Source: Natrinema thermotolerans DSM 11552
GTDB lineage: Archaea; Halobacteriota; Halobacteria; Halobacteriales; Natrialbaceae
Direction: 5' to 3'
Assembly: GCA_000337115.1 (NCBI GenBank)
Contig: AOIR01000053.1
Location: 67,489 to 131,488, forward strand
Length of the DNA: 64,000 bases
A program made the translations under genes and the position numbers. Below, one piece after another: positions 1-64,000 of this stretch (its first letter is position 1; every line of letters starts with the position of its first letter). The notes beneath the pieces were generated by a model. The model did no database searches. It was not told the origin of the DNA and was given only the letters and a program-made list of their open reading frames with translations.

Positions 1-134
1 AATTCGATCGCCACACCCTGACGCGACCACCTTTTGTCTCGGACGACGCTCCTACGTCGTCCTCGCAAAATCTGGACCAAAAAGTCCAGTCCCCGCTGCT
101 TAGTTAACGTCGAATTCGATCGCCGCACCCTGAC
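1..134. repeat. 22-bp direct repeat of the thiolase 3' end
   Basis: Bases 1-22 and 113-134 match at 21 of 22 positions (mismatch at 13 versus 125). The second copy encodes the C-terminal residues of the minus-strand thiolase; the first lies beyond its stop codon at the window edge. It looks like the trace of a short duplication of the thiolase tail, but the left side cannot be seen. Confidence 0.6.
66..92 (-). terminator. Putative terminator after the thiolase
   Basis: On the minus strand, just past the thiolase stop, a 6-bp stem (72-77 with 84-89) encloses a T5 loop and is followed by a TTTT run. A second hairpin (41-48 with 55-62) lies further on. Archaeal termination depends mainly on T-runs, so this is a reasonable 3' end, unproven. 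Confidence 0.4.
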
Positions 135-1236
135 CGAAGCCGACACACAGCGTCGCCAGCCCGAGGCCACCGCCGCGCTTCTGGAGTTCGTGGATCAGCG
201 TCACGGGCAGACGCGCGCCCGAGGCACCCAGCGGGTGACCCAGCGCGATCGCGCCGCCGTTGACGTTGAAGATGTCGGGGTCGATGCCGAGTTCGTCCCG
301 CGAGTACAGCGACTGGCTCGCGAAGGCCTCGTTGAGTTCCACGAGGTCGTACTCGTCGATGTCGCGGCCGTTGCGCTCGAGCAGGCCCTTCGTGGCCGGG
401 ACCGGGCCGATCCCCATGACGGTCGGGTCGACGCCGGCGACGTTGTTCTGGCCGACTTCGGCCATGATCTCGAGGTCGTGTTCCTCGGCGAAGTCCTTGC
501 TGGTGACCAGCAGGGCGGCCGCGCCGTCGGAGATCTGGGAGGCGTTGCCGGGCGTGACGGTGCCGTCCTCCTTGAAGACGGTGGGGAGTTCGGCGAGCGT
601 CTCCGTAGTCGTGCCCGGTCGGATGCCCTCGTCTTCCTCGACGGTGCCGTCCTCGGTTTCGATCGGGACGATCTCGTCGTCGAAGCGGCCTTCCTCGGTC
701 GCCTCGGTGGCTCGCTGCTGGCTACGGGCGGCGTACTCGTCCTGTTCCTCGCGACTGACGCCGTACTCCTCGGCGACTTTCTCGGCGGTCATCCCCATCT
801 GGAGATCCCCGAGGTCGTACAGCTCGGAGATCTTCGGGTGGATGTGGCCGTAGCTCTCGCCCATCGCGACGCGGCTCATGCTCTCGACGCCGCCGGCGAT
901 GATGGCGTCTCGGTTGCCGGCCGCGATGGCGTCGGAGGCGGAGATGACCGACTGCATCGAGGAGGCACACCAGCGGTTGATCGTCGTCGCCGGCACCGAC
1001 TCGCCGAGTTCGGAGAGCAGGGCGATGACGCGGGCGAGGTTGTTGTCCTGTTCCTCGCGCTGCTGGGCACAGCCCCACATCAGATCGTCGATTTCCTCAC
1101 CGGAGAGGCCGGTTTCGGCCAGGATCTCGTCGATCAGTGGCACCGAGAGGTCCTCGCTGCGAACGTCGGCGTACACGCCGTCTTCTTTCCCCTGTGGCGT
1201 CCGCACTGCCTTGACTACGACTGGCGTCTGTGACAT
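100..1236 (-). CDS. Thiolase (acetyl-CoA C-acyltransferase)
   Basis: Thiolase-superfamily enzyme that cleaves 3-ketoacyl-CoA with CoA, or condenses acetyl-CoA. The 378-residue protein starts with the typical VVVKAVRTPQGK strand. It has the nucleophilic Cys90 (NRWCASS), the acid/base His334 (GHPLGASG) and the second Cys364 (CVGFGQG), so it should be active. The length is usual for the family. The ATG at 1236 is chosen because a TATA-like TTTAA lies about 27 bases upstream on the minus strand, which implies a leaderless mRNA. It stands alone here and faces away from the next gene. Direction (degradative or biosynthetic) and chain length cannot be read from sequence, but the many acyl-CoA genes in the window favour degradation. 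Confidence 0.93.
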   Translation of the reverse strand: MSQTPVVVKAVRTPQGKEDGVYADVRSEDLSVPLIDEILAETGLSGEEIDDLMWGCAQQREEQDNNLARVIALLSELGESVPATTINRWCASSMQSVISASDAIAAGNRDAIIAGGVESMSRVAMGESYGHIHPKISELYDLGDLQMGMTAEKVAEEYGVSREEQDEYAARSQQRATEATEEGRFDDEIVPIETEDGTVEEDEGIRPGTTTETLAELPTVFKEDGTVTPGNASQISDGAAALLVTSKDFAEEHDLEIMAEVGQNNVAGVDPTVMGIGPVPATKGLLERNGRDIDEYDLVELNEAFASQSLYSRDELGIDPDIFNVNGGAIALGHPLGASGARLPVTLIHELQKRGGGLGLATLCVGFGQGAAIEFDVN

Positions 1237-1260
1237 ATACTACCGCATGCCCCTCACGGA

Positions 1261-1269
1261 CTTAAATCC
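1261..1269 (-). promoter_or_regulatory. TATA box of the thiolase
   Basis: GGATTTAAG on the minus strand lies about 27 bases before the ATG at 1236, the position expected for a haloarchaeal leaderless transcript. Confidence 0.5.
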
Positions 1270-1442
1270 GGTCGAACTCCGGCTGGCGGGAAAAGTGTTT
1301 ACGGGCCGAGTAACCGGTCCCCGACCGCCCGTCGTCGCCGACCCACGGCCCGCCGGGGTCGACGACGGGGGTCGATCGCGCCGCCCTCGAGCCGGTCGGC
1401 TCGAGAACAACCCTTATCTCGGATAGCTGGTAATACGCGGGC

Positions 1443-2099
1443 ATGGACGAGGACGGACTGGACGCGTCTCGGTTCGAGGGTGACGACGCCGAATCGGACC
1501 GCGATCCCGAACCCGAACCCGCTGGGACGGCAGACGAGGACGGCGACGGCGGCTCGATGCCGGGGGTGCCGGACCCCGACCCGCAGGACGACGACGTCCC
1601 CGAGGACGTACAGAAGTACGCCCGGTTCACGAAGATGGACGGCGCGCAGTACGACCGGGTCAACGAGTTCCTCCGGGACCGCACGTACATCACCGCTCGC
1701 GAGTGGGCCATCGCGCGGCTCTGTTCGGACTTCCGGACCGAGACCGGCGTCGAGATGACCAAGATCGGCGAGAACCTCCCCGAACTCGTCCCCTTCATGA
1801 CCGACACCTACTCCCCGCAGGCGGTCAATCAGGCACGAGCCTCCTTCGAGGAGAAGGTCCGAACCGCCGGCGCGACCTTCCTCTACGGCGCGATGTGTGA
1901 CTTCTTCACTGCCGAGGAACTCGACGACGTGATGTACGAGGCCACCGAGGTCGCCAAGTTCTTACTCGAGGTCGAGGGCGTCGACCTCTCGGTCGAGGAG
2001 GAACTCGAGGCCGAGGAACGCATCTCGACGGTCATGCGGGAGGTTCGCGAGGCCAGCGAAGAGTTGCGCGCGGCGGACCTCGCCGAGAGCGAGGAGTAG
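1443..2099 (+). CDS. Conserved acidic haloarchaeal protein (DUF5806-like)
   Basis: A 218-residue soluble protein. Residues 1-50 are a disordered, Asp/Glu/Pro-rich leader. Residues 55-200 form a helical domain beginning VPEDVQKYARFTKMDGAQYD and ending in charged helices. There is no signal peptide, membrane segment or obvious catalytic motif. From memory it matches a family restricted to haloarchaea (called DUF5806), but I could not test this. A TTAT box about 28 bases before the ATG supports the start. It is divergent from the thiolase and has no evident functional partner. Function unknown. Confidence 0.85.
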   Translation: MDEDGLDASRFEGDDAESDRDPEPEPAGTADEDGDGGSMPGVPDPDPQDDDVPEDVQKYARFTKMDGAQYDRVNEFLRDRTYITAREWAIARLCSDFRTETGVEMTKIGENLPELVPFMTDTYSPQAVNQARASFEEKVRTAGATFLYGAMCDFFTAEELDDVMYEATEVAKFLLEVEGVDLSVEEELEAEERISTVMREVREASEELRAADLAESEE

Positions 2100-2146
2100 G
2101 CGAGTGACAGAAAACGGTAATATGGCTGTAGTGAGTCGACACGGAT

Positions 2147-2575
2147 ATGAACGACTCTCGTGACGAACGGTCGGGCTCGGCCGACGACGGCGACCGCTCG
2201 CCCGGACTGATCGGTGCCGGCATTGGCGTCCTCGAGTTGCCGGTGTTTGGCTATCTCGGGCTCGTACTGTTCGGCCAACCGATCTTCGGCGCGTTCGTCG
2301 GGCTCGTGATGGGGCTCGGAACGTACCTTTCTTTTCCCGCCCTCGTGGCGGACGACGACTCCAGCGAGATCGAGACGACTCCGGAACCTGTCGGTGACCA
2401 GCTCCGTCGGTTCCACCGCACGGCGGCCGGGCTCGCGCTCCCGCCGGCGGGGATCCTGTTGCTCGCGTGGCGGTTCGTCAACGAGAACGTCCTGCTTGGG
2501 GTCCTCGCGACGGCCGTGATCGGCCTGGCGATTTACGCCCCGCTTGCAGTGTTGCTGCCGCGCCGACTCTCCTGA
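2147..2575 (+). CDS. Small four-helix membrane protein, unknown
   Basis: A 142-residue integral membrane protein. After a polar N-terminus (1-20) come two hydrophobic segments (about 22-42 and 45-68), a polar acidic loop (70-95), and two more segments (about 98-115 and 120-138) ending in basic residues. No family was recognised and no charged residues within the helices suggest transport. An AATA-type box (tggtaatatgg on this side of 2120) lies about 28 bases before the ATG. It is transcribed alone and is followed by the aldehyde dehydrogenase promoter. Confidence 0.75.
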   Translation: MNDSRDERSGSADDGDRSPGLIGAGIGVLELPVFGYLGLVLFGQPIFGAFVGLVMGLGTYLSFPALVADDDSSEIETTPEPVGDQLRRFHRTAAGLALPPAGILLLAWRFVNENVLLGVLATAVIGLAIYAPLAVLLPRRLS

Positions 2576-2604
2576 CGCGGCCGATCGTTGCGCTTGCGCG
2601 TCCG

Positions 2605-2613
2605 CTACTTATG
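2605..2613 (+). promoter_or_regulatory. TATA box of the aldehyde dehydrogenase
   Basis: CTACTTATG is centred about 30 bases before the ATG at 2639. It decides between that ATG and an in-frame start at 2588 that would lie upstream of the promoter. Confidence 0.55.
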
Positions 2614-2638
2614 CCCGCTCGAGGGCTATGTCGCTCGC

Positions 2639-4156
2639 ATGACGGACCTTCCACTGGCACCCGACGGCGGCTGGGAATCGCTCTATCTCGCGGGCGACTG
2701 GACCGACAGCGCGGGACGAAGTCCCGCGAGCAGTCGGACGCAGTCCGACGACGGCGGCGATCGCGACGCGATCACCGTCGAGAACCCGTACACGCGCGAA
2801 GCGATCGCGTCCGTCCCGGCGGGGACCGACGCCGATGTCGACCGGGCCTACGAGACCGCCGCGTCGGCACAGGAGACGTGGGCCCAGCAACCGCCACAGG
2901 CCCGTGCAGGGGTGATCAGCGCGGCTATCCAGTTCGTCGGGGATCACCGCGAGGAGATCGTCGAGCTACTGGCCCGCGAATCGGGGAGTACGCGGGTCAA
3001 ATCGGAGGCCGAAGTGGAGACTGCGAGGGGGATGATGCAACAGGCCGCCAGCTACCCGTTCCGGATGGACGGCCAGCACGCGGACTCGATCACGCCGGGC
3101 AAGGAAAACGTCGCCGAGCGAGTGCCGGTCGGCGTCGTCGGCGTCATCTCGCCGTGGAACTTCCCGCTGCATCTCTCGATGCGGGCGGTCGCGCCGGCGA
3201 TCGCGGCCGGGAACGCGGTCGTCCTCAAACCCGCCTCGAACACGCCGATCACGGGCGGGCTGTTGCTCGCGCGGATCTTCGAAGCCGCGGGCGTCCCCGA
3301 GGGGGTCCTCAGCGTCGTCCCCGGCCGCGGCTCCGAGATCGGCGACGCGGTCGCCGGCCACGACATCCCCCGGACTATCGCCTTCACCGGCTCGACCGAG
3401 ATCGGACAGGGGGTCGCCGCCACGGCGGCGCGCAACTGCGCCCTACCCGCCATGGAACTCGGCGGGAACAACGTCCACGTCGTCACCGACGACGCCGACC
3501 TCGAGCGGGCCGTCGACGGCGGCGTCTTCGGTTCCTTTCTGCACCAGGGCCAGATCTGCATCTCTATCAACCGCCACCTGGTCCACGAGGACGTCTACGA
3601 CGAGTACGTCGACGCGCTGGCCGACCGGGCCGCGTCGCTGCCGACCGGTGATCCGACCGACGACGACACCGTCATCGGTCCCATCATCGACGAGAGTCAG
3701 CGCGATCAGATCCTCGAGTACGTCGAGGAATCGGTCGACGCGGGTGCGACCCTCGAGACCGGCGGCGACCACGACGGACTCGTCGTCGAACCCACAGTCC
3801 TCTCCGACGCCGACAACGACATGGCCGCGGCCTGCAACGAACACTTCGGTCCCGTCGCGCCCGTGATCCCCTACGCGAGCGACGACGAGGCGATCGAACT
3901 GGCCAACGACACGATCCACGGTCTCTCGGGGTCGGTCCACAGCGAGACCATCGAACGGGCCCGCCGGATCGCGGACGGGATCGAGACGGGAATGATCCAC
4001 ATCAACGACCAACCAGTCAACGACGAGCCACACGTCCCCTTCGGCGGGATGAAGCAATCGGGCATGGGCCGGTACAACGGCGAGCAGATCCTCGAGGAAG
4101 TGACGACGACGAAGTGGATCTCGATCCAGCACGAGCCTCGCGAGTACCCGTTCTGA
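2639..4156 (+). CDS. NAD(P)-dependent aldehyde dehydrogenase
   Basis: Aldehyde dehydrogenase superfamily enzyme of 505 residues that oxidises an aldehyde to its acid. It has the cofactor loop FTGSTEIGQ (from about 249), the general base Glu273 in MELGGNN and the nucleophile Cys307 in HQGQICIS, all intact. The start at 2639 is set by the promoter at 2605. Residues about 24-40 (SAGRSPASSRTQSDD region) are a low-complexity insertion coded by two perfect hairpins (2710-2749), in a loop where relatives have a short turn. The substrate is unknown; the sequence is of the general benzaldehyde/vanillin or aliphatic type and differs from the proline-linked dehydrogenase at 7820. Confidence 0.93.
   Translation: MTDLPLAPDGGWESLYLAGDWTDSAGRSPASSRTQSDDGGDRDAITVENPYTREAIASVPAGTDADVDRAYETAASAQETWAQQPPQARAGVISAAIQFVGDHREEIVELLARESGSTRVKSEAEVETARGMMQQAASYPFRMDGQHADSITPGKENVAERVPVGVVGVISPWNFPLHLSMRAVAPAIAAGNAVVLKPASNTPITGGLLLARIFEAAGVPEGVLSVVPGRGSEIGDAVAGHDIPRTIAFTGSTEIGQGVAATAARNCALPAMELGGNNVHVVTDDADLERAVDGGVFGSFLHQGQICISINRHLVHEDVYDEYVDALADRAASLPTGDPTDDDTVIGPIIDESQRDQILEYVEESVDAGATLETGGDHDGLVVEPTVLSDADNDMAAACNEHFGPVAPVIPYASDDEAIELANDTIHGLSGSVHSETIERARRIADGIETGMIHINDQPVNDEPHVPFGGMKQSGMGRYNGEQILEEVTTTKWISIQHEPREYPF
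2710..2749. repeat. Two tandem hairpins with 3-nt loops inside a gene
   Basis: 2710-2717 pairs with 2721-2728 (8 bp, loop GAA) and 2733-2739 pairs with 2743-2749 (7 bp, loop GCA). They sit in the 5' part of the aldehyde dehydrogenase gene, keep the frame and encode a Ser/Arg-rich loop. The same architecture appears at 32496-32544 and 63018-63038. Confidence 0.75.
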
Positions 4157-4308
4157 GTGCCACTTGATCCACGGATCCACGGCGGTTCCGACCGTCTCGG
4201 TCCGTCGCTGTGTCCGATTCGATCGGGGTCCGCCCTCGCCGCTTCGTCTCGCTTCTCCCGGTTGGAAGCGTGGTCCTTATGACAATATAAATTAACCAAC
4301 TAGTAGGC

Positions 4309-5217
4309 ATGGAACGCCGAACCTACCTGGTCACCGCTGGCATCGGCACCTCGTCCCTCCTTGCGGGCTGTCTGAGCGACGGTCCGAGCGACGACGAATC
4401 CGACGGCGACGACGAACCGGAACCCGATGGCGACGAGTCCGAACCCGAAAGCGAACCGGACCACGAGCAGGTCATCGAGACCTACCTCGAGGCCGCTCAG
4501 GCCGAAGATCCCGACGCGATGGCCGCGGTCGTCCACAGCGCGAGCCCGTTACAGGGGATCCTCACCGATCCGGAGTGGGAATTCGAATCGAGCGGCTCCG
4601 CCGATCTCGACGCCCTCGAGACCGAGGTCGTGACGGCCGACGGCTCCGTCGCGGACGTCCGCGAACTGGAGGGTGCCGAGTTCTGGTTCGCGGAGTCCGA
4701 CCTCGAGGCCGAGATCGACGACGCGGAGATCGTGCTGGTCCGCGCCGAACTGGACGGCGAGGCGTCGACCGGTCAGACCGGCGTCTACGCGCTCGCGACC
4801 GAAGGCGACGAGTGGAAGATCTTCTGGATAGAGAGCGAGGACGACACGCCCGAAGACCCCGAGGAGGCGTTCGAGCCGGAGATCATCGACACCGACGACG
4901 ACGTCGTCGAGCGGATCGAGTGGGGCGTCGACGCGGTGAACGCCCCCGAGGGCTCCGCTGTCGACACCGGATACTACGCCCGTGTCCATCTCACCGACGA
5001 GCCCGGCCGCAAGGCCGATCTGATCCGCATCGAATCGACGATCGCCGACTCGAAGTTCGAGTTCTACGGTGAAGACAAGACCGAGCCGTCGACGTCGTGG
5101 GCGGGGACTTGGGCGAACGTTCGGCTCAACGCCGACGGCGATCAGATCGTCGTGACTGCCGTCCGCGGGGATACCGAGACGGTCGTCCATCGGGAACACT
5201 ACGAGCCGTCGGACTGA
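4309..5217 (+). CDS. Secreted Tat-type lipoprotein, unknown function
   Basis: A 302-residue exported protein. It begins ERRTYLVTAGIG with a twin arginine, a hydrophobic stretch and a lipobox ending LLAGC (Cys at about 21), so it is probably Tat-exported and lipid-anchored outside the cell. An Asp/Glu/Pro-rich linker follows (22-55). Residues 56-180 resemble a small beta-rich, NTF2/DUF4878-like fold (a guess from the LEAAQAEDPDAMAAVVH opening). Residues 195-300 form a second domain with alternating beta strands. AATATAAATT and TTATG boxes lie 20-30 bases upstream of the ATG. It stands alone between the aldehyde dehydrogenase and tRNA-Leu. Ligand unknown. Confidence 0.85.
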   Translation: MERRTYLVTAGIGTSSLLAGCLSDGPSDDESDGDDEPEPDGDESEPESEPDHEQVIETYLEAAQAEDPDAMAAVVHSASPLQGILTDPEWEFESSGSADLDALETEVVTADGSVADVRELEGAEFWFAESDLEAEIDDAEIVLVRAELDGEASTGQTGVYALATEGDEWKIFWIESEDDTPEDPEEAFEPEIIDTDDDVVERIEWGVDAVNAPEGSAVDTGYYARVHLTDEPGRKADLIRIESTIADSKFEFYGEDKTEPSTSWAGTWANVRLNADGDQIVVTAVRGDTETVVHREHYEPSD

Positions 5218-5288
5218 TCCCGTCGATCGGGATCGCGGATTTCGGCTCGAGGGCTGTCGTTGTGCTGTCGCGGATTGCTCGCAGCGAC

Positions 5289-5311
5289 ATGCGAGGGTTG
5301 GGATTTGAACC
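5289..5311 (-). repeat. Copy of the tRNA-Leu 3' end (att-like)
   Basis: These 23 bases are identical to 5407-5429, the 3' end of the tRNA-Leu gene (discriminator, acceptor strand, T-arm), and lie 118 bases downstream of it in the tRNA reading direction. A 3'-tRNA duplication is the usual footprint of a tyrosine-recombinase element. The 95 bases between the copies hold only a hairpin-rich stretch, with no integrase. Confidence 0.7.
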
Positions 5312-5407
5312 ACGGGAAGACGGTCGCTCACTCCGTTCGCGCTGCGACTTCCCTGATTCGAATCCCGCGTCTCGCAGACACGACTCTCACTGTCGTTCGA
5401 GTCGGTA

Positions 5408-5491
5408 TGCGAGGGTTGGGATTTGAACCCAAGGACTCCTACGAGAGCGGGTCTTAAGCCCACCGCCGTTGGCCTGCTTGGCTACCCTCGC
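5408..5491 (-). tRNA. tRNA-Leu (anticodon TAA)
   Basis: Class II tRNA of 84 nt on the minus strand. The acceptor stem GCGAGGG pairs with CCCTCGC, followed by discriminator A. The D-arm is GCC..GGC, the anticodon stem is GTGGG/CCCGC with loop CTTAAGA, and the T-arm is TTGGG TTCAAAT CCCAA. The anticodon is 5454-5456 read in reverse. A variable arm of about 14 nt is as expected for leucine. No CCA is encoded and no intron is seen. Confidence 0.95.
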
Positions 5492-5558
5492 ACAGAAGGC
5501 GTTCGATGGTTGTTCCGGGGTGGGGATGTGCGTTTCGGTGTGCGTTCGCGCCGTCGGC

Positions 5559-5900
5559 CTACCAGTCGACGCTCAACGTACCGTCACCGTGAGGGTCGGG
5601 CGCGATCTCCTCGTCGGTTCGGCGGTCGACGACGTGGATACAGCCGTCGTCTTTCTTGGCCGGACAGACCTCCGCGGCGCGGACGTTGTGATCGAGGTCG
5701 TCCTCGGCGATGAAGTACTCCTCGGGCTGGGCCATTCCGGAGGCGATCGACATCTCCCAGTTGTCGCTGACCTCGGCGCACTTGCCCGCACCGAAGCACT
5801 TGTTGGCCTCGAAGATGATCTTGTAGGGTTTCTCGTCGATCGGGGGTGCGTCGCCGGAACCGACGTCGCTGGCCTGCTGGATACCGTCGTCGTCGCTCAT
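5559..5900 (-). CDS. Single-cluster ferredoxin
   Basis: A 113-residue electron carrier. Cysteines occur as C-F-G-A-G-K-C and later VCPAKKDDGC, the spacing of [3Fe-4S]/[4Fe-4S] single-cluster ferredoxins that serve P450s and other monooxygenases (C-x5-C ... CP). It is unlike the plant-type 2Fe-2S ferredoxin usual in haloarchaea. The protein is acidic, with a 25-residue flexible N-terminus. The ATG at 5900 is preferred over upstream in-frame codons, which would add a basic, non-haloarchaeal-looking leader. It lies alone next to tRNA-Leu; no partner oxidase is adjacent, though the acyl-CoA dehydrogenases and R2lox elsewhere need electron carriers. Confidence 0.85.
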   Translation of the reverse strand: MSDDDGIQQASDVGSGDAPPIDEKPYKIIFEANKCFGAGKCAEVSDNWEMSIASGMAQPEEYFIAEDDLDHNVRAAEVCPAKKDDGCIHVVDRRTDEEIAPDPHGDGTLSVDW

Positions 5901-6564
5901 GTGTCCCCGTTCGAGCGAGCGGCCTTTCGCGTTACGGTTGGCGCGAGTGACGGTATCGATTCCACCCGCGGTGAACCAGCGACGCCACTGCTGGGTTCGA
6001 TTCGAGACCGGTTCGTCTGCTCGTCGTCGTGGCCGCTCTGTGGCGGGTGATTCGTCTCTCGGTATCGGGTGGCCGATCGTATCTCCCAGAAGTACCAATA
6101 CGGTCATGTTATTGCACAACAGACAATATTGTTTCTGAAGAACAATACAATATCGGGGCAGGATCGCTGTTGCTACAAAACCTGCTGAGTGCGTTCACAC
6201 TTTGGCCTAGTCGTGAAACGCATGGATACTGTGTCGAACCTCGTTTTGTTTCGGCAGTATTGCCCAGAAGATGTATTTATACAGTGAATCAGGAATTGAG
6301 GAACTCATATACTCGACAAGGCTTATCGAGTGTCGGTACGTCTGCCGTTTCAAAATAGTTTTGTGGTCTCTATTTCTTTGCCAGCTATTGTTCGATAAAG
6401 ATGCAATAGTGTATGCGGACCTCGGTATAGTTATCGGATAGCTATATTACCACATGAGAGGCTCCGTTTCCGTGACGTGGCCCCGCCGCATCGATCGGGA
6501 CGGAGCAGCTGACCCGGCGTTGAAACCCACAATCCCGATTACAAACATATGTGTGTAATGGGTG
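5901..6564. other. 664-bp gap with an AT-rich core
   Basis: No convincing gene. Bases 6100-6460 are far more AT-rich than the surroundings. They contain a perfect 10-bp palindrome (6123-6132), an overlapping 6-bp inverted repeat with 7-nt spacer (6128-6133 with 6141-6146) and an imperfect palindrome TAGTTATC g GATAGCTA (6428-6444). It lies downstream of the IclR gene and upstream of the ferredoxin, so it may hold distal control sites or be acquired DNA. Confidence 0.5.
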
Positions 6565-7341
6565 TCAGAACAGCGTGGACTCGAGCGATCCGATTTCGTC
6601 TCGAAGCAGTTGTGCCAACTCCTCGGCCGTCGACTCGTCGGTCGCCATGCGATAGGTCGGTCCGCCGACCGAGAACGCCCCGACGACCTCGCCGTTGGGG
6701 TCGGTTACGGCCGCCCCGATGGACCGATAGCCGTCGATCAACTCCTCGTCGTTGACCGCATATCCGCGACGGCGGATCGCCTCGAGTTCGTCGAACAGTT
6801 CGGCCTCGTCGGTGATGGTGTGGTCGGTCGTCGCCGGCAGCCCCCAGCGCTCGAGAATCTCGCCGACCCGGGATTCGGACATCGACGCCAGCAGGGCCTT
6901 TCCGGAGGCGCAGTTGTGCATGTAGAACCGGTTGCCCGCCCGGAACGGGCTGGATTCGGACAGACTCCGTCGGGACGACTCGCCGATCGCGTACTCGAGG
7001 GAGTACGCGCGGCCGTTCTCCTCGACGATGAAGTCGGCTTCGTGGCCGGTCGTTTCGGCGAGGGAATAGACGTGCCGGCGCGCCGTCGCGTACAGCGGGT
7101 TTCGTCCGCGTGCGTGTTCGCCGAACGCGAGGAACTGGAGACCGACGTGGAAGGTGTCGCCGTCACGGACGAGGAACCCCTCGTCGACCAGCGTGTGGAG
7201 GTGGTTGTGGACGGTGCTTTTCGCCAGCTCGAGGCGGTCGGCCAGTTCGCTCAGCGTGGCACCGTCGCTCTCGCGGACCGCGCGAACGAGTGCGAGCGAC
7301 GTTTGCGTCGTCTTGACCGGCCGAGGGCGATCGTCGGTCAT
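6565..7341 (-). CDS. IclR-family transcriptional regulator
   Basis: A 258-residue DNA-binding regulator. The N-terminal winged helix (about 10-70) has the recognition helix region LELAKSTVHNHLHTL. The C-terminal IclR effector domain (about 85-250) has the typical SASGKA-like stretch (NCASGKALLAS) and a GYAVNDEEL segment. The ATG at 7341 is chosen because TTATG lies about 28 bases upstream. IclR proteins respond to small carboxylates or aromatics and usually control neighbouring catabolic genes. Here the near neighbours are a ferredoxin and, across a 387-bp gap, the proline module, so the target is uncertain. Confidence 0.92.
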   Translation of the reverse strand: MTDDRPRPVKTTQTSLALVRAVRESDGATLSELADRLELAKSTVHNHLHTLVDEGFLVRDGDTFHVGLQFLAFGEHARGRNPLYATARRHVYSLAETTGHEADFIVEENGRAYSLEYAIGESSRRSLSESSPFRAGNRFYMHNCASGKALLASMSESRVGEILERWGLPATTDHTITDEAELFDELEAIRRRGYAVNDEELIDGYRSIGAAVTDPNGEVVGAFSVGGPTYRMATDESTAEELAQLLRDEIGSLESTLF

Positions 7342-7728
7342 CGTTCGAAGTCGTCGTGTCGTCCGTGCATAAGGGTTCGGAATGTGTGAACCGTGTTCTG
7401 GGAGGATCGTCGAATTCACGGTTTATTTCTTGATGATTTACGATGCCAAATCGGTATTTGGGTAGTACCCTATCCGTCTATATATGTGTCACAGTACCAC
7501 AGGCGATCGGTGGTGTGGCATGTCGGGCTCCGACTCCCGTCGGTGGCCGTCCGTTCGGAATGCGTGAACGGAAGACGGCGAACTCGATCGGCGCGGTCGA
7601 TTCCGGCCGTTATCTCCCTCGTCGGCTCGGATTCGGTGTTCCGGTGTTCGCACCTTCGGAACGTGCTGCCGTCGGCGACCGCGGGCGATCCGCACGACTG
7701 GTTCGGGCGGTGATCCGGTCGACCGGCG
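7342..7728. other. 387-bp intergenic region upstream of the IclR gene
   Basis: It contains the IclR promoter (minus-strand CCTTATG near 7368) and an AT-rich patch with a second strong TATA (TCTATATATG, 7478-7488) that has no evident gene behind it. No ORF of haloarchaeal character was found. Confidence 0.5.
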
Positions 7729-7827
7729 CTAATCGGCGCCGCAGTGGTTCGTCCACCCGCAGTGCTGACACCACTCCTCCGGTGTGTCTGTCAGTCGCCC
7801 ACAGAGCGGACAGTTCGTCTCAGTCAT
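7729..7827 (-). CDS. 32-residue zinc-ribbon micro-protein
   Basis: A very small ORF missed by length cut-offs. It has five cysteines at 6, 9, 20, 23 and 29. Two CxxC knuckles (CPLCG and CQHCG) are spaced as in a rubredoxin-like or CPxCG zinc ribbon, with Trp/His residues between them, so it should bind one zinc. Its ATG overlaps the last 8 bases of the upstream aldehyde dehydrogenase gene, so it is probably translationally coupled to it. Small CPxCG-type proteins are known in haloarchaea, often with regulatory phenotypes; this link to proline oxidation is inference. The composition is acidic and the overlap is clean, which argues against chance. Confidence 0.75.
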   Translation of the reverse strand: MTETNCPLCGRLTDTPEEWCQHCGWTNHCGAD

Positions 7828-9355
7828 CGTCGGTCGTAATGTCGGCCGACAGTCCCTGTGCCATCTCGATGTCTTTGGAGTTGTTCAGCGTCCAGGCGGT
7901 GCGCTCGGTGACGGCCTCGATCACTTCGCGACCGCTCGGGTAGCCGTTCCCGGACTTGTTGACGCCGCCAAAGGGCAGGTGAACCTCCGCGCCGATACAC
8001 GGCAGGTTCCCGTACGCGAGTCCGACCTCGGCGTTGTCGCGGTAGTAGTTGACCTCGCGGTAGTCCTCGGAGATGATCGCTCCCGCGAGCCCGTACTCGG
8101 TGTCGTTGTGGATCTCGACGCCGTCCTCGATGTCGCCCGAGTACGTCATGAGCGCGACGTGGGGGCCGAAGACCTCCTCTTGTGTACATCGGAGGTCGGC
8201 GTCCGGGTCGGCCTCGTAGACGAACGGGCCGATCCAGTGGCCGTCCTCGTGGCCGTCGGGCACTTCCGCGTCGGCCAGTTCGTCGCGGTCGACGAGGACG
8301 TTCACGTCTTCGCTTCGCGCGAGTTCGTTGTACTCGAGGACCTTCTCCTTGTGTTCGCCCTCGACGAGCGGCCCCATGAACGTGTCTTCGGCCAGCGGGT
8401 CGCCGACCGCGATGTTCTTGGCGATCTCGACGAAGCGCTCCTTGAACTCGTCGTAGACGTCCTCGTGGACGATCAGGCGCTCGGCGGAGACACAGCGCTG
8501 GCCGGTGGTCTTGAACGAACTCATGACCGCCGAGTGGACGGCCGTATCGAGGTCGGCCTCGTCGCTGATGACGACGGCGTTCTTGCCGCCCATCTCGCAG
8601 GCCGCGAGCTTGCCGGGCTGTTCGGCGACGGTTTGAGCGACCTCTTGACCGACCTCGGCCGAACCGGTAAAGAGGACGGTGTCGACGCGTGGGTCGTCGA
8701 CGATCGAGGCCCCGGCGTCGCCGAAGCCCTGTACCATGTTGAACACGCCGTCGGGGATACCGCTCTCCTCGAACATCTCGGCGATGATCTGGCCACACCA
8801 CGGGGTCTGCTCGGCGGGCTTCCAGACCACGGTGTTGCCCTCGACCAGCGAGACGGCCATGTGCCAGAACGGGATCGCGACGGGGAAGTTCCAGGGCGTG
8901 ATACAGCCGACGACGCCCCGGGGCTTGCGGCGCATGTACGCGTCCTTGCTCCCGATCTCGGAGGGGACGACGTCACCGTGTGGGTGGCGGGCGTTGCCCG
9001 CGGCCCACTCGACCATGTGTGCGGCTTCGACGACGTCGGCTTTCCCTTCGGAGATCTCCTTGCCACACTCCTTGGTGACGATCTCGCCGAGTTCGTCCGT
9101 CCGCTCGCGCAGTTCGTGGTAGATGTCCCAGAGGAACTCCGCGCGGTCGATGTGCGACAGGTCGCGCCACTCCTCCTGTGCCGCCTCCGCGGCCTCGAGG
9201 GCTCGATCGACGTCGGATTGCGTTCCGCGGTGGAAGGTGCGCAACGTCTCGCCAGTCGCCGGGTTCTCGCTTGCGAAGGTTTCGTCGCCTTCGCCGTCCG
9301 TCCATTCGCCGTCGATGTAGTGTCGGTCGGGTTGCTCTGTCGTCTGCTGGCTCAT
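7820..9355 (-). CDS. Aldehyde dehydrogenase, probably 1-pyrroline-5-carboxylate dehydrogenase
   Basis: A 511-residue NAD(P)-linked dehydrogenase with FTGSAEVGQ (about 229), Glu254 in CEMGGKN and the catalytic Cys288 in TTGQRCVS. The length and fold match monofunctional P5C or semialdehyde dehydrogenases. The proline dehydrogenase and proline symporter genes are divergently placed just beyond a regulator. I therefore infer the second step of proline breakdown, glutamate semialdehyde to glutamate. The ATG at 9355 follows a minus-strand TTATTCC box by about 30 bases; an in-frame upstream extension is basic and rejected. The gene runs directly into the micro zinc-ribbon gene. Confidence 0.88.
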   Translation of the reverse strand: MSQQTTEQPDRHYIDGEWTDGEGDETFASENPATGETLRTFHRGTQSDVDRALEAAEAAQEEWRDLSHIDRAEFLWDIYHELRERTDELGEIVTKECGKEISEGKADVVEAAHMVEWAAGNARHPHGDVVPSEIGSKDAYMRRKPRGVVGCITPWNFPVAIPFWHMAVSLVEGNTVVWKPAEQTPWCGQIIAEMFEESGIPDGVFNMVQGFGDAGASIVDDPRVDTVLFTGSAEVGQEVAQTVAEQPGKLAACEMGGKNAVVISDEADLDTAVHSAVMSSFKTTGQRCVSAERLIVHEDVYDEFKERFVEIAKNIAVGDPLAEDTFMGPLVEGEHKEKVLEYNELARSEDVNVLVDRDELADAEVPDGHEDGHWIGPFVYEADPDADLRCTQEEVFGPHVALMTYSGDIEDGVEIHNDTEYGLAGAIISEDYREVNYYRDNAEVGLAYGNLPCIGAEVHLPFGGVNKSGNGYPSGREVIEAVTERTAWTLNNSKDIEMAQGLSADITTDDD

Positions 9356-9569
9356 ACAGTACGGATGACGGATCACGGCGGAATAACCACGGCCTCCCAT
9401 GGTCGGGCGCGCCGCCCCCGGCGACGATCGACGATGGAGATCGCGACGCGACCCGTGCTTTCGGCTCGCGGCGCGGTACGGGTCCGACACGAGTCCACGA
9501 CCGGTCCATGATATCGGTATTCAGTATGTTTATGGTCCTCACGGCGTACTGTCCGAGTAGAATCGACAC
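9356..9569. promoter_or_regulatory. Divergent promoter region of the proline genes
   Basis: A 214-bp spacer between the P5C dehydrogenase and HTH regulator starts. A minus-strand box GGTTATTCC (about 9383-9391) fits the dehydrogenase. A plus-strand box TATGTTTATGG (9525-9535) fits the regulator with a short leader. The regulator probably acts here. Confidence 0.5.
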
Positions 9570-10298
9570 ATGAGCAGTACGAGTTCGACGACGACCACGA
9601 CAGGGGCAACCGACGGGACGCGACTCACGCTCGATATCTGGCATCCGGACTGCTGGGGCCTGCAGGCGACCGAGGCAGTCGACGCCGGCTTGCTCGTCCA
9701 CACCGTCCACCGAACCGTCGAGGAGACGGTCAAGGGTCACTTCACCGTCTACGCCGACACGACGGCACAACTCGACGAGTTCGTCGCGTTCGCGGCCGAG
9801 TCTCCGCTAACGCACTCGACGGTTGAACTCGGCCAGCGCCCCACGACGGCACCGAACCCGGGGAACGCGACGCGCGAACTGTTCGTCGAGTACGAGCCCG
9901 AACACAGTATCAGCGACACGCTCGTCTCGCATGGCTTCATCCACGACGCGTCGGTGCGCGTCGAGAGTGGCGTCGAACACTGGCCGGTCTTCGTCGCCGG
10001 CGGTCGCGACGAGATCCGGTGTCGACTCGAGGCCATCCGGGCCGAGACGGACGCGGAGATTTCGATCAGTCGGGTCGCCACGCCCGACGGCGGTCCGTCG
10101 GAGACCGCCGATCGGACGGATCTCCTTACGCCGCGCCAGCGTGAGGCGTTCGAACTCGCCTGCGAGCGGAACTACTACGCGTGGCCCCGCGAGATCAGCA
10201 CGCGCGAACTCGCGGACGAACTCGGCGTCTCGAAGACGACGCTGCTCGAGCATCTCCGGAAGGCCGAAGCGAAACTGCTCAACCCCGACGACGTCTGA
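9570..10298 (+). CDS. Bat-type HTH regulator of the proline module
   Basis: A 242-residue haloarchaeal regulator. Residues 15-175 form a sensor region of the bacterio-opsin-activator type with no known ligand motif. Residues about 185-240 are an HTH_10 domain beginning LTPRQREAFELACERNYY and containing ISTRELADELGVSKTTLLEH. This domain family is common and largely specific to haloarchaea. Its place between the divergent dehydrogenase and the proline dehydrogenase strongly suggests that it controls proline use. The N-terminus is Ser/Thr-rich and flexible. Confidence 0.92.
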   Translation: MSSTSSTTTTTGATDGTRLTLDIWHPDCWGLQATEAVDAGLLVHTVHRTVEETVKGHFTVYADTTAQLDEFVAFAAESPLTHSTVELGQRPTTAPNPGNATRELFVEYEPEHSISDTLVSHGFIHDASVRVESGVEHWPVFVAGGRDEIRCRLEAIRAETDAEISISRVATPDGGPSETADRTDLLTPRQREAFELACERNYYAWPREISTRELADELGVSKTTLLEHLRKAEAKLLNPDDV

Positions 10299-10350
10299 TC
10301 ACCGTGTATTATTTCGCGTTTTGACGGACGAATCTTTTGGTCGGGTATCC

Positions 10351-10357
10351 ATTTAGG
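10351..10357 (+). promoter_or_regulatory. TATA-like box of proline dehydrogenase
   Basis: ATTTAGG lies about 28 bases before the ATG at 10382. It supports that start over an in-frame codon at 10337. Confidence 0.45.
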
Positions 10358-10381
10358 TGCCTGTCGTCCCAGCAGTCCGGT

Positions 10382-11221
10382 ATGATACCACCGATCGCGA
10401 GCCGGTTCGTCGCCGGAACGACTGCGTCAGGCGCTCTGGACCACGTTTCGGAGTGTAACGAAGCGGGGATGGGCGGCATCCTGAACCTCCTCGGCGAACA
10501 CTACGACGATCCCGAACCCGCCGCGGAGGACGCCGACGCGTACTGTCACCTCGTCTCCGAACTGGCCAGCCGTGGCCTGAACGGCAGCGTCTCGGTCAAA
10601 CCGTCCCAGATCGGTATCGACGTCGGACCGGACGTCTTCAGGGAAAACTTCGAACGAATCGTCGAGACGGCGGCGGCCGAGGACGTGTTCGTCTGGTGTG
10701 ACATGGAAGACCACACGACGACCGACACGACGCTCGACGCCGTCGAAGCGACGGCCCGGGACCATCCCCACGGCGTCGGCGTCGCGATTCAGGCGAACCT
10801 CACGCGGACGCGCGATGACCTCCGTCGCCTCGCTGACGTTCCCGCCGCCGTCCGGCTGGTGAAAGGCGCCTACGACGAACCGTCGTCGGTCGCCCTCGAC
10901 TCGAAATCGGCCGTCGACGACGCCTACGAGGACCACCTCGAGTTCCTGTTTCGCGAATTCGACCAGGGTGTCGCGGTCGGGAGCCACGACCCAGCAATGC
11001 TTCAGGTCGCGGTCGACCTCCACAAGGAGTACGGGACGCCGTTCGAGATCCAGATGCTAATGGGGGTCCGCGAGGACGCCCAGCGCGAACTCGCCGCGAA
11101 GGGGTACGAGGTCAATCAGTACGTCCCCTACGGCGACAAGTGGATGCAGTACTTCTACCGACGGATCCGCGAGCGCAAGGAGAACGCACTGTTTGCGCTC
11201 CGCGCCGTTGTCGGCGTCTGA
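10382..11221 (+). CDS. Proline dehydrogenase (FAD)
   Basis: A 279-residue monofunctional proline dehydrogenase, first enzyme of proline oxidation, passing electrons to the quinone pool and giving P5C. It has the TIM-barrel signature. The opening is FVAGTTASGALDHV, the strand GSVSVKPSQIG contributes a conserved Lys, RLVKGAYDEP follows, and the C-terminal substrate-binding YVPYGDKWMQYFYRRIRER carries the conserved Arg pair. The length matches archaeal/Gram-positive forms. It is followed by a small membrane protein and the symporter on the same strand, each with its own promoter. Confidence 0.93.
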   Translation: MIPPIASRFVAGTTASGALDHVSECNEAGMGGILNLLGEHYDDPEPAAEDADAYCHLVSELASRGLNGSVSVKPSQIGIDVGPDVFRENFERIVETAAAEDVFVWCDMEDHTTTDTTLDAVEATARDHPHGVGVAIQANLTRTRDDLRRLADVPAAVRLVKGAYDEPSSVALDSKSAVDDAYEDHLEFLFREFDQGVAVGSHDPAMLQVAVDLHKEYGTPFEIQMLMGVREDAQRELAAKGYEVNQYVPYGDKWMQYFYRRIRERKENALFALRAVVGV

Positions 11222-11324
11222 CCGGACTGCGGGGTTCGCGACGGCGTCGTCTACCAGCTCGCTCGAGCGTCGGCTCTCTGATTCTTCCGCGCTGATACGT
11301 CCGATATAAAGGGTGCAAATTCGG

Positions 11325-11333
11325 TATATTTAT
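11325..11333 (+). promoter_or_regulatory. TATA box of the symporter transcript
   Basis: TATATTTAT is centred about 30 bases before the ATG at 11359. This places the transcription start at the small membrane protein, not at putP itself. Confidence 0.65.
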
Positions 11334-11358
11334 TTGTGGGTAGTAAGCACACGCCACT

Positions 11359-11505
11359 ATGCCAGAGAGTGGATCAGTCGAATTGATCTGGTTATTCGGA
11401 CCGTTCGTCCTGTACCTAGCGATGCTCGTCGTCTACTACGTCTGGGAAGGGAAGCGAGAGAAACGACTCCGCGAGCGCTACGAGGAGGCGAAACATGGCC
11501 AGTGA
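11359..11505 (+). CDS. 48-residue single-span membrane protein upstream of putP
   Basis: A short ORF with one hydrophobic helix (about 8-29, LIWLFGPFVLYLAMLVVYY) followed by a highly charged tail of Arg/Lys/Glu. It is the first gene of the symporter transcript (TATA at 11325, leaderless) and its last 11 bases overlap the putP start, so translation is coupled. Small membrane partners next to SSS-family transporters are known (DUF4212, DUF3311, DUF997 types), but this one is shorter and I do not recognise its family. It probably assembles with or stabilises the symporter. N-inside or N-outside topology cannot be settled by eye. Confidence 0.8.
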   Translation: MPESGSVELIWLFGPFVLYLAMLVVYYVWEGKREKRLRERYEEAKHGQ

Positions 11506-13183
11506 GGGGTTAGCCGGCTCGGCCGGGAGCTGGGTCCTCGGAACGTTCGCCGTCTACCTGCTCGTCCTCCTCGGTATCGGACTGTACTCCTCGCGTCTCA
11601 TGGATTCCGTCGACGACTACGTCATCGGCGGTCGGAGCGTCGGCCCGGTCGTCACCGGCTTCTCCGAACGCGCCTCCGAGATGAGCGGCTGGCTCACGCT
11701 CGGTGTCCCGAGCGACGCGTTCGGGACCGGCGTGATGGCCTTCTACAACGGTCTCGGGATGATCCCCGCCGACCTGTTCGCGTGGGCCGGCATCGCGAAA
11801 CGCCTCCGGAAGTACACCGAGATCGTGAAGGCAGTTACGTTACCGACCTTCTTCGAGACACGACTGCAGGACGACACCGGCTACGTCAAAGGCGTCTCCG
11901 CGTTCGTCCTGATGCTCTTCGAAGGCGGATACGTCGGCGCACAGATCGTCGCCGCCGGGACGTTGCTCGAGGTCCTCACCGGCGTCTCGTCGCTGGTCGG
12001 GATCCTCGTCGGCGGCGTCATCGTCGTCGGCTACACCATGCTCGGCGGCTACTTCGCGGTCGCGTGGTCCGACTATGTCCAGGGTGCGATCATTCTGGTC
12101 GCGTTCATCATCCTGCCGATCATCGCCTTTACCAACTACGGGCTCCCGTTCGGCGACCTCGCGTCCGTCGGGAGTTCGTACACGAGCGTCACGGCCGGCA
12201 TGACCGGTTGGGCCGCGATCTTCGGGATCATCAGCTACGCCGCCATCGGGCTCGGCATTCCCGGGAACCCGCACGTGATGGTCCGATTCATGGGGATCGA
12301 CGAAGTCGAGAACATTCGTCTCGCGGCGCTGGTCGCCCAACTGTTCATGTTCGTCGCCTACATCGGCGCCGGCTTCGTCGGGCTGTACGCGCTGGTCGTC
12401 TTCGGGCAGGGCGGCATCGAGGACCCGAACAACGTCATGCCGCTGCTCACGCTCGAGTTCTTCCCCGGTGCGATCGCGGGGATCATCCTGGCGGCCGCTC
12501 TCGCCGCGATGATGTCCAGTGCCGACTCGCAGCTGCTAGTCGCGACGAGTGCCATCGTCGAGGACGTCTATCACGGCTACGTCAACCCGGACGCGAGCCA
12601 GGAGCGGCTCGTTCGCTACTCCCAGTACGTCACGCTCGGACTCGGCGCAGCCAGCGTCGCGTTTGCGCTCCTCGCACAGAACACGCCGATCTACACGCTC
12701 GTCCTCGACTACGCGTGGGGCGGCCTCGGCGCGGCCATCGGACCGACGCTCATCGCGGCCGTGTGGTGGAAACGGGTCACCGCGACGGGCTCCGTCGCGA
12801 GCATGATCGTCGGGACCACGACGATGGTCATCTGGACGCAGCTGTCGACCATCCTCGAACTGCTCGGCCTCATGGGGGCCATCGAGGGGTCGCCGTTCCT
12901 CACGGGGCTGGTCGGCGTCTACGGGCTTTTCCCCGCGTTCATCCTCTCGACGGCGACACTCATCGTCGTCTCGCTGCTGACGACGCCGCCCGAGGGCGTC
13001 GACGATCACTTCGATTCCTTCAACAAACCGCTCTCGTCCCTCTCGAGCGCCGACGATCCGACCGGGACTCCCGACTACGTGACCGACGGCGGTCGCGACG
13101 TCGAACCAAAGGCCGTCACGGAAACCGACACCATTCGCGCACACGTGACCGCCAGCGAGTACTGGGACGAGGGTGACGAGTAA
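11495..13183 (+). CDS. putP: Sodium/solute symporter, PutP-like (proline)
   Basis: A 562-residue member of the sodium:solute symporter (SSS) family. It has about 12-13 membrane helices (residues 15-490) and an acidic cytoplasmic tail (495-562). Family marks include YVIGGRSVGPVVTGFSERASEMSGWL near residue 45-70 and a run AAALAAMMSSADSQLLVATSAI near 335, which holds the sodium-site helix. The resemblance and neighbours point to Na+-coupled proline uptake. It follows the small membrane protein with an 11-base overlap and abuts the next gene (stop codon immediately followed by ATG), so the three form an operon. Confidence 0.93.
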   Translation: MASEGLAGSAGSWVLGTFAVYLLVLLGIGLYSSRLMDSVDDYVIGGRSVGPVVTGFSERASEMSGWLTLGVPSDAFGTGVMAFYNGLGMIPADLFAWAGIAKRLRKYTEIVKAVTLPTFFETRLQDDTGYVKGVSAFVLMLFEGGYVGAQIVAAGTLLEVLTGVSSLVGILVGGVIVVGYTMLGGYFAVAWSDYVQGAIILVAFIILPIIAFTNYGLPFGDLASVGSSYTSVTAGMTGWAAIFGIISYAAIGLGIPGNPHVMVRFMGIDEVENIRLAALVAQLFMFVAYIGAGFVGLYALVVFGQGGIEDPNNVMPLLTLEFFPGAIAGIILAAALAAMMSSADSQLLVATSAIVEDVYHGYVNPDASQERLVRYSQYVTLGLGAASVAFALLAQNTPIYTLVLDYAWGGLGAAIGPTLIAAVWWKRVTATGSVASMIVGTTTMVIWTQLSTILELLGLMGAIEGSPFLTGLVGVYGLFPAFILSTATLIVVSLLTTPPEGVDDHFDSFNKPLSSLSSADDPTGTPDYVTDGGRDVEPKAVTETDTIRAHVTASEYWDEGDE

Positions 13184-13696
13184 ATGAGCGACGCGCGCCG
13201 ACGCTCGGTCGAGCCCGCGACGCTCACGGGCGAGTCGCATGACCGAGCCGCCCTTACCGTCATCGAACCGACGGTGACGCGCGAGGACGTCGACTCGAGC
13301 GGTCGCGTCGGTGCCGTCGCGTACCCGTATCGGATCTACGACGCCGTCGCGACGATCGAACGACCACTGCTTTCGGACCGCGACATCGAGTACGTCGTCA
13401 GCGTCGACCGCGCTCGCCGGCTCGCCGTCAGGGCCGACGTGTTTCCCGACACCGTCACGGAAACCGTCGACGACGTCCTTCTCCTCCCGTCGGAACTCTC
13501 CGACGCGCAGGTCCGGGACAAGGCCGAAGACGCGGTGTTCACGTGGACGCTCCGGAAAGTCGCCGTCGGCTCCGCGCCGGACCTGACCTTCGAACGGTCG
13601 GTCGACGCCCACAAACTGTTCTGGATCGCGTCCCGCCCCGACGGGGACGTCATCGTCGATAGCGTCCGCGGCACGGAGATGCCACTGACGGAGTGA
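13184..13696 (+). CDS. Unknown protein, last gene of the putP operon
   Basis: A 170-residue soluble protein whose ATG directly follows the putP stop codon, so it is co-translated. It shows no signal or membrane segment. It contains alternating beta/alpha stretches such as YPYRIYDAVATIERPLLS and FTWTLRKVAVGSAPDLTFE. No family recognised. Position suggests a role in symporter regulation or proline metabolism, but nothing in the sequence proves it. Confidence 0.8.
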   Translation: MSDARRRSVEPATLTGESHDRAALTVIEPTVTREDVDSSGRVGAVAYPYRIYDAVATIERPLLSDRDIEYVVSVDRARRLAVRADVFPDTVTETVDDVLLLPSELSDAQVRDKAEDAVFTWTLRKVAVGSAPDLTFERSVDAHKLFWIASRPDGDVIVDSVRGTEMPLTE

Positions 13697-14337
13697 GCCG
13701 GGACGGGGATCGACTCGGCCGCCGCCCCACGCGGCGCTCGTCTCGAGTCTGCCCGTCTCCACCGACCCTGAGAAGTCGAGATCCGCGTGCTGATTCCGCG
13801 TTCCGGTTCGCTTCTTCTTCTTCCTCAAACCCACCATTCTCAATCACATATTGGCATATTGGTGTTATCTGACCGTAGCGAACCAAGCAGCGATACACAC
13901 CGATCGATCGTGTACCGTCGGTGAAGACTACGCTAAGGGCACAAGCGCACTGTAAAACTCTTCTAACGGAGTTTTACTCGGTTTCTCGAGACGGGGACGA
14001 AAGTCGGTCGCCACGTCTCGGAACGGAACCCCTATTTTCGCCACTGCCCTCGAGATCTCGGTGGTTCGACGCCGGAAGGCCCGTCTTTCTCTCTCGACGC
14101 CTGGTCGACTACATCGAGCGATCCCACGTCCGTCGCCGACCGGGGACCTGCGAGCGGTTGACGGCCCTCGAAAATGAACTCAAAATGGTTGGTAAGAGGA
14201 CGTCTACTCATGCCGACATACTTTCGTGATAGTCGTCGTCGGTCCGCAGTTCTAGTGTCACTAGGTATCGAACGCAACCGGTCTCGTTCATGGAGGGCAG
14301 TTCCGGGCGATCCGGCCGGTGTCGAAGCGGCCCTCGG
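13697..14337. other. 641-bp convergent intergenic region
   Basis: It lies between the 3' ends of two converging genes. No coding signal was found. It contains an 8-bp tandem (TATTGGCA TATTGGTG, about 13850-13866) in an AT-rich patch, and is otherwise unremarkable. Confidence 0.5.
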
Positions 14338-15285
14338 TTACGCCGGAACGTCTGCTGCCGGCGTCGGCAGATCGTACGTGACGCCGGTCAGTTCGCTCGA
14401 GACGCGCCAGAGCCGTCGGGCGGTGTCTTCGTCGTAGGAGCGGTCCGAGGAGGCCTGGCGTTCGGGCGTACCGCGCATGTTCATCAGGCCGCCAGGGCCG
14501 TAGTAGGCTCCGCCCTCGGCTTCGGGCGCGGTGGCGGCATACAGGGTCGGGAGCGCGCCCATCGCGGCCGATTGGGCTGCGACGGTGTTTAGTACCCTCA
14601 TCGCGGCTTTGCGGAGTCGGCTGCCGCTCTGCTCGGGGCCGCGCAGCTGTAACTGGGTGTTCGCGTAGCCGGGATGGACCGCCATGCTCGCCGCGTTCGC
14701 GTCGGCGGTGAGCAGCCGGCGCTCGAGTTCGTAGGCGAACAGGACGTTCGCCAACTTCGACTGGGCGTAGGCGTCCCACTTGTCGTAGCCGTCCTCGTGC
14801 TGGAGGTCGTCGAAGTCGATCTTGCCGTTCTCGTGGACGCCGCTCGAGACGGTGACGACCCGCGAGTCGGGCTCGGTCTCGAGTCCGAGGTTCTCGAGCA
14901 AGAGTCCGGTCAGCGCGAAGTGGCCGAGGTGGTTGACGCCGAACTGGGTCTCGAAGCCGTCGTCGGTCTCCGAGCGGGGGATCGCCATGACTCCGGCGTT
15001 GTTGATGAGGACATCGATCGACTCCTCGAGTCGGGCCGCGAAGTCGCGAACGGACGCGAGATCGCCCAGATCACAGGCCTCGACGCGGAGGTCGGCACCG
15101 GGGATGTCCTCGCGAATCCCGTCGGCCGCGTCCGCGCCGCGCTCGGTGCTGCGACAGGCCATGATCACCGTCGCGCCGTTGCGAGCGAGTTCGCGCGTGG
15201 CCTCGAGACCGATGCCGCTGTTCGCGCCGGTGATAACGATCGTCCGTCCGCTTTGGTCGGGGATGTCGTCGGCTGTCCAGCCCAT
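14338..15285 (-). CDS. Short-chain dehydrogenase, retinol-DH/protochlorophyllide-reductase type
   Basis: A 315-residue NADP-type oxidoreductase of the longer SDR group. It has cofactor loop TGANSGIG (about 21-28), NNAGVMAIP (about 95-103), a Ser in VTVSSGVHENG and the catalytic pair YAQSKLANV (about 172). The ATG at 15285 begins MGWTADDIPDQSGRTIVITG, typical for the group; upstream in-frame sequence is basic and not coding-like. It lies 70 bases after the sensor kinase on the same strand and could be read through with it. Substrate unknown, likely a lipophilic alcohol or ketone. Confidence 0.9.
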   Translation of the reverse strand: MGWTADDIPDQSGRTIVITGANSGIGLEATRELARNGATVIMACRSTERGADAADGIREDIPGADLRVEACDLGDLASVRDFAARLEESIDVLINNAGVMAIPRSETDDGFETQFGVNHLGHFALTGLLLENLGLETEPDSRVVTVSSGVHENGKIDFDDLQHEDGYDKWDAYAQSKLANVLFAYELERRLLTADANAASMAVHPGYANTQLQLRGPEQSGSRLRKAAMRVLNTVAAQSAAMGALPTLYAATAPEAEGGAYYGPGGLMNMRGTPERQASSDRSYDEDTARRLWRVSSELTGVTYDLPTPAADVPA

Positions 15286-15355
15286 GGGGTCCGTACGGGC
15301 CGGCGACCCTAAATGGGTACGCCGACTACCGGCGGTGGCCGCTCTCCGTCGCGGC

Positions 15356-18300
15356 TCACTCCGGCGAAACGGGCAGGACGACCGAGACCGTCGTTCCCTC
15401 GCCGGGTGCGGAGTCGATGGTGATCTCGCCGCCGTGACGTTCGACGATGCGTTCACACAGCGCGAGCCCGATTCCCGTCCCCTCGTACTCCTCGCGACCG
15501 TGGAGCCGATCGAAGATCGTGAACACGCGGTCGACGTCGTCGGAATCGATCCCGATCCCCTCGTCGCGTACCGCGATCTCCCACTCGTCGCCCCGCCGTT
15601 CGGCGTCGACGCGGATCCGGGGCGGCTCGTCGCCGCTGTAGGTCAGCGCGTTCTCGAGCAGGTTCTGGAACACCTGCCGCAACTGACTGGCGTCGGCCTC
15701 GAGACGGGGAAGGTCACCGATCGTGACCTCGGCGTCGGTCTCCTCGATCCGGACCTGCAGGTCCGCCAGCACGTCCTCGAGGACCGCGTTCAGGTCCGTC
15801 GGCTCGAACGGGTTGCCGTTCGTTTCCACTCGCGAGTACTCGAGGAGGCCGTCGATCATCTCCCGCATCCGCTCGGCCCCGTCGACGGCGTAGGCCAGGA
15901 ACTCCTCGCCGTCCTCGTCGAAGGCGTCGCCGTAGCGCTGCTCGAGGAGGGTCAGATAGCTCGTGATCATCCGCAGTGGCTCCTGCAGGTCGTGGGAGGC
16001 GGCGTAGGCGAACTGCTCTAAGCGTTCGTTGGACTGCTCGAGCTTTCGTTCGTACTCCCGTCGCTCGGTGACGTCCTGGGCCATGACCATGCCCGCGAAG
16101 ATCTCGCCGTCCTCGTTTCGGACCGGCAGGGTGTGGGCCCGTACGTCCCGGCCGCGGGTCCGATACTCGAACGTGTTTGACTCGCCGTCGAAGACGGCCC
16201 GGAAGTGGGGTTCGATCTCCGCGACGAGGTCGTCGGGGTACCGATCGGCGAGGGTCGTCCCGAGGACCTCCGACTCCGCGATGCCCAGTTTGTCGAAGGC
16301 CTCGCCACCGACGACGAGATACTCGAGGGCCTCGTCGTAGAGGCCGACCGCGCCGTCGGGGAAGTTCTCGACGAGGGTCCGGTACCGTCGCTCGCTCTCC
16401 TCGAGTTCCCGTTCCCAGGCTTTCCGTTCGCTGATGTCCCGGGCGACGCCGACGCGGTGCCACGAACTGTCGTCGGTCGGCAACATCGCGAAGCTCGCTT
16501 CCATGGGGATCGTGTCGCCGTCAGCCGTTCGAATCGGGGCTTCTATCGTCGGCAACTCGCCGGCCGCTGTGTCGGATTCCAGTTCCCTGGCCCGGTCGAT
16601 GACCGTCTCGTCGGCGACCAGCGAGACGTGTTCGCCGATGAGATCCGATGGGTCGTACCCCAGCATCGCTGCGTACGTCTCGTTGACCATGGTGAAGTAG
16701 CCGTCCTCGTCGACGACGTAGACGCCGTCGTTGACCACCTCGACGATGGTCTCGTAGCGCTCGAGGTCGTTTTCGCGTTCGACCTGCTCGGTCACGTCCT
16801 GTGCGAAACTGAGCCCGGCGAAGATCTCGCCGTCGGCGTCGCGCAACGGCGTCGCCCAGACGCGCCAGACGCGGCCGCCGACCTCGGTCTGGACGTCGCC
16901 GGTCTCGCCCTCGAGGGCCGCCCGGAACAGCGGATCGAGGTCCGCCACCGCGTGGTCGGGGAAGCGGTCGGGGAGCCGGCTGCCCTCGAGTCGGTCCGCG
17001 GCGGGAAGCGTCTCGCCGAGTTCGATACCCTCGGCGAGCGTGTACGTGAGGTCGTGATCGTAGATACCGACGGCCCCGTTGGGGAAGTGCTTGGCCAGCG
17101 TCCGGTAGCGTCGTTCCGACTCCTCGAGTCGACGCTGGCGCTCGACCCGGTCGCTGACGTCGCGCCCGATCCCCGCCAGCACCGCGTTCCCCTGGGGGTC
17201 CTCGAGCGTCGTGGCGTTGAACTCGAAGGGGACGGTGTCGCCGTCGTTCGTAGCGAGGTTCACTTCGACGCTGACCGACCCCGTCTCGAAGCCCTCGCGG
17301 ATCGCAGCGGCGGCAGTCGTTCGGTCCTCGCCGTCGAAGAAGTCGGTCGGCTCCATCGACGCGATCTCCTCGGTCGAATACCCCGTCACCGCGGCCAGAC
17401 TCTCGTTCCAGCGCTGGAGATCGCCGTCCGCGTCGACGACGTAGAACACGTCGTCGATCGCGTCCAGGATCTCGTCGGTGTATTGCTGGTACCGCTCGAG
17501 TTGGCGTTCGCGCTCCCGGAGCTTCCGTTCGCGTTCCTTGCGTTCGGTGATCTCCTGGACCATGATCATCCCGCCGAAGATCTCGCCGTCGTCGTCCGCG
17601 ACGGGGAGCGTGTATGCCGTCCAGTCCCGGTCGTGAAACGCCAGCTCGAACGAACTGGTCTCGCCCTCGAGGGCCGCCCGGAACCGCGGCTCGAGGCGCT
17701 CGGCAAGCGCCGACGGATACCGTTCCCAGAGCGTTTTCCCGACGATCTCGTCCGCCGACGCGCCGATCTCGTCGAAGGCATCGCCGCCGGCAATCCGGTA
17801 CCGGAGGTCCTCGTCGAACAGTCCGACCGCGCCGTTTGGGAAGTGATCGATCAGCGTCCGGTATCGCTGCTCGGACTCCTCGAGTTGGCGCTCGTACTCG
17901 TCGCGCTCGGTGACGTCCTGGGACATGCCGATCGCGGCGGTCGGCTCGCCGCCGTCGTCACGAACCGGGACGATGTGGAAATCGTAGACGCGGCCGTTCG
18001 AGGTCGCCTCGAACGAACTGGACTCGCCCTCGAGTGCGGCCTCGTACCGCGGGACGAGTTCGTCGGCCAGCGATTCCGGGATGGCGTCCCGGACCGATTC
18101 CCCCTCGATCTCGGCGGCCGTGACGCCGGCGACGGCCGTTGGCTCGCCGCCGACGGTCCGGTACGTGAGGTCCTCGTCGACGAGCGTGACCACGCCGTTG
18201 GGGAAGGACTCGACGAGCGTCCGGTAGCGCCGCTTGGACGCCGCAAGGTCGCGCCGCGTGCGGACGTTCTCGACGGCCGGCTCGAGGAGGGCAGCCACGC

Positions 18301-18778
18301 GGCGGCAGAAGTCGACCGTCGCGTCCGTGGCCGCCGCTCGGTCGGTCGCATACACCGCGAGGACGCCCCATGGATCGTCGTCGGAGCCGATGGGGACGCC
18401 GACGGCGCTGGTGATCGACTGTGCGGCGAGTGACTCGGGGAGGACCATCCGTTCGCCGGCCCCCGGATCGTCGGTGACGACCGGCTGGTCGGCTCGAAGC
18501 GACGCACCCAGATGCGTCTCCGGTCCAGTCGAAACCGTCGCCCCGATCCGATCGGCTTCCCAGCCGATGCTGGCTCTACAAACGCCGGTCTCCCCGTCCG
18601 GAAGCGACTCGAGGACGACACAGTACTCGGCTCCGACCGTCTCGGCGACGGTCGCGGCCACGTCGCGAAGGAACCCCTCGGGGTCGTCCGTCTCCAGCGC
18701 CCGCCGGCCGAGGTCGGTAACGACCTCCTGTCGTCGAAGCCGCGTCCGGAGTCCGTCAGTGGGCGAAGGCGATTCCAT
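15356..18778 (-). CDS. Multi-PAS sensor histidine kinase
   Basis: A 1140-residue cytoplasmic sensor without membrane helices. It has a GAF domain (about 15-170) and six PAS domains (about 184-298, 305-420, 432-550, 557-675, 680-795, 805-915). These are followed by a HisKA dimerisation helix with phospho-acceptor His929 (AASHDLQEPLRM) and an HATPase domain with the N box (NLLENALTYS), DEGIGI and GTGIGLALC. PAS units 1, 2, 4 and 6 share the same opening (RYRTL..FPNGAVGLYDEDL) and look like internal duplications. No response regulator lies next to it. TTTTAT about 26 bases upstream supports the start. Ligands are unknown; PAS/GAF arrays in haloarchaea commonly sense redox or light. Confidence 0.93.
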   Translation of the reverse strand: MESPSPTDGLRTRLRRQEVVTDLGRRALETDDPEGFLRDVAATVAETVGAEYCVVLESLPDGETGVCRASIGWEADRIGATVSTGPETHLGASLRADQPVVTDDPGAGERMVLPESLAAQSITSAVGVPIGSDDDPWGVLAVYATDRAAATDATVDFCRRVAALLEPAVENVRTRRDLAASKRRYRTLVESFPNGVVTLVDEDLTYRTVGGEPTAVAGVTAAEIEGESVRDAIPESLADELVPRYEAALEGESSSFEATSNGRVYDFHIVPVRDDGGEPTAAIGMSQDVTERDEYERQLEESEQRYRTLIDHFPNGAVGLFDEDLRYRIAGGDAFDEIGASADEIVGKTLWERYPSALAERLEPRFRAALEGETSSFELAFHDRDWTAYTLPVADDDGEIFGGMIMVQEITERKERERKLRERERQLERYQQYTDEILDAIDDVFYVVDADGDLQRWNESLAAVTGYSTEEIASMEPTDFFDGEDRTTAAAAIREGFETGSVSVEVNLATNDGDTVPFEFNATTLEDPQGNAVLAGIGRDVSDRVERQRRLEESERRYRTLAKHFPNGAVGIYDHDLTYTLAEGIELGETLPAADRLEGSRLPDRFPDHAVADLDPLFRAALEGETGDVQTEVGGRVWRVWATPLRDADGEIFAGLSFAQDVTEQVERENDLERYETIVEVVNDGVYVVDEDGYFTMVNETYAAMLGYDPSDLIGEHVSLVADETVIDRARELESDTAAGELPTIEAPIRTADGDTIPMEASFAMLPTDDSSWHRVGVARDISERKAWERELEESERRYRTLVENFPDGAVGLYDEALEYLVVGGEAFDKLGIAESEVLGTTLADRYPDDLVAEIEPHFRAVFDGESNTFEYRTRGRDVRAHTLPVRNEDGEIFAGMVMAQDVTERREYERKLEQSNERLEQFAYAASHDLQEPLRMITSYLTLLEQRYGDAFDEDGEEFLAYAVDGAERMREMIDGLLEYSRVETNGNPFEPTDLNAVLEDVLADLQVRIEETDAEVTIGDLPRLEADASQLRQVFQNLLENALTYSGDEPPRIRVDAERRGDEWEIAVRDEGIGIDSDDVDRVFTIFDRLHGREEYEGTGIGLALCERIVERHGGEITIDSAPGEGTTVSVVLPVSPE

Positions 18779-18835
18779 GTTACGCCCACAAGACGGTGTT
18801 CGATAAAACGTCTTGGTCGACCGGCTCGAGCGAGT

Positions 18836-19354
18836 TTACTCGTAGTCGACGGAGACCGACTCGAGGACGACGTCCTCCTGGGGCTGGTCGTTAGCGTCGG
18901 TCTCGACGTTTCCGATCTCGTGGACGACGTCCATGCCGTCGGTGACCTTGCCGAACACGGCGTGGCGGTCGTCGAGATGGGGCTGGGCGTCGAGCGTGAT
19001 GAAGAACTGCGAGCCGTTGGTGTCGGGCCCGGAGTTGGCCATGCTCAGGATGCCCTCATCGTCGTGGCGTAGTTCATCGTGGAACTCGTCGTCGAACTGG
19101 TAGCCGGGACCGCCGCGGCCGGTCTCGGTCGGGTCGCCGCCCTGAATCATGAAGCCCTCGATGACGCGGTGGAAGGCGACGTCGTCGTACAGGGGCTCGC
19201 CGTCGATCTCCTCGCCCGTCTCGGGGTCTTCCCAGGTCTTGCCGCCGGTCGCGAGCCCGACGAAGTTGTCGACGGTTCGGGGGGCCCGCTCGTCGTAGAG
19301 TTCGACCTCGATATCGCCGCGGTTCGTGTGCAGGGTGGCAGTAACGTCTCCCAT
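18836..19354 (-). CDS. Cyclophilin-type peptidyl-prolyl isomerase
   Basis: A 172-residue cytoplasmic foldase that speeds cis/trans isomerisation of X-Pro bonds. The cyclophilin core is complete, with VAFHRVIEGFMIQGGDP (catalytic Arg and Phe), ILSMANSGPDTNGSQFFI and HLDDRHAVFGKVTDGMDVV. An acidic insertion (about 38-55) is usual in archaeal forms. It has no signal peptide. It lies 57 bases upstream of the sensor kinase on the same strand but the kinase has its own TATA box. Confidence 0.95.
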   Translation of the reverse strand: MGDVTATLHTNRGDIEVELYDERAPRTVDNFVGLATGGKTWEDPETGEEIDGEPLYDDVAFHRVIEGFMIQGGDPTETGRGGPGYQFDDEFHDELRHDDEGILSMANSGPDTNGSQFFITLDAQPHLDDRHAVFGKVTDGMDVVHEIGNVETDANDQPQEDVVLESVSVDYE

Positions 19355-19489
19355 ACCATGCGCGACGGCGGGCCGAGGGAAAACGGTAGTGGTCTCGAGA
19401 CGGCGGGTACCGATTCCGACGGCGCTGTGACGGTCTCGAACGACGAGGGCCGGCCGCAGTTACATACCGTCGGCCGTGGAACGACCGAT

Positions 19490-20461
19490 ATGACTGACGG
19501 CGCACACACGGCGGAACGGGTGACGCTCGCGCGGCTCCCGTCGGGCGTGGCACTGACGACCACCGTCCACACCTATCGCGGCGCGGAGCCGGGGCCGACG
19601 CTGTACGTGCAGGCGGCCCAGCACGGTCGCGAGATCAACGGCACCGAAGTCCTCCGGCGGTTCCACGAGCGACTTCCCCTCGAGTCGCTGACCGGAACCG
19701 TGATCGCCGTCCCCGTCGCGAACCCGCTAACGTTCGACCGGGTCTCGTATACGACGCCGGAGCAACTCGACAGCGTCCACCCGAACATGAACCGGATCTG
19801 GCCGGGCGACGCCGAGGGCAGCCTCCACCAGCGGCTGGCCGCCCGCCTCTGGGAGTACGTCACGGCGGCCGACGCCGTCGTCGACCTCCATACGGGGAGT
19901 CCCGACATGCTGCCCCACGTCGTCTATCGTGAGGGCGACGAGCGCTCCCGTGGTCTCGCGGCGGCGTTCGGCACCGATCTCCTGCTGGCCGAGGGGGCCG
20001 GCGAAGACGCCCCCGACGAGTGGCATCGACGCGGTTTCGAGGGGAAGCTCCGGGTCGCCGCCGCCGAGGCAGGTATCCCGTCGATCACGCCGGAACTCGC
20101 CCACAACAAACAGATCCTCGAAGACGTCGTCGAGACGGGCGTGACGGGGCTGTTGGCCGTCTGTCGCTCCCTCGAGTTGCTCCCCGGCGCGGTCCCCGAG
20201 CGCGACCAGCGGATCGCCCGCAACCACCTCGGGCAGGTCTCCGCCGACGCCGCCGGCCTCTTCCGGCCGACGCCCGGGCTCGCCGTCGGCGACGAGATCG
20301 CCGAGGGTGAGCCGATCGGGACGGTATACGACCCGACGACCTACGACGCGCTTCAGGAGGCCCGCACGGAACGAGGCGGACTTCTCTATGCGCTCACGCG
20401 CGAGGCGACGGTGACCGCGGGCGATCAGCTCGCAAGCGTGGCCATCCCCGCCGAGCGGTGA
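19490..20461 (+). CDS. Succinylglutamate desuccinylase/aspartoacylase-family hydrolase
   Basis: A 323-residue zinc-dependent deacylase of the M14-like AstE/AspA group. Metal ligands are seen in AAQHGREINGTE (His and Glu) and VVDLHTGSP (His), with a catalytic Glu in SITPELAHN. A C-terminal beta domain (about 255-320) has VGDEIAEGEPIGTV, the usual sandwich. Many close relatives act on N-acyl amino acids or esters; the substrate is not determined. The ATG at 19490 is preferred, with TTACATA about 30 bases upstream; an in-frame extension runs antisense through cyclophilin. It converges with the HAD gene 12 bases away. Confidence 0.9.
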   Translation: MTDGAHTAERVTLARLPSGVALTTTVHTYRGAEPGPTLYVQAAQHGREINGTEVLRRFHERLPLESLTGTVIAVPVANPLTFDRVSYTTPEQLDSVHPNMNRIWPGDAEGSLHQRLAARLWEYVTAADAVVDLHTGSPDMLPHVVYREGDERSRGLAAAFGTDLLLAEGAGEDAPDEWHRRGFEGKLRVAAAEAGIPSITPELAHNKQILEDVVETGVTGLLAVCRSLELLPGAVPERDQRIARNHLGQVSADAAGLFRPTPGLAVGDEIAEGEPIGTVYDPTTYDALQEARTERGGLLYALTREATVTAGDQLASVAIPAER

Positions 20462-20473
20462 TCGGATCGGCGC

Positions 20474-21136
20474 TCAACCGTCCACGATAGCCGGGAGCGC
20501 CGACAGCGTCTCGATATCGTACGTCGGCGTGACCGAGAGTTCGTCGTCGCGACAGTGCCGGCGACGGACGAACGCGGAGTCGACGCCAGCGCGGTGGGCC
20601 GCGATCACGTCGTGTTCGCTGTCGCCGACGTAGAGTGCCGAGTCGGCCTCGAGATCGGCGAGAGCCCGCTCGAGGAAGTGGGGATCCGGCTTCTTCACCT
20701 GCAGGCTCTCGATCGTCTTCGGGCGACCGTAATAGGTCTCGAACAGCGAGTCGAGATCGAACGCATCCAGGACGAATTCGATCGTACTGTGGTGGTTGTT
20801 GCTCACGACGCCTCGGTCCTGTGGAAGGTCCGCGATCGTCGCCACGTCGTCGTATCGGTCTCGAGTACCGGCCCTGAACGCCGCGAACTGGGAGCGTTCG
20901 TCGTGGCGTTCGCGGGCTTCCCAGAACGTCGTCGGCTCGAGGTCGTAGTCGGTACAGATGTCGCGCAGGTCCACAGGGGTCACGCCGTTTACGATGGCGT
21001 CGACGTGCTGTTGGGCGACGTCATCGACGCCAACGTCCCGAAACGCGGCCCGTGTCGCTGCGGCCTGGGTTTCGGACGCCGGCGGCTCGACGAGTATCCC
21101 GTCGCTGTCGAATAGCACTGCGTCGTATCCTGTCAC
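20474..21136 (-). CDS. HAD-superfamily phosphatase
   Basis: A 220-residue hydrolase with motif I YDAVLFDSDGILVEPP (nucleophile and acid Asp), motif II near VVSNNHHST, Lys in VKKPDPHF and motif IV ALYVGDSEHDVIAAHRAG. It has an alpha-helical cap after motif I. It probably dephosphorylates a small metabolite (phosphoglycolate-phosphatase-like class). GTG at 21136 gives the usual family N-terminus; an ATG at 21226 would add 30 basic residues and would start just after the SDR gene. Either start is possible. It probably shares a transcript with the SDR upstream. Confidence 0.87.
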   Translation of the reverse strand: MTGYDAVLFDSDGILVEPPASETQAAATRAAFRDVGVDDVAQQHVDAIVNGVTPVDLRDICTDYDLEPTTFWEARERHDERSQFAAFRAGTRDRYDDVATIADLPQDRGVVSNNHHSTIEFVLDAFDLDSLFETYYGRPKTIESLQVKKPDPHFLERALADLEADSALYVGDSEHDVIAAHRAGVDSAFVRRRHCRDDELSVTPTYDIETLSALPAIVDG

Positions 21137-21235
21137 GTGATTACGTAATTCAGAACGGCGAATTGGCCGTTTCGATTCACCGGCTTGCAGCGGTTCCGAA
21201 CGACGACACGGGGTCGACGTACTCACGGAACGCCG

Positions 21236-21997
21236 TTAGCACGTCGAGAATCCGCCGTCGACGACCAGCCTGTGGCCGCTGACGAACGAGGCCTCGTCGC
21301 TGGCAAGAAAGAGGATCGCGTTCGCGATCTCCTCGGGCTCGCCCAGTCGCTTGAGCGGGTAGTCCTCGATCATCTCCGCTCTGGCTACCTCCGGGTCGTC
21401 CTGCTGTGCGAGAAAGCCCTCGAGCATCTGTGTCTCGGTGAAGCCGGGGCAGACGGCGTTGGCGCGGACGCCGTAGGGGCCGGCCTCGGCCGCGACCGTC
21501 CGAGTCATGTTCAATACGGCGGCCTTGGTCGTCGAGTAGGCCGCCTGCTTGGGGAGCCCGAGAATGCTCGCCAGCGAACCGACGTTGACGATCGAGCCGT
21601 GGCCCTGGTCTTTCATGTGGGGCAGCGCGGCCGAACAGCCGTTCCAGACGCCCTTGATGTTGATATCGATCACGAAGTCCCGGGTCTCGTCGTCGAGGTC
21701 CTCGAGGTTCCCGCCGGGATGGCCGGTGCCGGCGTTGTTGACCATGACGTCGATGCCGTACTCCTCGGCCACGGTGTCGACGACGTCGTGGAACCCCTCG
21801 CTGTCGGTGACGTCGAGTTCGGCGAACTCCGCCTCGCCGCCGGCCGCCTCGATTCGCTCGACGGTCTCCTCGCCGCCCTCGATATCGACGTCCGTGACGA
21901 TGACGCGTGCCCCTTCCTCGGCACACCGCTTGGCGGTCGACCGACCGATCCCCGACGCCGCGCCTGTGATAACTACTGTCTTGTCTTCGAGTCGCAT
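21236..21997 (-). CDS. Short-chain dehydrogenase/reductase (FabG-like)
   Basis: A 253-residue classical SDR that interconverts an alcohol and a ketone with NAD(P). It shows TGAASGIG (about 12-19), NNAG (about 88), Ser in NVGSLASILG and YSTTKAAV (about 154-158), plus the usual C-terminal SGHRLVVDGGF. Asp after the second strand (VTDVDIEGG) suggests NAD preference. The ATG at 21997 is supported by a TATA box 28 bases upstream; the in-frame ATG at 22036 would overlap that box. It is followed by the HAD gene, probably in one transcript. Confidence 0.92.
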   Translation of the reverse strand: MRLEDKTVVITGAASGIGRSTAKRCAEEGARVIVTDVDIEGGEETVERIEAAGGEAEFAELDVTDSEGFHDVVDTVAEEYGIDVMVNNAGTGHPGGNLEDLDDETRDFVIDINIKGVWNGCSAALPHMKDQGHGSIVNVGSLASILGLPKQAAYSTTKAAVLNMTRTVAAEAGPYGVRANAVCPGFTETQMLEGFLAQQDDPEVARAEMIEDYPLKRLGEPEEIANAILFLASDEASFVSGHRLVVDGGFSTC

Positions 21998-22020
21998 ACC
22001 ATCCGTATCGGACGGCCGCC

Positions 22021-22029
22021 ACATAAATT
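22021..22029 (-). promoter_or_regulatory. TATA box of the SDR gene
   Basis: AATTTATGT on the minus strand lies 28 bases before the ATG at 21997 and decides that start. Confidence 0.6.
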
Positions 22030-22744
22030 CGTTCATAATTTGCCGGCAGTTCTCTGCCGATGTTCATAGGAATCTCCTCTCATGAAAACAGTGTAATCCC
22101 TTGCTCGAGTCCGACCGGCCACTCGCGGTGAGTCCGGCCAGTCCCGTCAACAAATACTGGATAGTCGACACCATTCGAAACCACTATTTTATTTATAACT
22201 TTGATGGATCGGTCCGCGGCCGCTCGGTTCTCTCCCGGATCGATGCCACAGCGGCTATACGATTCTGCCCGAAAAGCCGTTGTTGACTGTGGGAATACGT
22301 ACGAACAGTGTGGCGGTAGCGACGAATAGGGGCTGGAACGCCGTCTGAGCCGGTTGCCCCGTCTCGTTTCCGAGTAGTCCGGTTAAAGGACTCCATTCGT
22401 TCGATTTGGAACTATTTGGAACGACCCACGGACGATACTGGATTTTCGAACCAATCGCTCGAGGAGGAGACATTTATCAGTAAAATAGTATACTTTGTAC
22501 TCCGTTAGATAGGGTTTCGAACACCACTCGATGGGACCGGCGCCCCGGTCGCTCGTCGGCCGGCGACTGCCTATCGAACGCCGGCGGGGCCGCGGCGACC
22601 ACCGGCCGACCACCGATGTCCTATTACAACCGTATGGCTGTAAATCTCTTGGGGAACGACCGCTTTTCGTGCCCGTCCACGGTTGCTGGGTTCCAACCGG
22701 CGTTCGTCTCGCTCTGTACTGCTGCGTTCGGCCTGACTGAACGG
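22030..22744. other. 715-bp intergenic region without a gene
   Basis: Several AT-rich patches (about 22160-22205 and 22470-22510) and no ORF of haloarchaeal composition. It separates an SDR/HAD transcript from the IclR gene. Nothing else was recognised. Confidence 0.5.
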
Positions 22745-23518
22745 CTACGAGAACATCACGTTCACTTCGATCGTGTTCGCCGTCGACAGCAACCGGTCAC
22801 GCAGGTCGTTTTCCTCCCACTCGTTCTCGAGGCGGTGTTGTGGGCCGGCGACGGTGACCGCCCCGTAGACGGTGCCGTCGTTGCCCAGGATTGGAGCGCC
22901 GATCGCGCTGATTCCCCGGAGGTACTCCCCGTTGTTGTACGCGACGCCGTCCTCCCGGATCGCGTCGAGTTCGTCGTAGAGCGTCTCTCGGTCGGTAATC
23001 GTGTTTTCGGAAAATGCCGGGAGCCCCCACTGTTCGATCACGTCTTTGACGCGCTCCTCGGGAAAGTGAGCGAGCATCGCCTTGCCGCCGGCCGAACTGT
23101 GGAGATAGGTGTGCGTGCCGACATCGATGTCGCTGGTAAAGGAACGGGTCCCCTCGCTGACGTTGATGACCGTCCCGAGCCCGTTCTGGTGTGTCGAACA
23201 GAGGACTCGCTCGCCGACCTGCGCCGACAGTTCGTCGATCGGCGCGTCGGCGGCCTCGTACAGCGGCTCGGCGTGTTTGACGTGTTCCCCGAAGGAGAGA
23301 AACCGGAGACTTAGCCGGTATTCGTCGCCGTCCTGGACGACGTATCCCTTCGACCGCAGCGTCGTCAGATGGGCGTGTACCGTACTCTTTGCCACCCCCG
23401 TTCGCTCGGTGAGTTCGGTGACGCCGGCCCCTTCGGCCTGCCACAGTGCCTCGAGAATATCGAGGGTCTTCACCACCGCTTCGACCCGATTCCCTCCATC
23501 TACGCCCGGTGTTGTCAT
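22745..23518 (-). CDS. IclR-family regulator, probable controller of the acyl-CoA genes
   Basis: A 257-residue IclR protein. The winged-helix domain spans about 10-75 (VTELTERTGVAKSTVHAHL) and the effector domain about 90-250 (HSSAGGKAMLAHFPEERV; GVAYNNGEYLRGISAIGAPI). It is divergent from an acyl-CoA dehydrogenase gene, with a 195-bp shared control region containing a CGTCA-TG-TGACG palindrome, so it most likely regulates that gene and perhaps the following cluster in response to an acyl or aromatic effector. It is only moderately similar to the IclR protein at 6565, so not a recent duplicate. Confidence 0.93.
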   Translation of the reverse strand: MTTPGVDGGNRVEAVVKTLDILEALWQAEGAGVTELTERTGVAKSTVHAHLTTLRSKGYVVQDGDEYRLSLRFLSFGEHVKHAEPLYEAADAPIDELSAQVGERVLCSTHQNGLGTVINVSEGTRSFTSDIDVGTHTYLHSSAGGKAMLAHFPEERVKDVIEQWGLPAFSENTITDRETLYDELDAIREDGVAYNNGEYLRGISAIGAPILGNDGTVYGAVTVAGPQHRLENEWEENDLRDRLLSTANTIEVNVMFS

Positions 23519-23683
23519 ACACCACGTTCAACGATGGGAGCCAAAACTGTTCCGCTCTGCTGAACGCCAGTTACGGGCGAAAAAATCGATTCGGCTCCGA
23601 ACCGACGCGGTTTTGGGCCCGAACCGGCGGATTCACGGCGATCGGCCCACTGCATGTTGACTGAAAACGAGTGTCATGGTAAC

Positions 23684-23707
23684 GTTTATGTAGGGCGTCA
23701 TGTGACG
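23684..23707 (+). promoter_or_regulatory. Acyl-CoA dehydrogenase promoter with operator-like palindrome
   Basis: GTTTATG (23684-23690) is the TATA box, about 27 bases before the ATG. CGTCA TG TGACG (23696-23707) lies between it and the start, where a bound repressor would block initiation. The divergent IclR protein is the obvious candidate. Confidence 0.5.
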
Positions 23708-23713
23708 TAGATT

Positions 23714-24910
23714 ATGGACTTCAGCGAACCGTCCGAAGCCGTCCAGATCAAGAAGGCACTCGACGAGTTCATCGATCAGGAGGTCGCCCCGCTCGAGAAC
23801 GAGTACGACGAGTTCCTCGGCGCGGACTACGAGAAGGAGATCGTCGACGACGAGCATCGGCAGGTCCCCGAGTACCGCAATATCGTCGAGGAGATCCGCC
23901 AGAAATCCGTCGAGGCGGGCTTCTACGGCATGACGATGCCCGAGGAAGTCGGCGGCGGCGATGTCGACATCCTCACTCGAGCCATCGTCGGCGAACACAT
24001 GTCCAATCGGCCGCCGGGCTTCCACAGCTCGATCTTCGGCGGTGCGGGCGGTCCGACGCCCATCCTGCTCGCCTGTGACGACCGACAGCGCGAGGAGTAC
24101 CTCGAGCCGCTGATGGACGGCGAGATCACGACCTGTTTCGCGCTGACAGAGCCGGGCCACGGCAGCGACGCGCACTACATGGATACCACTGCGGAGAAAG
24201 ACGGCGACGAGTGGGTCATCAGCGGGCAGAAGTGTTATATCACGAACGGACCGTACGCCGACTTCGCGATGGTGTTCGCTCGTACGAGCGGAGAGGACGG
24301 CGATCTGGGCGGGATCACCTGCTTCCTCGTCGACAAGGACAACCCGGGCTTCGAGGTGGGCAAGATCCACCGCGCGATGGGGATGACCCCCGGAACGCAC
24401 TCGGAGCTGTACTTCAACGACTGTCGCGTCGGCGAGGAGCAGGTGCTGGGCGAGGTTGACAAGGGGTTCCAGTCCGCGATGGACTGGATCGGCGGCGGCC
24501 GGATCAACATCGCCGCCGGCTCCGTCGGGACGGCGCAGTTCCTGCTCGACATGTCGGTCGAGTACGCCCGGGAGCGGGAGACGTTCGAGAAAAAGATCGG
24601 CCACCGACAGGGGATCTCCTTCCAGTTGGCCGAACTCGCGACCGACATCGAACAGGTCCGCCAGCTCTACCGCTACGCCGCCTGGAAGATGGACAACGGC
24701 GAGCGCGCTCGGAAAGAGGAGTCGATGGCGAAGCTCCGTGGCGCGAAGCTGGCCAACGACGCGGCCGACATCGCGATGCAGGTCCACGGCGGGGCCGGCT
24801 TCATGAAGGACCTGCCGATCGAACGCAACTACCGCTCGGCGCGGGTCTTCCGCATCTTCGAGGGGACCGACGAGATCCAGAAACGGACGATCGCTCGCGA
24901 ACTCATCTGA
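23714..24910 (+). CDS. Acyl-CoA dehydrogenase
   Basis: A 398-residue FAD enzyme that introduces the alpha-beta double bond into an acyl-CoA. The three-domain fold is clear. The N-terminal helices are followed by the FAD-binding stretch CFALTEPGHGSDA and WVISGQKCYITNG. C-terminal helices carry QVHGGAGFMKDLPIERNYR and the FEGTDEIQKRTIARELI tail, where a catalytic Glu is expected. Length and motifs are complete. It begins a two-gene unit with the MBL-fold hydrolase, whose ATG starts one base after this stop codon. Chain specificity cannot be told. Confidence 0.95.
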   Translation: MDFSEPSEAVQIKKALDEFIDQEVAPLENEYDEFLGADYEKEIVDDEHRQVPEYRNIVEEIRQKSVEAGFYGMTMPEEVGGGDVDILTRAIVGEHMSNRPPGFHSSIFGGAGGPTPILLACDDRQREEYLEPLMDGEITTCFALTEPGHGSDAHYMDTTAEKDGDEWVISGQKCYITNGPYADFAMVFARTSGEDGDLGGITCFLVDKDNPGFEVGKIHRAMGMTPGTHSELYFNDCRVGEEQVLGEVDKGFQSAMDWIGGGRINIAAGSVGTAQFLLDMSVEYARERETFEKKIGHRQGISFQLAELATDIEQVRQLYRYAAWKMDNGERARKEESMAKLRGAKLANDAADIAMQVHGGAGFMKDLPIERNYRSARVFRIFEGTDEIQKRTIARELI

Positions 24911-24911
24911 G

Positions 24912-25910
24912 ATGGGTGAGTCGACGGAGCGGGGCGCAAGCGCCGCCACGGGGCAGGTGTCGCGCATCGACTTCGACATCGAGTGGCCGCCGAAACACGC
25001 CGCGGCCTACCTCATCGAGGAGCCCGAACCGATCCTGATCGACACCGGGGACCCCGAGGAACGGGCCGAAGCGACGATCCGCGAGGGGCTGGCCGCGACG
25101 GGGTACGACCTCGAGGACGTCGCTGCGGTGGTCGTCACGCATCCCCACAGCGATCACATCGGGCAGGTCCCGCTGTTGCGCGAGGCCGGTGCGACCGTCT
25201 ACGCTCCCCGGCCCGTCCTCGAGCAACTCGAGCGCGATCCGGCCGACCTCGCGGCGGGGATCCGCGAGATCGGCCGGTCGGCCGGCTACCACGGCGAGGC
25301 CATCGAACGCGAGACCGAACGCGCGAAATCGTCGCTCGAGCGCAACCGCCGACTGCTCGAGCCCGAGGCGGCGGTGCCGTTCGAGTTCGACGAACCCGTC
25401 ACCGTCGCGGGCCGGGCGTTCGACCCGATCCACACGCCCGGCCACCAGGTTCACCACGCCAGTCTGGCGACCGAGGTCAACGGCGAGCGCGTCCTCTTTT
25501 CGGGGGACGCGCTCATCGAGCCGTTCCGTCCGGGCGCGATCAACGTCGGCCTCGATTACGGTGCCTACGACGCCGTCGACGACTTTCACCGCGCGATGGA
25601 CCGGCTCGAGGGCCGTGCGATCGATCGGGTCTTCCCCGGGCACGGTCCGGTCTTTACCGACTACGAGGGAGCCATCGAGAGTACGCGATCGGCCCTGGAG
25701 TCGCTCACGGCCGAAACCCTCGAGGCGGTCAGCGCCGTCGGGCCGGCGACGCCCTTAGAGATCACCCGGCATCGCAGCGGCGAGGTTCGACACCCCGCCC
25801 AGTTGCTCGACACGCTCGGGGCGCTCGGCACGCTCGAGGGGCGGGGCAGAATCGAGTACGAGGACCGCGACGGCGCTCGCTACTACTCGTTCAGGAAGGC
25901 CTCCCCGTGA
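24912..25910 (+). CDS. Metallo-beta-lactamase-fold hydrolase
   Basis: A 332-residue MBL-fold protein. The zinc motif THPHSDHIGQV is complete (HxHxDH, about 77-82), with a second His in HTPGHQVHHAS (about 178), Asp in LFSGDALI (about 200) and a His in FPGHGPVF (about 244). A C-terminal extension (260-332) contains a winged-helix-like segment, as in LACTB2/glyoxalase-II-like proteins. It probably hydrolyses a thioester, lactone or similar. Translational coupling to the acyl-CoA dehydrogenase suggests an acyl-CoA thioesterase-like or quality-control role (inference). Its end overlaps the convergent LLM gene by 28 bases. Confidence 0.9.
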   Translation: MGESTERGASAATGQVSRIDFDIEWPPKHAAAYLIEEPEPILIDTGDPEERAEATIREGLAATGYDLEDVAAVVVTHPHSDHIGQVPLLREAGATVYAPRPVLEQLERDPADLAAGIREIGRSAGYHGEAIERETERAKSSLERNRRLLEPEAAVPFEFDEPVTVAGRAFDPIHTPGHQVHHASLATEVNGERVLFSGDALIEPFRPGAINVGLDYGAYDAVDDFHRAMDRLEGRAIDRVFPGHGPVFTDYEGAIESTRSALESLTAETLEAVSAVGPATPLEITRHRSGEVRHPAQLLDTLGALGTLEGRGRIEYEDRDGARYYSFRKASP

Positions 25911-26872
25911 TCGAGCGGGAGGACGACTCGGTCGGCGATCCCGCCGTAGACCGCCCGCGCCTCCGCGAGTAGTTCTTCGGGCGGCGCTTCGATCGCGAAC
26001 GTCGACACCATCTCGTCGGTCACGAGGTCGGCCATCTCCTCCCACTTCCCGTCTTTGGAGAGTTCGTGTAACTCCTCGCCGACGGACTTCCAGCCGTGGT
26101 GTTCGAGGACGTCGTGATAGGTCCGGGTGCTGCCGTAGAAGGCGATTCGCCGGCGCACCTCCCGGCGAGACTGCTCGCGTTCGTCCTCGGTCTCGCCCGT
26201 CACGACGAACGGACTCGCGGAGAGGGCGACGTCCTCGAGGGACCGTTCCCCGCGATCGGCCCCCTCGGCAACGGTCGGCGCGATGACGTCGTCGGTGTAG
26301 CCGGGGGTATTGAAGACGTGCATGTCCAGTCCGTCGCAGAGCTCGCCCGCGAGCCGGATGTTGTACTCGTTGACGCCGGCGATGTAGATCGGGACGTCAG
26401 GATGGTCGATCGGCCCCGGATTGAAGTTGTCCGTCATGAGCGAGAACGAGTAGTGGTCGCCCTCGTAGTCGAGGTCTGCCTCGCCCTGGAACACGTCGAA
26501 GATGTGCCGCAACGACTCGACGACCTCGCGCAGTCGCGGGCCGGGCGACTCCCAGTCGACGCTGAACCGGCGCTCGTTGTGGCCTTTGACCTGCGTGCCG
26601 AGGCCGAGGACGAACCGGCCGTCGGTGTACTGTGCGAGGTCCCAGGCGGTGTAGGCGAGCGCCATCGGGCTGCGGGTGAACGAGAGTGCGATTCGCGTCC
26701 CCTGCTGGATCTCCTCGGTTCGGTTGGCGATCACCGGGTGCGGCAGGAACGCGTCGTTGTCCATCTCGGGGGTCCAGACGCCGTCGAACCCGAGTTCCTC
26801 GGCGCGGGCGGCGGCCTCGCCCGAATCGTTCGCCAGCTTCGGTACCATCGCGTCGATGCGAAGGTCTGACAT
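25883..26872 (-). CDS. LLM-class (F420-type) flavin-dependent oxidoreductase
   Basis: A 329-residue luciferase-like monooxygenase/F420-dependent oxidoreductase with an (alpha/beta)8 barrel. Recognisable parts are LGFDGVWTPEMDNDAFLPHP, ALSFTRSPMALAYTAWDL, LGLGTQVKGHNERRF and YIAGVNEYNIRLAGELCDG. This is the pattern of the TIGR03617-type family, abundant in mycobacteria and haloarchaea, which make coenzyme F420. It is the third gene of a minus-strand unit after an acyl-CoA ligase and a D-2-hydroxyacid dehydrogenase (66-bp gap). The substrate is unknown; hydride transfer to or from a CoA-linked or alcohol intermediate is plausible. Confidence 0.93.
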   Translation of the reverse strand: MSDLRIDAMVPKLANDSGEAAARAEELGFDGVWTPEMDNDAFLPHPVIANRTEEIQQGTRIALSFTRSPMALAYTAWDLAQYTDGRFVLGLGTQVKGHNERRFSVDWESPGPRLREVVESLRHIFDVFQGEADLDYEGDHYSFSLMTDNFNPGPIDHPDVPIYIAGVNEYNIRLAGELCDGLDMHVFNTPGYTDDVIAPTVAEGADRGERSLEDVALSASPFVVTGETEDEREQSRREVRRRIAFYGSTRTYHDVLEHHGWKSVGEELHELSKDGKWEEMADLVTDEMVSTFAIEAPPEELLAEARAVYGGIADRVVLPLDHGEAFLNE

Positions 26873-26938
26873 ACCAGATGGTCGACGGGTCGCCCCTTCA
26901 ATCTATGGACGGGTGCGGCCGCGAGCGGAGTGGAAAAA

Positions 26939-27877
26939 TCAGACGACGCGGTTCTCGAGTGCCTCGCCGTCGCGGAACCGATCGTAGTTCCGGAGGAAGA
27001 CGTCGGCACAGCGCTCCCAGTAGTGGGGCGTGCTGCCGGCCATATGCGGCGTCACGAGGACGTCGTCGCGGTCCCACAGCGGCGATTCCTCGGGGAGGGG
27101 TTCCTCCTCGAAGACGTCCAGCGCGGCCCCGCCGAGATCACCGGTCTCGAGCGTGTCGACGAGCGCGGACTGGTCGACGACCTGCCCCCGAGCGACGTTG
27201 ACCAGAACCGCGTCGTCCGGGAGGGTCGCGAGTGCCTCGGCGTCGAGCAGCCCTCGCGTCTCGTCGGTCAGCGGACAGGCGACCACGAGGTAGTCGCTCT
27301 CGGCGAGGACGGACTCGAGGCCGTCGGGACCGTAAATCTCGTCGACGCTCTCGGGCGCGTCGGTCGGGTCCCGCTTCGTCCCGATCACGCGGGCTTCGAA
27401 GGTCCGGCAGTAGTCGGCCACGTTCGAGCCGATCGCGCCGACGCCGACGATCCCGACGGTTCGGTCGCCGAGTTCGCCGCCCATGTAGCGCTCCCACTCG
27501 CGGTCGTCCTGCTGGGCGATCGCGCGGTCGAACCCGCGCTCGAAGTGCAACAGATACCCCAGGACCTGCTGGCCGATCGGCTTCGCGTGGATTCCCGAGA
27601 CGTTCGTCAGCGCCACGCCGCGGTCGGCCAGTGCGCCGTGATCGAAGCGATCAGTGCCGGCACTGAGCGCCTGTACCCACTCGAGCCCGTCGGCAGCCTC
27701 GAGTATCTCGTCGGGGAGCCGGTGGGTGACGAGGGCCTCGGCGTCGGCGACCGCCGCCGGGAGGTCGGCCTCGTCCTCGACGTACTCGAGGTCGATCCCC
27801 GGCCGACGCTCGCGGATCTCGGCGGTGACCAGCGGCCCGCCGCCCGCGAGGACGTGCGGGGAGACGACGACATTCAC
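26939..27877 (-). CDS. D-2-hydroxyacid dehydrogenase
   Basis: A 312-residue NAD-dependent enzyme that interconverts 2-ketoacids and D-2-hydroxyacids. It has the cofactor motif GIVGVGAIGSNVADY (about 142-150). The catalytic Arg lies in NVARGQVVD, the Glu in VFEEEPLPEE and the His in VTPHMAGSTPHY. The start overlaps the upstream acyl-CoA ligase stop by four bases (ATGA), so the two are translationally coupled. With an acyl-CoA ligase it could process a 2-hydroxy acid formed from a branched substrate (inference). Confidence 0.93.
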   Translation of the reverse strand: MNVVVSPHVLAGGGPLVTAEIRERRPGIDLEYVEDEADLPAAVADAEALVTHRLPDEILEAADGLEWVQALSAGTDRFDHGALADRGVALTNVSGIHAKPIGQQVLGYLLHFERGFDRAIAQQDDREWERYMGGELGDRTVGIVGVGAIGSNVADYCRTFEARVIGTKRDPTDAPESVDEIYGPDGLESVLAESDYLVVACPLTDETRGLLDAEALATLPDDAVLVNVARGQVVDQSALVDTLETGDLGGAALDVFEEEPLPEESPLWDRDDVLVTPHMAGSTPHYWERCADVFLRNYDRFRDGEALENRVV

Positions 27878-29448
27878 GACTCGTCCTCGCCGCCCTCGAG
27901 TTTGTACTTCTGGATCTTCCCCGAGGTCGTCCGGGGCAGTTCCTCGATGAACTCGACCTCGCGGGGGTGTTTGTAGGAGGCGACGTTGTCGAGGAAGTAC
28001 TCCGTGATCTCCTCGCTCGTGATATCTTCGCCGGGCTCGACGCCCGGTGCGGTGACGACGTATGCCTTCGGCACCTCGTTGCGTCGTTCGTCGGGAATCC
28101 CGACCACAGCGCCCTCGGCGACGGCCTCGTGTTCGGCCAGCAACTCCTCGAGTTCGCTCGGGTAGATGTTGTAGCCGGCCGAGTTGATCATGTGCTTTTT
28201 CCGGTCGACGATCTCGTAGTAGTTGTCCGCGTCCCGTCGAGCGATGTCGCCGGTCCGGAAGAAGCCGTCCTCGGTGAAGGCCCGCTCGGTCGCCTCCGGC
28301 ATCCCGTGGTACCCCTTCATTACCTGTGGGCCCCGAACGAGGAGTTCCCCCTCCTCGCCGATCCCGACCGTCTCCCCGCTCGAGTCGACGATCTTGGCCT
28401 CGGTCATGCGGGTCGGCTGGCCGATCGTCCCGTGGCGCAGGCCGAACGTCGAGTTGCGCTGGGAGTGGGTCGCGCCGTTGGTCTCGGTCAGCCCGTACCC
28501 CTCGGCCATCTCGACGCCCGCGGTCTCCTCGAACTCCTCCTGGACCGCGACGGACATCTTCGCACCACCCTCGCCGGCCGACTCGAGGCTGGTCAGGTCG
28601 TACTCGCCGAAGTCGTCGCTGTTGATCATGTCGACGTACATCGCGGTGACGCCGACGTAGTGGGTGATTCCTTCCTCCTCGATCAGTTCCATGGCGGCGT
28701 CGCCGTCCCAGTTGGCCGCGCTGCGCAGATAGACGCTCCCGCCGCGGACGAGGGGCTGCCAGGCGGTGTGCGTGAAGCCGGTGATGTGATAGAGCGGCAG
28801 CCAGACGAGGCTCTTGACGGCCTCGCCCTCGAGGGTCTGCTCCTGTGCGAGGACGGAGAACGTCTGGGCGCGGAAGTTCCGGTGGGTCAACTGGACGCCC
28901 TTCGGTTTCCCGGTCGTCCCTGAGGTGTACGGCAGCAGCGCCACGTCGTCGTCGGCCCGCTCGACGAACCGCTCTTCGCCGCGGACGTCGTCGAAGGCGT
29001 GGACGCCATCGTCGTCGGTGTCGCTATCGACGGCGATGACGATCGGATCCCAGTCGATCGCCTCGAGTGCCTCCGCGAGGTGGGGTTCGAGGGCCTCGTG
29101 AGTGAGAACGGCCGCGGCCTCGGTGTCCTCGAGCTGGTAGGTCAGCTCGCGTTTGCGGTACTGAGGGTTGACCGGCGAGACGATCACGCCGGCTTTGAAC
29201 GCGCCGAGCGCGCCGATCAGGTACGGCGGACAGTTCGGCAGGTACTGGAGCATGACGTCGCCCGGCTCGAGCCCCAGGTCGGCCAGCCCGCCGGCGAAGC
29301 GGGCGCTCTCGGCTCTGAGGTCGTCGTGGGTCAGTGTCTGCCCGTGGTACTCGATCGCCTGCGCGTCGCCGTGTAGCCGAGCCGTCTCGTCGTGGAGCCG
29401 CGCGACGTTCCCTTCCCTTGTACTCTCGCTAACGCTTGCCAAATCCAT
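27874..29448 (-). CDS. AMP-forming acyl-CoA ligase
   Basis: A 524-residue adenylate-forming enzyme that activates a carboxylic acid to its CoA thioester with ATP. It has the P-loop-like YTSGTTGKPKG, the core GYGLTETNGATH, the hinge-region FRTGDIARRD and the catalytic C-terminal Lys in PRTTSGKIQKYKL. The ATG at 29448 is preferred because a strong TATA lies 27 bases upstream. It is the first gene of a three-gene unit (ligase, D-2-hydroxyacid dehydrogenase, LLM enzyme), divergent from the thiolase/DUF35 pair. Confidence 0.94.
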   Translation of the reverse strand: MDLASVSESTREGNVARLHDETARLHGDAQAIEYHGQTLTHDDLRAESARFAGGLADLGLEPGDVMLQYLPNCPPYLIGALGAFKAGVIVSPVNPQYRKRELTYQLEDTEAAAVLTHEALEPHLAEALEAIDWDPIVIAVDSDTDDDGVHAFDDVRGEERFVERADDDVALLPYTSGTTGKPKGVQLTHRNFRAQTFSVLAQEQTLEGEAVKSLVWLPLYHITGFTHTAWQPLVRGGSVYLRSAANWDGDAAMELIEEEGITHYVGVTAMYVDMINSDDFGEYDLTSLESAGEGGAKMSVAVQEEFEETAGVEMAEGYGLTETNGATHSQRNSTFGLRHGTIGQPTRMTEAKIVDSSGETVGIGEEGELLVRGPQVMKGYHGMPEATERAFTEDGFFRTGDIARRDADNYYEIVDRKKHMINSAGYNIYPSELEELLAEHEAVAEGAVVGIPDERRNEVPKAYVVTAPGVEPGEDITSEEITEYFLDNVASYKHPREVEFIEELPRTTSGKIQKYKLEGGEDES

Positions 29449-29470
29449 GTCACACGATATCACGGAATGG

Positions 29471-29480
29471 TATAAAATAG
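29471..29480 (-). promoter_or_regulatory. TATA box of the ligase unit
   Basis: CTATTTTATA on the minus strand is centred 27 bases before the ATG at 29448. It is one of the clearest TATA boxes in the window. Confidence 0.7.
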
Positions 29481-29625
29481 TATCTCTCGGTAGCCGACGA
29501 CGGCGGGGTCCCACTGCTGTGTGACTCGCTGTTCCACGTCCTGTGGTATCCCCTACCACAACTTATTTGCGTTCGGTCGAGATATCGGGAGACGATGATA
29601 CGACCGGTACGACGGAGGGACACCC

Positions 29626-30774
29626 GTGGCTGAACCGATTCTCGCGGGCGTCGCCGAGAGCGACCTCGGCGAGACGCCCGACCGGAACTGGCTGGACAAC
29701 GCCGCGATCGCGACAGTGCGAGCCCTCGAGGACGCCGGCTGCCAGCTAGCGGAGGTCGACGGCGTCGCGGTCGCGGGCGGCGACGACTACATGCCCGCAC
29801 TGGTACTGTCCGAGTACCTCGACCTCGACGAACCCTCGTTTCTCGAGGGGACCGAGATCGGCGGCTCGTCGTTCGAACACTTCTGTGGCCACGTCCGCGA
29901 CGCGATGGCCCGCGACGAGGCCGACGTGGTGGTCGTCGCCTACGGCTCGACGAGCAAGACCGGCCCCGGCAGGAACCAGTCGCTCGAGGAGACCCACCCG
30001 ATCGACGGCTTCGTCCGGCCGACCGGTCTCTTCCGCCCGCCGGGGGCCTACGCGATGGCCGCGCGCCGGCACATGCACGAGTACGGCACCACCGAGGAAC
30101 AGCTCGCCGAAATCGCCGTCGCGACCCGCGAGTGGGCCGCGATGAACCCCAAGGCGGCCCAGCGCGAGCCGATCACCGTCGACGACGTCCTCGAGTCCCG
30201 GGAGATCGCCGCGCCGTTCAACCTGCTGGACTGCTGTCTCGTCTCGGACGGCGGGGGCGCGGTCGTCCTCGTCAGCGAGGAGAAGGCCGCGGAACTGGGC
30301 GTCCCGGAGATCGCCGTCGCGGGCGTCGCCTCGACGAGTACTCACCGTCAGGACATCAGCGAGATGCCTGACATGACGACCACCGGGGCCGCGGTGACCG
30401 GCCCGAAGGCGTTCGACCAAGCCGGGATTACCCACGACGACGTCGACGTCGCCGAGATTTACGACTCGTTTACCTACACCGCCCTCGTGACCCTCGAGGA
30501 CCTGGGCTTCTGCGAGAAGGGTGAAGGCGGCGAGTTCGTCTCGGGCGGCACCACCGCGCCGGGCGGCGAGTTACCGATGAACACGCAAGGCGGCGGCCTC
30601 TCGTACTGTCACCCCGGTCACTTCGGGATCTTCGTCCTCATCGAGGCCGCCCGGCAGCTCCGGGGCGACTACGAGGGCGACCGACAGGTCGACGACGCCG
30701 AGGTCGCCGTCGCTCACGGTACCGGGGGCTTACTCTCCTCGAGTAGCACCGTCGTCCTCCGGAGGGAATCATGA
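29626..30774 (+). CDS. SCP-x/Ltp2-like thiolase-fold enzyme
   Basis: A 382-residue non-canonical thiolase. It has YDSFTYTALVTLEDLGFC and GGGLSYCHPGHFG, typical of the sterol-carrier-protein-x and Ltp2 branch. The position of the usual nucleophilic Cys reads IGGSSFEHF; a Cys lies several residues later. Relatives include branched-chain 3-ketoacyl-CoA thiolases and the Ltp2 retro-aldolase of steroid side-chain breakdown, which works with a DUF35 protein. Exactly such a DUF35 gene follows here, with a 4-base overlap. The GTG start at 29626 gives the family N-terminus (MAEPILAGVAESDLG). Whether it is thiolase or aldolase is open. Confidence 0.88.
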   Translation: MAEPILAGVAESDLGETPDRNWLDNAAIATVRALEDAGCQLAEVDGVAVAGGDDYMPALVLSEYLDLDEPSFLEGTEIGGSSFEHFCGHVRDAMARDEADVVVVAYGSTSKTGPGRNQSLEETHPIDGFVRPTGLFRPPGAYAMAARRHMHEYGTTEEQLAEIAVATREWAAMNPKAAQREPITVDDVLESREIAAPFNLLDCCLVSDGGGAVVLVSEEKAAELGVPEIAVAGVASTSTHRQDISEMPDMTTTGAAVTGPKAFDQAGITHDDVDVAEIYDSFTYTALVTLEDLGFCEKGEGGEFVSGGTTAPGGELPMNTQGGGLSYCHPGHFGIFVLIEAARQLRGDYEGDRQVDDAEVAVAHGTGGLLSSSSTVVLRRES

Positions 30775-31196
30775 CCGGACGCGTCGAGGACCGCCGCGAG
30801 GACTGGGAGGGGCCGGTGCCGGTCCCGACCGGCGCGACGGTCCCGTTCTGGGACGGAACGCTCGAGGGCGAACTGCGCTACCAAGAGTGCGACTGCGGCC
30901 ACCGCCAGCTGTACCCGCGGGCAGTCTGTACCGCCTGCGGGGCCGAGGACCCGCTGTTCGAAGCGAGCGAGGGCGTCGGGACGATCTATACCTACACCGT
31001 CTGTCACGTCCCCGGCGAACCCGGCTTCGGCGAGCGGACGCCCTACGTCGTCGGCGCGATCGACCTCGCCGAGGGACCGCGCCTGCTCGCGCTGCTCGAC
31101 GCCGATCCCGACGATCTCGAGATCGGCGCGGCCGTCGGGGTGGCGTTCTGGCAGGTTTCTGACGAGGCCGCGATCCCGGTGTTCGTACCGGAGTAA
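30771..31196 (+). CDS. DUF35 zinc-ribbon/OB-fold protein, partner of the thiolase
   Basis: A 141-residue acyl-CoA-binding-type accessory protein. The N-terminal helix precedes a four-Cys zinc ribbon (CDCGHRQLYPRAVCTACG, about 40-57), then an OB-fold (60-140) with YTYTVCHVPGEPGFG and PYVVGAIDLAEGPRL. DUF35 proteins form complexes with thiolase-like or aldolase enzymes and channel CoA substrates. The ATG overlaps the thiolase stop codon (ATGA), which supports a stoichiometric complex. A T-run terminator follows at about 31212. Confidence 0.93.
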   Translation: MTGRVEDRREDWEGPVPVPTGATVPFWDGTLEGELRYQECDCGHRQLYPRAVCTACGAEDPLFEASEGVGTIYTYTVCHVPGEPGFGERTPYVVGAIDLAEGPRLLALLDADPDDLEIGAAVGVAFWQVSDEAAIPVFVPE

Positions 31197-31199
31197 AAG

Positions 31200-31224
31200 C
31201 TCGAACGCGTCTTTTTTATTCGAG
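31200..31224 (+). terminator. T-rich terminator of the thiolase/DUF35 unit
   Basis: CTCGAA (31200-31205) can pair with TTCGAG (31219-31224) around a T6 run (31212-31217). It lies between convergent genes and overlaps the MaoC stop codon. Confidence 0.5.
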
Positions 31225-32235
31225 GTCGGCCGTCGCCGTCCCGGCCAGCAGCGTCTCGCCGTCGGTCGTCCGGGCCTCGAGTGCCGCCTCGACCGTGCCG
31301 GCGTCGGGGTCGACCTCGGCGACCTCGCCGCTCGCGACGACGGTGTCGCCGGGGAACACGCGGGACTGGAACCGGACGCCGAAGCTCGTCACGTCCCGCA
31401 GATCGAACCAGTTGGCGACGACCCGCGAGGTGACGCCGGCGGTGAACATCCCCTGGCCGAAGACGCTCTCGTTGCCCGCCCCGGTCGCGTACGGTTCGTC
31501 GTAGTGGATCGGGTTGAAGTCGCCGCTTGCCCCGGCGTATTTGACGAAGTGCTGGCGCTCAAGGTCCTCGACGACGACCGTCGGGCCGGCGTCGCCGGGC
31601 TCGAGGCCGTCGACCGTCCGGACGCGCTCGAACTCGTCGACGGTTGGCGAGGGCGTCGCGGGGTCCGCTTCGGCGGTGCCGCCGTCGGGCTCGGCCGGCT
31701 CGCCGTCGCTCGCGGAGTCCTCGGCCGCACTCTCGTCGCCGCCGTCGTCGATCGCGCCCTCGGTTTCGATCGCCGTCGAGCGGTCGGTCAGGACGAGTTC
31801 GCCCTCCGGCGTCCGGTACTCGGTCTCGAGGACGGCGAAGGTCATCGTCCCCGCCCGACCCCCTTCGCGCTGGAAGACGTCCGCGAGGGTGGTCGTCCCC
31901 TCGAGAACGTCGCCGACGTAGATGGGGCGTTCGTACTCGTGGGCCTGCTCGCCGTGGACGACGTACTCCGGCTGGAAGGCGAGGTCGAAGCCCTTGCCGT
32001 CGACGTCGGCGGGGGTGTATCGCGGGAATCGGGCGACCTGCGAGTAGGTCAGCGGCGCGGGAACGCGATCGTGGCCCCGCTCGGCGGCGACCGACTCGTC
32101 GCGGAAGACGGGATCCTCGGCGGTGATCGCCCGCGCGAACTCCTCGACTTTGCCCGGCTCGATCCGGAACGCCTCGGCCGTGACCGTGGTGTCGCCGACC
32201 ATCGCCTCGAGTTCCTCGATCGGTCTATTCGGCAT
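31216..32235 (-). CDS. Double-hotdog MaoC-type enoyl-CoA hydratase
   Basis: A 339-residue protein with two hotdog domains, at about 8-150 and 195-335. They are joined by an acidic, low-complexity linker (about 152-190). The second has the hydratase motif YAGASGDFNPIHYDEPYA, whose Asp and His are the catalytic pair of R-specific enoyl-CoA hydratases. The first lacks a clear DxxxxH and is probably structural. It would hydrate 2-enoyl-CoA to the (R)-3-hydroxyacyl-CoA. It is convergent with the thiolase/DUF35 pair. A 34-codon ORF overlaps its start (see 32225). Confidence 0.92.
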   Translation of the reverse strand: MPNRPIEELEAMVGDTTVTAEAFRIEPGKVEEFARAITAEDPVFRDESVAAERGHDRVPAPLTYSQVARFPRYTPADVDGKGFDLAFQPEYVVHGEQAHEYERPIYVGDVLEGTTTLADVFQREGGRAGTMTFAVLETEYRTPEGELVLTDRSTAIETEGAIDDGGDESAAEDSASDGEPAEPDGGTAEADPATPSPTVDEFERVRTVDGLEPGDAGPTVVVEDLERQHFVKYAGASGDFNPIHYDEPYATGAGNESVFGQGMFTAGVTSRVVANWFDLRDVTSFGVRFQSRVFPGDTVVASGEVAEVDPDAGTVEAALEARTTDGETLLAGTATADLE

Positions 32236-32329
32236 CGTGGCCCTCCGTGGCTCTTCCGGTCGTCGCGGGCTGGTCGATCGTCGCGTCGCGTCGCGCCTCG
32301 GTGCTGTGTCCGCGCTTCATTGCCGCCAT
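32225..32329 (-). CDS. Small ORF overlapping the MaoC start
   Basis: A 34-codon ORF whose stop overlaps the MaoC ATG by 11 bases. A TGTTATG box (about 32345-32351) would place the transcript start at its second ATG (32320), so this ORF, not MaoC, would be the leaderless 5' gene. The product is mixed charged, with no motif. It may be a translated leader that couples to MaoC, or a chance ORF. Confidence 0.35.
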   Translation of the reverse strand: MAAMKRGHSTEARRDATIDQPATTGRATEGHDAE

Positions 32330-32439
32330 GGTTTGCGGACGACTGACATAACAGTACCCCCTCTCGGACGCCTTTCGGTGCTGCTTTCGTTCGGTACCGG
32401 TGTGTCGGTCGATTGACGACCGCTACGGCGGTGGCCGGT

Positions 32440-32490
32440 GTCCTGCTATCGTGGCAACACGGAGCGACCACGCCCTCCCCAGTCGATTTC
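32440..32490 (+). repeat. Dispersed repeat, copy A
   Basis: It shares 19 identical bases (32440-32458) with 57287-57305 and a CCTCCCCAGYCGATT block with both copies near 57.2 kb. Confidence 0.7.
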
Positions 32491-32495
32491 TCCTC

Positions 32496-32544
32496 ACGGG
32501 TGCGTTGCACCCGTTCGGATGGTTCGCGGGACCTGCGGTCCCGC
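32496..32544. repeat. Two hairpins with 3-nt loops
   Basis: 32496-32503 pairs with 32507-32514 (8 bp, loop GTT) and 32526-32533 pairs with 32537-32544 (8 bp, loop TGC). The geometry is the same as the pair inside the aldehyde dehydrogenase gene at 2710. Confidence 0.7.
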
Positions 32545-32698
32545 ACTACTCACGAACACCTCGAACGACGTTGTCGGTCGCCCTGCTCACGGCTCGCTTC
32601 GCTCACCGTTCGCGCTCGAGGCGCTCCCGACAGTCGCGCCTCGCCGCCAGCGTGCGCCACCGCGTGCTGACCGGTCGAATAGCTTATACCGGCGGTCG

Positions 32699-32791
32699 AT
32701 GAACACGGACACGCTCATGGCAGTGACTGTCACCCTCGGGTATGGAGACCGGTCAGTAGAACGAACGCACATCGTGGAGGGCGACCGATGA
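32699..32791 (+). CDS. Small ORF coupled to the SDR gene
   Basis: A 30-codon ORF ending in ATGA that overlaps the SDR start. TTATA (32684-32688) would put the transcript start near its internal ATG at 32717, giving a leaderless 24-residue peptide. There is no motif. As for the MaoC gene, it may be a translated leader rather than a functional protein. Confidence 0.35.
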   Translation: MNTDTLMAVTVTLGYGDRSVERTHIVEGDR

Positions 32792-33561
32792 CGGTCGACC
32801 AGTTCAGCGTCGACGGGGAGACCGCGATCGTCACCGGTTCCTCGAGCGGCATCGGGAAGACGATCGTCGAGCGATTCGCCGACGACGGCGCGAACGTGGT
32901 CGTCACCTCGCGGGACATCGATAACGTCCAGCCGGTCGCCGACGCCATCAACGAGAGCGAGCGGCCGGGCGAGGCGATCGCGATCGAGTGCGACGTGACC
33001 GACCGCGACGCGGTCGGCGACCTGATCGACGAGACGGTCGAGACGTTCGGCGGGCTCGATATCCTGATCAACAACGCGGGGGCGAGCTTCCAGGCCCCGC
33101 CCTCGGAGATCAGCGAGAACGGCTGGAAGACCATCGTCGACATCAACCTCCACGGCACCTTCCACTGCTCGCAACTGGCCGTCGAGTACATGCGCGACAA
33201 CGGCGGCGGCCGGATCGTCAACTTCGCCAGCGTCGCGGGGACCCGCGGCTCGAAGACGATGAGCCACTACGGCGCGGCCAAGGCCGGCGTCGTCAACTTC
33301 ACCACATCGTCGGCGGCCGACTGGGCCGAGGACGGGATCTGGGTCAACTGCATCGCGCCCGGACTGGTCGCCACCGAGGGCGTCCGCACCCAGATGGGCG
33401 TCGAGGACGACGCGGACGAGATCGCCCGCACCAGCCCCGACCGGACCATTGGCAAACCCGAGGAAGTCGCCGACCTCGCGCAGTTCCTCGCCAGCCCCGC
33501 CTCGTCGTACATGGTCGGCGAGACCATCGAGATCAAGGGCATCCCCCGCCTCGGCGAGTAA
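32788..33561 (+). CDS. Short-chain dehydrogenase/reductase (FabG-like)
   Basis: A 257-residue classical SDR with TGSSSGIG (about 16-23), NNAG (about 94), the catalytic Ser in NFASVAGTRG and YGAAKAGV (about 162-166). An Arg after the second strand (VTSRDIDN) suggests NADP preference. It probably acts as a 3-ketoacyl-CoA reductase or 3-hydroxyacyl-CoA dehydrogenase within the surrounding acyl-CoA gene set. It is followed, after a promoter-bearing gap, by an acyl-CoA ligase on the same strand. Confidence 0.93.
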   Translation: MTVDQFSVDGETAIVTGSSSGIGKTIVERFADDGANVVVTSRDIDNVQPVADAINESERPGEAIAIECDVTDRDAVGDLIDETVETFGGLDILINNAGASFQAPPSEISENGWKTIVDINLHGTFHCSQLAVEYMRDNGGGRIVNFASVAGTRGSKTMSHYGAAKAGVVNFTTSSAADWAEDGIWVNCIAPGLVATEGVRTQMGVEDDADEIARTSPDRTIGKPEEVADLAQFLASPASSYMVGETIEIKGIPRLGE

Positions 33562-33663
33562 CGGCACACGCACCTCGAGCGCCCGTCCCGAAGCCCCGGT
33601 CGCTTCGGAGCCGCAGCCCGACCGCGCGAGACGGGGCCGAAACACGAACCGTGTTACCAGTAC

Positions 33664-33675
33664 CCATATACTTTT
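33664..33675 (+). promoter_or_regulatory. TATA box of the second acyl-CoA ligase
   Basis: CCATATACTTTT lies about 33 bases before the ATG at 33703. It separates this transcript from the SDR gene. Confidence 0.5.
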
Positions 33676-33702
33676 CAGGTCGAACGACAAATCAGGGCCA
33701 AC

Positions 33703-35280
33703 ATGGAGCTCGATATCGTCTCCGCGGAGACGCTCATGGAGTCGCCCTACGACGGCAACGTCGCCAACCTCCTCGAGCGAGCGGTCGCGGAGCATCCCGA
33801 CACGATCGCGATCGAACACGCCGGCGAGACCATCACCTACCGTGAGTTCGGCGACCGCGTCGCGCGCTTTGCCGACGGTCTGCGGGAACTCGGCCTCGCG
33901 GCCGGCGACCGCGTCGGCGTCTACATGCCCAATGGCATCGACTTCTGTACCGTCGTCTGGGCCTGCTGTCACGCCGGGATCATCGCCAGCCCGCTGAACC
34001 CCGAGTACCGCCGCCGCGAGATCGAATACCAGCTCGACCACGCCGACGCCGAGGCGGTCCTCGTGGAGGGGTCGGCCGACGAGTACGTCCGCGAGGCCGT
34101 CGCCGACCTCGAGACCGACATCGTCAGCGCGACGGCCGGCAGCGACCACCCCTCCCTGCCTGAACTGGGTACCGACACCGAGGCGGCGGTCGTCGACCGC
34201 GAGGACGAGAACGTCCTCCTCCAGCCCTACACCTCGGGAACGACCGGGAAGCCGAAGGGCGTCCTGCTGACCCACCGCAACTTCCGGGTCCAGATCGCTC
34301 AGGCCGTCTCGAGCTACAGCGCCGGCCCGATCAAGGGCGACGGCATCATCGTCCTGCCGATGTACCACATCACGGGGATGGTCGGCATGATGTCCTCGCT
34401 GTGTGCCGGCCGGACGCTGCACCTGCTGCGGCCAGATCAGTGGGACCCCGAACTCGTCCTCGAGAAACTCGACGAACACGACATTCCGGCCTTCGTCGGC
34501 GTCGCCGCGATGTTCGTCGACTTGCTCGAGGCCTACGATCCCGACGAGTACGACCTGTCGACGCTCGTCCGAGCGGGACAGGGCGGCGACAAGCTCCCGC
34601 AGCCGACCCGCGAGGGGTTCGAGGAGGCACTCGACGTGCCCCTCACCGAGGGGTACGGGCTGACCGAGACGACCGCAACGAGCCACACGATCCGGTGGTC
34701 GTCGCTCGGCAACCGGCCCGGCAGCGTCGGCCAGCCGGTCGGCCACACGCGCTCGAAGGTCGTCGACGAGGACGGCGAGGAGGTCGAGCCCGGCGAGGAA
34801 GGCGAGATCCTCATCGCCGGCTCGCAGGTGATGAAAGGCTACTACAAGAACCCCGAAGCGAACGAGGCGGTCTTCACCGAGGACGGCTTCTTCCGGACCG
34901 GCGACATCGGGACCCGCGACGAGGACAACTACTACTACATCAAGGGCCGCGAGAAGGAGATGATCCTGACCGGCGGCTACAACGTCTATCCACGCGAGAT
35001 CGAGGACCTGCTGTACGACCACCCCGAGATCCACGAAGCCGCGGTCTTCGGTCTCCCCGACGAGCGCCGGGGCGAGACCGTCGCCGCCGCGATCACGCCC
35101 GCTGACGGGGCCGAGATCTCCGCCGAGGACGTCGAGTCGTACGTCCTCGACGAACTCGCACCCTACAAACACCCCCGCATCGTCGAGGTGCGCTCGGAAC
35201 TCCCCAAGACCGGCAGCGGAAAGATCCGCAAGACGAAGTTGCGCGACGAGATCGCCGACGAACGCGGGCTCGAATCGTGA
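33703..35280 (+). CDS. AMP-forming acyl-CoA ligase
   Basis: A 525-residue adenylating CoA ligase with YTSGTTGKPKGVLLTHRN, EGYGLTETTATSH, FFRTGDIGTRDEDN, a GGYNVYPREIED segment and the C-terminal Lys in PKTGSGKIRKTKL. It is paralogous to the ligase at 27874 (same opening MxLxxVS..TLMESPYDGNVANLLE style) but clearly diverged. It forms a unit with an MFS transporter 42 bases downstream, which suggests uptake of an organic acid coupled to activation. Confidence 0.94.
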   Translation: MELDIVSAETLMESPYDGNVANLLERAVAEHPDTIAIEHAGETITYREFGDRVARFADGLRELGLAAGDRVGVYMPNGIDFCTVVWACCHAGIIASPLNPEYRRREIEYQLDHADAEAVLVEGSADEYVREAVADLETDIVSATAGSDHPSLPELGTDTEAAVVDREDENVLLQPYTSGTTGKPKGVLLTHRNFRVQIAQAVSSYSAGPIKGDGIIVLPMYHITGMVGMMSSLCAGRTLHLLRPDQWDPELVLEKLDEHDIPAFVGVAAMFVDLLEAYDPDEYDLSTLVRAGQGGDKLPQPTREGFEEALDVPLTEGYGLTETTATSHTIRWSSLGNRPGSVGQPVGHTRSKVVDEDGEEVEPGEEGEILIAGSQVMKGYYKNPEANEAVFTEDGFFRTGDIGTRDEDNYYYIKGREKEMILTGGYNVYPREIEDLLYDHPEIHEAAVFGLPDERRGETVAAAITPADGAEISAEDVESYVLDELAPYKHPRIVEVRSELPKTGSGKIRKTKLRDEIADERGLES

Positions 35281-35322
35281 GACGGATACCCGTGCGCGCT
35301 CGAGTCGTCGCCCACTGGCACC

Positions 35323-36618
35323 ATGTCTGAGGAGGCCACCTACTCGACGGGGGAGATCCGGACGATCGCGCTCGCGGTTATCGCGGGGGTTTTCTTCGGC
35401 GGCGTCGCGACCGGGGTCGCGTTCCCGACGCTGCCGTTGCTCGACGAGAAGCTCGTCATCTCCGCGGTCATGTTGAGCATCATCCTCTCGGCGAACCGGA
35501 TCGGACGGCTGTTCATGAACACGCCGGCGGGGACGATCATCGACCAGTACGGCGCGCGGACGCCGATGATCTTCGGGCTGTTCACGCAGGCGCTCGCCCC
35601 CTTCGGCTACGTCGTCGGCCTGCACACGCCGCCGACCCACCTCGGGACGCTCCCCCTGCTTGGCGACGTGTCGCTGCCGGGGCTGGTCTTCGTGCTGGCG
35701 CGGCTGTTCTGGGGGGTCGGCAGCGCCTTCGTCTTCATCGGCGCGTTCGCGACGATCACCTACGTGACGACCGCGGACAACCGCGGCCGCTGGGTCGGCT
35801 ACATGCGGGGCGGGCAGTCGCTCGGCTTCCCGACCGGGCTCGTCGTCGGCGGCGTCCTGACCGACCTTGCCAGCATGCAGACCGCCTTCCTCACGGCGGG
35901 TGTCCTCGCGCTGGTCGCCGGCACCGTCGCGACGCTCGTTCTGCCCGACGTTCACGGCGGTGCCGACGAGGGTCGTGCCGCCAAGCTCCGGGAGGTCCCC
36001 GCCTTGCTCGCGGCCAACCCGACCGTCGTCCTGATCGGCTACGGCAACTTCGCCGTCCGCTTTCTCTGGGGCGGGATCATCCTCTCGACGCTGGCCCGCT
36101 ACGCCAGCGACTACGGCCTCGAGCTGTCGGCGCTGGGTGCGGCCGGCATCAGCGGGATCGTGATGGGACTGGGCGTGATCACCTCGGGGTCCATGACGAT
36201 CGTGACCGGCTGGATCTCGGACATGGTCAGCGATCGGACGCTGCTGACGGTGCCGGCGTTTCTCGCGATGGGGGCGGGCTTTCTGGTGATCGCCTACGTG
36301 CCCACCATCGAGGCGCTGCTCGGGGCGATCGTCCTCGTCGGCGCGGGGATGGGGGCGGCCGCGCCCGCATTGCTGGCGATCATGGGCGATCTCACCCCCG
36401 GCGACGAACTCGGCCGGATGGGCGGCGTCTATCAGGTGATGGGCGACGTCGGGCTCAGTCTCGGCCCCCTCGTCGCCATCCCCGCGGTGGACCTCTGGTT
36501 CGGTTACCAGCTGACCTACGTCCTCTGTGCGGCGCTCGTGTTCAGTTGCCTGACGATCGTCTCGCTGCCGCTGCTGCGCAACCCCGAAGTCTCGCGGGCG
36601 GGCGTGAAAGCGGACTGA
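35323..36618 (+). CDS. MFS transporter
   Basis: A 431-residue major facilitator with 12 predicted helices. It has an A-loop-like sequence NRIGRLFMNTPAGTIIDQYGARTPM (about 52-77) between helices 2 and 3, and a glycine-rich second half. It lies directly after an acyl-CoA ligase gene, so it may import the acid that the ligase activates or export an intermediate. The substrate cannot be determined. Confidence 0.92.
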   Translation: MSEEATYSTGEIRTIALAVIAGVFFGGVATGVAFPTLPLLDEKLVISAVMLSIILSANRIGRLFMNTPAGTIIDQYGARTPMIFGLFTQALAPFGYVVGLHTPPTHLGTLPLLGDVSLPGLVFVLARLFWGVGSAFVFIGAFATITYVTTADNRGRWVGYMRGGQSLGFPTGLVVGGVLTDLASMQTAFLTAGVLALVAGTVATLVLPDVHGGADEGRAAKLREVPALLAANPTVVLIGYGNFAVRFLWGGIILSTLARYASDYGLELSALGAAGISGIVMGLGVITSGSMTIVTGWISDMVSDRTLLTVPAFLAMGAGFLVIAYVPTIEALLGAIVLVGAGMGAAAPALLAIMGDLTPGDELGRMGGVYQVMGDVGLSLGPLVAIPAVDLWFGYQLTYVLCAALVFSCLTIVSLPLLRNPEVSRAGVKAD

Positions 36619-36708
36619 CGACGCCGGGGGCTCGGACCCGTAACCGCCCGTCCCTACGCTCGTGCGCGAAGCTTTCATGTTCGGCCAGGTGTATTGCTAC
36701 ATGTTACC

Positions 36709-38253
36709 ATGGTGGGTTCACGTCTGCGGAGTGCGGTCGTCCGGGTGCGGCCGTGGCTGCCCGCGGTTGCGGTGGCGCTCGCTGCGGGACTGGCTGCCGT
36801 CGCGGGGTCGTATCTGGCCGTCGGCCGGCGGCCGGCGTTCGTCGTGACGCCGTTCGACCGACTCGTCGTCGCGCTCAGCCCCGACGCGCTCATCACCTTC
36901 GCGATCACGCAACTCGGGACGCTCGGGCATCAGCTGGCGTTTCTGCTGGCCATCGCGGTGGCCTGTCTCGCGTTCGGACTGGCCGCCCTCCCCGGGGTGG
37001 CGCTCCTGCTGGGACGCGGTCCCGCCGCCGGGCTACTGGACCGGGGACGTGGGAAAGCCGTCGTCGGCGTCCTCCTCGGGCAGGCCCTGCCGTCGGCGCT
37101 CGCGTTCGGACTCACGCGGTCCCGGCCGTCGGCGCTTGGCACCGCCGCCGGCGCGGGGATCGTCCTGCTCGTGGCCGCCGTGGCGACCGTCCTCGCCGCC
37201 GGCACGGATCGCCCACTCGGCTCGCTCGAGCGGCGACGCGTTCTCGGCTCCCTCGGGACGGCGATCGGCGTGAGCGCGCTCGCCGTCTTCGTCCACGGTA
37301 CCGGCGAGGAGTCGTTCCCCTCGCCCCTCGAGATCCCCGAGGACGCCCGCCCCGCGGTCCGGGAATCGCTGACGCGCGCGAAAGAGCAATCGCTCGCAGT
37401 CGAGGGCCTCGAGCCGCTCGTCAGTACGGACTTCTATCAGGTCGACATCGGCAACGTCGACCCCGCCGTCGATCGCGACGAGTGGTCGCTTTCGATCACG
37501 GGGGCGGTCGCCGAGGAGCAGGAGTACGACTTCGCCGACATCGAGGCGATGACGCTGGAAGACCGCTTCGTCACGCTACGGTGTGTCGGCGACCGACTCA
37601 ACGGCCGTCAGATGGACACCGCCCTCTGGAGCGGCGTGCCCGTCGCCGACCTGCTCGAGGCAGCGGAGCCGTCGGGCGATCGTGTCATCCTGCACGGTGC
37701 CGACGACTACTACAACGAGTTCCCGATCGATGCGCTGTGGCCGGGGCTGTTGGCCTATCGGATGAACGGGCGGCCGCTGCCTCGGGCACATGGGGCACCG
37801 TTGCGCGCGCTCGTGCCGGGCCACTGGGGCGAGATCAACGTGAAGTGGTTGACCGAGATCGAGGTCCGGGACGAGGACACCATGGGCTACTGGGAACACC
37901 GCGGCTGGCACGGCACCGGGCCGGTCGAGACGGTCGCCAAGCTCTGGCAGGTCAATCGCTTCGACGGCGCCCGGTACGAGGTCGCCGGGCACGCCTACGC
38001 CGGCACCAGGGGGATCGAGGCCGTCGAGGTGTCGACCGACGGCGGCGACACCTGGACCGAGGCCGACCTCTCCGAGCCCCTGCCCGGCGACGACGTCTGG
38101 CGACAGTGGCGACACGAGTACGGGGCCGGCGGGCGCCACGAGGTGATCGTCCGGGCCCGCGATGGGGACGGGAACCTCCAGATCCCCGAGGAGGACGGCC
38201 CGAAGCCGGACGGCGCGACCGGCTGGGTGTCCGAAACCGTCGGCCCGCAATGA
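36709..38253 (+). CDS. Membrane-anchored sulfite-oxidase-like molybdoenzyme
   Basis: A 514-residue protein. The N-terminal part has four hydrophobic segments (about 17-37, 76-102, 117-136, 146-165). A twin-arginine stretch, LERRRVLGSLGTAIGVSALAV (Arg175-177), follows, and then the molybdopterin domain (about 215-420). That domain has the Mo-ligand Cys292 in VTLRCVGD and a C-terminal dimerisation domain (about 425-510) with STDGGDTWTEADL. An internal Tat-like signal would put the cofactor domain outside the cell. The ATG at 36709 gives a sensible N-terminus. The reaction (sulfite, or another oxo-transfer) is unknown; electron acceptor genes are not adjacent. Confidence 0.9.
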   Translation: MVGSRLRSAVVRVRPWLPAVAVALAAGLAAVAGSYLAVGRRPAFVVTPFDRLVVALSPDALITFAITQLGTLGHQLAFLLAIAVACLAFGLAALPGVALLLGRGPAAGLLDRGRGKAVVGVLLGQALPSALAFGLTRSRPSALGTAAGAGIVLLVAAVATVLAAGTDRPLGSLERRRVLGSLGTAIGVSALAVFVHGTGEESFPSPLEIPEDARPAVRESLTRAKEQSLAVEGLEPLVSTDFYQVDIGNVDPAVDRDEWSLSITGAVAEEQEYDFADIEAMTLEDRFVTLRCVGDRLNGRQMDTALWSGVPVADLLEAAEPSGDRVILHGADDYYNEFPIDALWPGLLAYRMNGRPLPRAHGAPLRALVPGHWGEINVKWLTEIEVRDEDTMGYWEHRGWHGTGPVETVAKLWQVNRFDGARYEVAGHAYAGTRGIEAVEVSTDGGDTWTEADLSEPLPGDDVWRQWRHEYGAGGRHEVIVRARDGDGNLQIPEEDGPKPDGATGWVSETVGPQ

Positions 38254-38424
38254 CCGGCCATGACCGGGTGTTTCCCCGCCTGAACGTCGGCCGCCCGCCC
38301 CCGTGACCTGTCCGCGTCCCCGTTTCATACCTATACGCGATATTATGATAATTCTCCGTCAGGACGGCTAACGGAGGTGCTTCGGGTGAATCCTCCGAGT
38401 AAACTGGTGGAAAAAACATGAACG

Positions 38425-38432
38425 TTTATATG
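38425..38432 (+). promoter_or_regulatory. TATA box of the ABC importer unit
   Basis: TTTATATG lies about 48 bases before the ATG at 38477. It gives a short 5' leader and argues against the upstream in-frame ATG at 38444, which would sit at the transcription start. Confidence 0.55.
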
Positions 38433-38476
38433 GGAGTAGCAGGATGTTAGCAGTGGACAAGAGTGATTGTGAACCA

Positions 38477-39895
38477 ATGACACGGGATTCCATCAACAGG
38501 CGACGGGTGCTTACGGGTGCAGGTGTAGGACTTGCGGGGGCAATGGCCGGTTGTCTCGGTGGCGGTGGCGGTGACGACGACGTCCAATTCCTGACGGACT
38601 ACTACAACGACGCGTGGCAATCGGTCTGGGACGACCTCGAGCCCCAGTTCGAGGACGAGACCGACATCCCGGTCTCCATCGAGGAAGCGGGGATGTCCGG
38701 GAGTCAGGAGTCGCGACTCTCCCAGCTGATTCAGGCGGGCAATCCGCCGGAAGCGAACACGTCTACGTTCGACCAGGTGGCCGACATCTGGGAGACGGAC
38801 CAGCTCGAGACCGTCAACGACGTCGTCTCGTCGATCGAGGAGGTAAACGGGGAACTGAACGCCGGTGGCGCGTTCCTCGGTGAGGGAGACGACATCTATC
38901 AGATCCCCCACGGCGTCTACGTCTCGAACTTCCAATACCGGGCCGACGTCTACGAGGAACTCGGCCTTGACGAACCGGAGACGTTCAGCGATGTCATCGA
39001 GAACGCCGAGGTGATCGACGACGCCGGCGGCGATCTCGAGGGCATGCGCGGCTACGGGCTGGCCGGGGCCAAGACCGGCAAGAGCCAGGACGAAATGCTC
39101 GTCCTGCTCGCGAGCGCGGGCATCTCCGGTATCGGTCTCCGCTGGAAGGACTCGGACGCCCGCGACGAACTCGAGATCTGGTGGCCCGAAGACACGGTGG
39201 TCGAGGTACTGGAGTACGTGGACGAACTCTCACAGTACTCGCCGGACCCGACCAATATCGGCTGGGCCAGTTCGCTCAGCAGCTGGGTACAGGGCGAATA
39301 CGCCCAGTGTTACCACCTCAACGCGTGGCCGGTCGGCGTCACCGCACAGGCTGCCGAGGCCAACGACAGCGACGGGCTGCGTTCGGTCGCCGAGAACACC
39401 GAGATCATCCCGTACCCGATGCAGGACGGCGTCGATCCGAGCGAGAACTGGCTGTCCTCGCCGGCCCCTGACGGCTACCACATCTTCGCGAACTCCGAGC
39501 GGCCGGGCGACGCCAAGGAGTGGTTCGAGTGGCTCTACGCCGATAGCATGGAGCGCACCGTGAGCTTCTACGAGACGGACCCCGGTCGGTTCCTGCCGAC
39601 CTACTCCGACGTGCTGGAATCGGACGCGTTCCAGAACCAGGACATCTTCGAAAATCACGGCCACTTGCTCGAGAAACTCCAGTACGTCCAGGACGAGATC
39701 TGGGGCAACCACTACGGCAGCGTCGATGCGGCAAACACCTCCTCGCCGGTGTCACTGTACATGCAACGGCAGTGGTTCTACGGCGAGATGATCAACCGAG
39801 TGGTCACCGACTCGATGACGCCACAGGAGGCCTACGATTGGGGGTACGGGGAACTCGAGGACGCCTTCGCAGAGGCACAGGACACGTTCGGATAA
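38477..39895 (+). CDS. Sugar-type ABC transporter substrate-binding lipoprotein
   Basis: A 472-residue family-1 extracellular solute-binding protein. A Tat signal (NRRRVLTGAGVGLAGAMAGC) ends in a lipobox Cys at about 24, then comes a Gly/Asp linker and a two-lobe binding protein. Segments such as QFLTDYYNDAWQSVWDDLEP and GMRGYGLAGAKTGKS are typical of the oligosaccharide/glycerol-phosphate type. It is anchored outside the cell and feeds the two permeases that follow (105 bases downstream). The ligand is unknown; carbohydrates are usual for this family. Confidence 0.93.
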   Translation: MTRDSINRRRVLTGAGVGLAGAMAGCLGGGGGDDDVQFLTDYYNDAWQSVWDDLEPQFEDETDIPVSIEEAGMSGSQESRLSQLIQAGNPPEANTSTFDQVADIWETDQLETVNDVVSSIEEVNGELNAGGAFLGEGDDIYQIPHGVYVSNFQYRADVYEELGLDEPETFSDVIENAEVIDDAGGDLEGMRGYGLAGAKTGKSQDEMLVLLASAGISGIGLRWKDSDARDELEIWWPEDTVVEVLEYVDELSQYSPDPTNIGWASSLSSWVQGEYAQCYHLNAWPVGVTAQAAEANDSDGLRSVAENTEIIPYPMQDGVDPSENWLSSPAPDGYHIFANSERPGDAKEWFEWLYADSMERTVSFYETDPGRFLPTYSDVLESDAFQNQDIFENHGHLLEKLQYVQDEIWGNHYGSVDAANTSSPVSLYMQRQWFYGEMINRVVTDSMTPQEAYDWGYGELEDAFAEAQDTFG

Positions 39896-39999
39896 TCGGC
39901 GCCGGACGGCCGACCCTCTTTCGGCCGTGTGAGCGCCGGAGGGAATCGTTTATAGCCAACCGTGAGATTAACATACATGCACGCAGAGGAAATCTAGAT

Positions 40000-40953
40000 A
40001 TGGCCAGTGAAACCGGAGAATCGATACGGCCTGGCAGGGCGTACATTCCGTGGGACGACCTGCCGGTAAAGCGGGAGACGGTCGCGGGAATCGGGACCGT
40101 GCTTCCAGTCGTCGTCCTGTACTTGCTCATCGCGGTGTTGCCAGTCGCGTTCGCGTTCTGGGCATCGTTACACGAGATCCACACGCTCAATCCGGAGTGG
40201 CAGTGGGCCGGCCTCGCGAACTACCGGGAGGTCCTGAACATCTCCACGTTCTGGGGCTCGCTGTGGCGGGGGATCGTCTACATGGTCGGCAGTACCCTCC
40301 TCCAGCTCGCCGTCGGGCTCTGGATGGCGCTGGTGCTGAACCGCATCACCCGCGGGCAGAAACTGCTCACTGCGGTGGTCTTTACGGCCTACCTGATCCC
40401 GACGATCATCGTCTCGCTGGTGGCGCTGCGGGTGTTCGATCCGGCCGGCGGCGTCTTCCAGATGATCGGCGCTGAGTGGCTCGGCCTATGGGGCGGACGG
40501 GAGGCCCCGCTGGGCTCGCGCGACTGGGCGATGCGGCTGCTGATCCTCGTCGGGACCTGGAAGTTCGCCGTCTTCGTCACCATCTTCACGCTCGCACAGT
40601 TGCGCGCGATTCCCGATCGGTTCTACGAGGCGGCGAAGGTCTGTGGCGCGAACCGCTGGCAGATGTTCCGCGACATCACGCTGCCGCGTCTCATGGGGAT
40701 CGTGACGGTCGTCGTCCTGCTCCGTTCGGTCTTCATGTTCAACAAGTTCGACATCATCTGGCAGCTCACTGAGGGTGGCCCCGGTAACGCCACGACGACG
40801 CTGCCCGTGCTGGCCTACAAGACCGTGTACACGGACCAGGCCTACGGCCTCGCCAACGCGATCGCCGTAGTCATGTTCCTGTTCCTGCTAGCGTCGGCGA
40901 TCATCTACTTCAAACTCTTCAACCCCAGCGAGGAGGTTGAGACGACGACATGA
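40000..40953 (+). CDS. ABC sugar permease (MalF/UgpA type)
   Basis: A 317-residue inner subunit with six helices. A first segment lies at about 28-50, with the rest at 85-310. It carries the EAA loop motif EAAKVCGANRWQMFRDITLPRL (about 210-230), which contacts the ATPase. The ATG at 40000 is chosen because the upstream extension is basic and runs through the binding protein's 3' end. Its last four bases overlap the next permease start. Confidence 0.93.
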   Translation: MASETGESIRPGRAYIPWDDLPVKRETVAGIGTVLPVVVLYLLIAVLPVAFAFWASLHEIHTLNPEWQWAGLANYREVLNISTFWGSLWRGIVYMVGSTLLQLAVGLWMALVLNRITRGQKLLTAVVFTAYLIPTIIVSLVALRVFDPAGGVFQMIGAEWLGLWGGREAPLGSRDWAMRLLILVGTWKFAVFVTIFTLAQLRAIPDRFYEAAKVCGANRWQMFRDITLPRLMGIVTVVVLLRSVFMFNKFDIIWQLTEGGPGNATTTLPVLAYKTVYTDQAYGLANAIAVVMFLFLLASAIIYFKLFNPSEEVETTT

Positions 40954-41822
40954 GCCAAAGCGAACCACCGGGAGGCGTCTTCGGCCTCTCATACGACCGC
41001 GAGACGCGTGTTATCGAATCACTGAAAGTCGTCAGCACCGCGATCATCGTCCTCGTCGGTGCCTGGCCGATCTACTGGATGACCCAGTTGGCCTTTACCG
41101 AGTACGAGACGGTCGAAGACACAGTCACCGTCTTCCCCACGCCGGACATCTTCACGCTGGACAACTTCAACGTCCTGACCGAACCGGAGATGTACACCTA
41201 CATGTTCAACACGGTCGTGGTGGCTATCGGGACCATCGTGACGGTCGTCCTCGTCTCGCTGATCGCCGGCTACGGCCTCGCGCGACTGGACTTCCCGCAA
41301 AAGGAGAACTTCGCACGGATCCTCCTGATCGGCTACCTCTTCAGTCCGATCGTCATCGGGATCCCGCTCTACCAGATCTGGCAGAACATCGGCCTGCTCG
41401 GGACTCGATTCGGGCTCATCATCGCCCTCTCGGCGATCTCGATGCCCTTCGCGGTCTGGCTGATGTGGAAGTACATCATGACGATCCCGGAAGCCCACGA
41501 GGAAGCCGCGTGGGTCGACGGCGCGTCGCGGTGGCGGGGCTTTCGTGACGTCGTCGTGCCGCAGTGCCGACCGGCGATCATCGCCGCGGCGCTGTTTGCC
41601 TTCGCGCTCGCGTGGAACGACTTCACGTTCGCGCAGATCCTCCTGCCCCAGACCGATACCACGACGTTCGCGCCCGGTATCCTCCGAGCGATGGGGCAGG
41701 CACAGTTCCTGCCGCAGGCCTACCTGATGGCGATCTCGCTGGCCATGACGCTGCCGCCGCTGCTGTTTGCCTACTTCATGCAGAGCTACCTGCTGAAGGG
41801 GTTCCAGGTCAGAGCCCTCTGA
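40950..41822 (+). CDS. ABC sugar permease (MalG/UgpE type)
   Basis: A 290-residue second permease with six helices and the EAA motif EEAAWVDGASRWRGFRDVVVPQC (about 190-211). The start codon overlaps the previous stop (ATGA), which shows coupled translation and probably a 1:1 heterodimer. It is typical of carbohydrate uptake transporters of the CUT1 class. Confidence 0.93.
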   Translation: MSQSEPPGGVFGLSYDRETRVIESLKVVSTAIIVLVGAWPIYWMTQLAFTEYETVEDTVTVFPTPDIFTLDNFNVLTEPEMYTYMFNTVVVAIGTIVTVVLVSLIAGYGLARLDFPQKENFARILLIGYLFSPIVIGIPLYQIWQNIGLLGTRFGLIIALSAISMPFAVWLMWKYIMTIPEAHEEAAWVDGASRWRGFRDVVVPQCRPAIIAAALFAFALAWNDFTFAQILLPQTDTTTFAPGILRAMGQAQFLPQAYLMAISLAMTLPPLLFAYFMQSYLLKGFQVRAL

Positions 41823-41866
41823 GCGTGCATCACCTTTACAACTAACACCACGAGACATACTAACAT

Positions 41867-42952
41867 ATGCCAGACATCGAGATCCGGAACCTGACGAAAG
41901 TGTACAACGAATCGGGTAACAGCATCGTCGCCGTCGACGACGTCGACCTCACCATCGAGGACGGCGAGTTCGTGACGCTGGTCGGCCCCTCGGGCTGTGG
42001 CAAGACCACGACCCTACGCTGTGTCGCGGGGCTGAACAAGCCGACCAGCGGGACGATCAAATTCGGCGACCGTGACGTAACACAGAAGCCGGTTCAGGAA
42101 CGCAACATCGCGTTGCTGTTTCAGGACATCGCGCTCTACCCCCACATGAGCGTTCAGGAGAACATGGCCTACGGGCTCAAGATCTCCGGCTTCTCCCGGG
42201 AGGAACGCATGGCCCGCGTCGAGGAGGCCGCCGAGTTGCTCCAGATCACGGACCAGTTAAAGAAGATGCCCGCGGATCTCTCGGGCGGCCAGCAACAGCG
42301 CGTCGCACTCGGGCGATCGCTCGTGCGGGACCCGGAGATTTTCCTGTTCGACGAGCCGATGTCGGACTTGGACGCGAAGCTCAAGGCCGAACTGCGGCCG
42401 GTCATCGAGAAGGTGACCGACGAGATCGGCTGCCCGACGCTGTACGTGACCCACGACCAGGAGGAGGCGATGACCATGTCCGACCGCGTCGCCGTGATCA
42501 ACGACGGCGAACTGGCACAGGTCGCTCCACCGAAGGAGGTCTACGACGAGCCGGCCTCGCAGTTCGTCAGCCAGTTCATCGGCCAGCCGTCGACGCAGTT
42601 CTTCGAGGGCAACGTCGGCGCGGTCAACGGGACCGCCGAACTCGACGTCGGTGGCTACGAGTACGCCCTCGCCCGCGACGGTCTCGAGGGCTGGGCCGGC
42701 GAGGACGTCCGCGTCGGCCTCCGGCCACAGTACATCCGGGTCAGCGACGATCCTGACGCCGGTATCCCGGCGACGCACCTGCTCGACGAGCCGCTGGGCG
42801 ATGCGACCCACAGCTTCTTCGACACCGAGTTCGGCGAGATCGTCGTCGTTACCGATCCCGACTTCGAGGGCAACGGTGGGGAGTACGGCCTCGTCTTCGA
42901 GGACGACTACATCCAGCTGTACGACAACGACTCCGGCGTACGGATCGCCTGA
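41867..42952 (+). CDS. ABC transporter ATPase (UgpC/MalK type)
   Basis: A 361-residue ATP-binding subunit with Walker A GPSGCGKTT (about 38-46), signature LSGGQQQRVALGRSL, Walker B IFLFDEPMSDLD and the switch His in VTHDQEEAMTMSD. A C-terminal TOBE/OB domain (about 245-361) is present, as in sugar importers. It completes the CUT1-type importer begun at 38477. Such ATPases may also serve other permeases in the cell. Confidence 0.95.
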   Translation: MPDIEIRNLTKVYNESGNSIVAVDDVDLTIEDGEFVTLVGPSGCGKTTTLRCVAGLNKPTSGTIKFGDRDVTQKPVQERNIALLFQDIALYPHMSVQENMAYGLKISGFSREERMARVEEAAELLQITDQLKKMPADLSGGQQQRVALGRSLVRDPEIFLFDEPMSDLDAKLKAELRPVIEKVTDEIGCPTLYVTHDQEEAMTMSDRVAVINDGELAQVAPPKEVYDEPASQFVSQFIGQPSTQFFEGNVGAVNGTAELDVGGYEYALARDGLEGWAGEDVRVGLRPQYIRVSDDPDAGIPATHLLDEPLGDATHSFFDTEFGEIVVVTDPDFEGNGGEYGLVFEDDYIQLYDNDSGVRIA

Positions 42953-42958
42953 TTCCGG

Positions 42959-43534
42959 TCAGTTCTTTTCGTCGCGGCTCGCTCGAGCGGCCGCGCTCGT
43001 CTCCGTGTCGGCAGCGACCGCCGTCTCGAGATCCGCCGGTGCCGTCGAGCGAACGACGATCGTGCCGGCGGCGAGATCCCCGACGCGTCGGCCGTCGGCC
43101 ACCAGCGCCGAGACGAGCCCGAGTACCAGCGGCGGGACGCCGAGTAGATCGACGTACCGACAGAGGTTTCGGACGGCGCTTGCCCGGAGCGTACACTCGC
43201 GACCGTCGGCCATGACGACCAGCAGGCCGCGGTTGACTTTCCCCGGCGTCCGCCCGTAGCGCCACTCACAGACGAAGGAGTAGGTAACATAGAGCGGCAA
43301 GAGCGCGACCAGCGATAGGAAGACGACGTATCCACCCAGCGCCTCGTAGGGCCCGCTGAGGACCACGCTCGCGGCGTAGATCAGCGGGAACTCGAGCAGG
43401 ACGTAACAGAGAAACAGGTCGATCGCCGCCGCTGCCACGCGGGCGAGCAGCACGTCTCGGTCGGCCGCAGTTTCGACTCTTGGGGCCGGTTGTCGCCGGG
43501 TCGGGAGGAACCCGTCCAGCGTCCAGTCGATCAC
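42959..43534 (-). CDS. RDD-family membrane protein
   Basis: A 191-residue protein. The RDD domain starts at RDVLLARVAAAAIDLFLCY (Arg/Asp hallmark), has two long helices (about 35-85), an EWRYGRTPGKVNRGL loop and a third helix, and ends RRVGDLAAGTIVV. RDD proteins are small membrane proteins of mostly unknown role, some linked to Na+/H+ movement. An acidic tail (160-191) follows. It converges on the ABC ATPase gene with a 6-bp gap. Confidence 0.88.
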   Translation of the reverse strand: MIDWTLDGFLPTRRQPAPRVETAADRDVLLARVAAAAIDLFLCYVLLEFPLIYAASVVLSGPYEALGGYVVFLSLVALLPLYVTYSFVCEWRYGRTPGKVNRGLLVVMADGRECTLRASAVRNLCRYVDLLGVPPLVLGLVSALVADGRRVGDLAAGTIVVRSTAPADLETAVAADTETSAAARASRDEKN

Positions 43535-43608
43535 GGTGCGACCGCCTCGGCGTTCATGCGGGAGTCATTCAGTAGCGGACGGGAAATAGCTGCCGTCGTC
43601 CGACGGCG

Positions 43609-43890
43609 TTACTCCATCCGGATGTCCGTTCGCAGCGTCACGAGGAAGTAGGCGAAAAGAGCGAGCGTGATGCCGCCGAACACCTGCGAGTCGATCGAGA
43701 GGTAGCCGTCGATCTGGTACAGCAAGACGCTAGTGATCGCCAGCACGACGATGGCACCGAGCGTCCGCCAGCGTTCGATCGTTTTCTCGACGGCGATCCC
43801 CGCCGTGGACTTCTCGACCGCATCCGACGCCTTGCGGATGTTCTCGAGCCCCGCGCTATCGGATTTGCGTGATGTGGTATCTCCACTCAT
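43609..43890 (-). CDS. 93-residue two-helix membrane protein, unknown
   Basis: A small protein with a charged helical N-terminus (1-42) and two hydrophobic segments (about 43-61 and 70-88), ending TDIRME. No family recognised. It lies 74 bases upstream of the RDD gene on the same strand and may share its transcript. A minus-strand TTTA-rich patch about 30 bases upstream of the ATG (near 43918) supports the start. Confidence 0.75.
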   Translation of the reverse strand: MSGDTTSRKSDSAGLENIRKASDAVEKSTAGIAVEKTIERWRTLGAIVVLAITSVLLYQIDGYLSIDSQVFGGITLALFAYFLVTLRTDIRME

Positions 43891-44093
43891 ATAGTGTCGT
43901 TATTCCCACCGAGGAGTAAATATCTATGGGTGCAGGTGACACGATTTCGCCGACGGGGTTACACGGGCAGACAGGCCAGCGGCTCGGCAATGGCAATCTG
44001 CCCCGACAAAACCGGCCGACGGCGACAGCCGTCGAGTCGGCGACGATGGGGCACGTGAAACCCGGCGGCGAGGCCGGGGACTCGAGGCGAGCG

Positions 44094-45353
44094 TTACTCC
44101 TTGAGTTCGTCGTGTCGCAGGTCCTCGTCGAACTGGAGGGTGTTCTCGATCTCGGTCTCGTCGACGTCTTCGAACGCCCAACGGGCGATCGAGCGACGGT
44201 GGACCTCGTCGGCCCCGTCGACGATACGGAACGCGCGGACGTTCTCGTAGAAGTGTGCGATCGGGATGTCCTTCCCGATCCCGTTGCCGCCACAACACTG
44301 CAGCGCGAGGTCGATCGTATCGTTGGTGACGTTCGCGGTGAACATCTTCGACATCGCGACCTCGATGCGTGCGTCGCTGCGATCGAGTTCGCGCGCGGCG
44401 TGGCGAACCATCGTTCGTGCGGCGTGCAGGCGGGTTTCGGCGTCGGCGATGCGGTGGCGCAGCGCCTGCTTGTCCTCGAGTTTCGAGCCGAACGCTTCCC
44501 GTTCCTGAAGGTAGGCCTTCGCGATCTCGAGCGAGCGCTGTGCCATTCCGGAGTAGCGCATGCAGTGGGTGAGCCGACCGCCGCCGAGGCGCATCTGGGC
44601 GATGCGGAACCCGTCGCCTTCCTCGCCGAGGGTGTTCTCGACGGGGACGCGGACGTTGTCGAACTTCATCTCGGCGTGCCCGCCCTCGCGCTCGGTGATC
44701 CCGTGGCCGCCCAGGTGATCCACGTTGCGGACGACCTCGACGCCGTCGGCGTCACGCGGCACGAGAATGATCGAGGCACCCTCGTAGGGATGGGCGTCCA
44801 GATCGGTCCGGACCATCGTCAGATAGTAGTCCGCACCCAGCCCGTCGGAGGTCCACCACTTGTGGCCGTTGATGACCCACTCGTCGCCGTCCTTGACGGC
44901 GGTACTCTGGAGCATCTTCGGGTCAGAGCCGGCACCCACCTTGGGCTCGGTCATCGCGAAGGCAGTGGAGATCTCGCCCTGGACGAGCGGGCGCAGGTAC
45001 TCCTCTTTCTGCTCGTCCGTGCCGACCATCTCGAGGGTGTGCATGTTCCCTTCCTGGGGCGCGTTGGCCCGGATCGCGATCGCGCCGATCAGCGAGCGGC
45101 CGACCTGCTCGAACGACGGCAGCATGTCGCTGAAGTCCAGTCCCTGCCCGCCGTACTCCTCGGGGACCTGGGGCGCGAACAGGTCGCGCTCCTTGGCCAT
45201 CTCCCACATCTCGTGGATCTCGTCCATGGAGATCGTCTCACCCGTCGCGAGTGCCTCTCGCTCGCGTGGAATGACGACTTCGTCCATGAAGTCCTCTACG
45301 CGGCCCGCAACCACTTTTGCTTTCTCGGAGTCGTGGTACTCCATATCACCCAT
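44094..45353 (-). CDS. Acyl-CoA dehydrogenase
   Basis: A 419-residue FAD enzyme. FAD contacts are seen in AFAMTEPKVGAGSDPKM and WVINGHKWWTSDG. Near the C-terminus are QCCGGNGIGKDIPIAHFYEN and the RIVDGADEVHRRSIARW tail. It belongs to the longer acyl-CoA dehydrogenase group resembling ACAD10/11 and bacterial FadE-like enzymes, which often take long, branched or 4-hydroxy chains. The ATG at 45353 is preferred because a TATA box lies about 24 bases upstream. It follows a thiolase on the same strand but has its own promoter. Confidence 0.94.
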   Translation of the reverse strand: MGDMEYHDSEKAKVVAGRVEDFMDEVVIPREREALATGETISMDEIHEMWEMAKERDLFAPQVPEEYGGQGLDFSDMLPSFEQVGRSLIGAIAIRANAPQEGNMHTLEMVGTDEQKEEYLRPLVQGEISTAFAMTEPKVGAGSDPKMLQSTAVKDGDEWVINGHKWWTSDGLGADYYLTMVRTDLDAHPYEGASIILVPRDADGVEVVRNVDHLGGHGITEREGGHAEMKFDNVRVPVENTLGEEGDGFRIAQMRLGGGRLTHCMRYSGMAQRSLEIAKAYLQEREAFGSKLEDKQALRHRIADAETRLHAARTMVRHAARELDRSDARIEVAMSKMFTANVTNDTIDLALQCCGGNGIGKDIPIAHFYENVRAFRIVDGADEVHRRSIARWAFEDVDETEIENTLQFDEDLRHDELKE

Positions 45354-45372
45354 AACCGCATACAGCATTGTA

Positions 45373-45382
45373 AAGCTATAGG
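45373..45382 (-). promoter_or_regulatory. TATA box of the acyl-CoA dehydrogenase
   Basis: CCTATAGCTT on the minus strand is centred about 24 bases before the ATG at 45353. It decides among several nearby in-frame ATGs. Confidence 0.5.
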
Positions 45383-45480
45383 TAAGGAAACGCATACATT
45401 GGCAACGAACGGGTGGCGAATCGACTACGCGTTCCGAAGCGACGCCCGCTTCCAGTCGGCTCCCGACGGCGGTCGTCCGC

Positions 45481-46629
45481 TCAGACCCGTTCGAGGATCG
45501 TCGCGACGCCCTGGCCGAAGCCGATACACATCGTCGAAAGCGCGGTGTCCTGGCCGGTGCGCTCGAGTTCGTGGGCCAGTTTGGTCAGCAACATCGCGCC
45601 GGTCGCGCCCAGCGGGTGACCGTGGGCGATCGCCCCGCCGTTGACGTTGACGTCCTCCCAGGACGCGCCGGTCTCCTCGAGCCAGGCCGCGACGACCGAG
45701 GCGAAGGCCTCGTTGACCTCGAAGAGATCGATATCGCCGACGCCCATGTCGGCTTTCTCGAGGACGTTCTCGGTCGCCGGGATGGGGCCGCGAAGCATCG
45801 TGACGGGGTCGACGCCGACGACCTCGGTCTGGACGATGCGGGCCATCGGCTCCCAGCCGTGTTCTTCGGCGGCCGCCTCGCTGGTGATCAACAGCGCACA
45901 GGAGCCGTCGACGATCCCCGAGGAGTTGCCGGGGTGGTGAACGCCCTCGCCTTCTTCGCGGAACGACAGCGGGAGTTCGGCGAGCGTTTCCTCGTCCGTG
46001 CCCGGCCGGGGGTGTTCGTCCTGTTCGACGACGATCTCCTCCCCGTCGAGTTCGGTCTCGACGGGCGTGATCTGGTCGTCGTAGCGGCCCTCGTCCCAGG
46101 CCCGCTTCCAGCGCCGTTGGGAGTCGGCGGCGATCTCGTCGAGTTCCGAGCGCGTGAGGCCGTAGTTCTCGGCGATGCGTTCGGCCCCTTCGCCCTGCGT
46201 GGTCAGCTCGTCGAAGTACTCGAAATACGTGTCGGTCGGTGCGTCGCCGTCCGACCCCATCGGCACGCGGGTCATGTGTTCGACCCCGCCGGCGATGAGG
46301 ACGTCGTGTTGGCCGGCCATGACGTTCGCGGCGGCGAAGTTCGCGGCCTGCTGGCCCGACCCGCACATTCGGTTCAACTGGACGCCGGGGACGACATCGC
46401 CCCAGCCGGCGACCATCGGCGCGAGCCGCCCGATGTTCAGCCCCTGTTCGTCGACGGGCGTGACACAGCCGTAGATGACGTCCTCGATCGTCTCCGGCTC
46501 GAACCCGTTGCGCTCGCGCAGAGCCTCGAGCGGTTCGGCGGCCAGGTCCTGCGGGTGCGTGTCGCTGAACGACCCGTCGCGTTTCCCGAACGGTGTCCGG
46601 ACGGCGTCGACGATGACTGCGGAGTTCAT
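45481..46629 (-). CDS. Thiolase (3-ketoacyl-CoA type)
   Basis: A 382-residue classical thiolase. It has nucleophile Cys89 (LNRMCGSG), catalytic His338 (HGHPLGATG) and Cys368 (CIGFGQG). The N-terminus reads VIVDAVRTPFGKRDG, as in degradative thiolases. The ATG at 46629 follows an AATATATG box (about 46672-46680) by a short leader. It would carry out the last thiolytic step of beta-oxidation and is more similar to bacterial FadA than the thiolase at 100. Confidence 0.94.
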   Translation of the reverse strand: MNSAVIVDAVRTPFGKRDGSFSDTHPQDLAAEPLEALRERNGFEPETIEDVIYGCVTPVDEQGLNIGRLAPMVAGWGDVVPGVQLNRMCGSGQQAANFAAANVMAGQHDVLIAGGVEHMTRVPMGSDGDAPTDTYFEYFDELTTQGEGAERIAENYGLTRSELDEIAADSQRRWKRAWDEGRYDDQITPVETELDGEEIVVEQDEHPRPGTDEETLAELPLSFREEGEGVHHPGNSSGIVDGSCALLITSEAAAEEHGWEPMARIVQTEVVGVDPVTMLRGPIPATENVLEKADMGVGDIDLFEVNEAFASVVAAWLEETGASWEDVNVNGGAIAHGHPLGATGAMLLTKLAHELERTGQDTALSTMCIGFGQGVATILERV

Positions 46630-46756
46630 GACGTGGACTTGAGTATTCCGCGATCCGTCATAGAAGTTGTGCATATATTCGTGATCGACCGTGCTGGACT
46701 CTTTTCGGGGTACTCAGGATCGTCGGCCGGCATGACGAGTGCTACCCCTCCACAAC

Positions 46757-46765
46757 GATTAAATC
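46757..46765 (+). promoter_or_regulatory. TATA-like box of the SDR gene
   Basis: GATTAAATC lies about 30 bases before the ATG at 46791. It is also a perfect palindrome apart from its central base. Confidence 0.5.
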
Positions 46766-46790
46766 AGATCGTGTAGTATTCGCTCGGGCG

Positions 46791-47576
46791 ATGGATTTCG
46801 GACTACAGGACCGGACCGCCGTCGTCACCGGTGGGGCCGGACGCATCGGAAGCGCAGACTGTCGACTGCTCGCCGAGGAAGGCGCGGACGTCGTCGTCCT
46901 CGACGTGGACGCCGACGGCGCAGGGGAGACCGCCGCGGCAATCAACGAGACCGCCGGGGGCGGCGAGGCGATGGCCCTCGAGTGCGATCTGACCGACCGC
47001 GCGGACGTCGCCGACTCGATGGCCGAGGTCCGCGACGCGTTCGGTGGCGTAGACGTCCTCGTGAACAACGCCGCGATGGTCGACGCCCGCTCGCGCGTCG
47101 GCGACTACGACGACGACGTCTGGGACCGCGACGTCGAGATCAACCTCACCGGCACCTACAACATCAGCAAGGAGCTGTTCCCGCGGATGTGCGAACGCGG
47201 CTGGGGCCGGATCGTCAACATGTCCTCGATGGCCGGCTGGTACGGCGGTTTCGGCCAGTTTTCCTACTCCGCGACGAAGGCCGCCATGATCGGCGTCGGC
47301 CGGACGATGGCGCTCGAGGGGGCCCAGTCGGGGGTCACCTCGAACGTCATCGCGCCAAACATCGTCGTCGGCGACTGGGCCGACATGGATCCCGACGAAC
47401 TCCGGGAGAACGTCGACGAATACTACGCCCGCATCGCCGACGCGACGCCGATGCGCCACCTCGGGACCGAGGAGGACGTCGCCAACATGGTCACGTACCT
47501 CTGCTCGGAACAGGCGAGCTACGTGACCGGGCAGGTGATCGGTGTCACGGGTGGGATCGACCTCTTTAGCTTCTGA
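46791..47576 (+). CDS. Short-chain dehydrogenase/reductase
   Basis: A 261-residue SDR with TGGAGRIG (about 14-21; the second Gly position differs from the common TGxxxGIG), NNAA (about 92), Ser in NMSSMAGWYG and YSATKAAM (about 158-162). Asp in LDVDADG suggests NAD use. The C-terminal end is the usual VTGQVIGVTGG. It is divergent from the thiolase and probably serves as 3-hydroxyacyl-CoA dehydrogenase or a related alcohol dehydrogenase in this block. Confidence 0.92.
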   Translation: MDFGLQDRTAVVTGGAGRIGSADCRLLAEEGADVVVLDVDADGAGETAAAINETAGGGEAMALECDLTDRADVADSMAEVRDAFGGVDVLVNNAAMVDARSRVGDYDDDVWDRDVEINLTGTYNISKELFPRMCERGWGRIVNMSSMAGWYGGFGQFSYSATKAAMIGVGRTMALEGAQSGVTSNVIAPNIVVGDWADMDPDELRENVDEYYARIADATPMRHLGTEEDVANMVTYLCSEQASYVTGQVIGVTGGIDLFSF

Positions 47577-47610
47577 CGGCGACCACGAACCGACTGCGGA
47601 CAGTTCTCTC

Positions 47611-49047
47611 CTACTCGGGATACGCGTCGTGCCACGGCCGCTGTCGTTCGACGGCGGCGCTGGCCGCGATGACCGCGTCGTCGTCGTGTCGCTGCCCCGC
47701 GATTTGCATCCCGACGGGGAGCCCGTCGACGAGGCCGGCCGGGACCGAGGCCGCCGGCTGGCCGGTGAGGTTGAACGGCTGGGTGAGGACCCAGCCCCGA
47801 TACGGTTCGATCTCGACGCCGTCGATCTCTTCCGGTTCTTGGTCGTGGGGGAACGGCGTCGTTCCCGCCGTCGCCGTCACGAGGAGGTCGTACTCCGCGA
47901 ACAGGTCGACAAGCCCGTCGAGAACGTGGGTCCGCACCACGTCAGCGCGCTTGTACTCCCGCGTCGTCGGCTCCTCGGCGTCGACGATCAGTTCGACGAG
48001 ATACGGCCGCAGGCGGTCGCGGTCCTCGCCGAGCGGGTCGAACCCCTCTGCCCGGAGGTTCTCGAGCAGCGACCCCCACCGCACGGTCGCCATCGTGTAG
48101 TAGGCGTCCAGTATCTCCTCGTTGTCGTGTCCCAGGTCCGGATCGACCCGATCGACCGTTGCGCCGGCGCGCTCGAGCGCCGAGACGGCGTCCTCGAGGA
48201 CCTCGCGGACGGCGGGAGCGACGGGATAGATCCCCATATCGGGGCTGAAGGCGATCTCCATCCCGTCGATCGGCCGGTCGACGGCGTCGCGGTACTCGTC
48301 CCCCTTCGGGACCGAGAACGGGTCCCGCGGGTGGGATCCCGCCATTACGTCCAGCGAGAGCGCCGCGTCCTCGACGGTTCGGGCCAGCGGCCCGTGCGTG
48401 GAGAAGGGAGTGTGGCTTGCGAACCCGTTCGGTCGACTGACGTTCGGGATCACGCCCTGCGTGGGCTTGATCCCGTAGACGCCACAGAAACTCGCCGGAA
48501 CGCGAACCGAGCCGCCGGCGTCGGAGCCGGGTGCGAGCGGGACGAGCCGATCGGCAAGCGCCGCGCCGGCCCCGCCGGACGAGCCCCCCGAGACGCGGTC
48601 GGGGTCGAACGGCGTCCCCGTCGGCCCGACGACGCGGTTGTCGGTGGTCGTCCCGAGCCCGAATTCGGGCGTGTTGGTCTTGCCGACGACGATCGCGCCC
48701 GCCGCCTTCAACCGGGCGACGAACGGCGAGTCCGACTCGGCGACGCGATCATCGAAGAGCAGCGATCCTGAGGTCGTCCGAACCCCTTCGACGTCGTCTA
48801 AGTCCTTGATCGCGACCGGGACGCCGTGTAACGGCCCGAGCGGCTCGCCCTCGTCGATCGCCCGCTCCGCGTCCGCGGCCATCTCGCGGGCGAGGTCGTC
48901 GGTCACCGTGACGAAGGCGTTCGTCCGCTCGTTCCGTTCGTGTATTCGCTCGAGGGTCGCGTCGACGACCTCGGTCGGCGAGAACTCGCCGTCGCGGATC
49001 GCCCGCGCGAGTCCGGCGGCAGTCCGGTCTGTGGGTCCCGTTACCAT
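47611..49047 (-). CDS. Amidase-signature family hydrolase
   Basis: A 478-residue amidase that hydrolyses an amide (or ester) to acid and amine. The Ser-cisSer-Lys triad is clear: Lys81 (VAIKDL), Ser156 (GGSSGG) and Ser180 (SDAGGSVR). The 75- and 24-residue spacings are those of the family. The length is usual. The ATG at 49047 is preferred; another in-frame ATG lies four codons upstream. Within an acyl-CoA gene block it could release a carboxylic acid for the nearby ligase (inference). It is not GatA, since no GatB/C lies near. Confidence 0.92.
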   Translation of the reverse strand: MVTGPTDRTAAGLARAIRDGEFSPTEVVDATLERIHERNERTNAFVTVTDDLAREMAADAERAIDEGEPLGPLHGVPVAIKDLDDVEGVRTTSGSLLFDDRVAESDSPFVARLKAAGAIVVGKTNTPEFGLGTTTDNRVVGPTGTPFDPDRVSGGSSGGAGAALADRLVPLAPGSDAGGSVRVPASFCGVYGIKPTQGVIPNVSRPNGFASHTPFSTHGPLARTVEDAALSLDVMAGSHPRDPFSVPKGDEYRDAVDRPIDGMEIAFSPDMGIYPVAPAVREVLEDAVSALERAGATVDRVDPDLGHDNEEILDAYYTMATVRWGSLLENLRAEGFDPLGEDRDRLRPYLVELIVDAEEPTTREYKRADVVRTHVLDGLVDLFAEYDLLVTATAGTTPFPHDQEPEEIDGVEIEPYRGWVLTQPFNLTGQPAASVPAGLVDGLPVGMQIAGQRHDDDAVIAASAAVERQRPWHDAYPE

Positions 49048-49182
49048 GATGCGAGTCATAACCGTACCGAGTGAAAAGCGTTCGTCTCGGCGAACCGCAG
49101 TTGCGACCGCGAGCTGGGACGCGAACCCCCCTCCCCAACGAGCGAGCGGGGCCATCCCCTCGAGCGGAGCAGTGGAAGGCAG

Positions 49183-50403
49183 TTACTCCGTGATGCCCAT
49201 CGTCTTCGCGATCGTGTTGAGCTGGATCTCGTCGGTTCCCTCGACGATCCGCAGGATCCGCGCCTGGTGGACCAGATCCATGTAGGGGCTCTCCTCGGCC
49301 AGCCCGTTCGCGCCGTTGACCTGCACCGCCGCATCGGCGACTTCCCAAAGGACGTTCGTGGCGAACCACTTCAGCACCGACGAGTCCATGATCGTCCGTT
49401 CGTCCTGGGCCATCTTCCAGGCGAGTTTCAGTCCCGCCGCGTCGGCCGCGTAGGTCTTTGCCTTCCCCTTCGCGAGCTTCGCGGAGACCTGCTGGAAGTT
49501 CCCGATCGGCTCGCCGAAGGCCTCGCGCTCGGTGACGTACTCGCCGGCCTCTTCGAGCAGGTACTCGCTGTACCCCACGGCTTCGGCACCCAGCTCGAGT
49601 CGCCCGAGCGAGAGGAACTCCATCGCGGCGTAGAAGGCCTCGTCGACCTCGCCGAGGACGCGGTCCTCGGGGACGCGAACGCCGTCGAGAACGATTTCGG
49701 CCTGTGACCCCTCCGCGCCGACGGCGTTGTTGTACGACCCGATCTCGTACTCGTCTTCCTCGACGATGAAGCAGGTGATACCGCCGTAGCGACCGACCTC
49801 TTCCTGTGGCGTGGTCCGGGCGAACAGTTGGACGAAGTCGGCGTAGGGCGCGTTGGTGATCCACTGCTTGCGCCCGTTGAGTATCCACTCGTCGCCGTCT
49901 CTCTCCGCGGTGGTCTCCATATTCGGCGAATCCGACCCCACGCCGGGCTCTGTCTGGCCGAACGCCGTCGACTTCTCGCCGCGGACCACGGGCTCGAGGT
50001 ATTTCTCGCGCTGGTCGCCCTCGGCCTGTAACAGCAGTGGCTTCGGTCCCTCGGGGCCGGCGAGGACGTACCGCTCGAGGCCCCCGCCGTGGCTCGCAAG
50101 GTGTTTTTTCGCCCGATACCAGGTGACCGGTGAGATGCCGTCGCCGCCCGCGTCCTCGGGCAGGTTCATCGCGTAGAACCCCGCCTCGGCCGACTTCCGC
50201 CTGATCTCCTCGCGGGCCTCGAGCAACTCGTCGGTCCACCGGCCGTTCTCGTGGTGGCCCTTTCGGGGGTTGGTGTAGGTGTCGCCCAACTCCTCGACGA
50301 TCGGCTCGACCTCCCGCTCGATGAACTCGTCGATGCTCTCGAGGATCAGTTCGGTCTCGTCGTCGGTGTCGAAACTCACGCCGTCTGTGGTGTTTGCTAC
50401 CAT
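49183..50403 (-). CDS. Acyl-CoA dehydrogenase
   Basis: A 406-residue FAD enzyme with FGQTEPGVGSDSPNM and WILNGRKQWITNAPYA. The C-terminal QVNGANGLAEESPYMDLVHQ and IVEGTDEIQLNTIAKT segments complete the family pattern. It is moderately similar to the enzyme at 23714 (shared openings such as IDEFIEREVEPI) and probably an older paralogue. It is downstream of an acyl-CoA ligase on the same strand with a 20-base gap, so activation and first oxidation are co-transcribed. Confidence 0.94.
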   Translation of the reverse strand: MVANTTDGVSFDTDDETELILESIDEFIEREVEPIVEELGDTYTNPRKGHHENGRWTDELLEAREEIRRKSAEAGFYAMNLPEDAGGDGISPVTWYRAKKHLASHGGGLERYVLAGPEGPKPLLLQAEGDQREKYLEPVVRGEKSTAFGQTEPGVGSDSPNMETTAERDGDEWILNGRKQWITNAPYADFVQLFARTTPQEEVGRYGGITCFIVEEDEYEIGSYNNAVGAEGSQAEIVLDGVRVPEDRVLGEVDEAFYAAMEFLSLGRLELGAEAVGYSEYLLEEAGEYVTEREAFGEPIGNFQQVSAKLAKGKAKTYAADAAGLKLAWKMAQDERTIMDSSVLKWFATNVLWEVADAAVQVNGANGLAEESPYMDLVHQARILRIVEGTDEIQLNTIAKTMGITE

Positions 50404-50423
50404 ATGAGATTTCGTGAGGTCGC

Positions 50424-52064
<1,641 letters not shown>

Positions 52065-52136
52065 GGTCGTCGCCACTATTCTGTCCAGTACCTTATGATT
52101 TGGGGCGAGACGGCGGTTGCGCCGTCGACGCGGCGA

Positions 52137-53300
52137 TTAACGGATCGCACCGCGGTCGCGAAGCGCGGCACGTTCGTCCGCGTCGTATCCCGCGGCGGCG
52201 AGCAGTTCGTCCGTATGCTCGCCGTGGCCGGGGACCGATTCGTCGCGGCCCTCGGGGGCGTTCGACCCCAGCGCCGGGAACCCGACCCGCGGCGGCGCGT
52301 CGTCGGGCCGTTCGACCAGCCCGCGGGCCTCGAGTTGCGGATGCTCGAGCGCCTCGGCGGGCGTACAGACCGGCCCGGTCATCGTCTCGTCGCTCAGTTC
52401 GTCGAGCCAGTCGTCCCGCGTGCGGGTCACGAACAGGGCCTCGAGTTCCTCGCGGACGGCTTCGAGTTCGGCCGGATCGTCCGTTCCGTGTAGGTCCGTC
52501 AGGTCCTCGCGGCCGACCTCCTCGCAGAAGGCCGTCCAGAACTTCGGCTCGAGGGCCGCCAGCGTCAGATAGCGGCCGTCGGCGGTCTCGTAGACGTCGT
52601 ACCAGGGGAACCGGCCAGTAAGCGCCGTCTCACCCGGTCGAGGATTGTCGTCGGTCAGCGCCTCGTGACTGATCGCCTGCGAGAAGGAGGCGACCACGTC
52701 GGTCATGGCCACGTCGACGTACTCGCCGCCGTTGCCCAGTTCCCGCGAGAGGAGCCCGCCGACGATCGAAAACGCCGCGAACAGCCCGCCGCCGAGGTCG
52801 CCGATCTGATAGCCCGGGATCTGTGGGGCCATTTCCTCGTCCTCCCGGGTCATATCGAGTAAGCCGGCCACCCCGACGTAGTTGAGGTCGTGGCCCGCGC
52901 GCTCGGCGTAGGGTCCGGTCCCCCCGTAGCCCGACAGCGAGCAGTAGACCAGATCCTCGTTGTACGCGACGAGCGTCTCGTAGTCGATCTCGAGCCGGTC
53001 GGCGACGCCGGGCCGGAACTGTTCGAAGACGACGTCGGCCTCGGCGACGAGGTCGTAAAACGCCTCGCGGCCGCCCCCCGATTTCAGGTCGAGCGCGACG
53101 CTGCGTTTGCCGCGGTTGACGCTGTCGAACAGTGCGCCGACGTCACGCTCGGTCGTCGGCGGCGTATAGCGGGCGTAGTCGCCCGCATCCGTGTCCTCGA
53201 CCTTGATCACGTCGGCACCCGCGTCGGCGAGCAGTTGCGTCGCGTACGGGCCCGGCAAGAGCCGCGACAGGTCGAGTATTCGAACGGAATCGAGCTGCAT
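52137..53300 (-). CDS. CaiB/BaiF family protein, alpha-methylacyl-CoA racemase-like
   Basis: A 387-residue class III CoA enzyme. The opening RILDLSRLLPGPYATQLLADAGAD is typical. His137 lies in AGHDLNY and Asp168 in IGDLGGG. This His/Asp pair, about 30 residues apart, matches the catalytic pair of alpha-methylacyl-CoA racemase. Racemases invert the 2-methyl centre of branched acyl-CoAs so that acyl-CoA dehydrogenases can act. A CoA-transferase role cannot be excluded. It lies upstream of the ligase/dehydrogenase pair on the same strand. Confidence 0.9.
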   Translation of the reverse strand: MQLDSVRILDLSRLLPGPYATQLLADAGADVIKVEDTDAGDYARYTPPTTERDVGALFDSVNRGKRSVALDLKSGGGREAFYDLVAEADVVFEQFRPGVADRLEIDYETLVAYNEDLVYCSLSGYGGTGPYAERAGHDLNYVGVAGLLDMTREDEEMAPQIPGYQIGDLGGGLFAAFSIVGGLLSRELGNGGEYVDVAMTDVVASFSQAISHEALTDDNPRPGETALTGRFPWYDVYETADGRYLTLAALEPKFWTAFCEEVGREDLTDLHGTDDPAELEAVREELEALFVTRTRDDWLDELSDETMTGPVCTPAEALEHPQLEARGLVERPDDAPPRVGFPALGSNAPEGRDESVPGHGEHTDELLAAAGYDADERAALRDRGAIR

Positions 53301-53387
53301 GGTACCACGTCCCGATCCGGTCCCAAAAGTCTACTGTCGGCGGTCGGTCAGGGCTGTGGCCCCGCAGCCGTGATCGGCGCGAATCGC

Positions 53388-54320
53388 TCAGTCGTCGCCC
53401 TCGAGTGCCACCAGGTCGTCGACGTCCGGAATGTCGGCCGCGGCGTCGGTGATCTGTTGCATCCGGTCGGTGTGTTTCTCGATCGCGTACTCGGCCAGTT
53501 CGCCGGACTCGAGGCCGCGGCGATCCGCGGGGTCGTCGGGCTGGAACCGCTCGTCCTCGGTGATCCCCTGGACGAGCGGGAGCAGCTCCTCGACGGTCTC
53601 CTCGATGAGGTGGGGGTCGACCCCCTCGGCGATGAGCTTCTTGAGCTGGTTCATCCCGAAGCCGACGTGGCGGCCCTCGTCGCTGCGGATCTTGGTGAAT
53701 CCCTGGACGAGCCCCGGCAGATGCGGCAGCCCCTCGAACTCGCCGCCGTAGGAGGTCTGCATCCCGTAATAGCCCGTCTGTGCAAGGATGCCCTCTACCG
53801 TGAGGTGATAGTGACAGTACGCTTTCGCCCTGTTTTCGGGTGTGTCCTCCTCGAGCAGTCGGAACTGCGCTTTCCGATTGCGGTCGAACAGCTCGATGTA
53901 GGGGTCGTTGAACCACCGCTCGTGGCGCGGGTTCGATCGCTCCCAGCCCAGTTCGTCCTCGACCGTCCAGATGACCTCTCGCCAGTAGCGATCGAAGAAG
54001 TCCGCGTGCTTGGCCTCCTCGTACAGTTGGGTCGTCAGGAACAGCTGGTCGTCGATGTCGTCGAGGACGGCCCCCAACGGCGCGAGATCCTCGGTGACGG
54101 CGTCTTCCCCCGCGCCGAACTTCGCGATGCCGTTGAGGGTGCCATACCACGACTCTCGGTCGTAGCCGTCCGTCTCCTCCATGAACGCGAGTAAGTTCTC
54201 GACGTCTCGCTCGAGGGCGATCTCGCCGGGGTCCCAGTGGCGCTCGACCGCGTTGCGGTAGTAGCGGTTCGATCGGGACTCCCGGTCCATCATCTCGGTT
54301 GGCGTGTACTCAGTTGCCAT
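53388..54320 (-). CDS. R2-like ligand-binding oxidase (R2lox)
   Basis: A 310-residue helical ferritin-like protein with a di-metal (Mn/Fe-type) site. Likely ligands are Glu72, Glu102, His105 (EEAKH), Glu176 (TVEG), Glu215 and His218 (DEGRH). Val75 (three after the first Glu) and Tyr171 (five before Glu176) sit where R2lox proteins form a Val-Tyr ether cross-link. It is therefore R2lox rather than ribonucleotide reductase R2. The family performs two-electron oxidations, probably on a bound fatty-acid-like ligand. It lies next to the racemase and ligase genes. Physiological substrate unknown. Confidence 0.9.
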   Translation of the reverse strand: MATEYTPTEMMDRESRSNRYYRNAVERHWDPGEIALERDVENLLAFMEETDGYDRESWYGTLNGIAKFGAGEDAVTEDLAPLGAVLDDIDDQLFLTTQLYEEAKHADFFDRYWREVIWTVEDELGWERSNPRHERWFNDPYIELFDRNRKAQFRLLEEDTPENRAKAYCHYHLTVEGILAQTGYYGMQTSYGGEFEGLPHLPGLVQGFTKIRSDEGRHVGFGMNQLKKLIAEGVDPHLIEETVEELLPLVQGITEDERFQPDDPADRRGLESGELAEYAIEKHTDRMQQITDAAADIPDVDDLVALEGDD

Positions 54321-54408
54321 ACCACATACTACTCGTCGCGGCTATTAAATGTGCAGTCCCTGTCACGCGGATCGAGTCCGTCGGGGTACCCGGACGCCGC
54401 TCGAGCGG

Positions 54409-55845
54409 TCAGTCGCCGCCCTCGCCGGCGTCCGCTCGCGGGGTGTCCCCGCTCGCGTCACCCGAGGCGTGGTGTGCCTCGCTCTCTTCGACGCGCTCGT
54501 GGCGGTCGAGGGAGGTCATCGTCCGGTAAGTCTCGGCCCGGTCGGTCTTCGCGAGCCGGTAGCGGTAGTAGCCGTAGGCGACGACGAACCAGCCCACGAG
54601 GACGACGCCGACGATCGGCCGCTGGAGCAGCGTGACGATCCAGAACGCGCCGGTCGCGACGGCCCCGCCGAGGACCGCGAGGAGGAGCCCCCGGTATCGC
54701 CGGAGTCGGAACGGGGCGTTGGCGTAGTGGGCGGGGAACTCCCGGGGCAGGTTCCAGAGCCCGATCGCACAGAAGAAGTACGCGGTGAGGCTGGCCAGGC
54801 CGATGAACACCGAGAGCCCCACGATCTCGTCCGCGATCGGCACGAGTACGAACGGCGGGAGGCCAAGCAGCGCAACGGCGTAGTGGGGCGTCTCGAACCG
54901 CGGGTGGATCCGGGCGAGCGACGCCGGGAGGATGCCGTCGCGGCTCGCGCGCATGAGCGTCCGGGAGAATACCAAAAGCGTCGTGTTCACGGTCGTGACG
55001 ACCGCGAAGACGGCACCGGCAGCGACGACGTACTCGCCCCACCACGGGAGAAATTGCGCGGCAGCCATCGCGAGATCGGCTTCGGCCCCCAGTTCGGTGT
55101 AGGGAACGACGCCGACGAGGACGGCGATCAGCGCCACGTAAAACAGGGCGACGATCCCGATGCCCAACCCCAGCACCAGCGGGATCGTCCGGCCGGGGTT
55201 CTCGATCTCTTCGCCCAGTTCGACCAGCAGTCCGAAGCCAAGGAACGGATAGAACAGGGCGACCACTGCGAGCCCGAACGCGCCGTAGTCCGGGAAAAAC
55301 GGCGCGTAGTTGGCGGCGTCGACCGCGGTCGCACCGGGGACGATAAAGGTCAGGAGCGCGATCACGAGCCCGGCGAAGAAGACGAGTTGGACCTGTGCGA
55401 CGACCCTGAGCCCGATCAGGTTGACCAGCAGGACGAACGCCAGCAGGACGTAAATCAGCGGTGTCGACGGGACGTCGACGAATATCCGGGTGTACTCCGC
55501 GAAGCCCGTCGCCGTGATGAGCAAGGACGCCCACGCGACCAGCGGGATGGTAAACGGGACCAGAAAGCCCCAGTACGGCGCAGTCAGACGAGAGATATAG
55601 ACGTACAGCCCACCGGCGACGGGCATCGCCGACCCGAGCAGGGCGTTGTAGAGGACGACGAACGACGCCGGGATCGCCGCCAGGAGGATCGCTACCACGA
55701 GCGACGGGCCCGCGGTCCCCGCCAGCGGCCCCGGCAGGACGAATATCGGCACCGAGATCGCGTTCCCGACCAACAACGCGAGGACGCCGACGATACCGAT
55801 GCTCGAGGACAGCGTCGCCGCGTCGGCGTCGCCGGAGGCACTCAT
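54409..55845 (-). CDS. APC-family amino acid/polyamine permease
   Basis: A 478-residue transporter with about 12 helices. The first has the unwound GNAISVPIFVLPGPLAG stretch, and later parts include YPFLGFGLLVELGEEIENPGRTIP, the conserved loop after helix 6. A hydrophilic acidic tail (about 450-478) follows. It probably imports an amino acid or amine by proton or sodium symport. Its first four bases overlap the small membrane protein upstream, so they are co-expressed. The substrate is unknown. Confidence 0.92.
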   Translation of the reverse strand: MSASGDADAATLSSSIGIVGVLALLVGNAISVPIFVLPGPLAGTAGPSLVVAILLAAIPASFVVLYNALLGSAMPVAGGLYVYISRLTAPYWGFLVPFTIPLVAWASLLITATGFAEYTRIFVDVPSTPLIYVLLAFVLLVNLIGLRVVAQVQLVFFAGLVIALLTFIVPGATAVDAANYAPFFPDYGAFGLAVVALFYPFLGFGLLVELGEEIENPGRTIPLVLGLGIGIVALFYVALIAVLVGVVPYTELGAEADLAMAAAQFLPWWGEYVVAAGAVFAVVTTVNTTLLVFSRTLMRASRDGILPASLARIHPRFETPHYAVALLGLPPFVLVPIADEIVGLSVFIGLASLTAYFFCAIGLWNLPREFPAHYANAPFRLRRYRGLLLAVLGGAVATGAFWIVTLLQRPIVGVVLVGWFVVAYGYYRYRLAKTDRAETYRTMTSLDRHERVEESEAHHASGDASGDTPRADAGEGGD

Positions 55846-56093
55846 TCTGCCGTCGTTCGATCGGCCCGCCGGCGTCGGACGGCGGCGTCGCGGACCCGTC
55901 GACCGAGGGCGAACCCGACGACGCCACCGAGAAACGGTGTCACAGCGAGCAGCGCCGGGGCCGTAACCAGCGGGAGGACGATTCCGAGCCCGAGGCCGAC
56001 CACCAGCCCGCCCTCGGGATACTGCGCCGCGGCGACCTCGCGCTCGACGTCGTCCATCTCCGCCGGCTCGTCGCGGTACTCTCCGATTGCCAT
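55842..56093 (-). CDS. 83-residue membrane protein coupled to the permease
   Basis: A small protein with an acidic N-terminus (1-24) and one long or two short hydrophobic segments (about 28-64), ending in an Arg-rich tail. No family recognised. A TATTTTAC box (about 56119-56127) is about 28 bases before the ATG at 56093, so it leads the transcript; an ATG at 56108 is the alternative. Its stop overlaps the permease start by four bases. It may be an accessory subunit, like the small protein before putP. Confidence 0.75.
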   Translation of the reverse strand: MAIGEYRDEPAEMDDVEREVAAAQYPEGGLVVGLGLGIVLPLVTAPALLAVTPFLGGVVGFALGRRVRDAAVRRRRADRTTAE

Positions 56094-56304
56094 GTAATGT
56101 CCCACCATACCACGGGTAAAATAGCTTCTGGACGTTGACACCAGCTGAACGTCGGTCGGCGGTGTCGGGACCGCGTCCGCCTCGCAGCGTCGCGTCGCGC
56201 CAGCGATCCCGTCGGCGGGTCGGTGAGCGGCTCGAGCCGGCGAACGACACCGGCCTCCACGCACGTTGATAAGAACTAAGTCGGTACCCGTGAAGGTTGG
56301 TGCC

Positions 56305-57042
56305 ATGGCACAAAAGAGTGCTGCCGTCGTCGGTGGCGGCATCATGGGCGCCGGTATCGCACAGGTACTCGCACGGAACGGCTACGACGTGACCGTCCGC
56401 GAGATCAACGAGGAGTTGGCCGACGAGGCTCGCGAACGCGTAATCTCGGGCAATTACGGGCTCGAGGACGCCGTCGAGGGCGGGTATCTCTCCGCGGACG
56501 AGAAAGACGCGGTCCTCGAGCGGATGACGTTCACGACGGATCTCGACGCGGCGACCGACGGGACCGACTTCACGATCGAGGCGGTTACCGAAGACCTGGC
56601 GATCAAGGGGCAGGTCTTCCGCGATCTGGACGAGGTCACGGACGATCAGCCGCTGTACTCGAACACGAGCGGGTTCGCCGTCACGTCGATCGCCAACGCC
56701 GTTTCCGACCCCTCTCGGGTCGCGGTGACGCACTTTTTCAATCCCGTCGCGGTCATGGACATGGTCGAAATCGTCCAGGCACCGGAGACTGACGAAGCCG
56801 TCGTCGAGCGCGCCGAGGAACTGGTCGACGAACTCGGGAAGACGCGGGTCACCATCGACGACGATCCCGGCTCCTACGGCTTCCTCGCCAACCGCTGTCA
56901 CGCGGCGATGCGCGAGGAGGCCAAGAAGATCGTCGACGAGGGGATCGCCACGGAGGAACAGGTCGACAAGGCGCTCGAGGACGGCTACAACCTCCCCGTC
57001 GGCCCGTTCTCGCTGACCGGCATCGGTGAGGAGTGGGACTGA
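56305..57042 (+). CDS. 3-Hydroxyacyl-CoA dehydrogenase, C-terminally short
   Basis: A 245-residue NAD enzyme of the HBD/HAD type. It has the cofactor loop AAVVGGGIMGAGIAQVLARNG (about 6-26), the catalytic pair region THFFNPVAVMDMVEIV (His) and LANRCHAAMREEAKKIVDEG. It ends shortly after LEDGYNLPVGPFSLTGIGEEWD, about 35-45 residues before the usual C-terminus of 280-290 residues. The lost part contributes to dimerisation, so activity is uncertain. The ATG at 56305 is preferred over 56266. It is divergent from the permease unit and convergent with the enoyl-CoA hydratase. Confidence 0.88.
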   Translation: MAQKSAAVVGGGIMGAGIAQVLARNGYDVTVREINEELADEARERVISGNYGLEDAVEGGYLSADEKDAVLERMTFTTDLDAATDGTDFTIEAVTEDLAIKGQVFRDLDEVTDDQPLYSNTSGFAVTSIANAVSDPSRVAVTHFFNPVAVMDMVEIVQAPETDEAVVERAEELVDELGKTRVTIDDDPGSYGFLANRCHAAMREEAKKIVDEGIATEEQVDKALEDGYNLPVGPFSLTGIGEEWD

Positions 57043-57155
57043 CGATCGGTTTCGGTCCCGGACGGACTCGGTCCTATCCAGATCGACGAACCGGTTGCAG
57101 TGGCGTGCGCTGTCGATCGGTCGGAGCGGTAGCGACGGCCGATCGATGACCCCGC

Positions 57156-57228
57156 GCGAGGGATGAGCGAGTGTACCGAGCGAATCGGCTGGGGAGGGTG
57201 TGGTTATTCCGTGTAGCCACGATAGCAG
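57156..57228 (-). repeat. Dispersed repeat, copy B
   Basis: Reverse complement of the same family as copy C. It starts CTGCTATCGTGGC, has CCTCCCCAGCCGATTCGCTC (20 bases identical to copy C) and ends CGCTCATCCCTCGC (14 identical). Confidence 0.75.
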
Positions 57229-57289
57229 CGCACTCTCTCGGTCGAAGATATATAATGACCGATCGTTAGAATTGACAATCGAGTACGTC

Positions 57290-57368
57290 CTGCTATCGTG
57301 GCAACTAGGGATTCCACGTCCTCCCCAGCCGATTCGCTCACGCCCTTCGGCGCTCGCTCATCCCTCGC
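57290..57368 (+). repeat. Dispersed repeat, copy C
   Basis: In inverted orientation to copy B and separated from it by 61 bases. It shares 19 identical bases with copy A at 32440. Confidence 0.75.
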
Positions 57369-57376
57369 ACAACGTC

Positions 57377-57408
57377 GTGTCGCGGTTCGTTCGCCCTCAC
57401 CGCGACAC
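57377..57408. repeat. 10-bp stem hairpin
   Basis: 57377-57386 is the exact reverse complement of 57399-57408, with a 12-nt loop. It follows repeat copy C directly and lies about 75 bases past the 3' end of the enoyl-CoA hydratase gene. Confidence 0.7.
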
Positions 57409-57481
57409 AGCGCGCGCCACTGCAAATCGTGAACTCAATCCGAAGTGGAACGCCGTCCGTTCGTCCGTTCGTCCGTCGCCG

Positions 57482-58279
57482 TTACTTCCCGTCGAACTCG
57501 GGCTCGCGGTCCTCGGCGAACGCCGCCGCGCCCTCCGCGTGGTCCTCGGTCTTGAGCAGTTCCTGAAAGAGCTGGTTGTCGTAGGCCAGCCCTTCCTCGA
57601 GCCCGCTGTGAACTGCCATGTCCGCGGACTTCTTGATCGCCTGGATCGCAAGCGGTGCCTGCCCGGCAAGATCGTCGACGAACGCGTCGACTTCGTCCTC
57701 GAACTCGTCGTCGGCGTAGACGTGGTTGACGATGCCCTCCTCGTCCGCGCGCTCCGCGGTAATGTGGTCGCCGGTCATCGCGAGTTCCTTCGCGACGGCG
57801 GGGCCGGCGATCTTCGTGACGTACTGGACGCCGCCGGCACCGGGCAGGATGCCGAGGTTGACCTCGGGGAAGCCGAACGTCGAGCCCTCGCTGGCCAGTC
57901 GGAAGTCACATGCCAGCGCGGTCTCTAAGCCGCCGCCCAGACAGTAGCCGTCGATCTTCGCGATGACGGGCGCGGGGAAGTCCCGGATGACGTCGTAGTG
58001 GGACCGTGCCGAGGTGCCGCCGGCCGACTCGTCGGAGAAGCCGCCGATGTCGGCACCGGCACAGAAGGCCTTCTCGCCGGCCCCCTCGAGGACCACGGCG
58101 CGCAGGGCGACGCCGTCGGCATCCTCGTTTTGCTCCTCGAGCAGTTCGAGGCCCGCGACGATGTCGTCCCTGAGTTGGGCGCTCAGCGCGTTCAGCGCGT
58201 CCGGCCGGTTCATCGTCAGCGTGCCGACGCCGCTGTCTTCGTCGAACTCCACTAGGACTGTCTCGAGTGATTCGTCCAT
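57482..58279 (-). CDS. Enoyl-CoA hydratase/isomerase (crotonase family)
   Basis: A 265-residue crotonase that hydrates 2-enoyl-CoA to (S)-3-hydroxyacyl-CoA. Oxyanion-hole segments are AFCAGADIGGF (about 70-80) and YCLGGGLETALACDFRLA (about 115-130), with catalytic Glu residues in GGGLETA and GFPEVNLGILPGAGG. The length is normal. A CTTTTTG patch about 27 bases upstream may act as the promoter. Together with the convergent 3-hydroxyacyl-CoA dehydrogenase it supplies the middle of beta-oxidation. It is the counterpart of opposite stereochemistry to the MaoC hydratase. Confidence 0.95.
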   Translation of the reverse strand: MDESLETVLVEFDEDSGVGTLTMNRPDALNALSAQLRDDIVAGLELLEEQNEDADGVALRAVVLEGAGEKAFCAGADIGGFSDESAGGTSARSHYDVIRDFPAPVIAKIDGYCLGGGLETALACDFRLASEGSTFGFPEVNLGILPGAGGVQYVTKIAGPAVAKELAMTGDHITAERADEEGIVNHVYADDEFEDEVDAFVDDLAGQAPLAIQAIKKSADMAVHSGLEEGLAYDNQLFQELLKTEDHAEGAAAFAEDREPEFDGK

Positions 58280-58614
58280 GGGTGACGGTCACGGCCACCG
58301 ATCAAAAAGGTGTCCCGTTTCACACCCCGGCCGGCGGACGATCCCAGTCACTGGCCGGCACGTACCATCCTGCTGTCGTCGCCGTCGGTTTCGGGATCGA
58401 GTCCGCGCCGGGAGCGACCGCTCGAGCGCTTGTAGTCGCTGAAAACATACTGAAACTAGTCTTTCGGACGATGGGTGTCGGAGTTACCCGAATACTCGTT
58501 CCGATCCGATTGCACAACTGAGAGACGATCCGTCTTTTCCGAACGCGGCCGAGCGGTCGGCCCGGCAACCCGTTCCCGTCGGACCGATCGATCGGCGAGC
58601 GGACCGGCGCTCGG
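58280..58614. other. 335-bp intergenic region without a gene
   Basis: It lies upstream of the enoyl-CoA hydratase and downstream of the TrpD2-like gene. There is an AT-rich patch near 58440-58460. No ORF or repeat was recognised. Confidence 0.5.
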
Positions 58615-59682
58615 TCAGAACGCTTGCAGGTCCTCGAGGACGGCCTGTGCGCTGCCGTCGTCGATGACGTCACGAGCCCGCTCGAGGCCCGCGTCCAGGC
58701 TCTCGACGTCCTGGCGGGCGTACATCCGGAACGCGCCGTTGAGCGCGATGGCGTCGGCGAAGTGGTCCTCGCGGTCGCCGGACAGTACCTCCGCGGTGAT
58801 CGTCGCGGAATCGACCGCGATGTCGTCGACGGCGAGGTCCTCGCGTTCCATGTCCATCCCGTACTCGGCGGTCTCGATCTCGTAGTCCTCGAGGTCCTCG
58901 CCCTCGTCCCACTCCGCGACTTTGGTGTAGCCGGGTCGGATATCGTCGTAGCCTTCCATTCCTTGGAAGAAGATGGCCCGCGAGTAGTCCAGCCGATCGC
59001 TCTCGCGGACCAGGTCGATCATCTTCTTCGCGAACGCGAGGTGGTAGAACGACCCCAGGTGGACGTCCGCGTTCGCCGGGTTGGCGACGGTCTCGATCGT
59101 GTTGACGAACGTTCGGACGCCCATCTCGTCGCGACGGTCGAAGAGGTCGTCGATGACGGGGTTGAACGCGGGCTGGTAGTAGAAGCCGAAGCCGGTCTCG
59201 TCGACCATGTCGGCGCTCTCGCCCGGCTCGAGTTCGGTCCGAACGCCGAGTTCCTCGAGGACGTGTTTGTAGGGGGTCGCCTTCTGGGAGGGAACACGGT
59301 CCCCGGAATGGACGACGACCGGCGTGCCCGCGGCGGCGGCGACGACGCCGGCACCGACGCCGAGGATGGCGGAGGTGTCCTTGCCGTCGTAGTTCGCGCC
59401 GCAGTCGACCGGATCTGCCTCGGGTTCGGCGGTCACGACCGACTCCTCGCGCATGACGTCGGTGTAGGCCGCCAGCTCCTCGGGGTTGTTGCGCTTCCAG
59501 CGATTCGCCAGCCAGAACGCGCCGAGGGTGGTCTGGTCGGGCTCGCCGGCCAGGATCCGCTGGAAGGCCTCGCGGGCCTGCTCGCGGTCCATGTCGTCGG
59601 CCGATTTGGGGCCGGAACCGACTACCTCCGTCATCAGGCGTTTCAACGGCCAATCGCCGAACTCCTGGGATGCCTGCGCCAT
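58615..59682 (-). CDS. Anthranilate phosphoribosyltransferase-like protein (TrpD2 type)
   Basis: A 355-residue glycosyltransferase family 3 protein. The N-terminal helical domain (about 5-80) reads LKRLMTEVVGSGPKSADDM..AREAFQRILAGE, as in TrpD. The central part has NYDGKDTSAILGVGAGVVAAAAGTPVVVHSG, but the GTGGDG pyrophosphate loop of true TrpD is missing. This points to the TrpD2/YbiB-like group, some members of which bind nucleic acid rather than anthranilate. No trp genes are near. The ATG at 59682 gives the family N-terminus. Divergent from the siroheme decarboxylase gene. Confidence 0.88.
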   Translation of the reverse strand: MAQASQEFGDWPLKRLMTEVVGSGPKSADDMDREQAREAFQRILAGEPDQTTLGAFWLANRWKRNNPEELAAYTDVMREESVVTAEPEADPVDCGANYDGKDTSAILGVGAGVVAAAAGTPVVVHSGDRVPSQKATPYKHVLEELGVRTELEPGESADMVDETGFGFYYQPAFNPVIDDLFDRRDEMGVRTFVNTIETVANPANADVHLGSFYHLAFAKKMIDLVRESDRLDYSRAIFFQGMEGYDDIRPGYTKVAEWDEGEDLEDYEIETAEYGMDMEREDLAVDDIAVDSATITAEVLSGDREDHFADAIALNGAFRMYARQDVESLDAGLERARDVIDDGSAQAVLEDLQAF

Positions 59683-59855
59683 GGGCGAGGCTTCGGACGG
59701 CCACCGCAAAAACCCCGCGTTTCCGGGATTCCCACGGCCGTCAAACGACGGGTTCGATGTCGCTCGAGCGACGCGGCGCCACGGCGATCGTCCGCCGTTC
59801 CCGACCGCCGAGACGACCCGAAAACGATACGGTCCCCTTCTCCCTAGGACGACCA

Positions 59856-60896
59856 ATGAGTGCCCTGTCGGGGAACTGGCGCGACGCCATCGACGACGTG
59901 GACGCGGCGCTGATCGACGGCTATCAGAGCGGGTTCCCGATCGAGGAACGCCCGTTCGACCGCGTCGGTGCCGACCTCGGGATCGACGAGTCCGCCGCGG
60001 TCGACCGCGTTCGAGCCCTGCGAGAGGCGGGGATCGCCCGCCGGTTCGGAGCCGTCCTCAACCCGCCCGTGATCGGCTCTTCGACGCTTGCCGCGATCCA
60101 GGCCCCCGCGGACCGCTTCGACGAGATCGCGGCGATCGTCAACGAGTACCGGCAGGTCAACCACAACTACGCCCGCGACCACGAGTGGAACATGTGGTTC
60201 GTCGTCACCGCCGGCTCCCGCGAGGCCCGTGACGAGATCCTCGCCGAGATCGAGACCCGAACCGGCTGTGACGTGTTGAACCTGCCGATGCTGACCGACT
60301 ACTACATCGACCTCGAGTTCCCCGTCGTCAACGCCGACCGCTTTGCACGCGAATCGCTCGAGGCCGGCACCGACTCCTCGGCGACCCGGATCAGCGAGGC
60401 GGCGACGGGCGATCTCTCCGCGCTCGAGGCCGACCTCCTGCTCGAGATTCAGGACGGCTTTCCCCTCTCGGCGACGCCGTACCGGGACATCGCCACGGCG
60501 CTCGACGCCCCCGTCGACGACGTCCTCGCGGCCGTCGAACGCCTGCTCGCGACCGGCTGTATCAAGCGGATCGGCTGCGTGATCAACCACGTCGCCACGG
60601 GCTTCGACGCCAACTGCATGGTCGTCTGGGACGTTCCCGACGAGGACCTCGACGCGTGGGGCGAGCGGGCTGGCGGGTTGCCCTACGTCACCCTCTGCTA
60701 TCATCGGCCCCGCCGGCCCGAGCAGGACTGGCCGTACAACCTGTTCACGATGATCCACGGCCGCGATCCCGACGCGGTCGACGAGAAGATCGACGAACTC
60801 GCCGCCGATTACCTCCCCGTCGACCACGAGCGACTCTACTCAACCGAGACGCTGAAACAGACCGGCGCGCGCTACGACGACCTGCTCGGTACGTAG
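59856..60896 (+). CDS. Fused siroheme decarboxylase (AhbA-AhbB-like)
   Basis: A 346-residue protein made of two homologous halves (about 10-165 and 190-346). Each has an AsnC/Lrp-like winged helix followed by a decarboxylase/ligand domain. Marks are RRFGAVLNP and RDHEWNMWFVVTA in the first half, and IKRIGCVINH and CYHRPRRPEQDWPYNLFTMIHG in the second. In bacteria and archaea using the alternative haem route, separate AhbA and AhbB decarboxylate siroheme to didecarboxysiroheme. Here one chain carries both. Older annotations call it an Lrp/AsnC regulator; both halves match the enzyme better. Other haem genes are not in the window. Confidence 0.9.
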   Translation: MSALSGNWRDAIDDVDAALIDGYQSGFPIEERPFDRVGADLGIDESAAVDRVRALREAGIARRFGAVLNPPVIGSSTLAAIQAPADRFDEIAAIVNEYRQVNHNYARDHEWNMWFVVTAGSREARDEILAEIETRTGCDVLNLPMLTDYYIDLEFPVVNADRFARESLEAGTDSSATRISEAATGDLSALEADLLLEIQDGFPLSATPYRDIATALDAPVDDVLAAVERLLATGCIKRIGCVINHVATGFDANCMVVWDVPDEDLDAWGERAGGLPYVTLCYHRPRRPEQDWPYNLFTMIHGRDPDAVDEKIDELAADYLPVDHERLYSTETLKQTGARYDDLLGT

Positions 60897-60992
60897 CCGG
60901 GACGACCGCTCTCGTCGGTGTCGACGCCGCTACTCGAGCAAGTCGGGAGGCGGGAAACGTATTTCCCTTCTCGTCGCTTACGAGGGGACACA

Positions 60993-61592
60993 ATGATGGC
61001 GACGACCCACGCGCTGCTGGGACTGCTCCTGGCGTTGCCCCTGCTAGCGGTCGCTCCGGACCTCGCGCCGGCCGCGTTCCTCGCGGGACTGGTCGGTGGG
61101 GTGGCTCCCGATCTCGACCTCTACACCGGCCATCGGAAGACGCTTCATTACCCCGTGTACGGCTCGATCGCGACGGTGCCGGCGGTCGTCATCGCGGCGC
61201 TCGTCCCCACGACCGTGACGGTCGCGATCGCCGTCGGTCTCGCGGCCGCGGCGCTTCACGCCGTCGCCGACGCGGCCGGGAGCGGCCTCGAGTTGCGGCC
61301 CTGGCAGGGGACCTCCGAGCGGGCGGTCTACAGCCACTATCACGGTCGCTGGGTTCGCCCGCGACGGTGGGTCCGATACGACGGCGCTCCCGAGGACCTC
61401 TTCGTCGCCGGGGTCGTTGCGGTGCCGCTCGTCATGCTCGGCGACGGCCCCGTGACTGCTCTCGCAGTCGGCCTCGTCGCGGTGTCGGCTGTCTACGTCC
61501 TGTTGCGCAAGCCGCTCGCGACCGTCGCCGAGCGACTCGTTCCGTTGCTCCCGGCGGCGGTTCGCCCTTACGTCCCCGCGCGGTATCTGTGA
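60993..61592 (+). CDS. Membrane-bound metal-dependent hydrolase (YdjM/DUF457-like)
   Basis: A 199-residue integral membrane protein. It has MATTHALLGLLLALPLL at the start, then GGVAPDLDLYTGHRKTLHYPV with Asp/His residues that could bind metal. Three to four more helices follow, with SHYHGRWVRPRRWVRYDG in the middle. This is the haloarchaeal branch of the LexA-induced YdjM/DUF457 family, with a proposed metal-dependent hydrolase role. ATG 60993 or 60996 are equivalent; TATTT about 35 bases upstream serves as promoter. Substrate unknown. Confidence 0.87.
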   Translation: MMATTHALLGLLLALPLLAVAPDLAPAAFLAGLVGGVAPDLDLYTGHRKTLHYPVYGSIATVPAVVIAALVPTTVTVAIAVGLAAAALHAVADAAGSGLELRPWQGTSERAVYSHYHGRWVRPRRWVRYDGAPEDLFVAGVVAVPLVMLGDGPVTALAVGLVAVSAVYVLLRKPLATVAERLVPLLPAAVRPYVPARYL

Positions 61593-61648
61593 CGGGTCGG
61601 CACGACTGAACGGTATTTTTATCAGTCAGCGCTCCAACCGATTCCGCA

Positions 61649-62212
61649 ATGAACGGAGAACGGACGGCCGAACGCGGCGTCCGAGCGGCACTCGTCGCCG
61701 TCCTCGTCGCGGGCGTACGCCAACGCGATCCGGGTGCGGTCGTCAACGCCATTGTCGCGTTCGCGGCGACCTACACTCCCGACGTCGTCGAACGCGTCTT
61801 CGGACTCGAGTTTCGCCCGTGGCAACGCGCGTACGTCGACGGTGCGATGCTTACCCACGCCATCGGCATGCTCGGCCCCTACGACGACGTCTGGTGGTGG
61901 GACCACCTGACTCACGCCTACTCGTCGACGCTCGTGGGCAGCGCCGCCTTCGCGGCCGCCCGTCGCCGCGGTGACGATCCCTCCCCGCGCGTCGTCGCCG
62001 CCGTCGCCGTCGCCGGCTGCTGCTGGGAACTCCTCGAGTACGTCATCCATGCGACCGCGAACCGGCTCGGTCTCGAACCGGTGCTGGTCACCTACGGCAA
62101 ACGCGACACCGCGCTGGATCTCGTCTTCAATCTCGTCGGGGCCGCCGTCGTCCTCTTGCTGGGCGACCACGCCCTCGAGAACTTCGCCCGGGCGCCCGCA
62201 ACCGACGACTGA
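61649..62212 (+). CDS. Membrane protein, DUF2238/YjdF-like
   Basis: A 187-residue protein with about four hydrophobic segments (about 12-35, 65-80, 95-125, 150-172). A conserved-looking WWWDHLTHAYSSTLVG stretch with His/Asp residues, CCWELLEYVIHATANRLG, and YGKRDTALDLVFNLVGAAVVL resemble the YjdF/DUF2238 family by memory. TTTTTAT about 28 bases upstream of the ATG supports the start. It is 56 bases from the DUF457-like gene but has its own promoter. Function unknown. Confidence 0.8.
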   Translation: MNGERTAERGVRAALVAVLVAGVRQRDPGAVVNAIVAFAATYTPDVVERVFGLEFRPWQRAYVDGAMLTHAIGMLGPYDDVWWWDHLTHAYSSTLVGSAAFAAARRRGDDPSPRVVAAVAVAGCCWELLEYVIHATANRLGLEPVLVTYGKRDTALDLVFNLVGAAVVLLLGDHALENFARAPATDD

Positions 62213-62259
62213 TCGGCCGCTTCGGAATACGGACTTCGAAGTCGTTCCGGCGGACCGTC

Positions 62260-64000
62260 TCACTCGAGCGCGTCGGCGACGACTTCGATCGGCGTCGGCG
62301 GTTCCTCGGGGGCGTCCGGCCGGTTCTCGAGTTGCGTCCGGCAGGACGCGCCGGGAGCGACGACACGGTCGCCGGGGCTGTCGTCGACCTGTTCGTAGAG
62401 GATCTCGGCGATGGCGTCGCTCATCGAGGCGTGTTCGGACTCGTAGCCGAAGCTGCCGGCCATCCCGCAACAGCCCGAATCGAGCGGATCGACGGCGTAG
62501 CCCGCTCGGCGAAGAATGCCGACGGCGTGGTGGTCTTTCGCGACCGACTGCTGGTGGCAGTGGCCGTGATAGACCAGTTCGTCGGTGGCCGCTCGCTCGT
62601 CGAAGGCGATCCCCTCGTCCAGTCGGAAGGTGTCGAGGTACTCGCAGACGCCGTACGTACTCCCCGCCAGCCGCTCGGCGGCGTCCGAGCCGAGCAGGTC
62701 GAGGTAATCGGACTGGAACATGACCGCGTCGGAGGGCTCGATGACGACCACGTCCCAGCCGTCGGCGACTCGCGGCGCGAGCGCAGTGACGTTCTCCCGG
62801 GCCGTCTCTCTGGCTTTCTCGAGGAACCCCTTCGAGAACGCGGGCCGGCCGGTGTCGCCGAGGTCGTCCGGGACCGCGACGTGAACGCCCGCAGCCTCGA
62901 GGACGCGGACGGCTGCCTTCCCGGCCTCGGGGTTGCTGTAGTTCGTGTAGGTGTCGGGGTAGAGGACGGCTCTACGGGTGGCCTCGGCCTCGCTCGCGCC
63001 TTCGACGCTCGCTTTTTCGAGGCGGCTTCGCCGCCTCGCTCGTGGAACCAGTCCCGGAACGTCTTCGCGCGGAACGTCGGCAGCGGCCGGTCCGAATCGA
63101 TCCCGACGACGGCCTCGAGGGCCGTGCGTGCGCCCGGCAGTTTCGGGAGGACGTTCGAGAGCGGCGCGAGCCGGCTCCCCCACTTCGAGAGGGTCCCGAC
63201 GTTGGCGAAGAGCCGATCGCGGATGCTCGCGCCGTTTCGCTCGTGGTACTCGTGGGTGACTTCGGCCTTGAGCTTCGCCATGTCGACCTCGCTGGGGCAG
63301 TCGATGGCACAGCCCTTGCAGCCGATACAGAGGTCCATCACCTCCTCGACGAACTCGTCGGAGACCGCCTCGTCGGGGTCGAGATCGCCGCTCATCGCCC
63401 CCCGGAGCGCGTTGGCCCGGCCGCGGGTGGCCGTGATCTCCTCGTGGCTCGCGCGGTAGGTCGGACACATCACGCCGCCGGTCGTCGACTGCTCGCCCCG
63501 ACAGCCGCCACAGCCGTGACAGAGTTCGACCATCCCCTGCATCCCGTTGTCGTTGTCCCACTCGAGTGTCGGCTCGAAGCCGGCGTCGAACTCGTAGTCG
63601 GGATCGAACCGGAGATTCTCCCGGAGGTCAGTCGGTTCCGCCTCGCGGAAGACGACCTGTCCCGGGTTCAGGATCCAATCGGGATCGAACGCCGTCTTGA
63701 GGTCCTGAAAGGTCTCCCAGAGGTCGTCGCCGTAGCGCTTGCGATTCCACTGGGTACGGGCGCGGCCGTCGCCGTGTTCGCCCGAGACCGAGCCCCCGAG
63801 TTCGACCACGAGGTCCGTCACGTCGTCCGCGATGCCGTGGAGTTGCTCGAGGCCGATCTCGGTCTTCGTGTTCACCAGTGGCCGGACGTGAAGCACGCCG
63901 GGCCCGGCGTGGGCGTAGAAGCTCGCGTAGGTGTCGTGGGCCTCGAGGATCGCCTCGAAGCGCTCGACGAACTCCGGGAGGTTCGCGGGCGGGATCGCCG
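62260..64000 (-). pseudogene. FAD-linked oxidase with Fe-S domains (GlcD-GlcF/D-lactate dehydrogenase type), frameshifted, partial
   Basis: The right edge cuts the N-terminus; the visible part is about 580 codons. It holds the end of the FAD-oxidase domain (HVRPLVNTKTEIGLEQLHG, GGSVSGEHGDGRARTQW), two 4Fe-4S clusters (LCHGCGGCRGEQ and DLCIGCKGCAIDCPSEVDM) and two CCG domains (YHGHCHQQSV; DSGCCGMAGSFGYE). It resembles bacterial-type fused D-lactate/2-hydroxyacid oxidases passing electrons to quinone. The frame breaks at an A5 run (63013-63017). One extra A there restores an intact protein ending at 62260. The change lies in a linker next to a perfect 9-bp hairpin. It is either a true inactivation or a sequencing error. 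Confidence 0.85.
63018..63038. repeat. Hairpin with 3-nt loop at the frameshift
   Basis: CGAGGCGGC (63018-63026), loop TTC, GCCGCCTCG (63030-63038): a perfect 9-bp stem directly adjoining the A5 run where the reading frame is broken. Same architecture as at 2710 and 32496. Confidence 0.75.

Follow-up and report, generated by a model that had tools for sequence, protein, structure and literature searches.

A gene of 32 codons for a CPxCG-type micro-protein was located on the minus strand of a proline catabolism module in Natrinema thermotolerans DSM 11552, directly behind an aldehyde dehydrogenase gene. Comparison of its orthologues establishes, short of a peptide, that the reading frame is a genuine protein-coding gene and not a chance ORF. 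The product is tentatively read as a metal-binding protein, optional to the module, that serves it as an accessory or regulator; it may be made by coupled translation and may act on or beside the dehydrogenase. The two central features of the window (the whole stretch of DNA analysed, 64,000 nucleotides) are as follows.

7729..7827, minus strand: gene of the 32-residue CPxCG micro-protein, including the TAG stop (ORF reading, orthologues, coding test).
7820..7827, minus strand: 8-base start/stop overlap ATGACTGA between the micro-gene and the dehydrogenase gene (conserved in 17/17 genomes).

Read from 7827 to 7729, the ORF specifies MTETNCPLCGRLTDTPEEWCQHCGWTNHCGAD and closes with TAG. The CPLCG motif occupies residues 6-10 and the CQHCG motif residues 20-24; C9 and C20 are separated by 10 residues, and C29 is a fifth cysteine. 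The 3' end of the dehydrogenase gene reads ...GAC GAT GAC TGA, the TGA occupying 7822-7820; within it, at 7827, the micro-ORF opens as ATG ACT GA. The first-pass annotation had described an ORF with these two knuckles and an ATG overlapping the dehydrogenase stop by 8 bases; both descriptions proved correct, and the strand, which it had left unstated, is minus. The micro-gene is present as a single copy in the source genome. An AlphaFold2 model of the protein was poor (mean pLDDT of 59.6).

CPxCG-related zinc fingers are defined by a pair of Cys/His patterns separated by 7-40 residues, of which one or both are CPxCG-like (PMC2253796). The CPLCG and CQHCG motifs, with their spacing of 10 residues, conform to this definition and are kept in 17 genomes, in each of which the protein is 32 residues long and thus falls among the stand-alone single-domain proteins of fewer than 70 residues. 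By its sequence the micro-protein is a further member of the known haloarchaeal CPxCG zinc-finger micro-proteins, as had been proposed. In Haloferax volcanii, the C(P)XCG zinc-finger micro-proteins no longer than 70 aa number 49, of which five belong to the 30-40 aa class and none is shorter than 30 aa; five of the 14 Haloferax CPxCG-type proteins tested held no zinc, so zinc binding by the micro-protein cannot be assumed (PMC11241148). A single domain that binds one metal ion through C6, C9, C20, and C23 is the probable arrangement, with C29 and the C-terminal GAD as further conserved features. No Pfam or NCBIfam family was matched at cut-off; the best Pfam match was DZR (17.3 bits against a cut-off of 27.3) and the best NCBIfam match was HVO_0416 (16.6 against 80).

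Orthologues of the micro-gene were obtained as full-length matches in a profile search of 125 genomes of the family. They occur in 17 of these genomes from four genera, which include Natrinema, Haloterrigena, and Halostagnicola; Natrinema mahii, N. ejinorense, N. versiforme, Haloterrigena salina, and a Halostagnicola sp. are among the carriers. No full-length match was detected outside the family in 392 genomes of the order, where the weak additional matches were mostly parts of larger frames. A match in Dysgonomonas looks like a chance Cys-pattern match.

All 17 orthologues have exactly 32 codons without gaps and end in TAG. Residues C6, C9, G10, W19, C20, C23, G24, and C29 and the C-terminal GAD (giving a CGAD tail) are invariant, and the first Pro of the CPxCG motif is replaced by Gly in one sequence. 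The pN/pS ratio is 0.42 in the frame of the micro-gene and 0.59-1.93 in the five other frames, and a value as low as 0.42 was reached in none of 300 column shuffles. Codon position 3 is the most variable in the alignment; immediately past the stop, identity drops and gaps begin. The GAT codon that creates the ATG is retained in 17/17, though GAT is rare in the dehydrogenase gene (3 of 44 Asp codons, the other 41 being GAC). Loss of the Cys pattern or of the frame in relatives had been named in advance as the outcome that would argue against the gene, and neither has been lost. The in-frame constraint, the 17 orthologues of fixed length, and the invariant cysteines together make the gene real. 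In the public records of two relatives, whose gene table is known to be incomplete, the neighbors are annotated and the micro-gene is absent, in agreement with the expectation that it would be missed by annotation.

The remaining genes of the module and the associated sites are listed below.

6565..7341, minus strand: IclR-family regulator downstream of the micro-gene (Pfam IclR_C and HTH_IclR; syntenic in all 17 loci).
7374-7391, 7552-7569, and 7646-7663: three operator-like sites GTTCACACATTCCGAACG in the interval between the micro-gene and the IclR gene (3 matches against 0.03 expected in the window).
7820..9355, minus strand: aldehyde dehydrogenase of 511 residues, delta-1-pyrroline-5-carboxylate dehydrogenase (P5CDH) by context (Pfam Aldedh, 1.6e-143).
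9570..10298, plus strand: HTH-10 (Bat-type) regulator, divergent from P5CDH (Pfam HTH_10, 1.1e-18).
10367..11221, plus strand: proline dehydrogenase (Pfam Pro_dh, 4.2e-30; NCBIfam ProDh_Thermus match below cut-off).
11359..11505, plus strand: 48-residue hydrophobic protein with an 11-base overlap with the symporter start (syntenic in relatives; no Pfam match).
11495..13183, plus strand: sodium/proline symporter (Pfam SSF, 1.2e-64; so named in relatives).

From left to right the module thus consists of the IclR gene, the micro-gene, and the dehydrogenase gene on the minus strand, then the divergent HTH-10 gene and the genes for proline dehydrogenase, the 48-residue protein, and the SSF symporter. 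The Pro_dh, SSF, and HTH_10 matches confirm that this is a proline catabolism module, as first annotated. The dehydrogenase reaches no NCBIfam equivalog cut-off and was assigned as P5CDH by context. This context is good because its paralogues sit with proline dehydrogenase or with arginase and ornithine aminotransferase, and both gene sets make P5C. The 48-residue protein is perhaps a symporter accessory protein. The micro-gene is separated from the IclR gene by about 390 bases, and this distance, together with the GTTCACACATTCCGAACG sites before the IclR gene, groups the micro-gene with P5CDH and not with IclR. Sites of this type are probably IclR operators and recur at the loci of relatives, including modules without the micro-gene. 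The module is plasmid-borne in the public records of two relatives. A region of low GC content at 6050-6560 (0.56 against about 0.65 around it) is without a clear gene and lies between a ferredoxin-like gene and the IclR gene. The interval 2588-5900, near the module, contains the ferredoxin-like gene together with genes for a putative lipoprotein and another aldehyde dehydrogenase; these are kept at some of the relatives' loci.

The linkage between the micro-gene and P5CDH was examined across the family. In answer to the question originally raised, the micro-gene always follows the dehydrogenase (17/17 genomes), each time directly behind it and with the identical ATGACTGA overlap; the converse does not hold. 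One to three copies of P5CDH occur in nearly every genome of the family. In a tree of 57 P5CDH sequences, the copies that bear the micro-gene form one clade (100/99) with four that do not, and this clade contains the proline module only. The four sister modules (loci L102, L103, L104, and L107) encode P5CDH enzymes that are 90-92% identical and retain the genes for IclR, HTH-10, proline dehydrogenase, the 48-residue protein, and the symporter. No Cys-pair ORF was found in their P5CDH-IclR intervals of about 520-545 bases, and their P5CDH genes end in GACGAC, compared with GATGAC where the micro-gene is present; the Asp codon that supplies the ATG is GAC in all four.

Since near-identical P5CDH enzymes occur in four sister modules that lack it, the micro-gene is an optional part of the module and its product is not needed by the enzyme. 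An essential assembly factor for P5CDH is rejected on the same grounds, and the earlier suggestion of an assembly factor does not stand in that form; the zinc- or redox-dependent regulator suggested alongside it may still apply. Only a single P5CDH residue, S198, separates the micro-bearing from the micro-lacking sets, and the alignment thus gives no sign of a co-evolving P5CDH interface. The P5CDH tree fits either one gain or a few losses of the micro-gene.

A second CPxCG micro-protein was found near a P5CDH paralogue. This protein of 39 residues, MPVTTQRRCPACGTVIDTHEPEPRCGNCYWSNGTKQPSD, is encoded in the source genome on contig C21 at 14578-14694 (locus L090) and is present in 11 of the 125 family genomes, in every case on the same strand as and downstream of a P5CDH gene. 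The order in ten of the 11 is P5CDH, IclR, 39-residue micro-gene, arginase, and aminotransferase; in the other (genome G116) the micro-gene lies about 190-225 bases directly behind P5CDH. The P5CDH paralogue sits with arginase, a class-III aminotransferase, and an ArcD antiporter and so belongs to an arginine-catabolic module. In genome G071 P5CDH and arginase are broken and the 39-residue micro-gene is open. Among the decaying arginine modules (L193 and L092), P5CDH and arginase are broken in one and IclR and the aminotransferase in the other, and the micro-gene is open in both. That CPxCG micro-proteins are paired with P5CDH in two separate cases is suggestive and is not proof, because a chance second pairing would be expected with a probability of about several percent (our estimate, from about 50 such genes per genome and about ten P5CDH clades).

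The -8 ATGNNTGA overlap is the commonest termination-reinitiation arrangement in prokaryotes after -4 and -1, and coupling has been demonstrated experimentally for other gene pairs in Haloferax (PMC10666635). In Haloferax volcanii, 45.2% of the gene pairs spaced at -8 to +10 nt encode subunits of a complex, compared with 5.6% of distant pairs (PMC10666635). The conserved overlap suggests that ribosomes which terminate on the P5CDH cistron would reinitiate at the micro-gene (termination-reinitiation), so that its product would be made in step with P5CDH. The same overlap, with the enrichment in Haloferax, makes P5CDH the best single guess for a partner, on or beside which the micro-protein might act; it could, for example, adjust how active or stable the enzyme is in response to zinc or redox state. 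An accessory or regulator that binds loosely is preferred over a structural subunit or a folding requirement because the gene is optional and P5CDH residues that track its presence are nearly absent. The accessory reading, which we hold with less than even confidence, is favored by the five invariant cysteines, the in-frame constraint, the fixed overlap, the grouping with P5CDH, and the second P5CDH/CPxCG pairing; against it stand the four sister modules without the gene, the single tracking P5CDH residue, the poor structure model, and the position of the 39-residue protein mostly behind IclR. It is a rather speculative extension that the haloarchaeal P5CDHs of proline and arginine catabolism acquired, at least twice, dedicated CPxCG micro-proteins as small metal-dependent subunits or regulators, one of them held in fixed ratio by coupling, and that GAD-tailed ribbons form a wider class of catabolic-module appendages.

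The main rival to the accessory reading is a transcription regulator that adjusts the adjacent put genes in the manner of Brz, by itself or in concert with one of the HTH-10 and IclR proteins. Brz of Halobacterium salinarum is a CPxCG protein of 60 residues that is needed for the mRNA of the adjacent bop gene and requires its Cys and His residues; no other protein of this kind provides an experimental precedent for such an effect (PMC2253796). The proline module, too, contains an HTH-10 regulator of the Bat type. Brz has its own promoter, however, whereas the micro-gene is probably coupled to an enzyme gene, and a protein of 32 residues has few to spare for reading DNA once the knuckles are counted. 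Moreover, the GTTCACACATTCCGAACG sites lie at the IclR gene and occur also in modules that lack the micro-gene. We consider such a regulator unlikely, though it deserves serious attention.

A general metal-buffering or stress micro-protein that is co-expressed with the proline module by happenstance was also considered. Deletion mutants of CPxCG genes in Haloferax have varied stress, biofilm, and swarming phenotypes that are not module-specific (PMC6562870), and GAD-tailed relatives occupy many contexts. A protein of this kind is improbable here, given that the micro-gene is tied to one module and one overlap in 17/17 genomes, with no free-standing orthologue away from the module among the 125 family genomes.

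Spurious ORFs are abundant in haloarchaeal DNA, and the possibilities that the ORF arose by chance in GC-rich sequence or marks an RNA element, with no functional protein in either case, were weighed in turn. The chance ORF is rejected by the coding test (pN/pS of 0.42, with none of the shuffles as low) and by the fixed length and cysteines. A hairpin with a 6-bp stem, CGGCGC CGATTA GCGCCG, spans 7718-7735 on the minus strand, straddles the TAG stop, and is fully paired in 11/17 sequences. This region folds no better than shuffles (z of -0.20), and GAD is retained in other micro-proteins with different codons and stops, so the hairpin is rejected as the cause of the conserved tail; overall, we regard a gene without a functional protein as very improbable.

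An amino-group carrier of the LysW/ArgW type or a rubredoxin-like electron carrier, which might be suspected from the Cys knuckles, the adjacent glutamate-semialdehyde chemistry, and the use of ArgW in haloarchaea, is scarcely credible and was rejected because the protein ends in an invariant CGAD and not in the EDWGE with terminal Glu of LysW/ArgW (PMC3402447), the module has no ligase gene, Pfam and NCBIfam scans up to E = 1 matched no rubredoxin or rubrerythrin-like family, and the LysW model is absent from the NCBIfam matches.

Most haloarchaeal CPxCG micro-proteins have phenotypes and no known partner. The arrangement of the micro-gene points to P5CDH as a candidate partner and to proline as a growth condition, and the four sister modules without the gene provide natural controls, so the role of such proteins becomes directly testable. 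The micro-gene is also an example of a conserved, probably coupled gene that, at 32 codons, is lost by standard annotation.

The micro-protein resembles Brz as a small CPxCG protein encoded next to the genes it possibly serves and close to a Bat-type regulator. It differs in having 32 residues and a C4 arrangement with a fifth Cys, where Brz has 60 residues and a C3H finger (CPxCG plus CxxxH); Brz is transcribed from its own start site and has been shown to act on mRNA. With the Haloferax C(P)XCG micro-proteins, several of which bind one zinc, it shares a single domain of fewer than 70 residues with two CPxCG-type Cys pairs; it differs in its length at the short end of the range, its probable coupling to an enzyme gene, and the restriction of its orthologues to one module. 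The 32- and 39-residue proteins share a CPxCG...CxxC.W pattern near a P5CDH paralogue, with a profile comparison at E 9.8e-6 that partly reflects just the shared cysteines. The 39-residue protein has no GAD tail, and its gene lacks the overlap.

The ending CxxCG-[WYF]-x4-GAD-stop, which the micro-protein carries, was found at 41 places among the matches listed, in 28 of 61 genomes, and a reversed control pattern was found at none. Translated, nearly all of these matches give small proteins that have a Cys pair further upstream, such as MAISKHSLESEYHCPECAGSLSAQYESLTCDDCGYTPRHGAD; no Pfam or NCBIfam model captures this group at cut-off. With such matches in other small Cys-pair proteins and none for the control, the GAD tail is a signature at the protein level that is shared by a wider haloarchaeal set of small ribbons. 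Their contexts are varied, and some (L169, L170, and L174, from sequence starts only) appear to lie in catabolic clusters, for sugar acids or the like, that also contain IclR or aldehyde dehydrogenase genes. The micro-protein and ribbons such as MAISKHSLESEYHCPECAGSLSAQYESLTCDDCGYTPRHGAD have the same ending with identical spacing. The residue before GAD is mostly His in the ribbons (also Gln, Ala, and Ser) and always Cys in the micro-protein, and the first half of the protein and the genomic contexts differ.

Follow-up and report, generated by a model that had tools for sequence, protein, structure and literature searches.

Small membrane proteins accompany several secondary carriers, with YjcH (DUF485) and ActP, YhdT (DUF997) and PanF, and MetS and MetP as examples, the last of these pairs being built around a carrier that is not a sodium:solute symporter (SSS) protein. 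Among SSS carriers, those of the VC_2705 type go with the DUF4212 (TIGR03647) small subunit. In Sinorhizobium, a DUF3311 gene is the neighbour of mctP, which encodes a pyruvate symporter, and the expression of the two genes shifts together (PMC9100948). The single helix of MAP17 bound to human SGLT2 contacts TM13 and moves with the bundle domain, with co-expression of the two proteins greatly enhancing activity (PMC10803289). E. coli PutP is a model symporter that has been studied as one protein, and the words “subunit” and “accessory” are absent from a review (PMC7918813). Here we describe a haloarchaeal locus where a PutP-clade carrier is encoded between a single-span membrane protein of 48 residues and a soluble protein of 170 residues, and we consider it probable that these form a three-component Na+/solute symporter of the PutP clade, with the small protein as its dedicated accessory subunit.

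Organization of the locus

The window, i.e., the whole stretch of 64,000 nucleotides from Natrinema thermotolerans DSM 11552 that was analysed, contains the following features around the small gene, which we call a type A partner, and at a second, separate unit:

7820–9343, minus strand: aldehyde dehydrogenase family protein (Aldedh E 1.6e-143)
9570–10298, plus strand: HTH_10 regulator
10337–11221, plus strand: proline dehydrogenase, the upstream neighbour (Pro_dh E 4.3e-30)
11325–11334, plus strand: TATA-like element of the small gene, TATATTTATT, centred about 30 nt before the ATG
11359–11505, plus strand: small gene (type A partner), ATG start, single-span membrane protein of 48 aa
11495–13183, plus strand: PutP-clade sodium:solute symporter of 562 aa (SSF E 1.2e-64; TIGR02121 367.1 bits)
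13184–13696, plus strand: soluble protein of 170 aa, the third component, directly after the putP stop codon
55842–56093, minus strand: glycine-rich membrane ORF of 83 aa with a 4-nt overlap with an APC permease (start 55845), separate from the put system

The ORF at 11359–11505 encodes MPESGSVELIWLFGPFVLYLAMLVVYYVWEGKREKRLRERYEEAKHGQ, in which a few residues are followed by one hydrophobic segment (Kyte-Doolittle 19-residue maximum 2.21, starting at residue 7) and a strongly charged tail, GKREKRLRERYEE; the core motif of the type A small protein is P-x10-Y-Y-V-W-E-G-[KR]-R-E. The small ORF ends at 11505 and the PutP-like ORF begins at 11495, in agreement with the 11-nt overlap reported in a preliminary description of this DNA, and the frame of the small gene relative to putP is +1 in 48 of 51 genomes. 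Assignment of the 48-aa protein to a known family was rejected, as matches in Pfam and NCBIfam were sub-threshold only (YidC model 0.011, FixQ 0.31); neither DUF4212/TIGR03647 nor DUF3311 (PF11755) matched it at E<=1, and a PDB search with profile A1 of the type A small protein matched no chain at E<=10. In Natrinema versiforme, the protein is annotated as hypothetical (WP_175416536.1).

With proline dehydrogenase, an HTH_10 regulator and an aldehyde dehydrogenase in front, the locus lies in a proline-catabolism neighbourhood, and the product of 7820–9343 is probably the P5C dehydrogenase of proline catabolism, a name that we take from its neighbours. Proline dehydrogenase is found within 6 kb at only 6 of 25 named small-gene loci, so the small gene follows PutP and not the catabolic enzymes.

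The preliminary description had placed the small ORF at the head of the putP transcript, behind what it took to be the only clear TATA box, at 11325. The TATA-like sequence TATATTTATT is present there, but it is not the sole one, as TATAAA also occurs at 11305–11310, where it is not conserved. Across 24 named loci, an AT-rich peak lies at -30 to -27 of the small-gene start codon (mean AT 0.85 over the four positions); the 60 nt before PutP show no comparable peak at that distance, and their best four-position stretch reaches 0.72, at -60. Leaderless transcripts are common in haloarchaea, and the position of the peak fits one that begins at the small gene, at or just before its ATG. The conserved promoter placement at these 24 loci supports the view that the small ORF is the first gene of the putP transcript.

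Selection on the small gene

The small gene is under purifying selection, with a median dN/dS of 0.26 over 113 usable pairs of named loci (123 computed). The protein of Natrinema mahii is identical to that of the window, and the two ORFs differ with dN 0 and dS 0.36. All 25 sequences share the invariant residues YYVWEG[KR]RE, with different codons for the Val, Glu, Gly and Arg of this motif, and such fixed residues with varying codons argue that the protein rather than an RNA is conserved. An RNA element was likewise rejected on the pattern of change, which is that of a coding gene (1.67, 1.62 and 2.57 different bases per column at codon positions 1, 2 and 3).

Pairing of the small gene with PutP

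Absence of the ORF upstream of orthologous symporters had been named at the outset as the observation that would speak against a link with PutP, and the opposite was found in 391 genomes of the haloarchaeal class searched for the small gene (E<=0.001) and for PutP (E<=1e-90): the ORF is adjacent in 51 of the 52 PutP-positive genomes. Small-gene matches occur in 55 of the 391 and both genes in 51, where without exception they are adjacent and on the same strand, with the small gene 124–199 nt upstream. The lone PutP-positive genome without the small gene (G220) carries a 5'-truncated putP pseudogene with stops. Conversely, small-gene matches without a PutP match stem from a locus with putP deleted and the small gene cut (G052), a frameshifted remnant (G246), an open small gene with putP disrupted by unrelated sequence (G346) and a chance match inside a 620-aa frame (G228); the five non-matching genomes of the 391 thus represent decay, disruption or chance. 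At the G346 locus (L110 4553–5648), about 455 nt of unrelated sequence stand in place of putP residues 84–474, through insertion, deletion or misassembly. A further side observation concerns N. mahii (G004; L116 and L047), one of the 51 pairs, where putP is frameshifted into two pieces next to an intact small gene, reflecting either an error in sequencing or a loss that happened very recently.

The same picture emerges from 61 relatives, 22 of which have a small-gene match: all 20 PutP-positive genomes (E<=1e-100) are among these, and the other two are a chance match (G048) and a deletion scar (G052). In the named collection, 24 of 25 small-gene loci adjoin PutP (66–99% identity) and the 170-aa protein, and the 25th is a remnant in Halarchaeum rubridurum, the same sequence match as G246. 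Species with a type A locus include members of Natrinema, Natronococcus, Halorussus, Halolamina, Halocatena and Halobium as well as Halobacterium salinarum (L068). A haloarchaeal control of 33 annotated genes showed a comparable ORF before 2, one of which is the annotated small gene of another symporter while the other resembles the tail of an upstream permease.

Small partners at other loci

The preliminary description had also suggested that small coupled membrane partners recur in this organism, and the other SSS genes of the genome as well as an APC permease unit bear this out. A PutP search of the genome finds four SSS genes, and the three besides that of the window are preceded by small membrane-protein ORFs, i.e., a DUF3311 protein (L025, 45.5 bits), a DUF4212/TIGR03647 protein (L026, 74.9 bits) and one unnamed two-segment ORF. 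The comparable architecture noted before the APC permease at 55842–56093 is real, with the correction that it is on the minus strand, where small ORF and permease form a unit at window positions 54409–56093. Conservation of this unit was seen at every one of the 12 loci found, which are only those findable with the antisense-frame query of the 55842 ORF; excluding the own copy, identity is 67–90% for the small protein and 83–98% for the permease. As a separate case, plasmid pNVE414 of N. versiforme (L183 12470–12601) encodes a 43-aa single-span protein of other sequence before another SSS gene, with a 1-nt overlap.

Small ORFs precede more distant PutP homologues as well. A second haloarchaeal PutP paralog, 35–37% identical to that of the window, has its own divergent 53-aa single-span ORF that overlaps its start (type B; consensus MLTW.ELL.F.G.N..VWLGIA.LYV.YF.ESD) and shows a dN/dS of about 0.1. 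It is intact at four loci (Haladaptatus, Natribaculum longum, Haloterrigena turkmenica and genome G102), and at a fifth, in Natribaculum luteum, the ORF has lost its first residues to an IS66 insertion. The type B ORF is missing from the gene tables for the Haladaptatus and Haloterrigena plasmids, which give an incomplete listing, and it may be present in the original records. Each of the 8 PutP homologues found in family f21, which belongs to a different part of the phylum, has a type C ORF (consensus ..[VI]PT.....VM..YGFWD.ITG.EY..) immediately upstream, and one locus of G102 has a small ORF of a fourth type, D. Altogether, 36 of 44 non-orthologous PutP matches were examined and comprise 8 of type C, 1 of type B, 1 of type D and 26 without such an ORF. 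Six bacterial plasmid PutP loci, chosen from 56 records, had no small gene by the test used for the archaeal loci; a 69-aa ORF of weak hydrophobicity (1.31) that lies 159 nt upstream of PutP in an E. coli record was not counted.

The partner types differ in how closely they resemble each other. Single ancestry of all types was probed by HMM with locally shuffled controls, where 0 of 300 shuffles scored as high for L123 and 1 of 300 for L124, with the other seven not significant, and by hhalign. In the latter, profiles A and C align without gaps over P-x10-Y-x2-W-[ED] (P 0.00045, probability 33%), which is suggestive of a relationship, and no convincing alignment was obtained for profile A against B (probability 3%). 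A tree of 65 SSS proteins, built by a quick search and with long branches, leaves the D row without a placement. It groups the A, B and C carriers together on an SH-aLRT of 85 only, and it puts carriers that lack a small gene with those of bacteria (97, starred). Given the long branches and the short search, a single origin is likely but not proven.

A soluble third component

The 170-aa protein has no match above cut-off in Pfam or NCBIfam. It was found in 35 of 194 genomes, always at the PutP locus or its remnant, with the matches at G025, G052 and G220 being remnants. At G025 (L189 4450–6769), an inserted ORF interrupts putP and the 170-aa gene contains stops, and this locus decays as a unit. 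The gene is placed differently at each type of locus: downstream of putP on the same strand for type A, downstream and convergent for type B (5 of 5 loci), and upstream and divergent for type C (6 of 8 loci, the other two being without the protein). It was not detected at the type D locus of G102, where the small ORF is present, nor at the 26 partner-less archaeal and 6 bacterial PutP loci, most of them covered with about 1.5–2 kb of flank, beyond which a farther copy could escape. At 2 of 25 named loci, in Halocatena pleomorpha (L060, 732 aa) and archaeon YIM A00010 (L069), a homologue of the 170-aa protein is fused in frame to PutP; an apparent fusion at L065 follows a frameshift and was not counted. 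Since it accompanies this carrier in three gene layouts and is occasionally fused to it, the 170-aa protein is very likely a working partner of the PutP-clade carrier.

A structural model of the 170-aa protein (pLDDT 89.9, pTM 0.81) found no PDB match at E<=0.001 with Foldseek, and its best hit with VIA-align 2, an archaeal ribosome chain (Z 5.4 over 63 residues), is below the level that this tool treats as meaningful. The modelled fold is thus one without a clear PDB match, from which its newness does not follow. The model of the natural fusion of H. pleomorpha (pTM 0.46) is uninformative on docking.

The carrier and its substrate

The PutP of the window falls in the SSF superfamily and scores below the cut-off of the PutP equivalog model TIGR02121 (367.1 vs 515.5 bits). 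Positions R40, S57, D187, S340 and W405 of E. coli PutP are kept in all groups, with D187 and S340 present in 18 of 18 type A rows. At the D55 position, all 18 A rows have Glu and all 5 B rows Leu, and Asp is found in the C, D, partner-less and bacterial rows; at the Y248 position, Ile, Val or Trp occurs in A and Gly in B, and Tyr in all other groups. A review describes both residues as essential to E. coli PutP and mentions the speculation that they make up an inner gate (PMC7918813). With D55 and Y248 replaced and a score below the PutP cut-off, proline as the substrate is supported by the neighbouring genes only, and these make it the most likely one for the carrier of the window. The genes next to the type B and C carriers are not those of proline metabolism. 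At two type B loci (L155 and L152), the carrier and the 170-aa homologue adjoin a gene for an FAD-dependent oxidoreductase, a neighbour that gives a hint of transport of something other than free L-proline.

Discussion

A small membrane protein, a PutP-clade symporter and a small soluble protein are encoded together in two haloarchaeal paralog groups and in the majority of members of a further archaeal family, with three gene arrangements, and because they travel together, the transporter is probably three-part rather than a single protein. On balance, we lean towards an archaeal symporter made of a PutP-clade carrier, a fast-diverging upstream single-span subunit and a soluble 170-aa domain that is either separate or fused.

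A dedicated assembly factor or regulator would fit the genetics nearly as well as a stable subunit. That the small gene comes first and overlaps the putP start would suit a protein that assists PutP assembly or membrane insertion during biogenesis and is then no part of the finished carrier, and the co-occurrence data fit such a dedicated chaperone equally well. We nevertheless regard this as unlikely, as one-to-one pairing and divergence with each PutP subgroup are more usual for a subunit, even if a dedicated chaperone could still behave in this way. The soluble nature of the third protein and its conservation with the small one, together with the changes at the D55 and Y248 positions of the A and B carriers, by which control may differ, could instead point to a regulatory membrane peptide, perhaps acting with the 170-aa protein to inhibit or tune PutP, that is not needed for transport. 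A regulator usually disappears more readily than its carrier, however, and the 391 genomes hold no intact PutP ortholog without the gene, which leaves such a peptide improbable.

The overlap of 11 nt and the +1 frame kept in 48 of 51 genomes would also be compatible with a leader ORF that matters only through its translation, by which the start codon of putP would be opened, and not through its product, but the gene persists where a gap parts it from putP (distances up to 199 nt) and single-span ORFs precede other archaeal PutPs, too. With purifying selection acting on the protein and YYVWEG[KR]RE fixed amid synonymous change, we rejected this reading, which has very little probability left. 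What counts against a subunit is that the small gene is missing at 26 archaeal and 6 bacterial PutP loci. E. coli PutP, for its part, works without such a partner.

If the small protein is an accessory subunit, as we favour, its gene and putP would be co-transcribed from the leaderless promoter at the small gene, and their translation is probably coupled. By the positive-inside rule, the helix would leave the short N-terminus outside and the charged C-terminal tail GKREKRLRERYEE inside the cell. We infer that the helix packs on the rim of PutP and stabilises the carrier or aids its folding and cycling, much as the single helix of MAP17 does for SGLT2, while the cytoplasmic tail could meet PutP loops or the 170-aa domain, the last member of the unit, which would also lie in the cytoplasm.

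SSS carriers with small partners are already known, and the three-part PutP-clade unit appears new within the open-licence literature searched, where we found neither this unit nor any report on the small gene. Such genes go unnamed, like type A (hypothetical), or unlisted, like type B in the incomplete gene tables mentioned above. Work on archaeal PutP-type carriers, whether assays or structures, may miss part of the system if these partners are left out. H. salinarum offers a simple genetic system for the role of single-span subunits in SSS carriers.

Among the described partners, the DUF4212/TIGR03647 and DUF3311 proteins resemble the 48-aa protein in being small membrane proteins encoded directly before (DUF4212/TIGR03647) or before (DUF3311) an SSS gene. 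Unlike the single-span protein described here, both have two hydrophobic segments, in a domain of about 80 residues for DUF4212/TIGR03647 and with another sequence and MctP-type carriers for DUF3311. YjcH/DUF485, YhdT/DUF997 and MetS are likewise paired with secondary carriers and belong to other sequence families, with no match by hmmscan. The closest likeness is to MAP17 (PDZK1IP1), the auxiliary subunit of human SGLT2 (SLC5, the SSS family), which also partners an SSS-fold carrier with one transmembrane helix. MAP17 is eukaryotic and larger than the archaeal 48-aa protein, and the likeness is functional: profile A1 revealed no sequence relation among the PDB chains searched, which presumably include those of MAP17. 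With a PutP relative that has a soluble partner and an apparently indispensable small helix, the MAP17 principle would reach proline-type carriers of prokaryotes.
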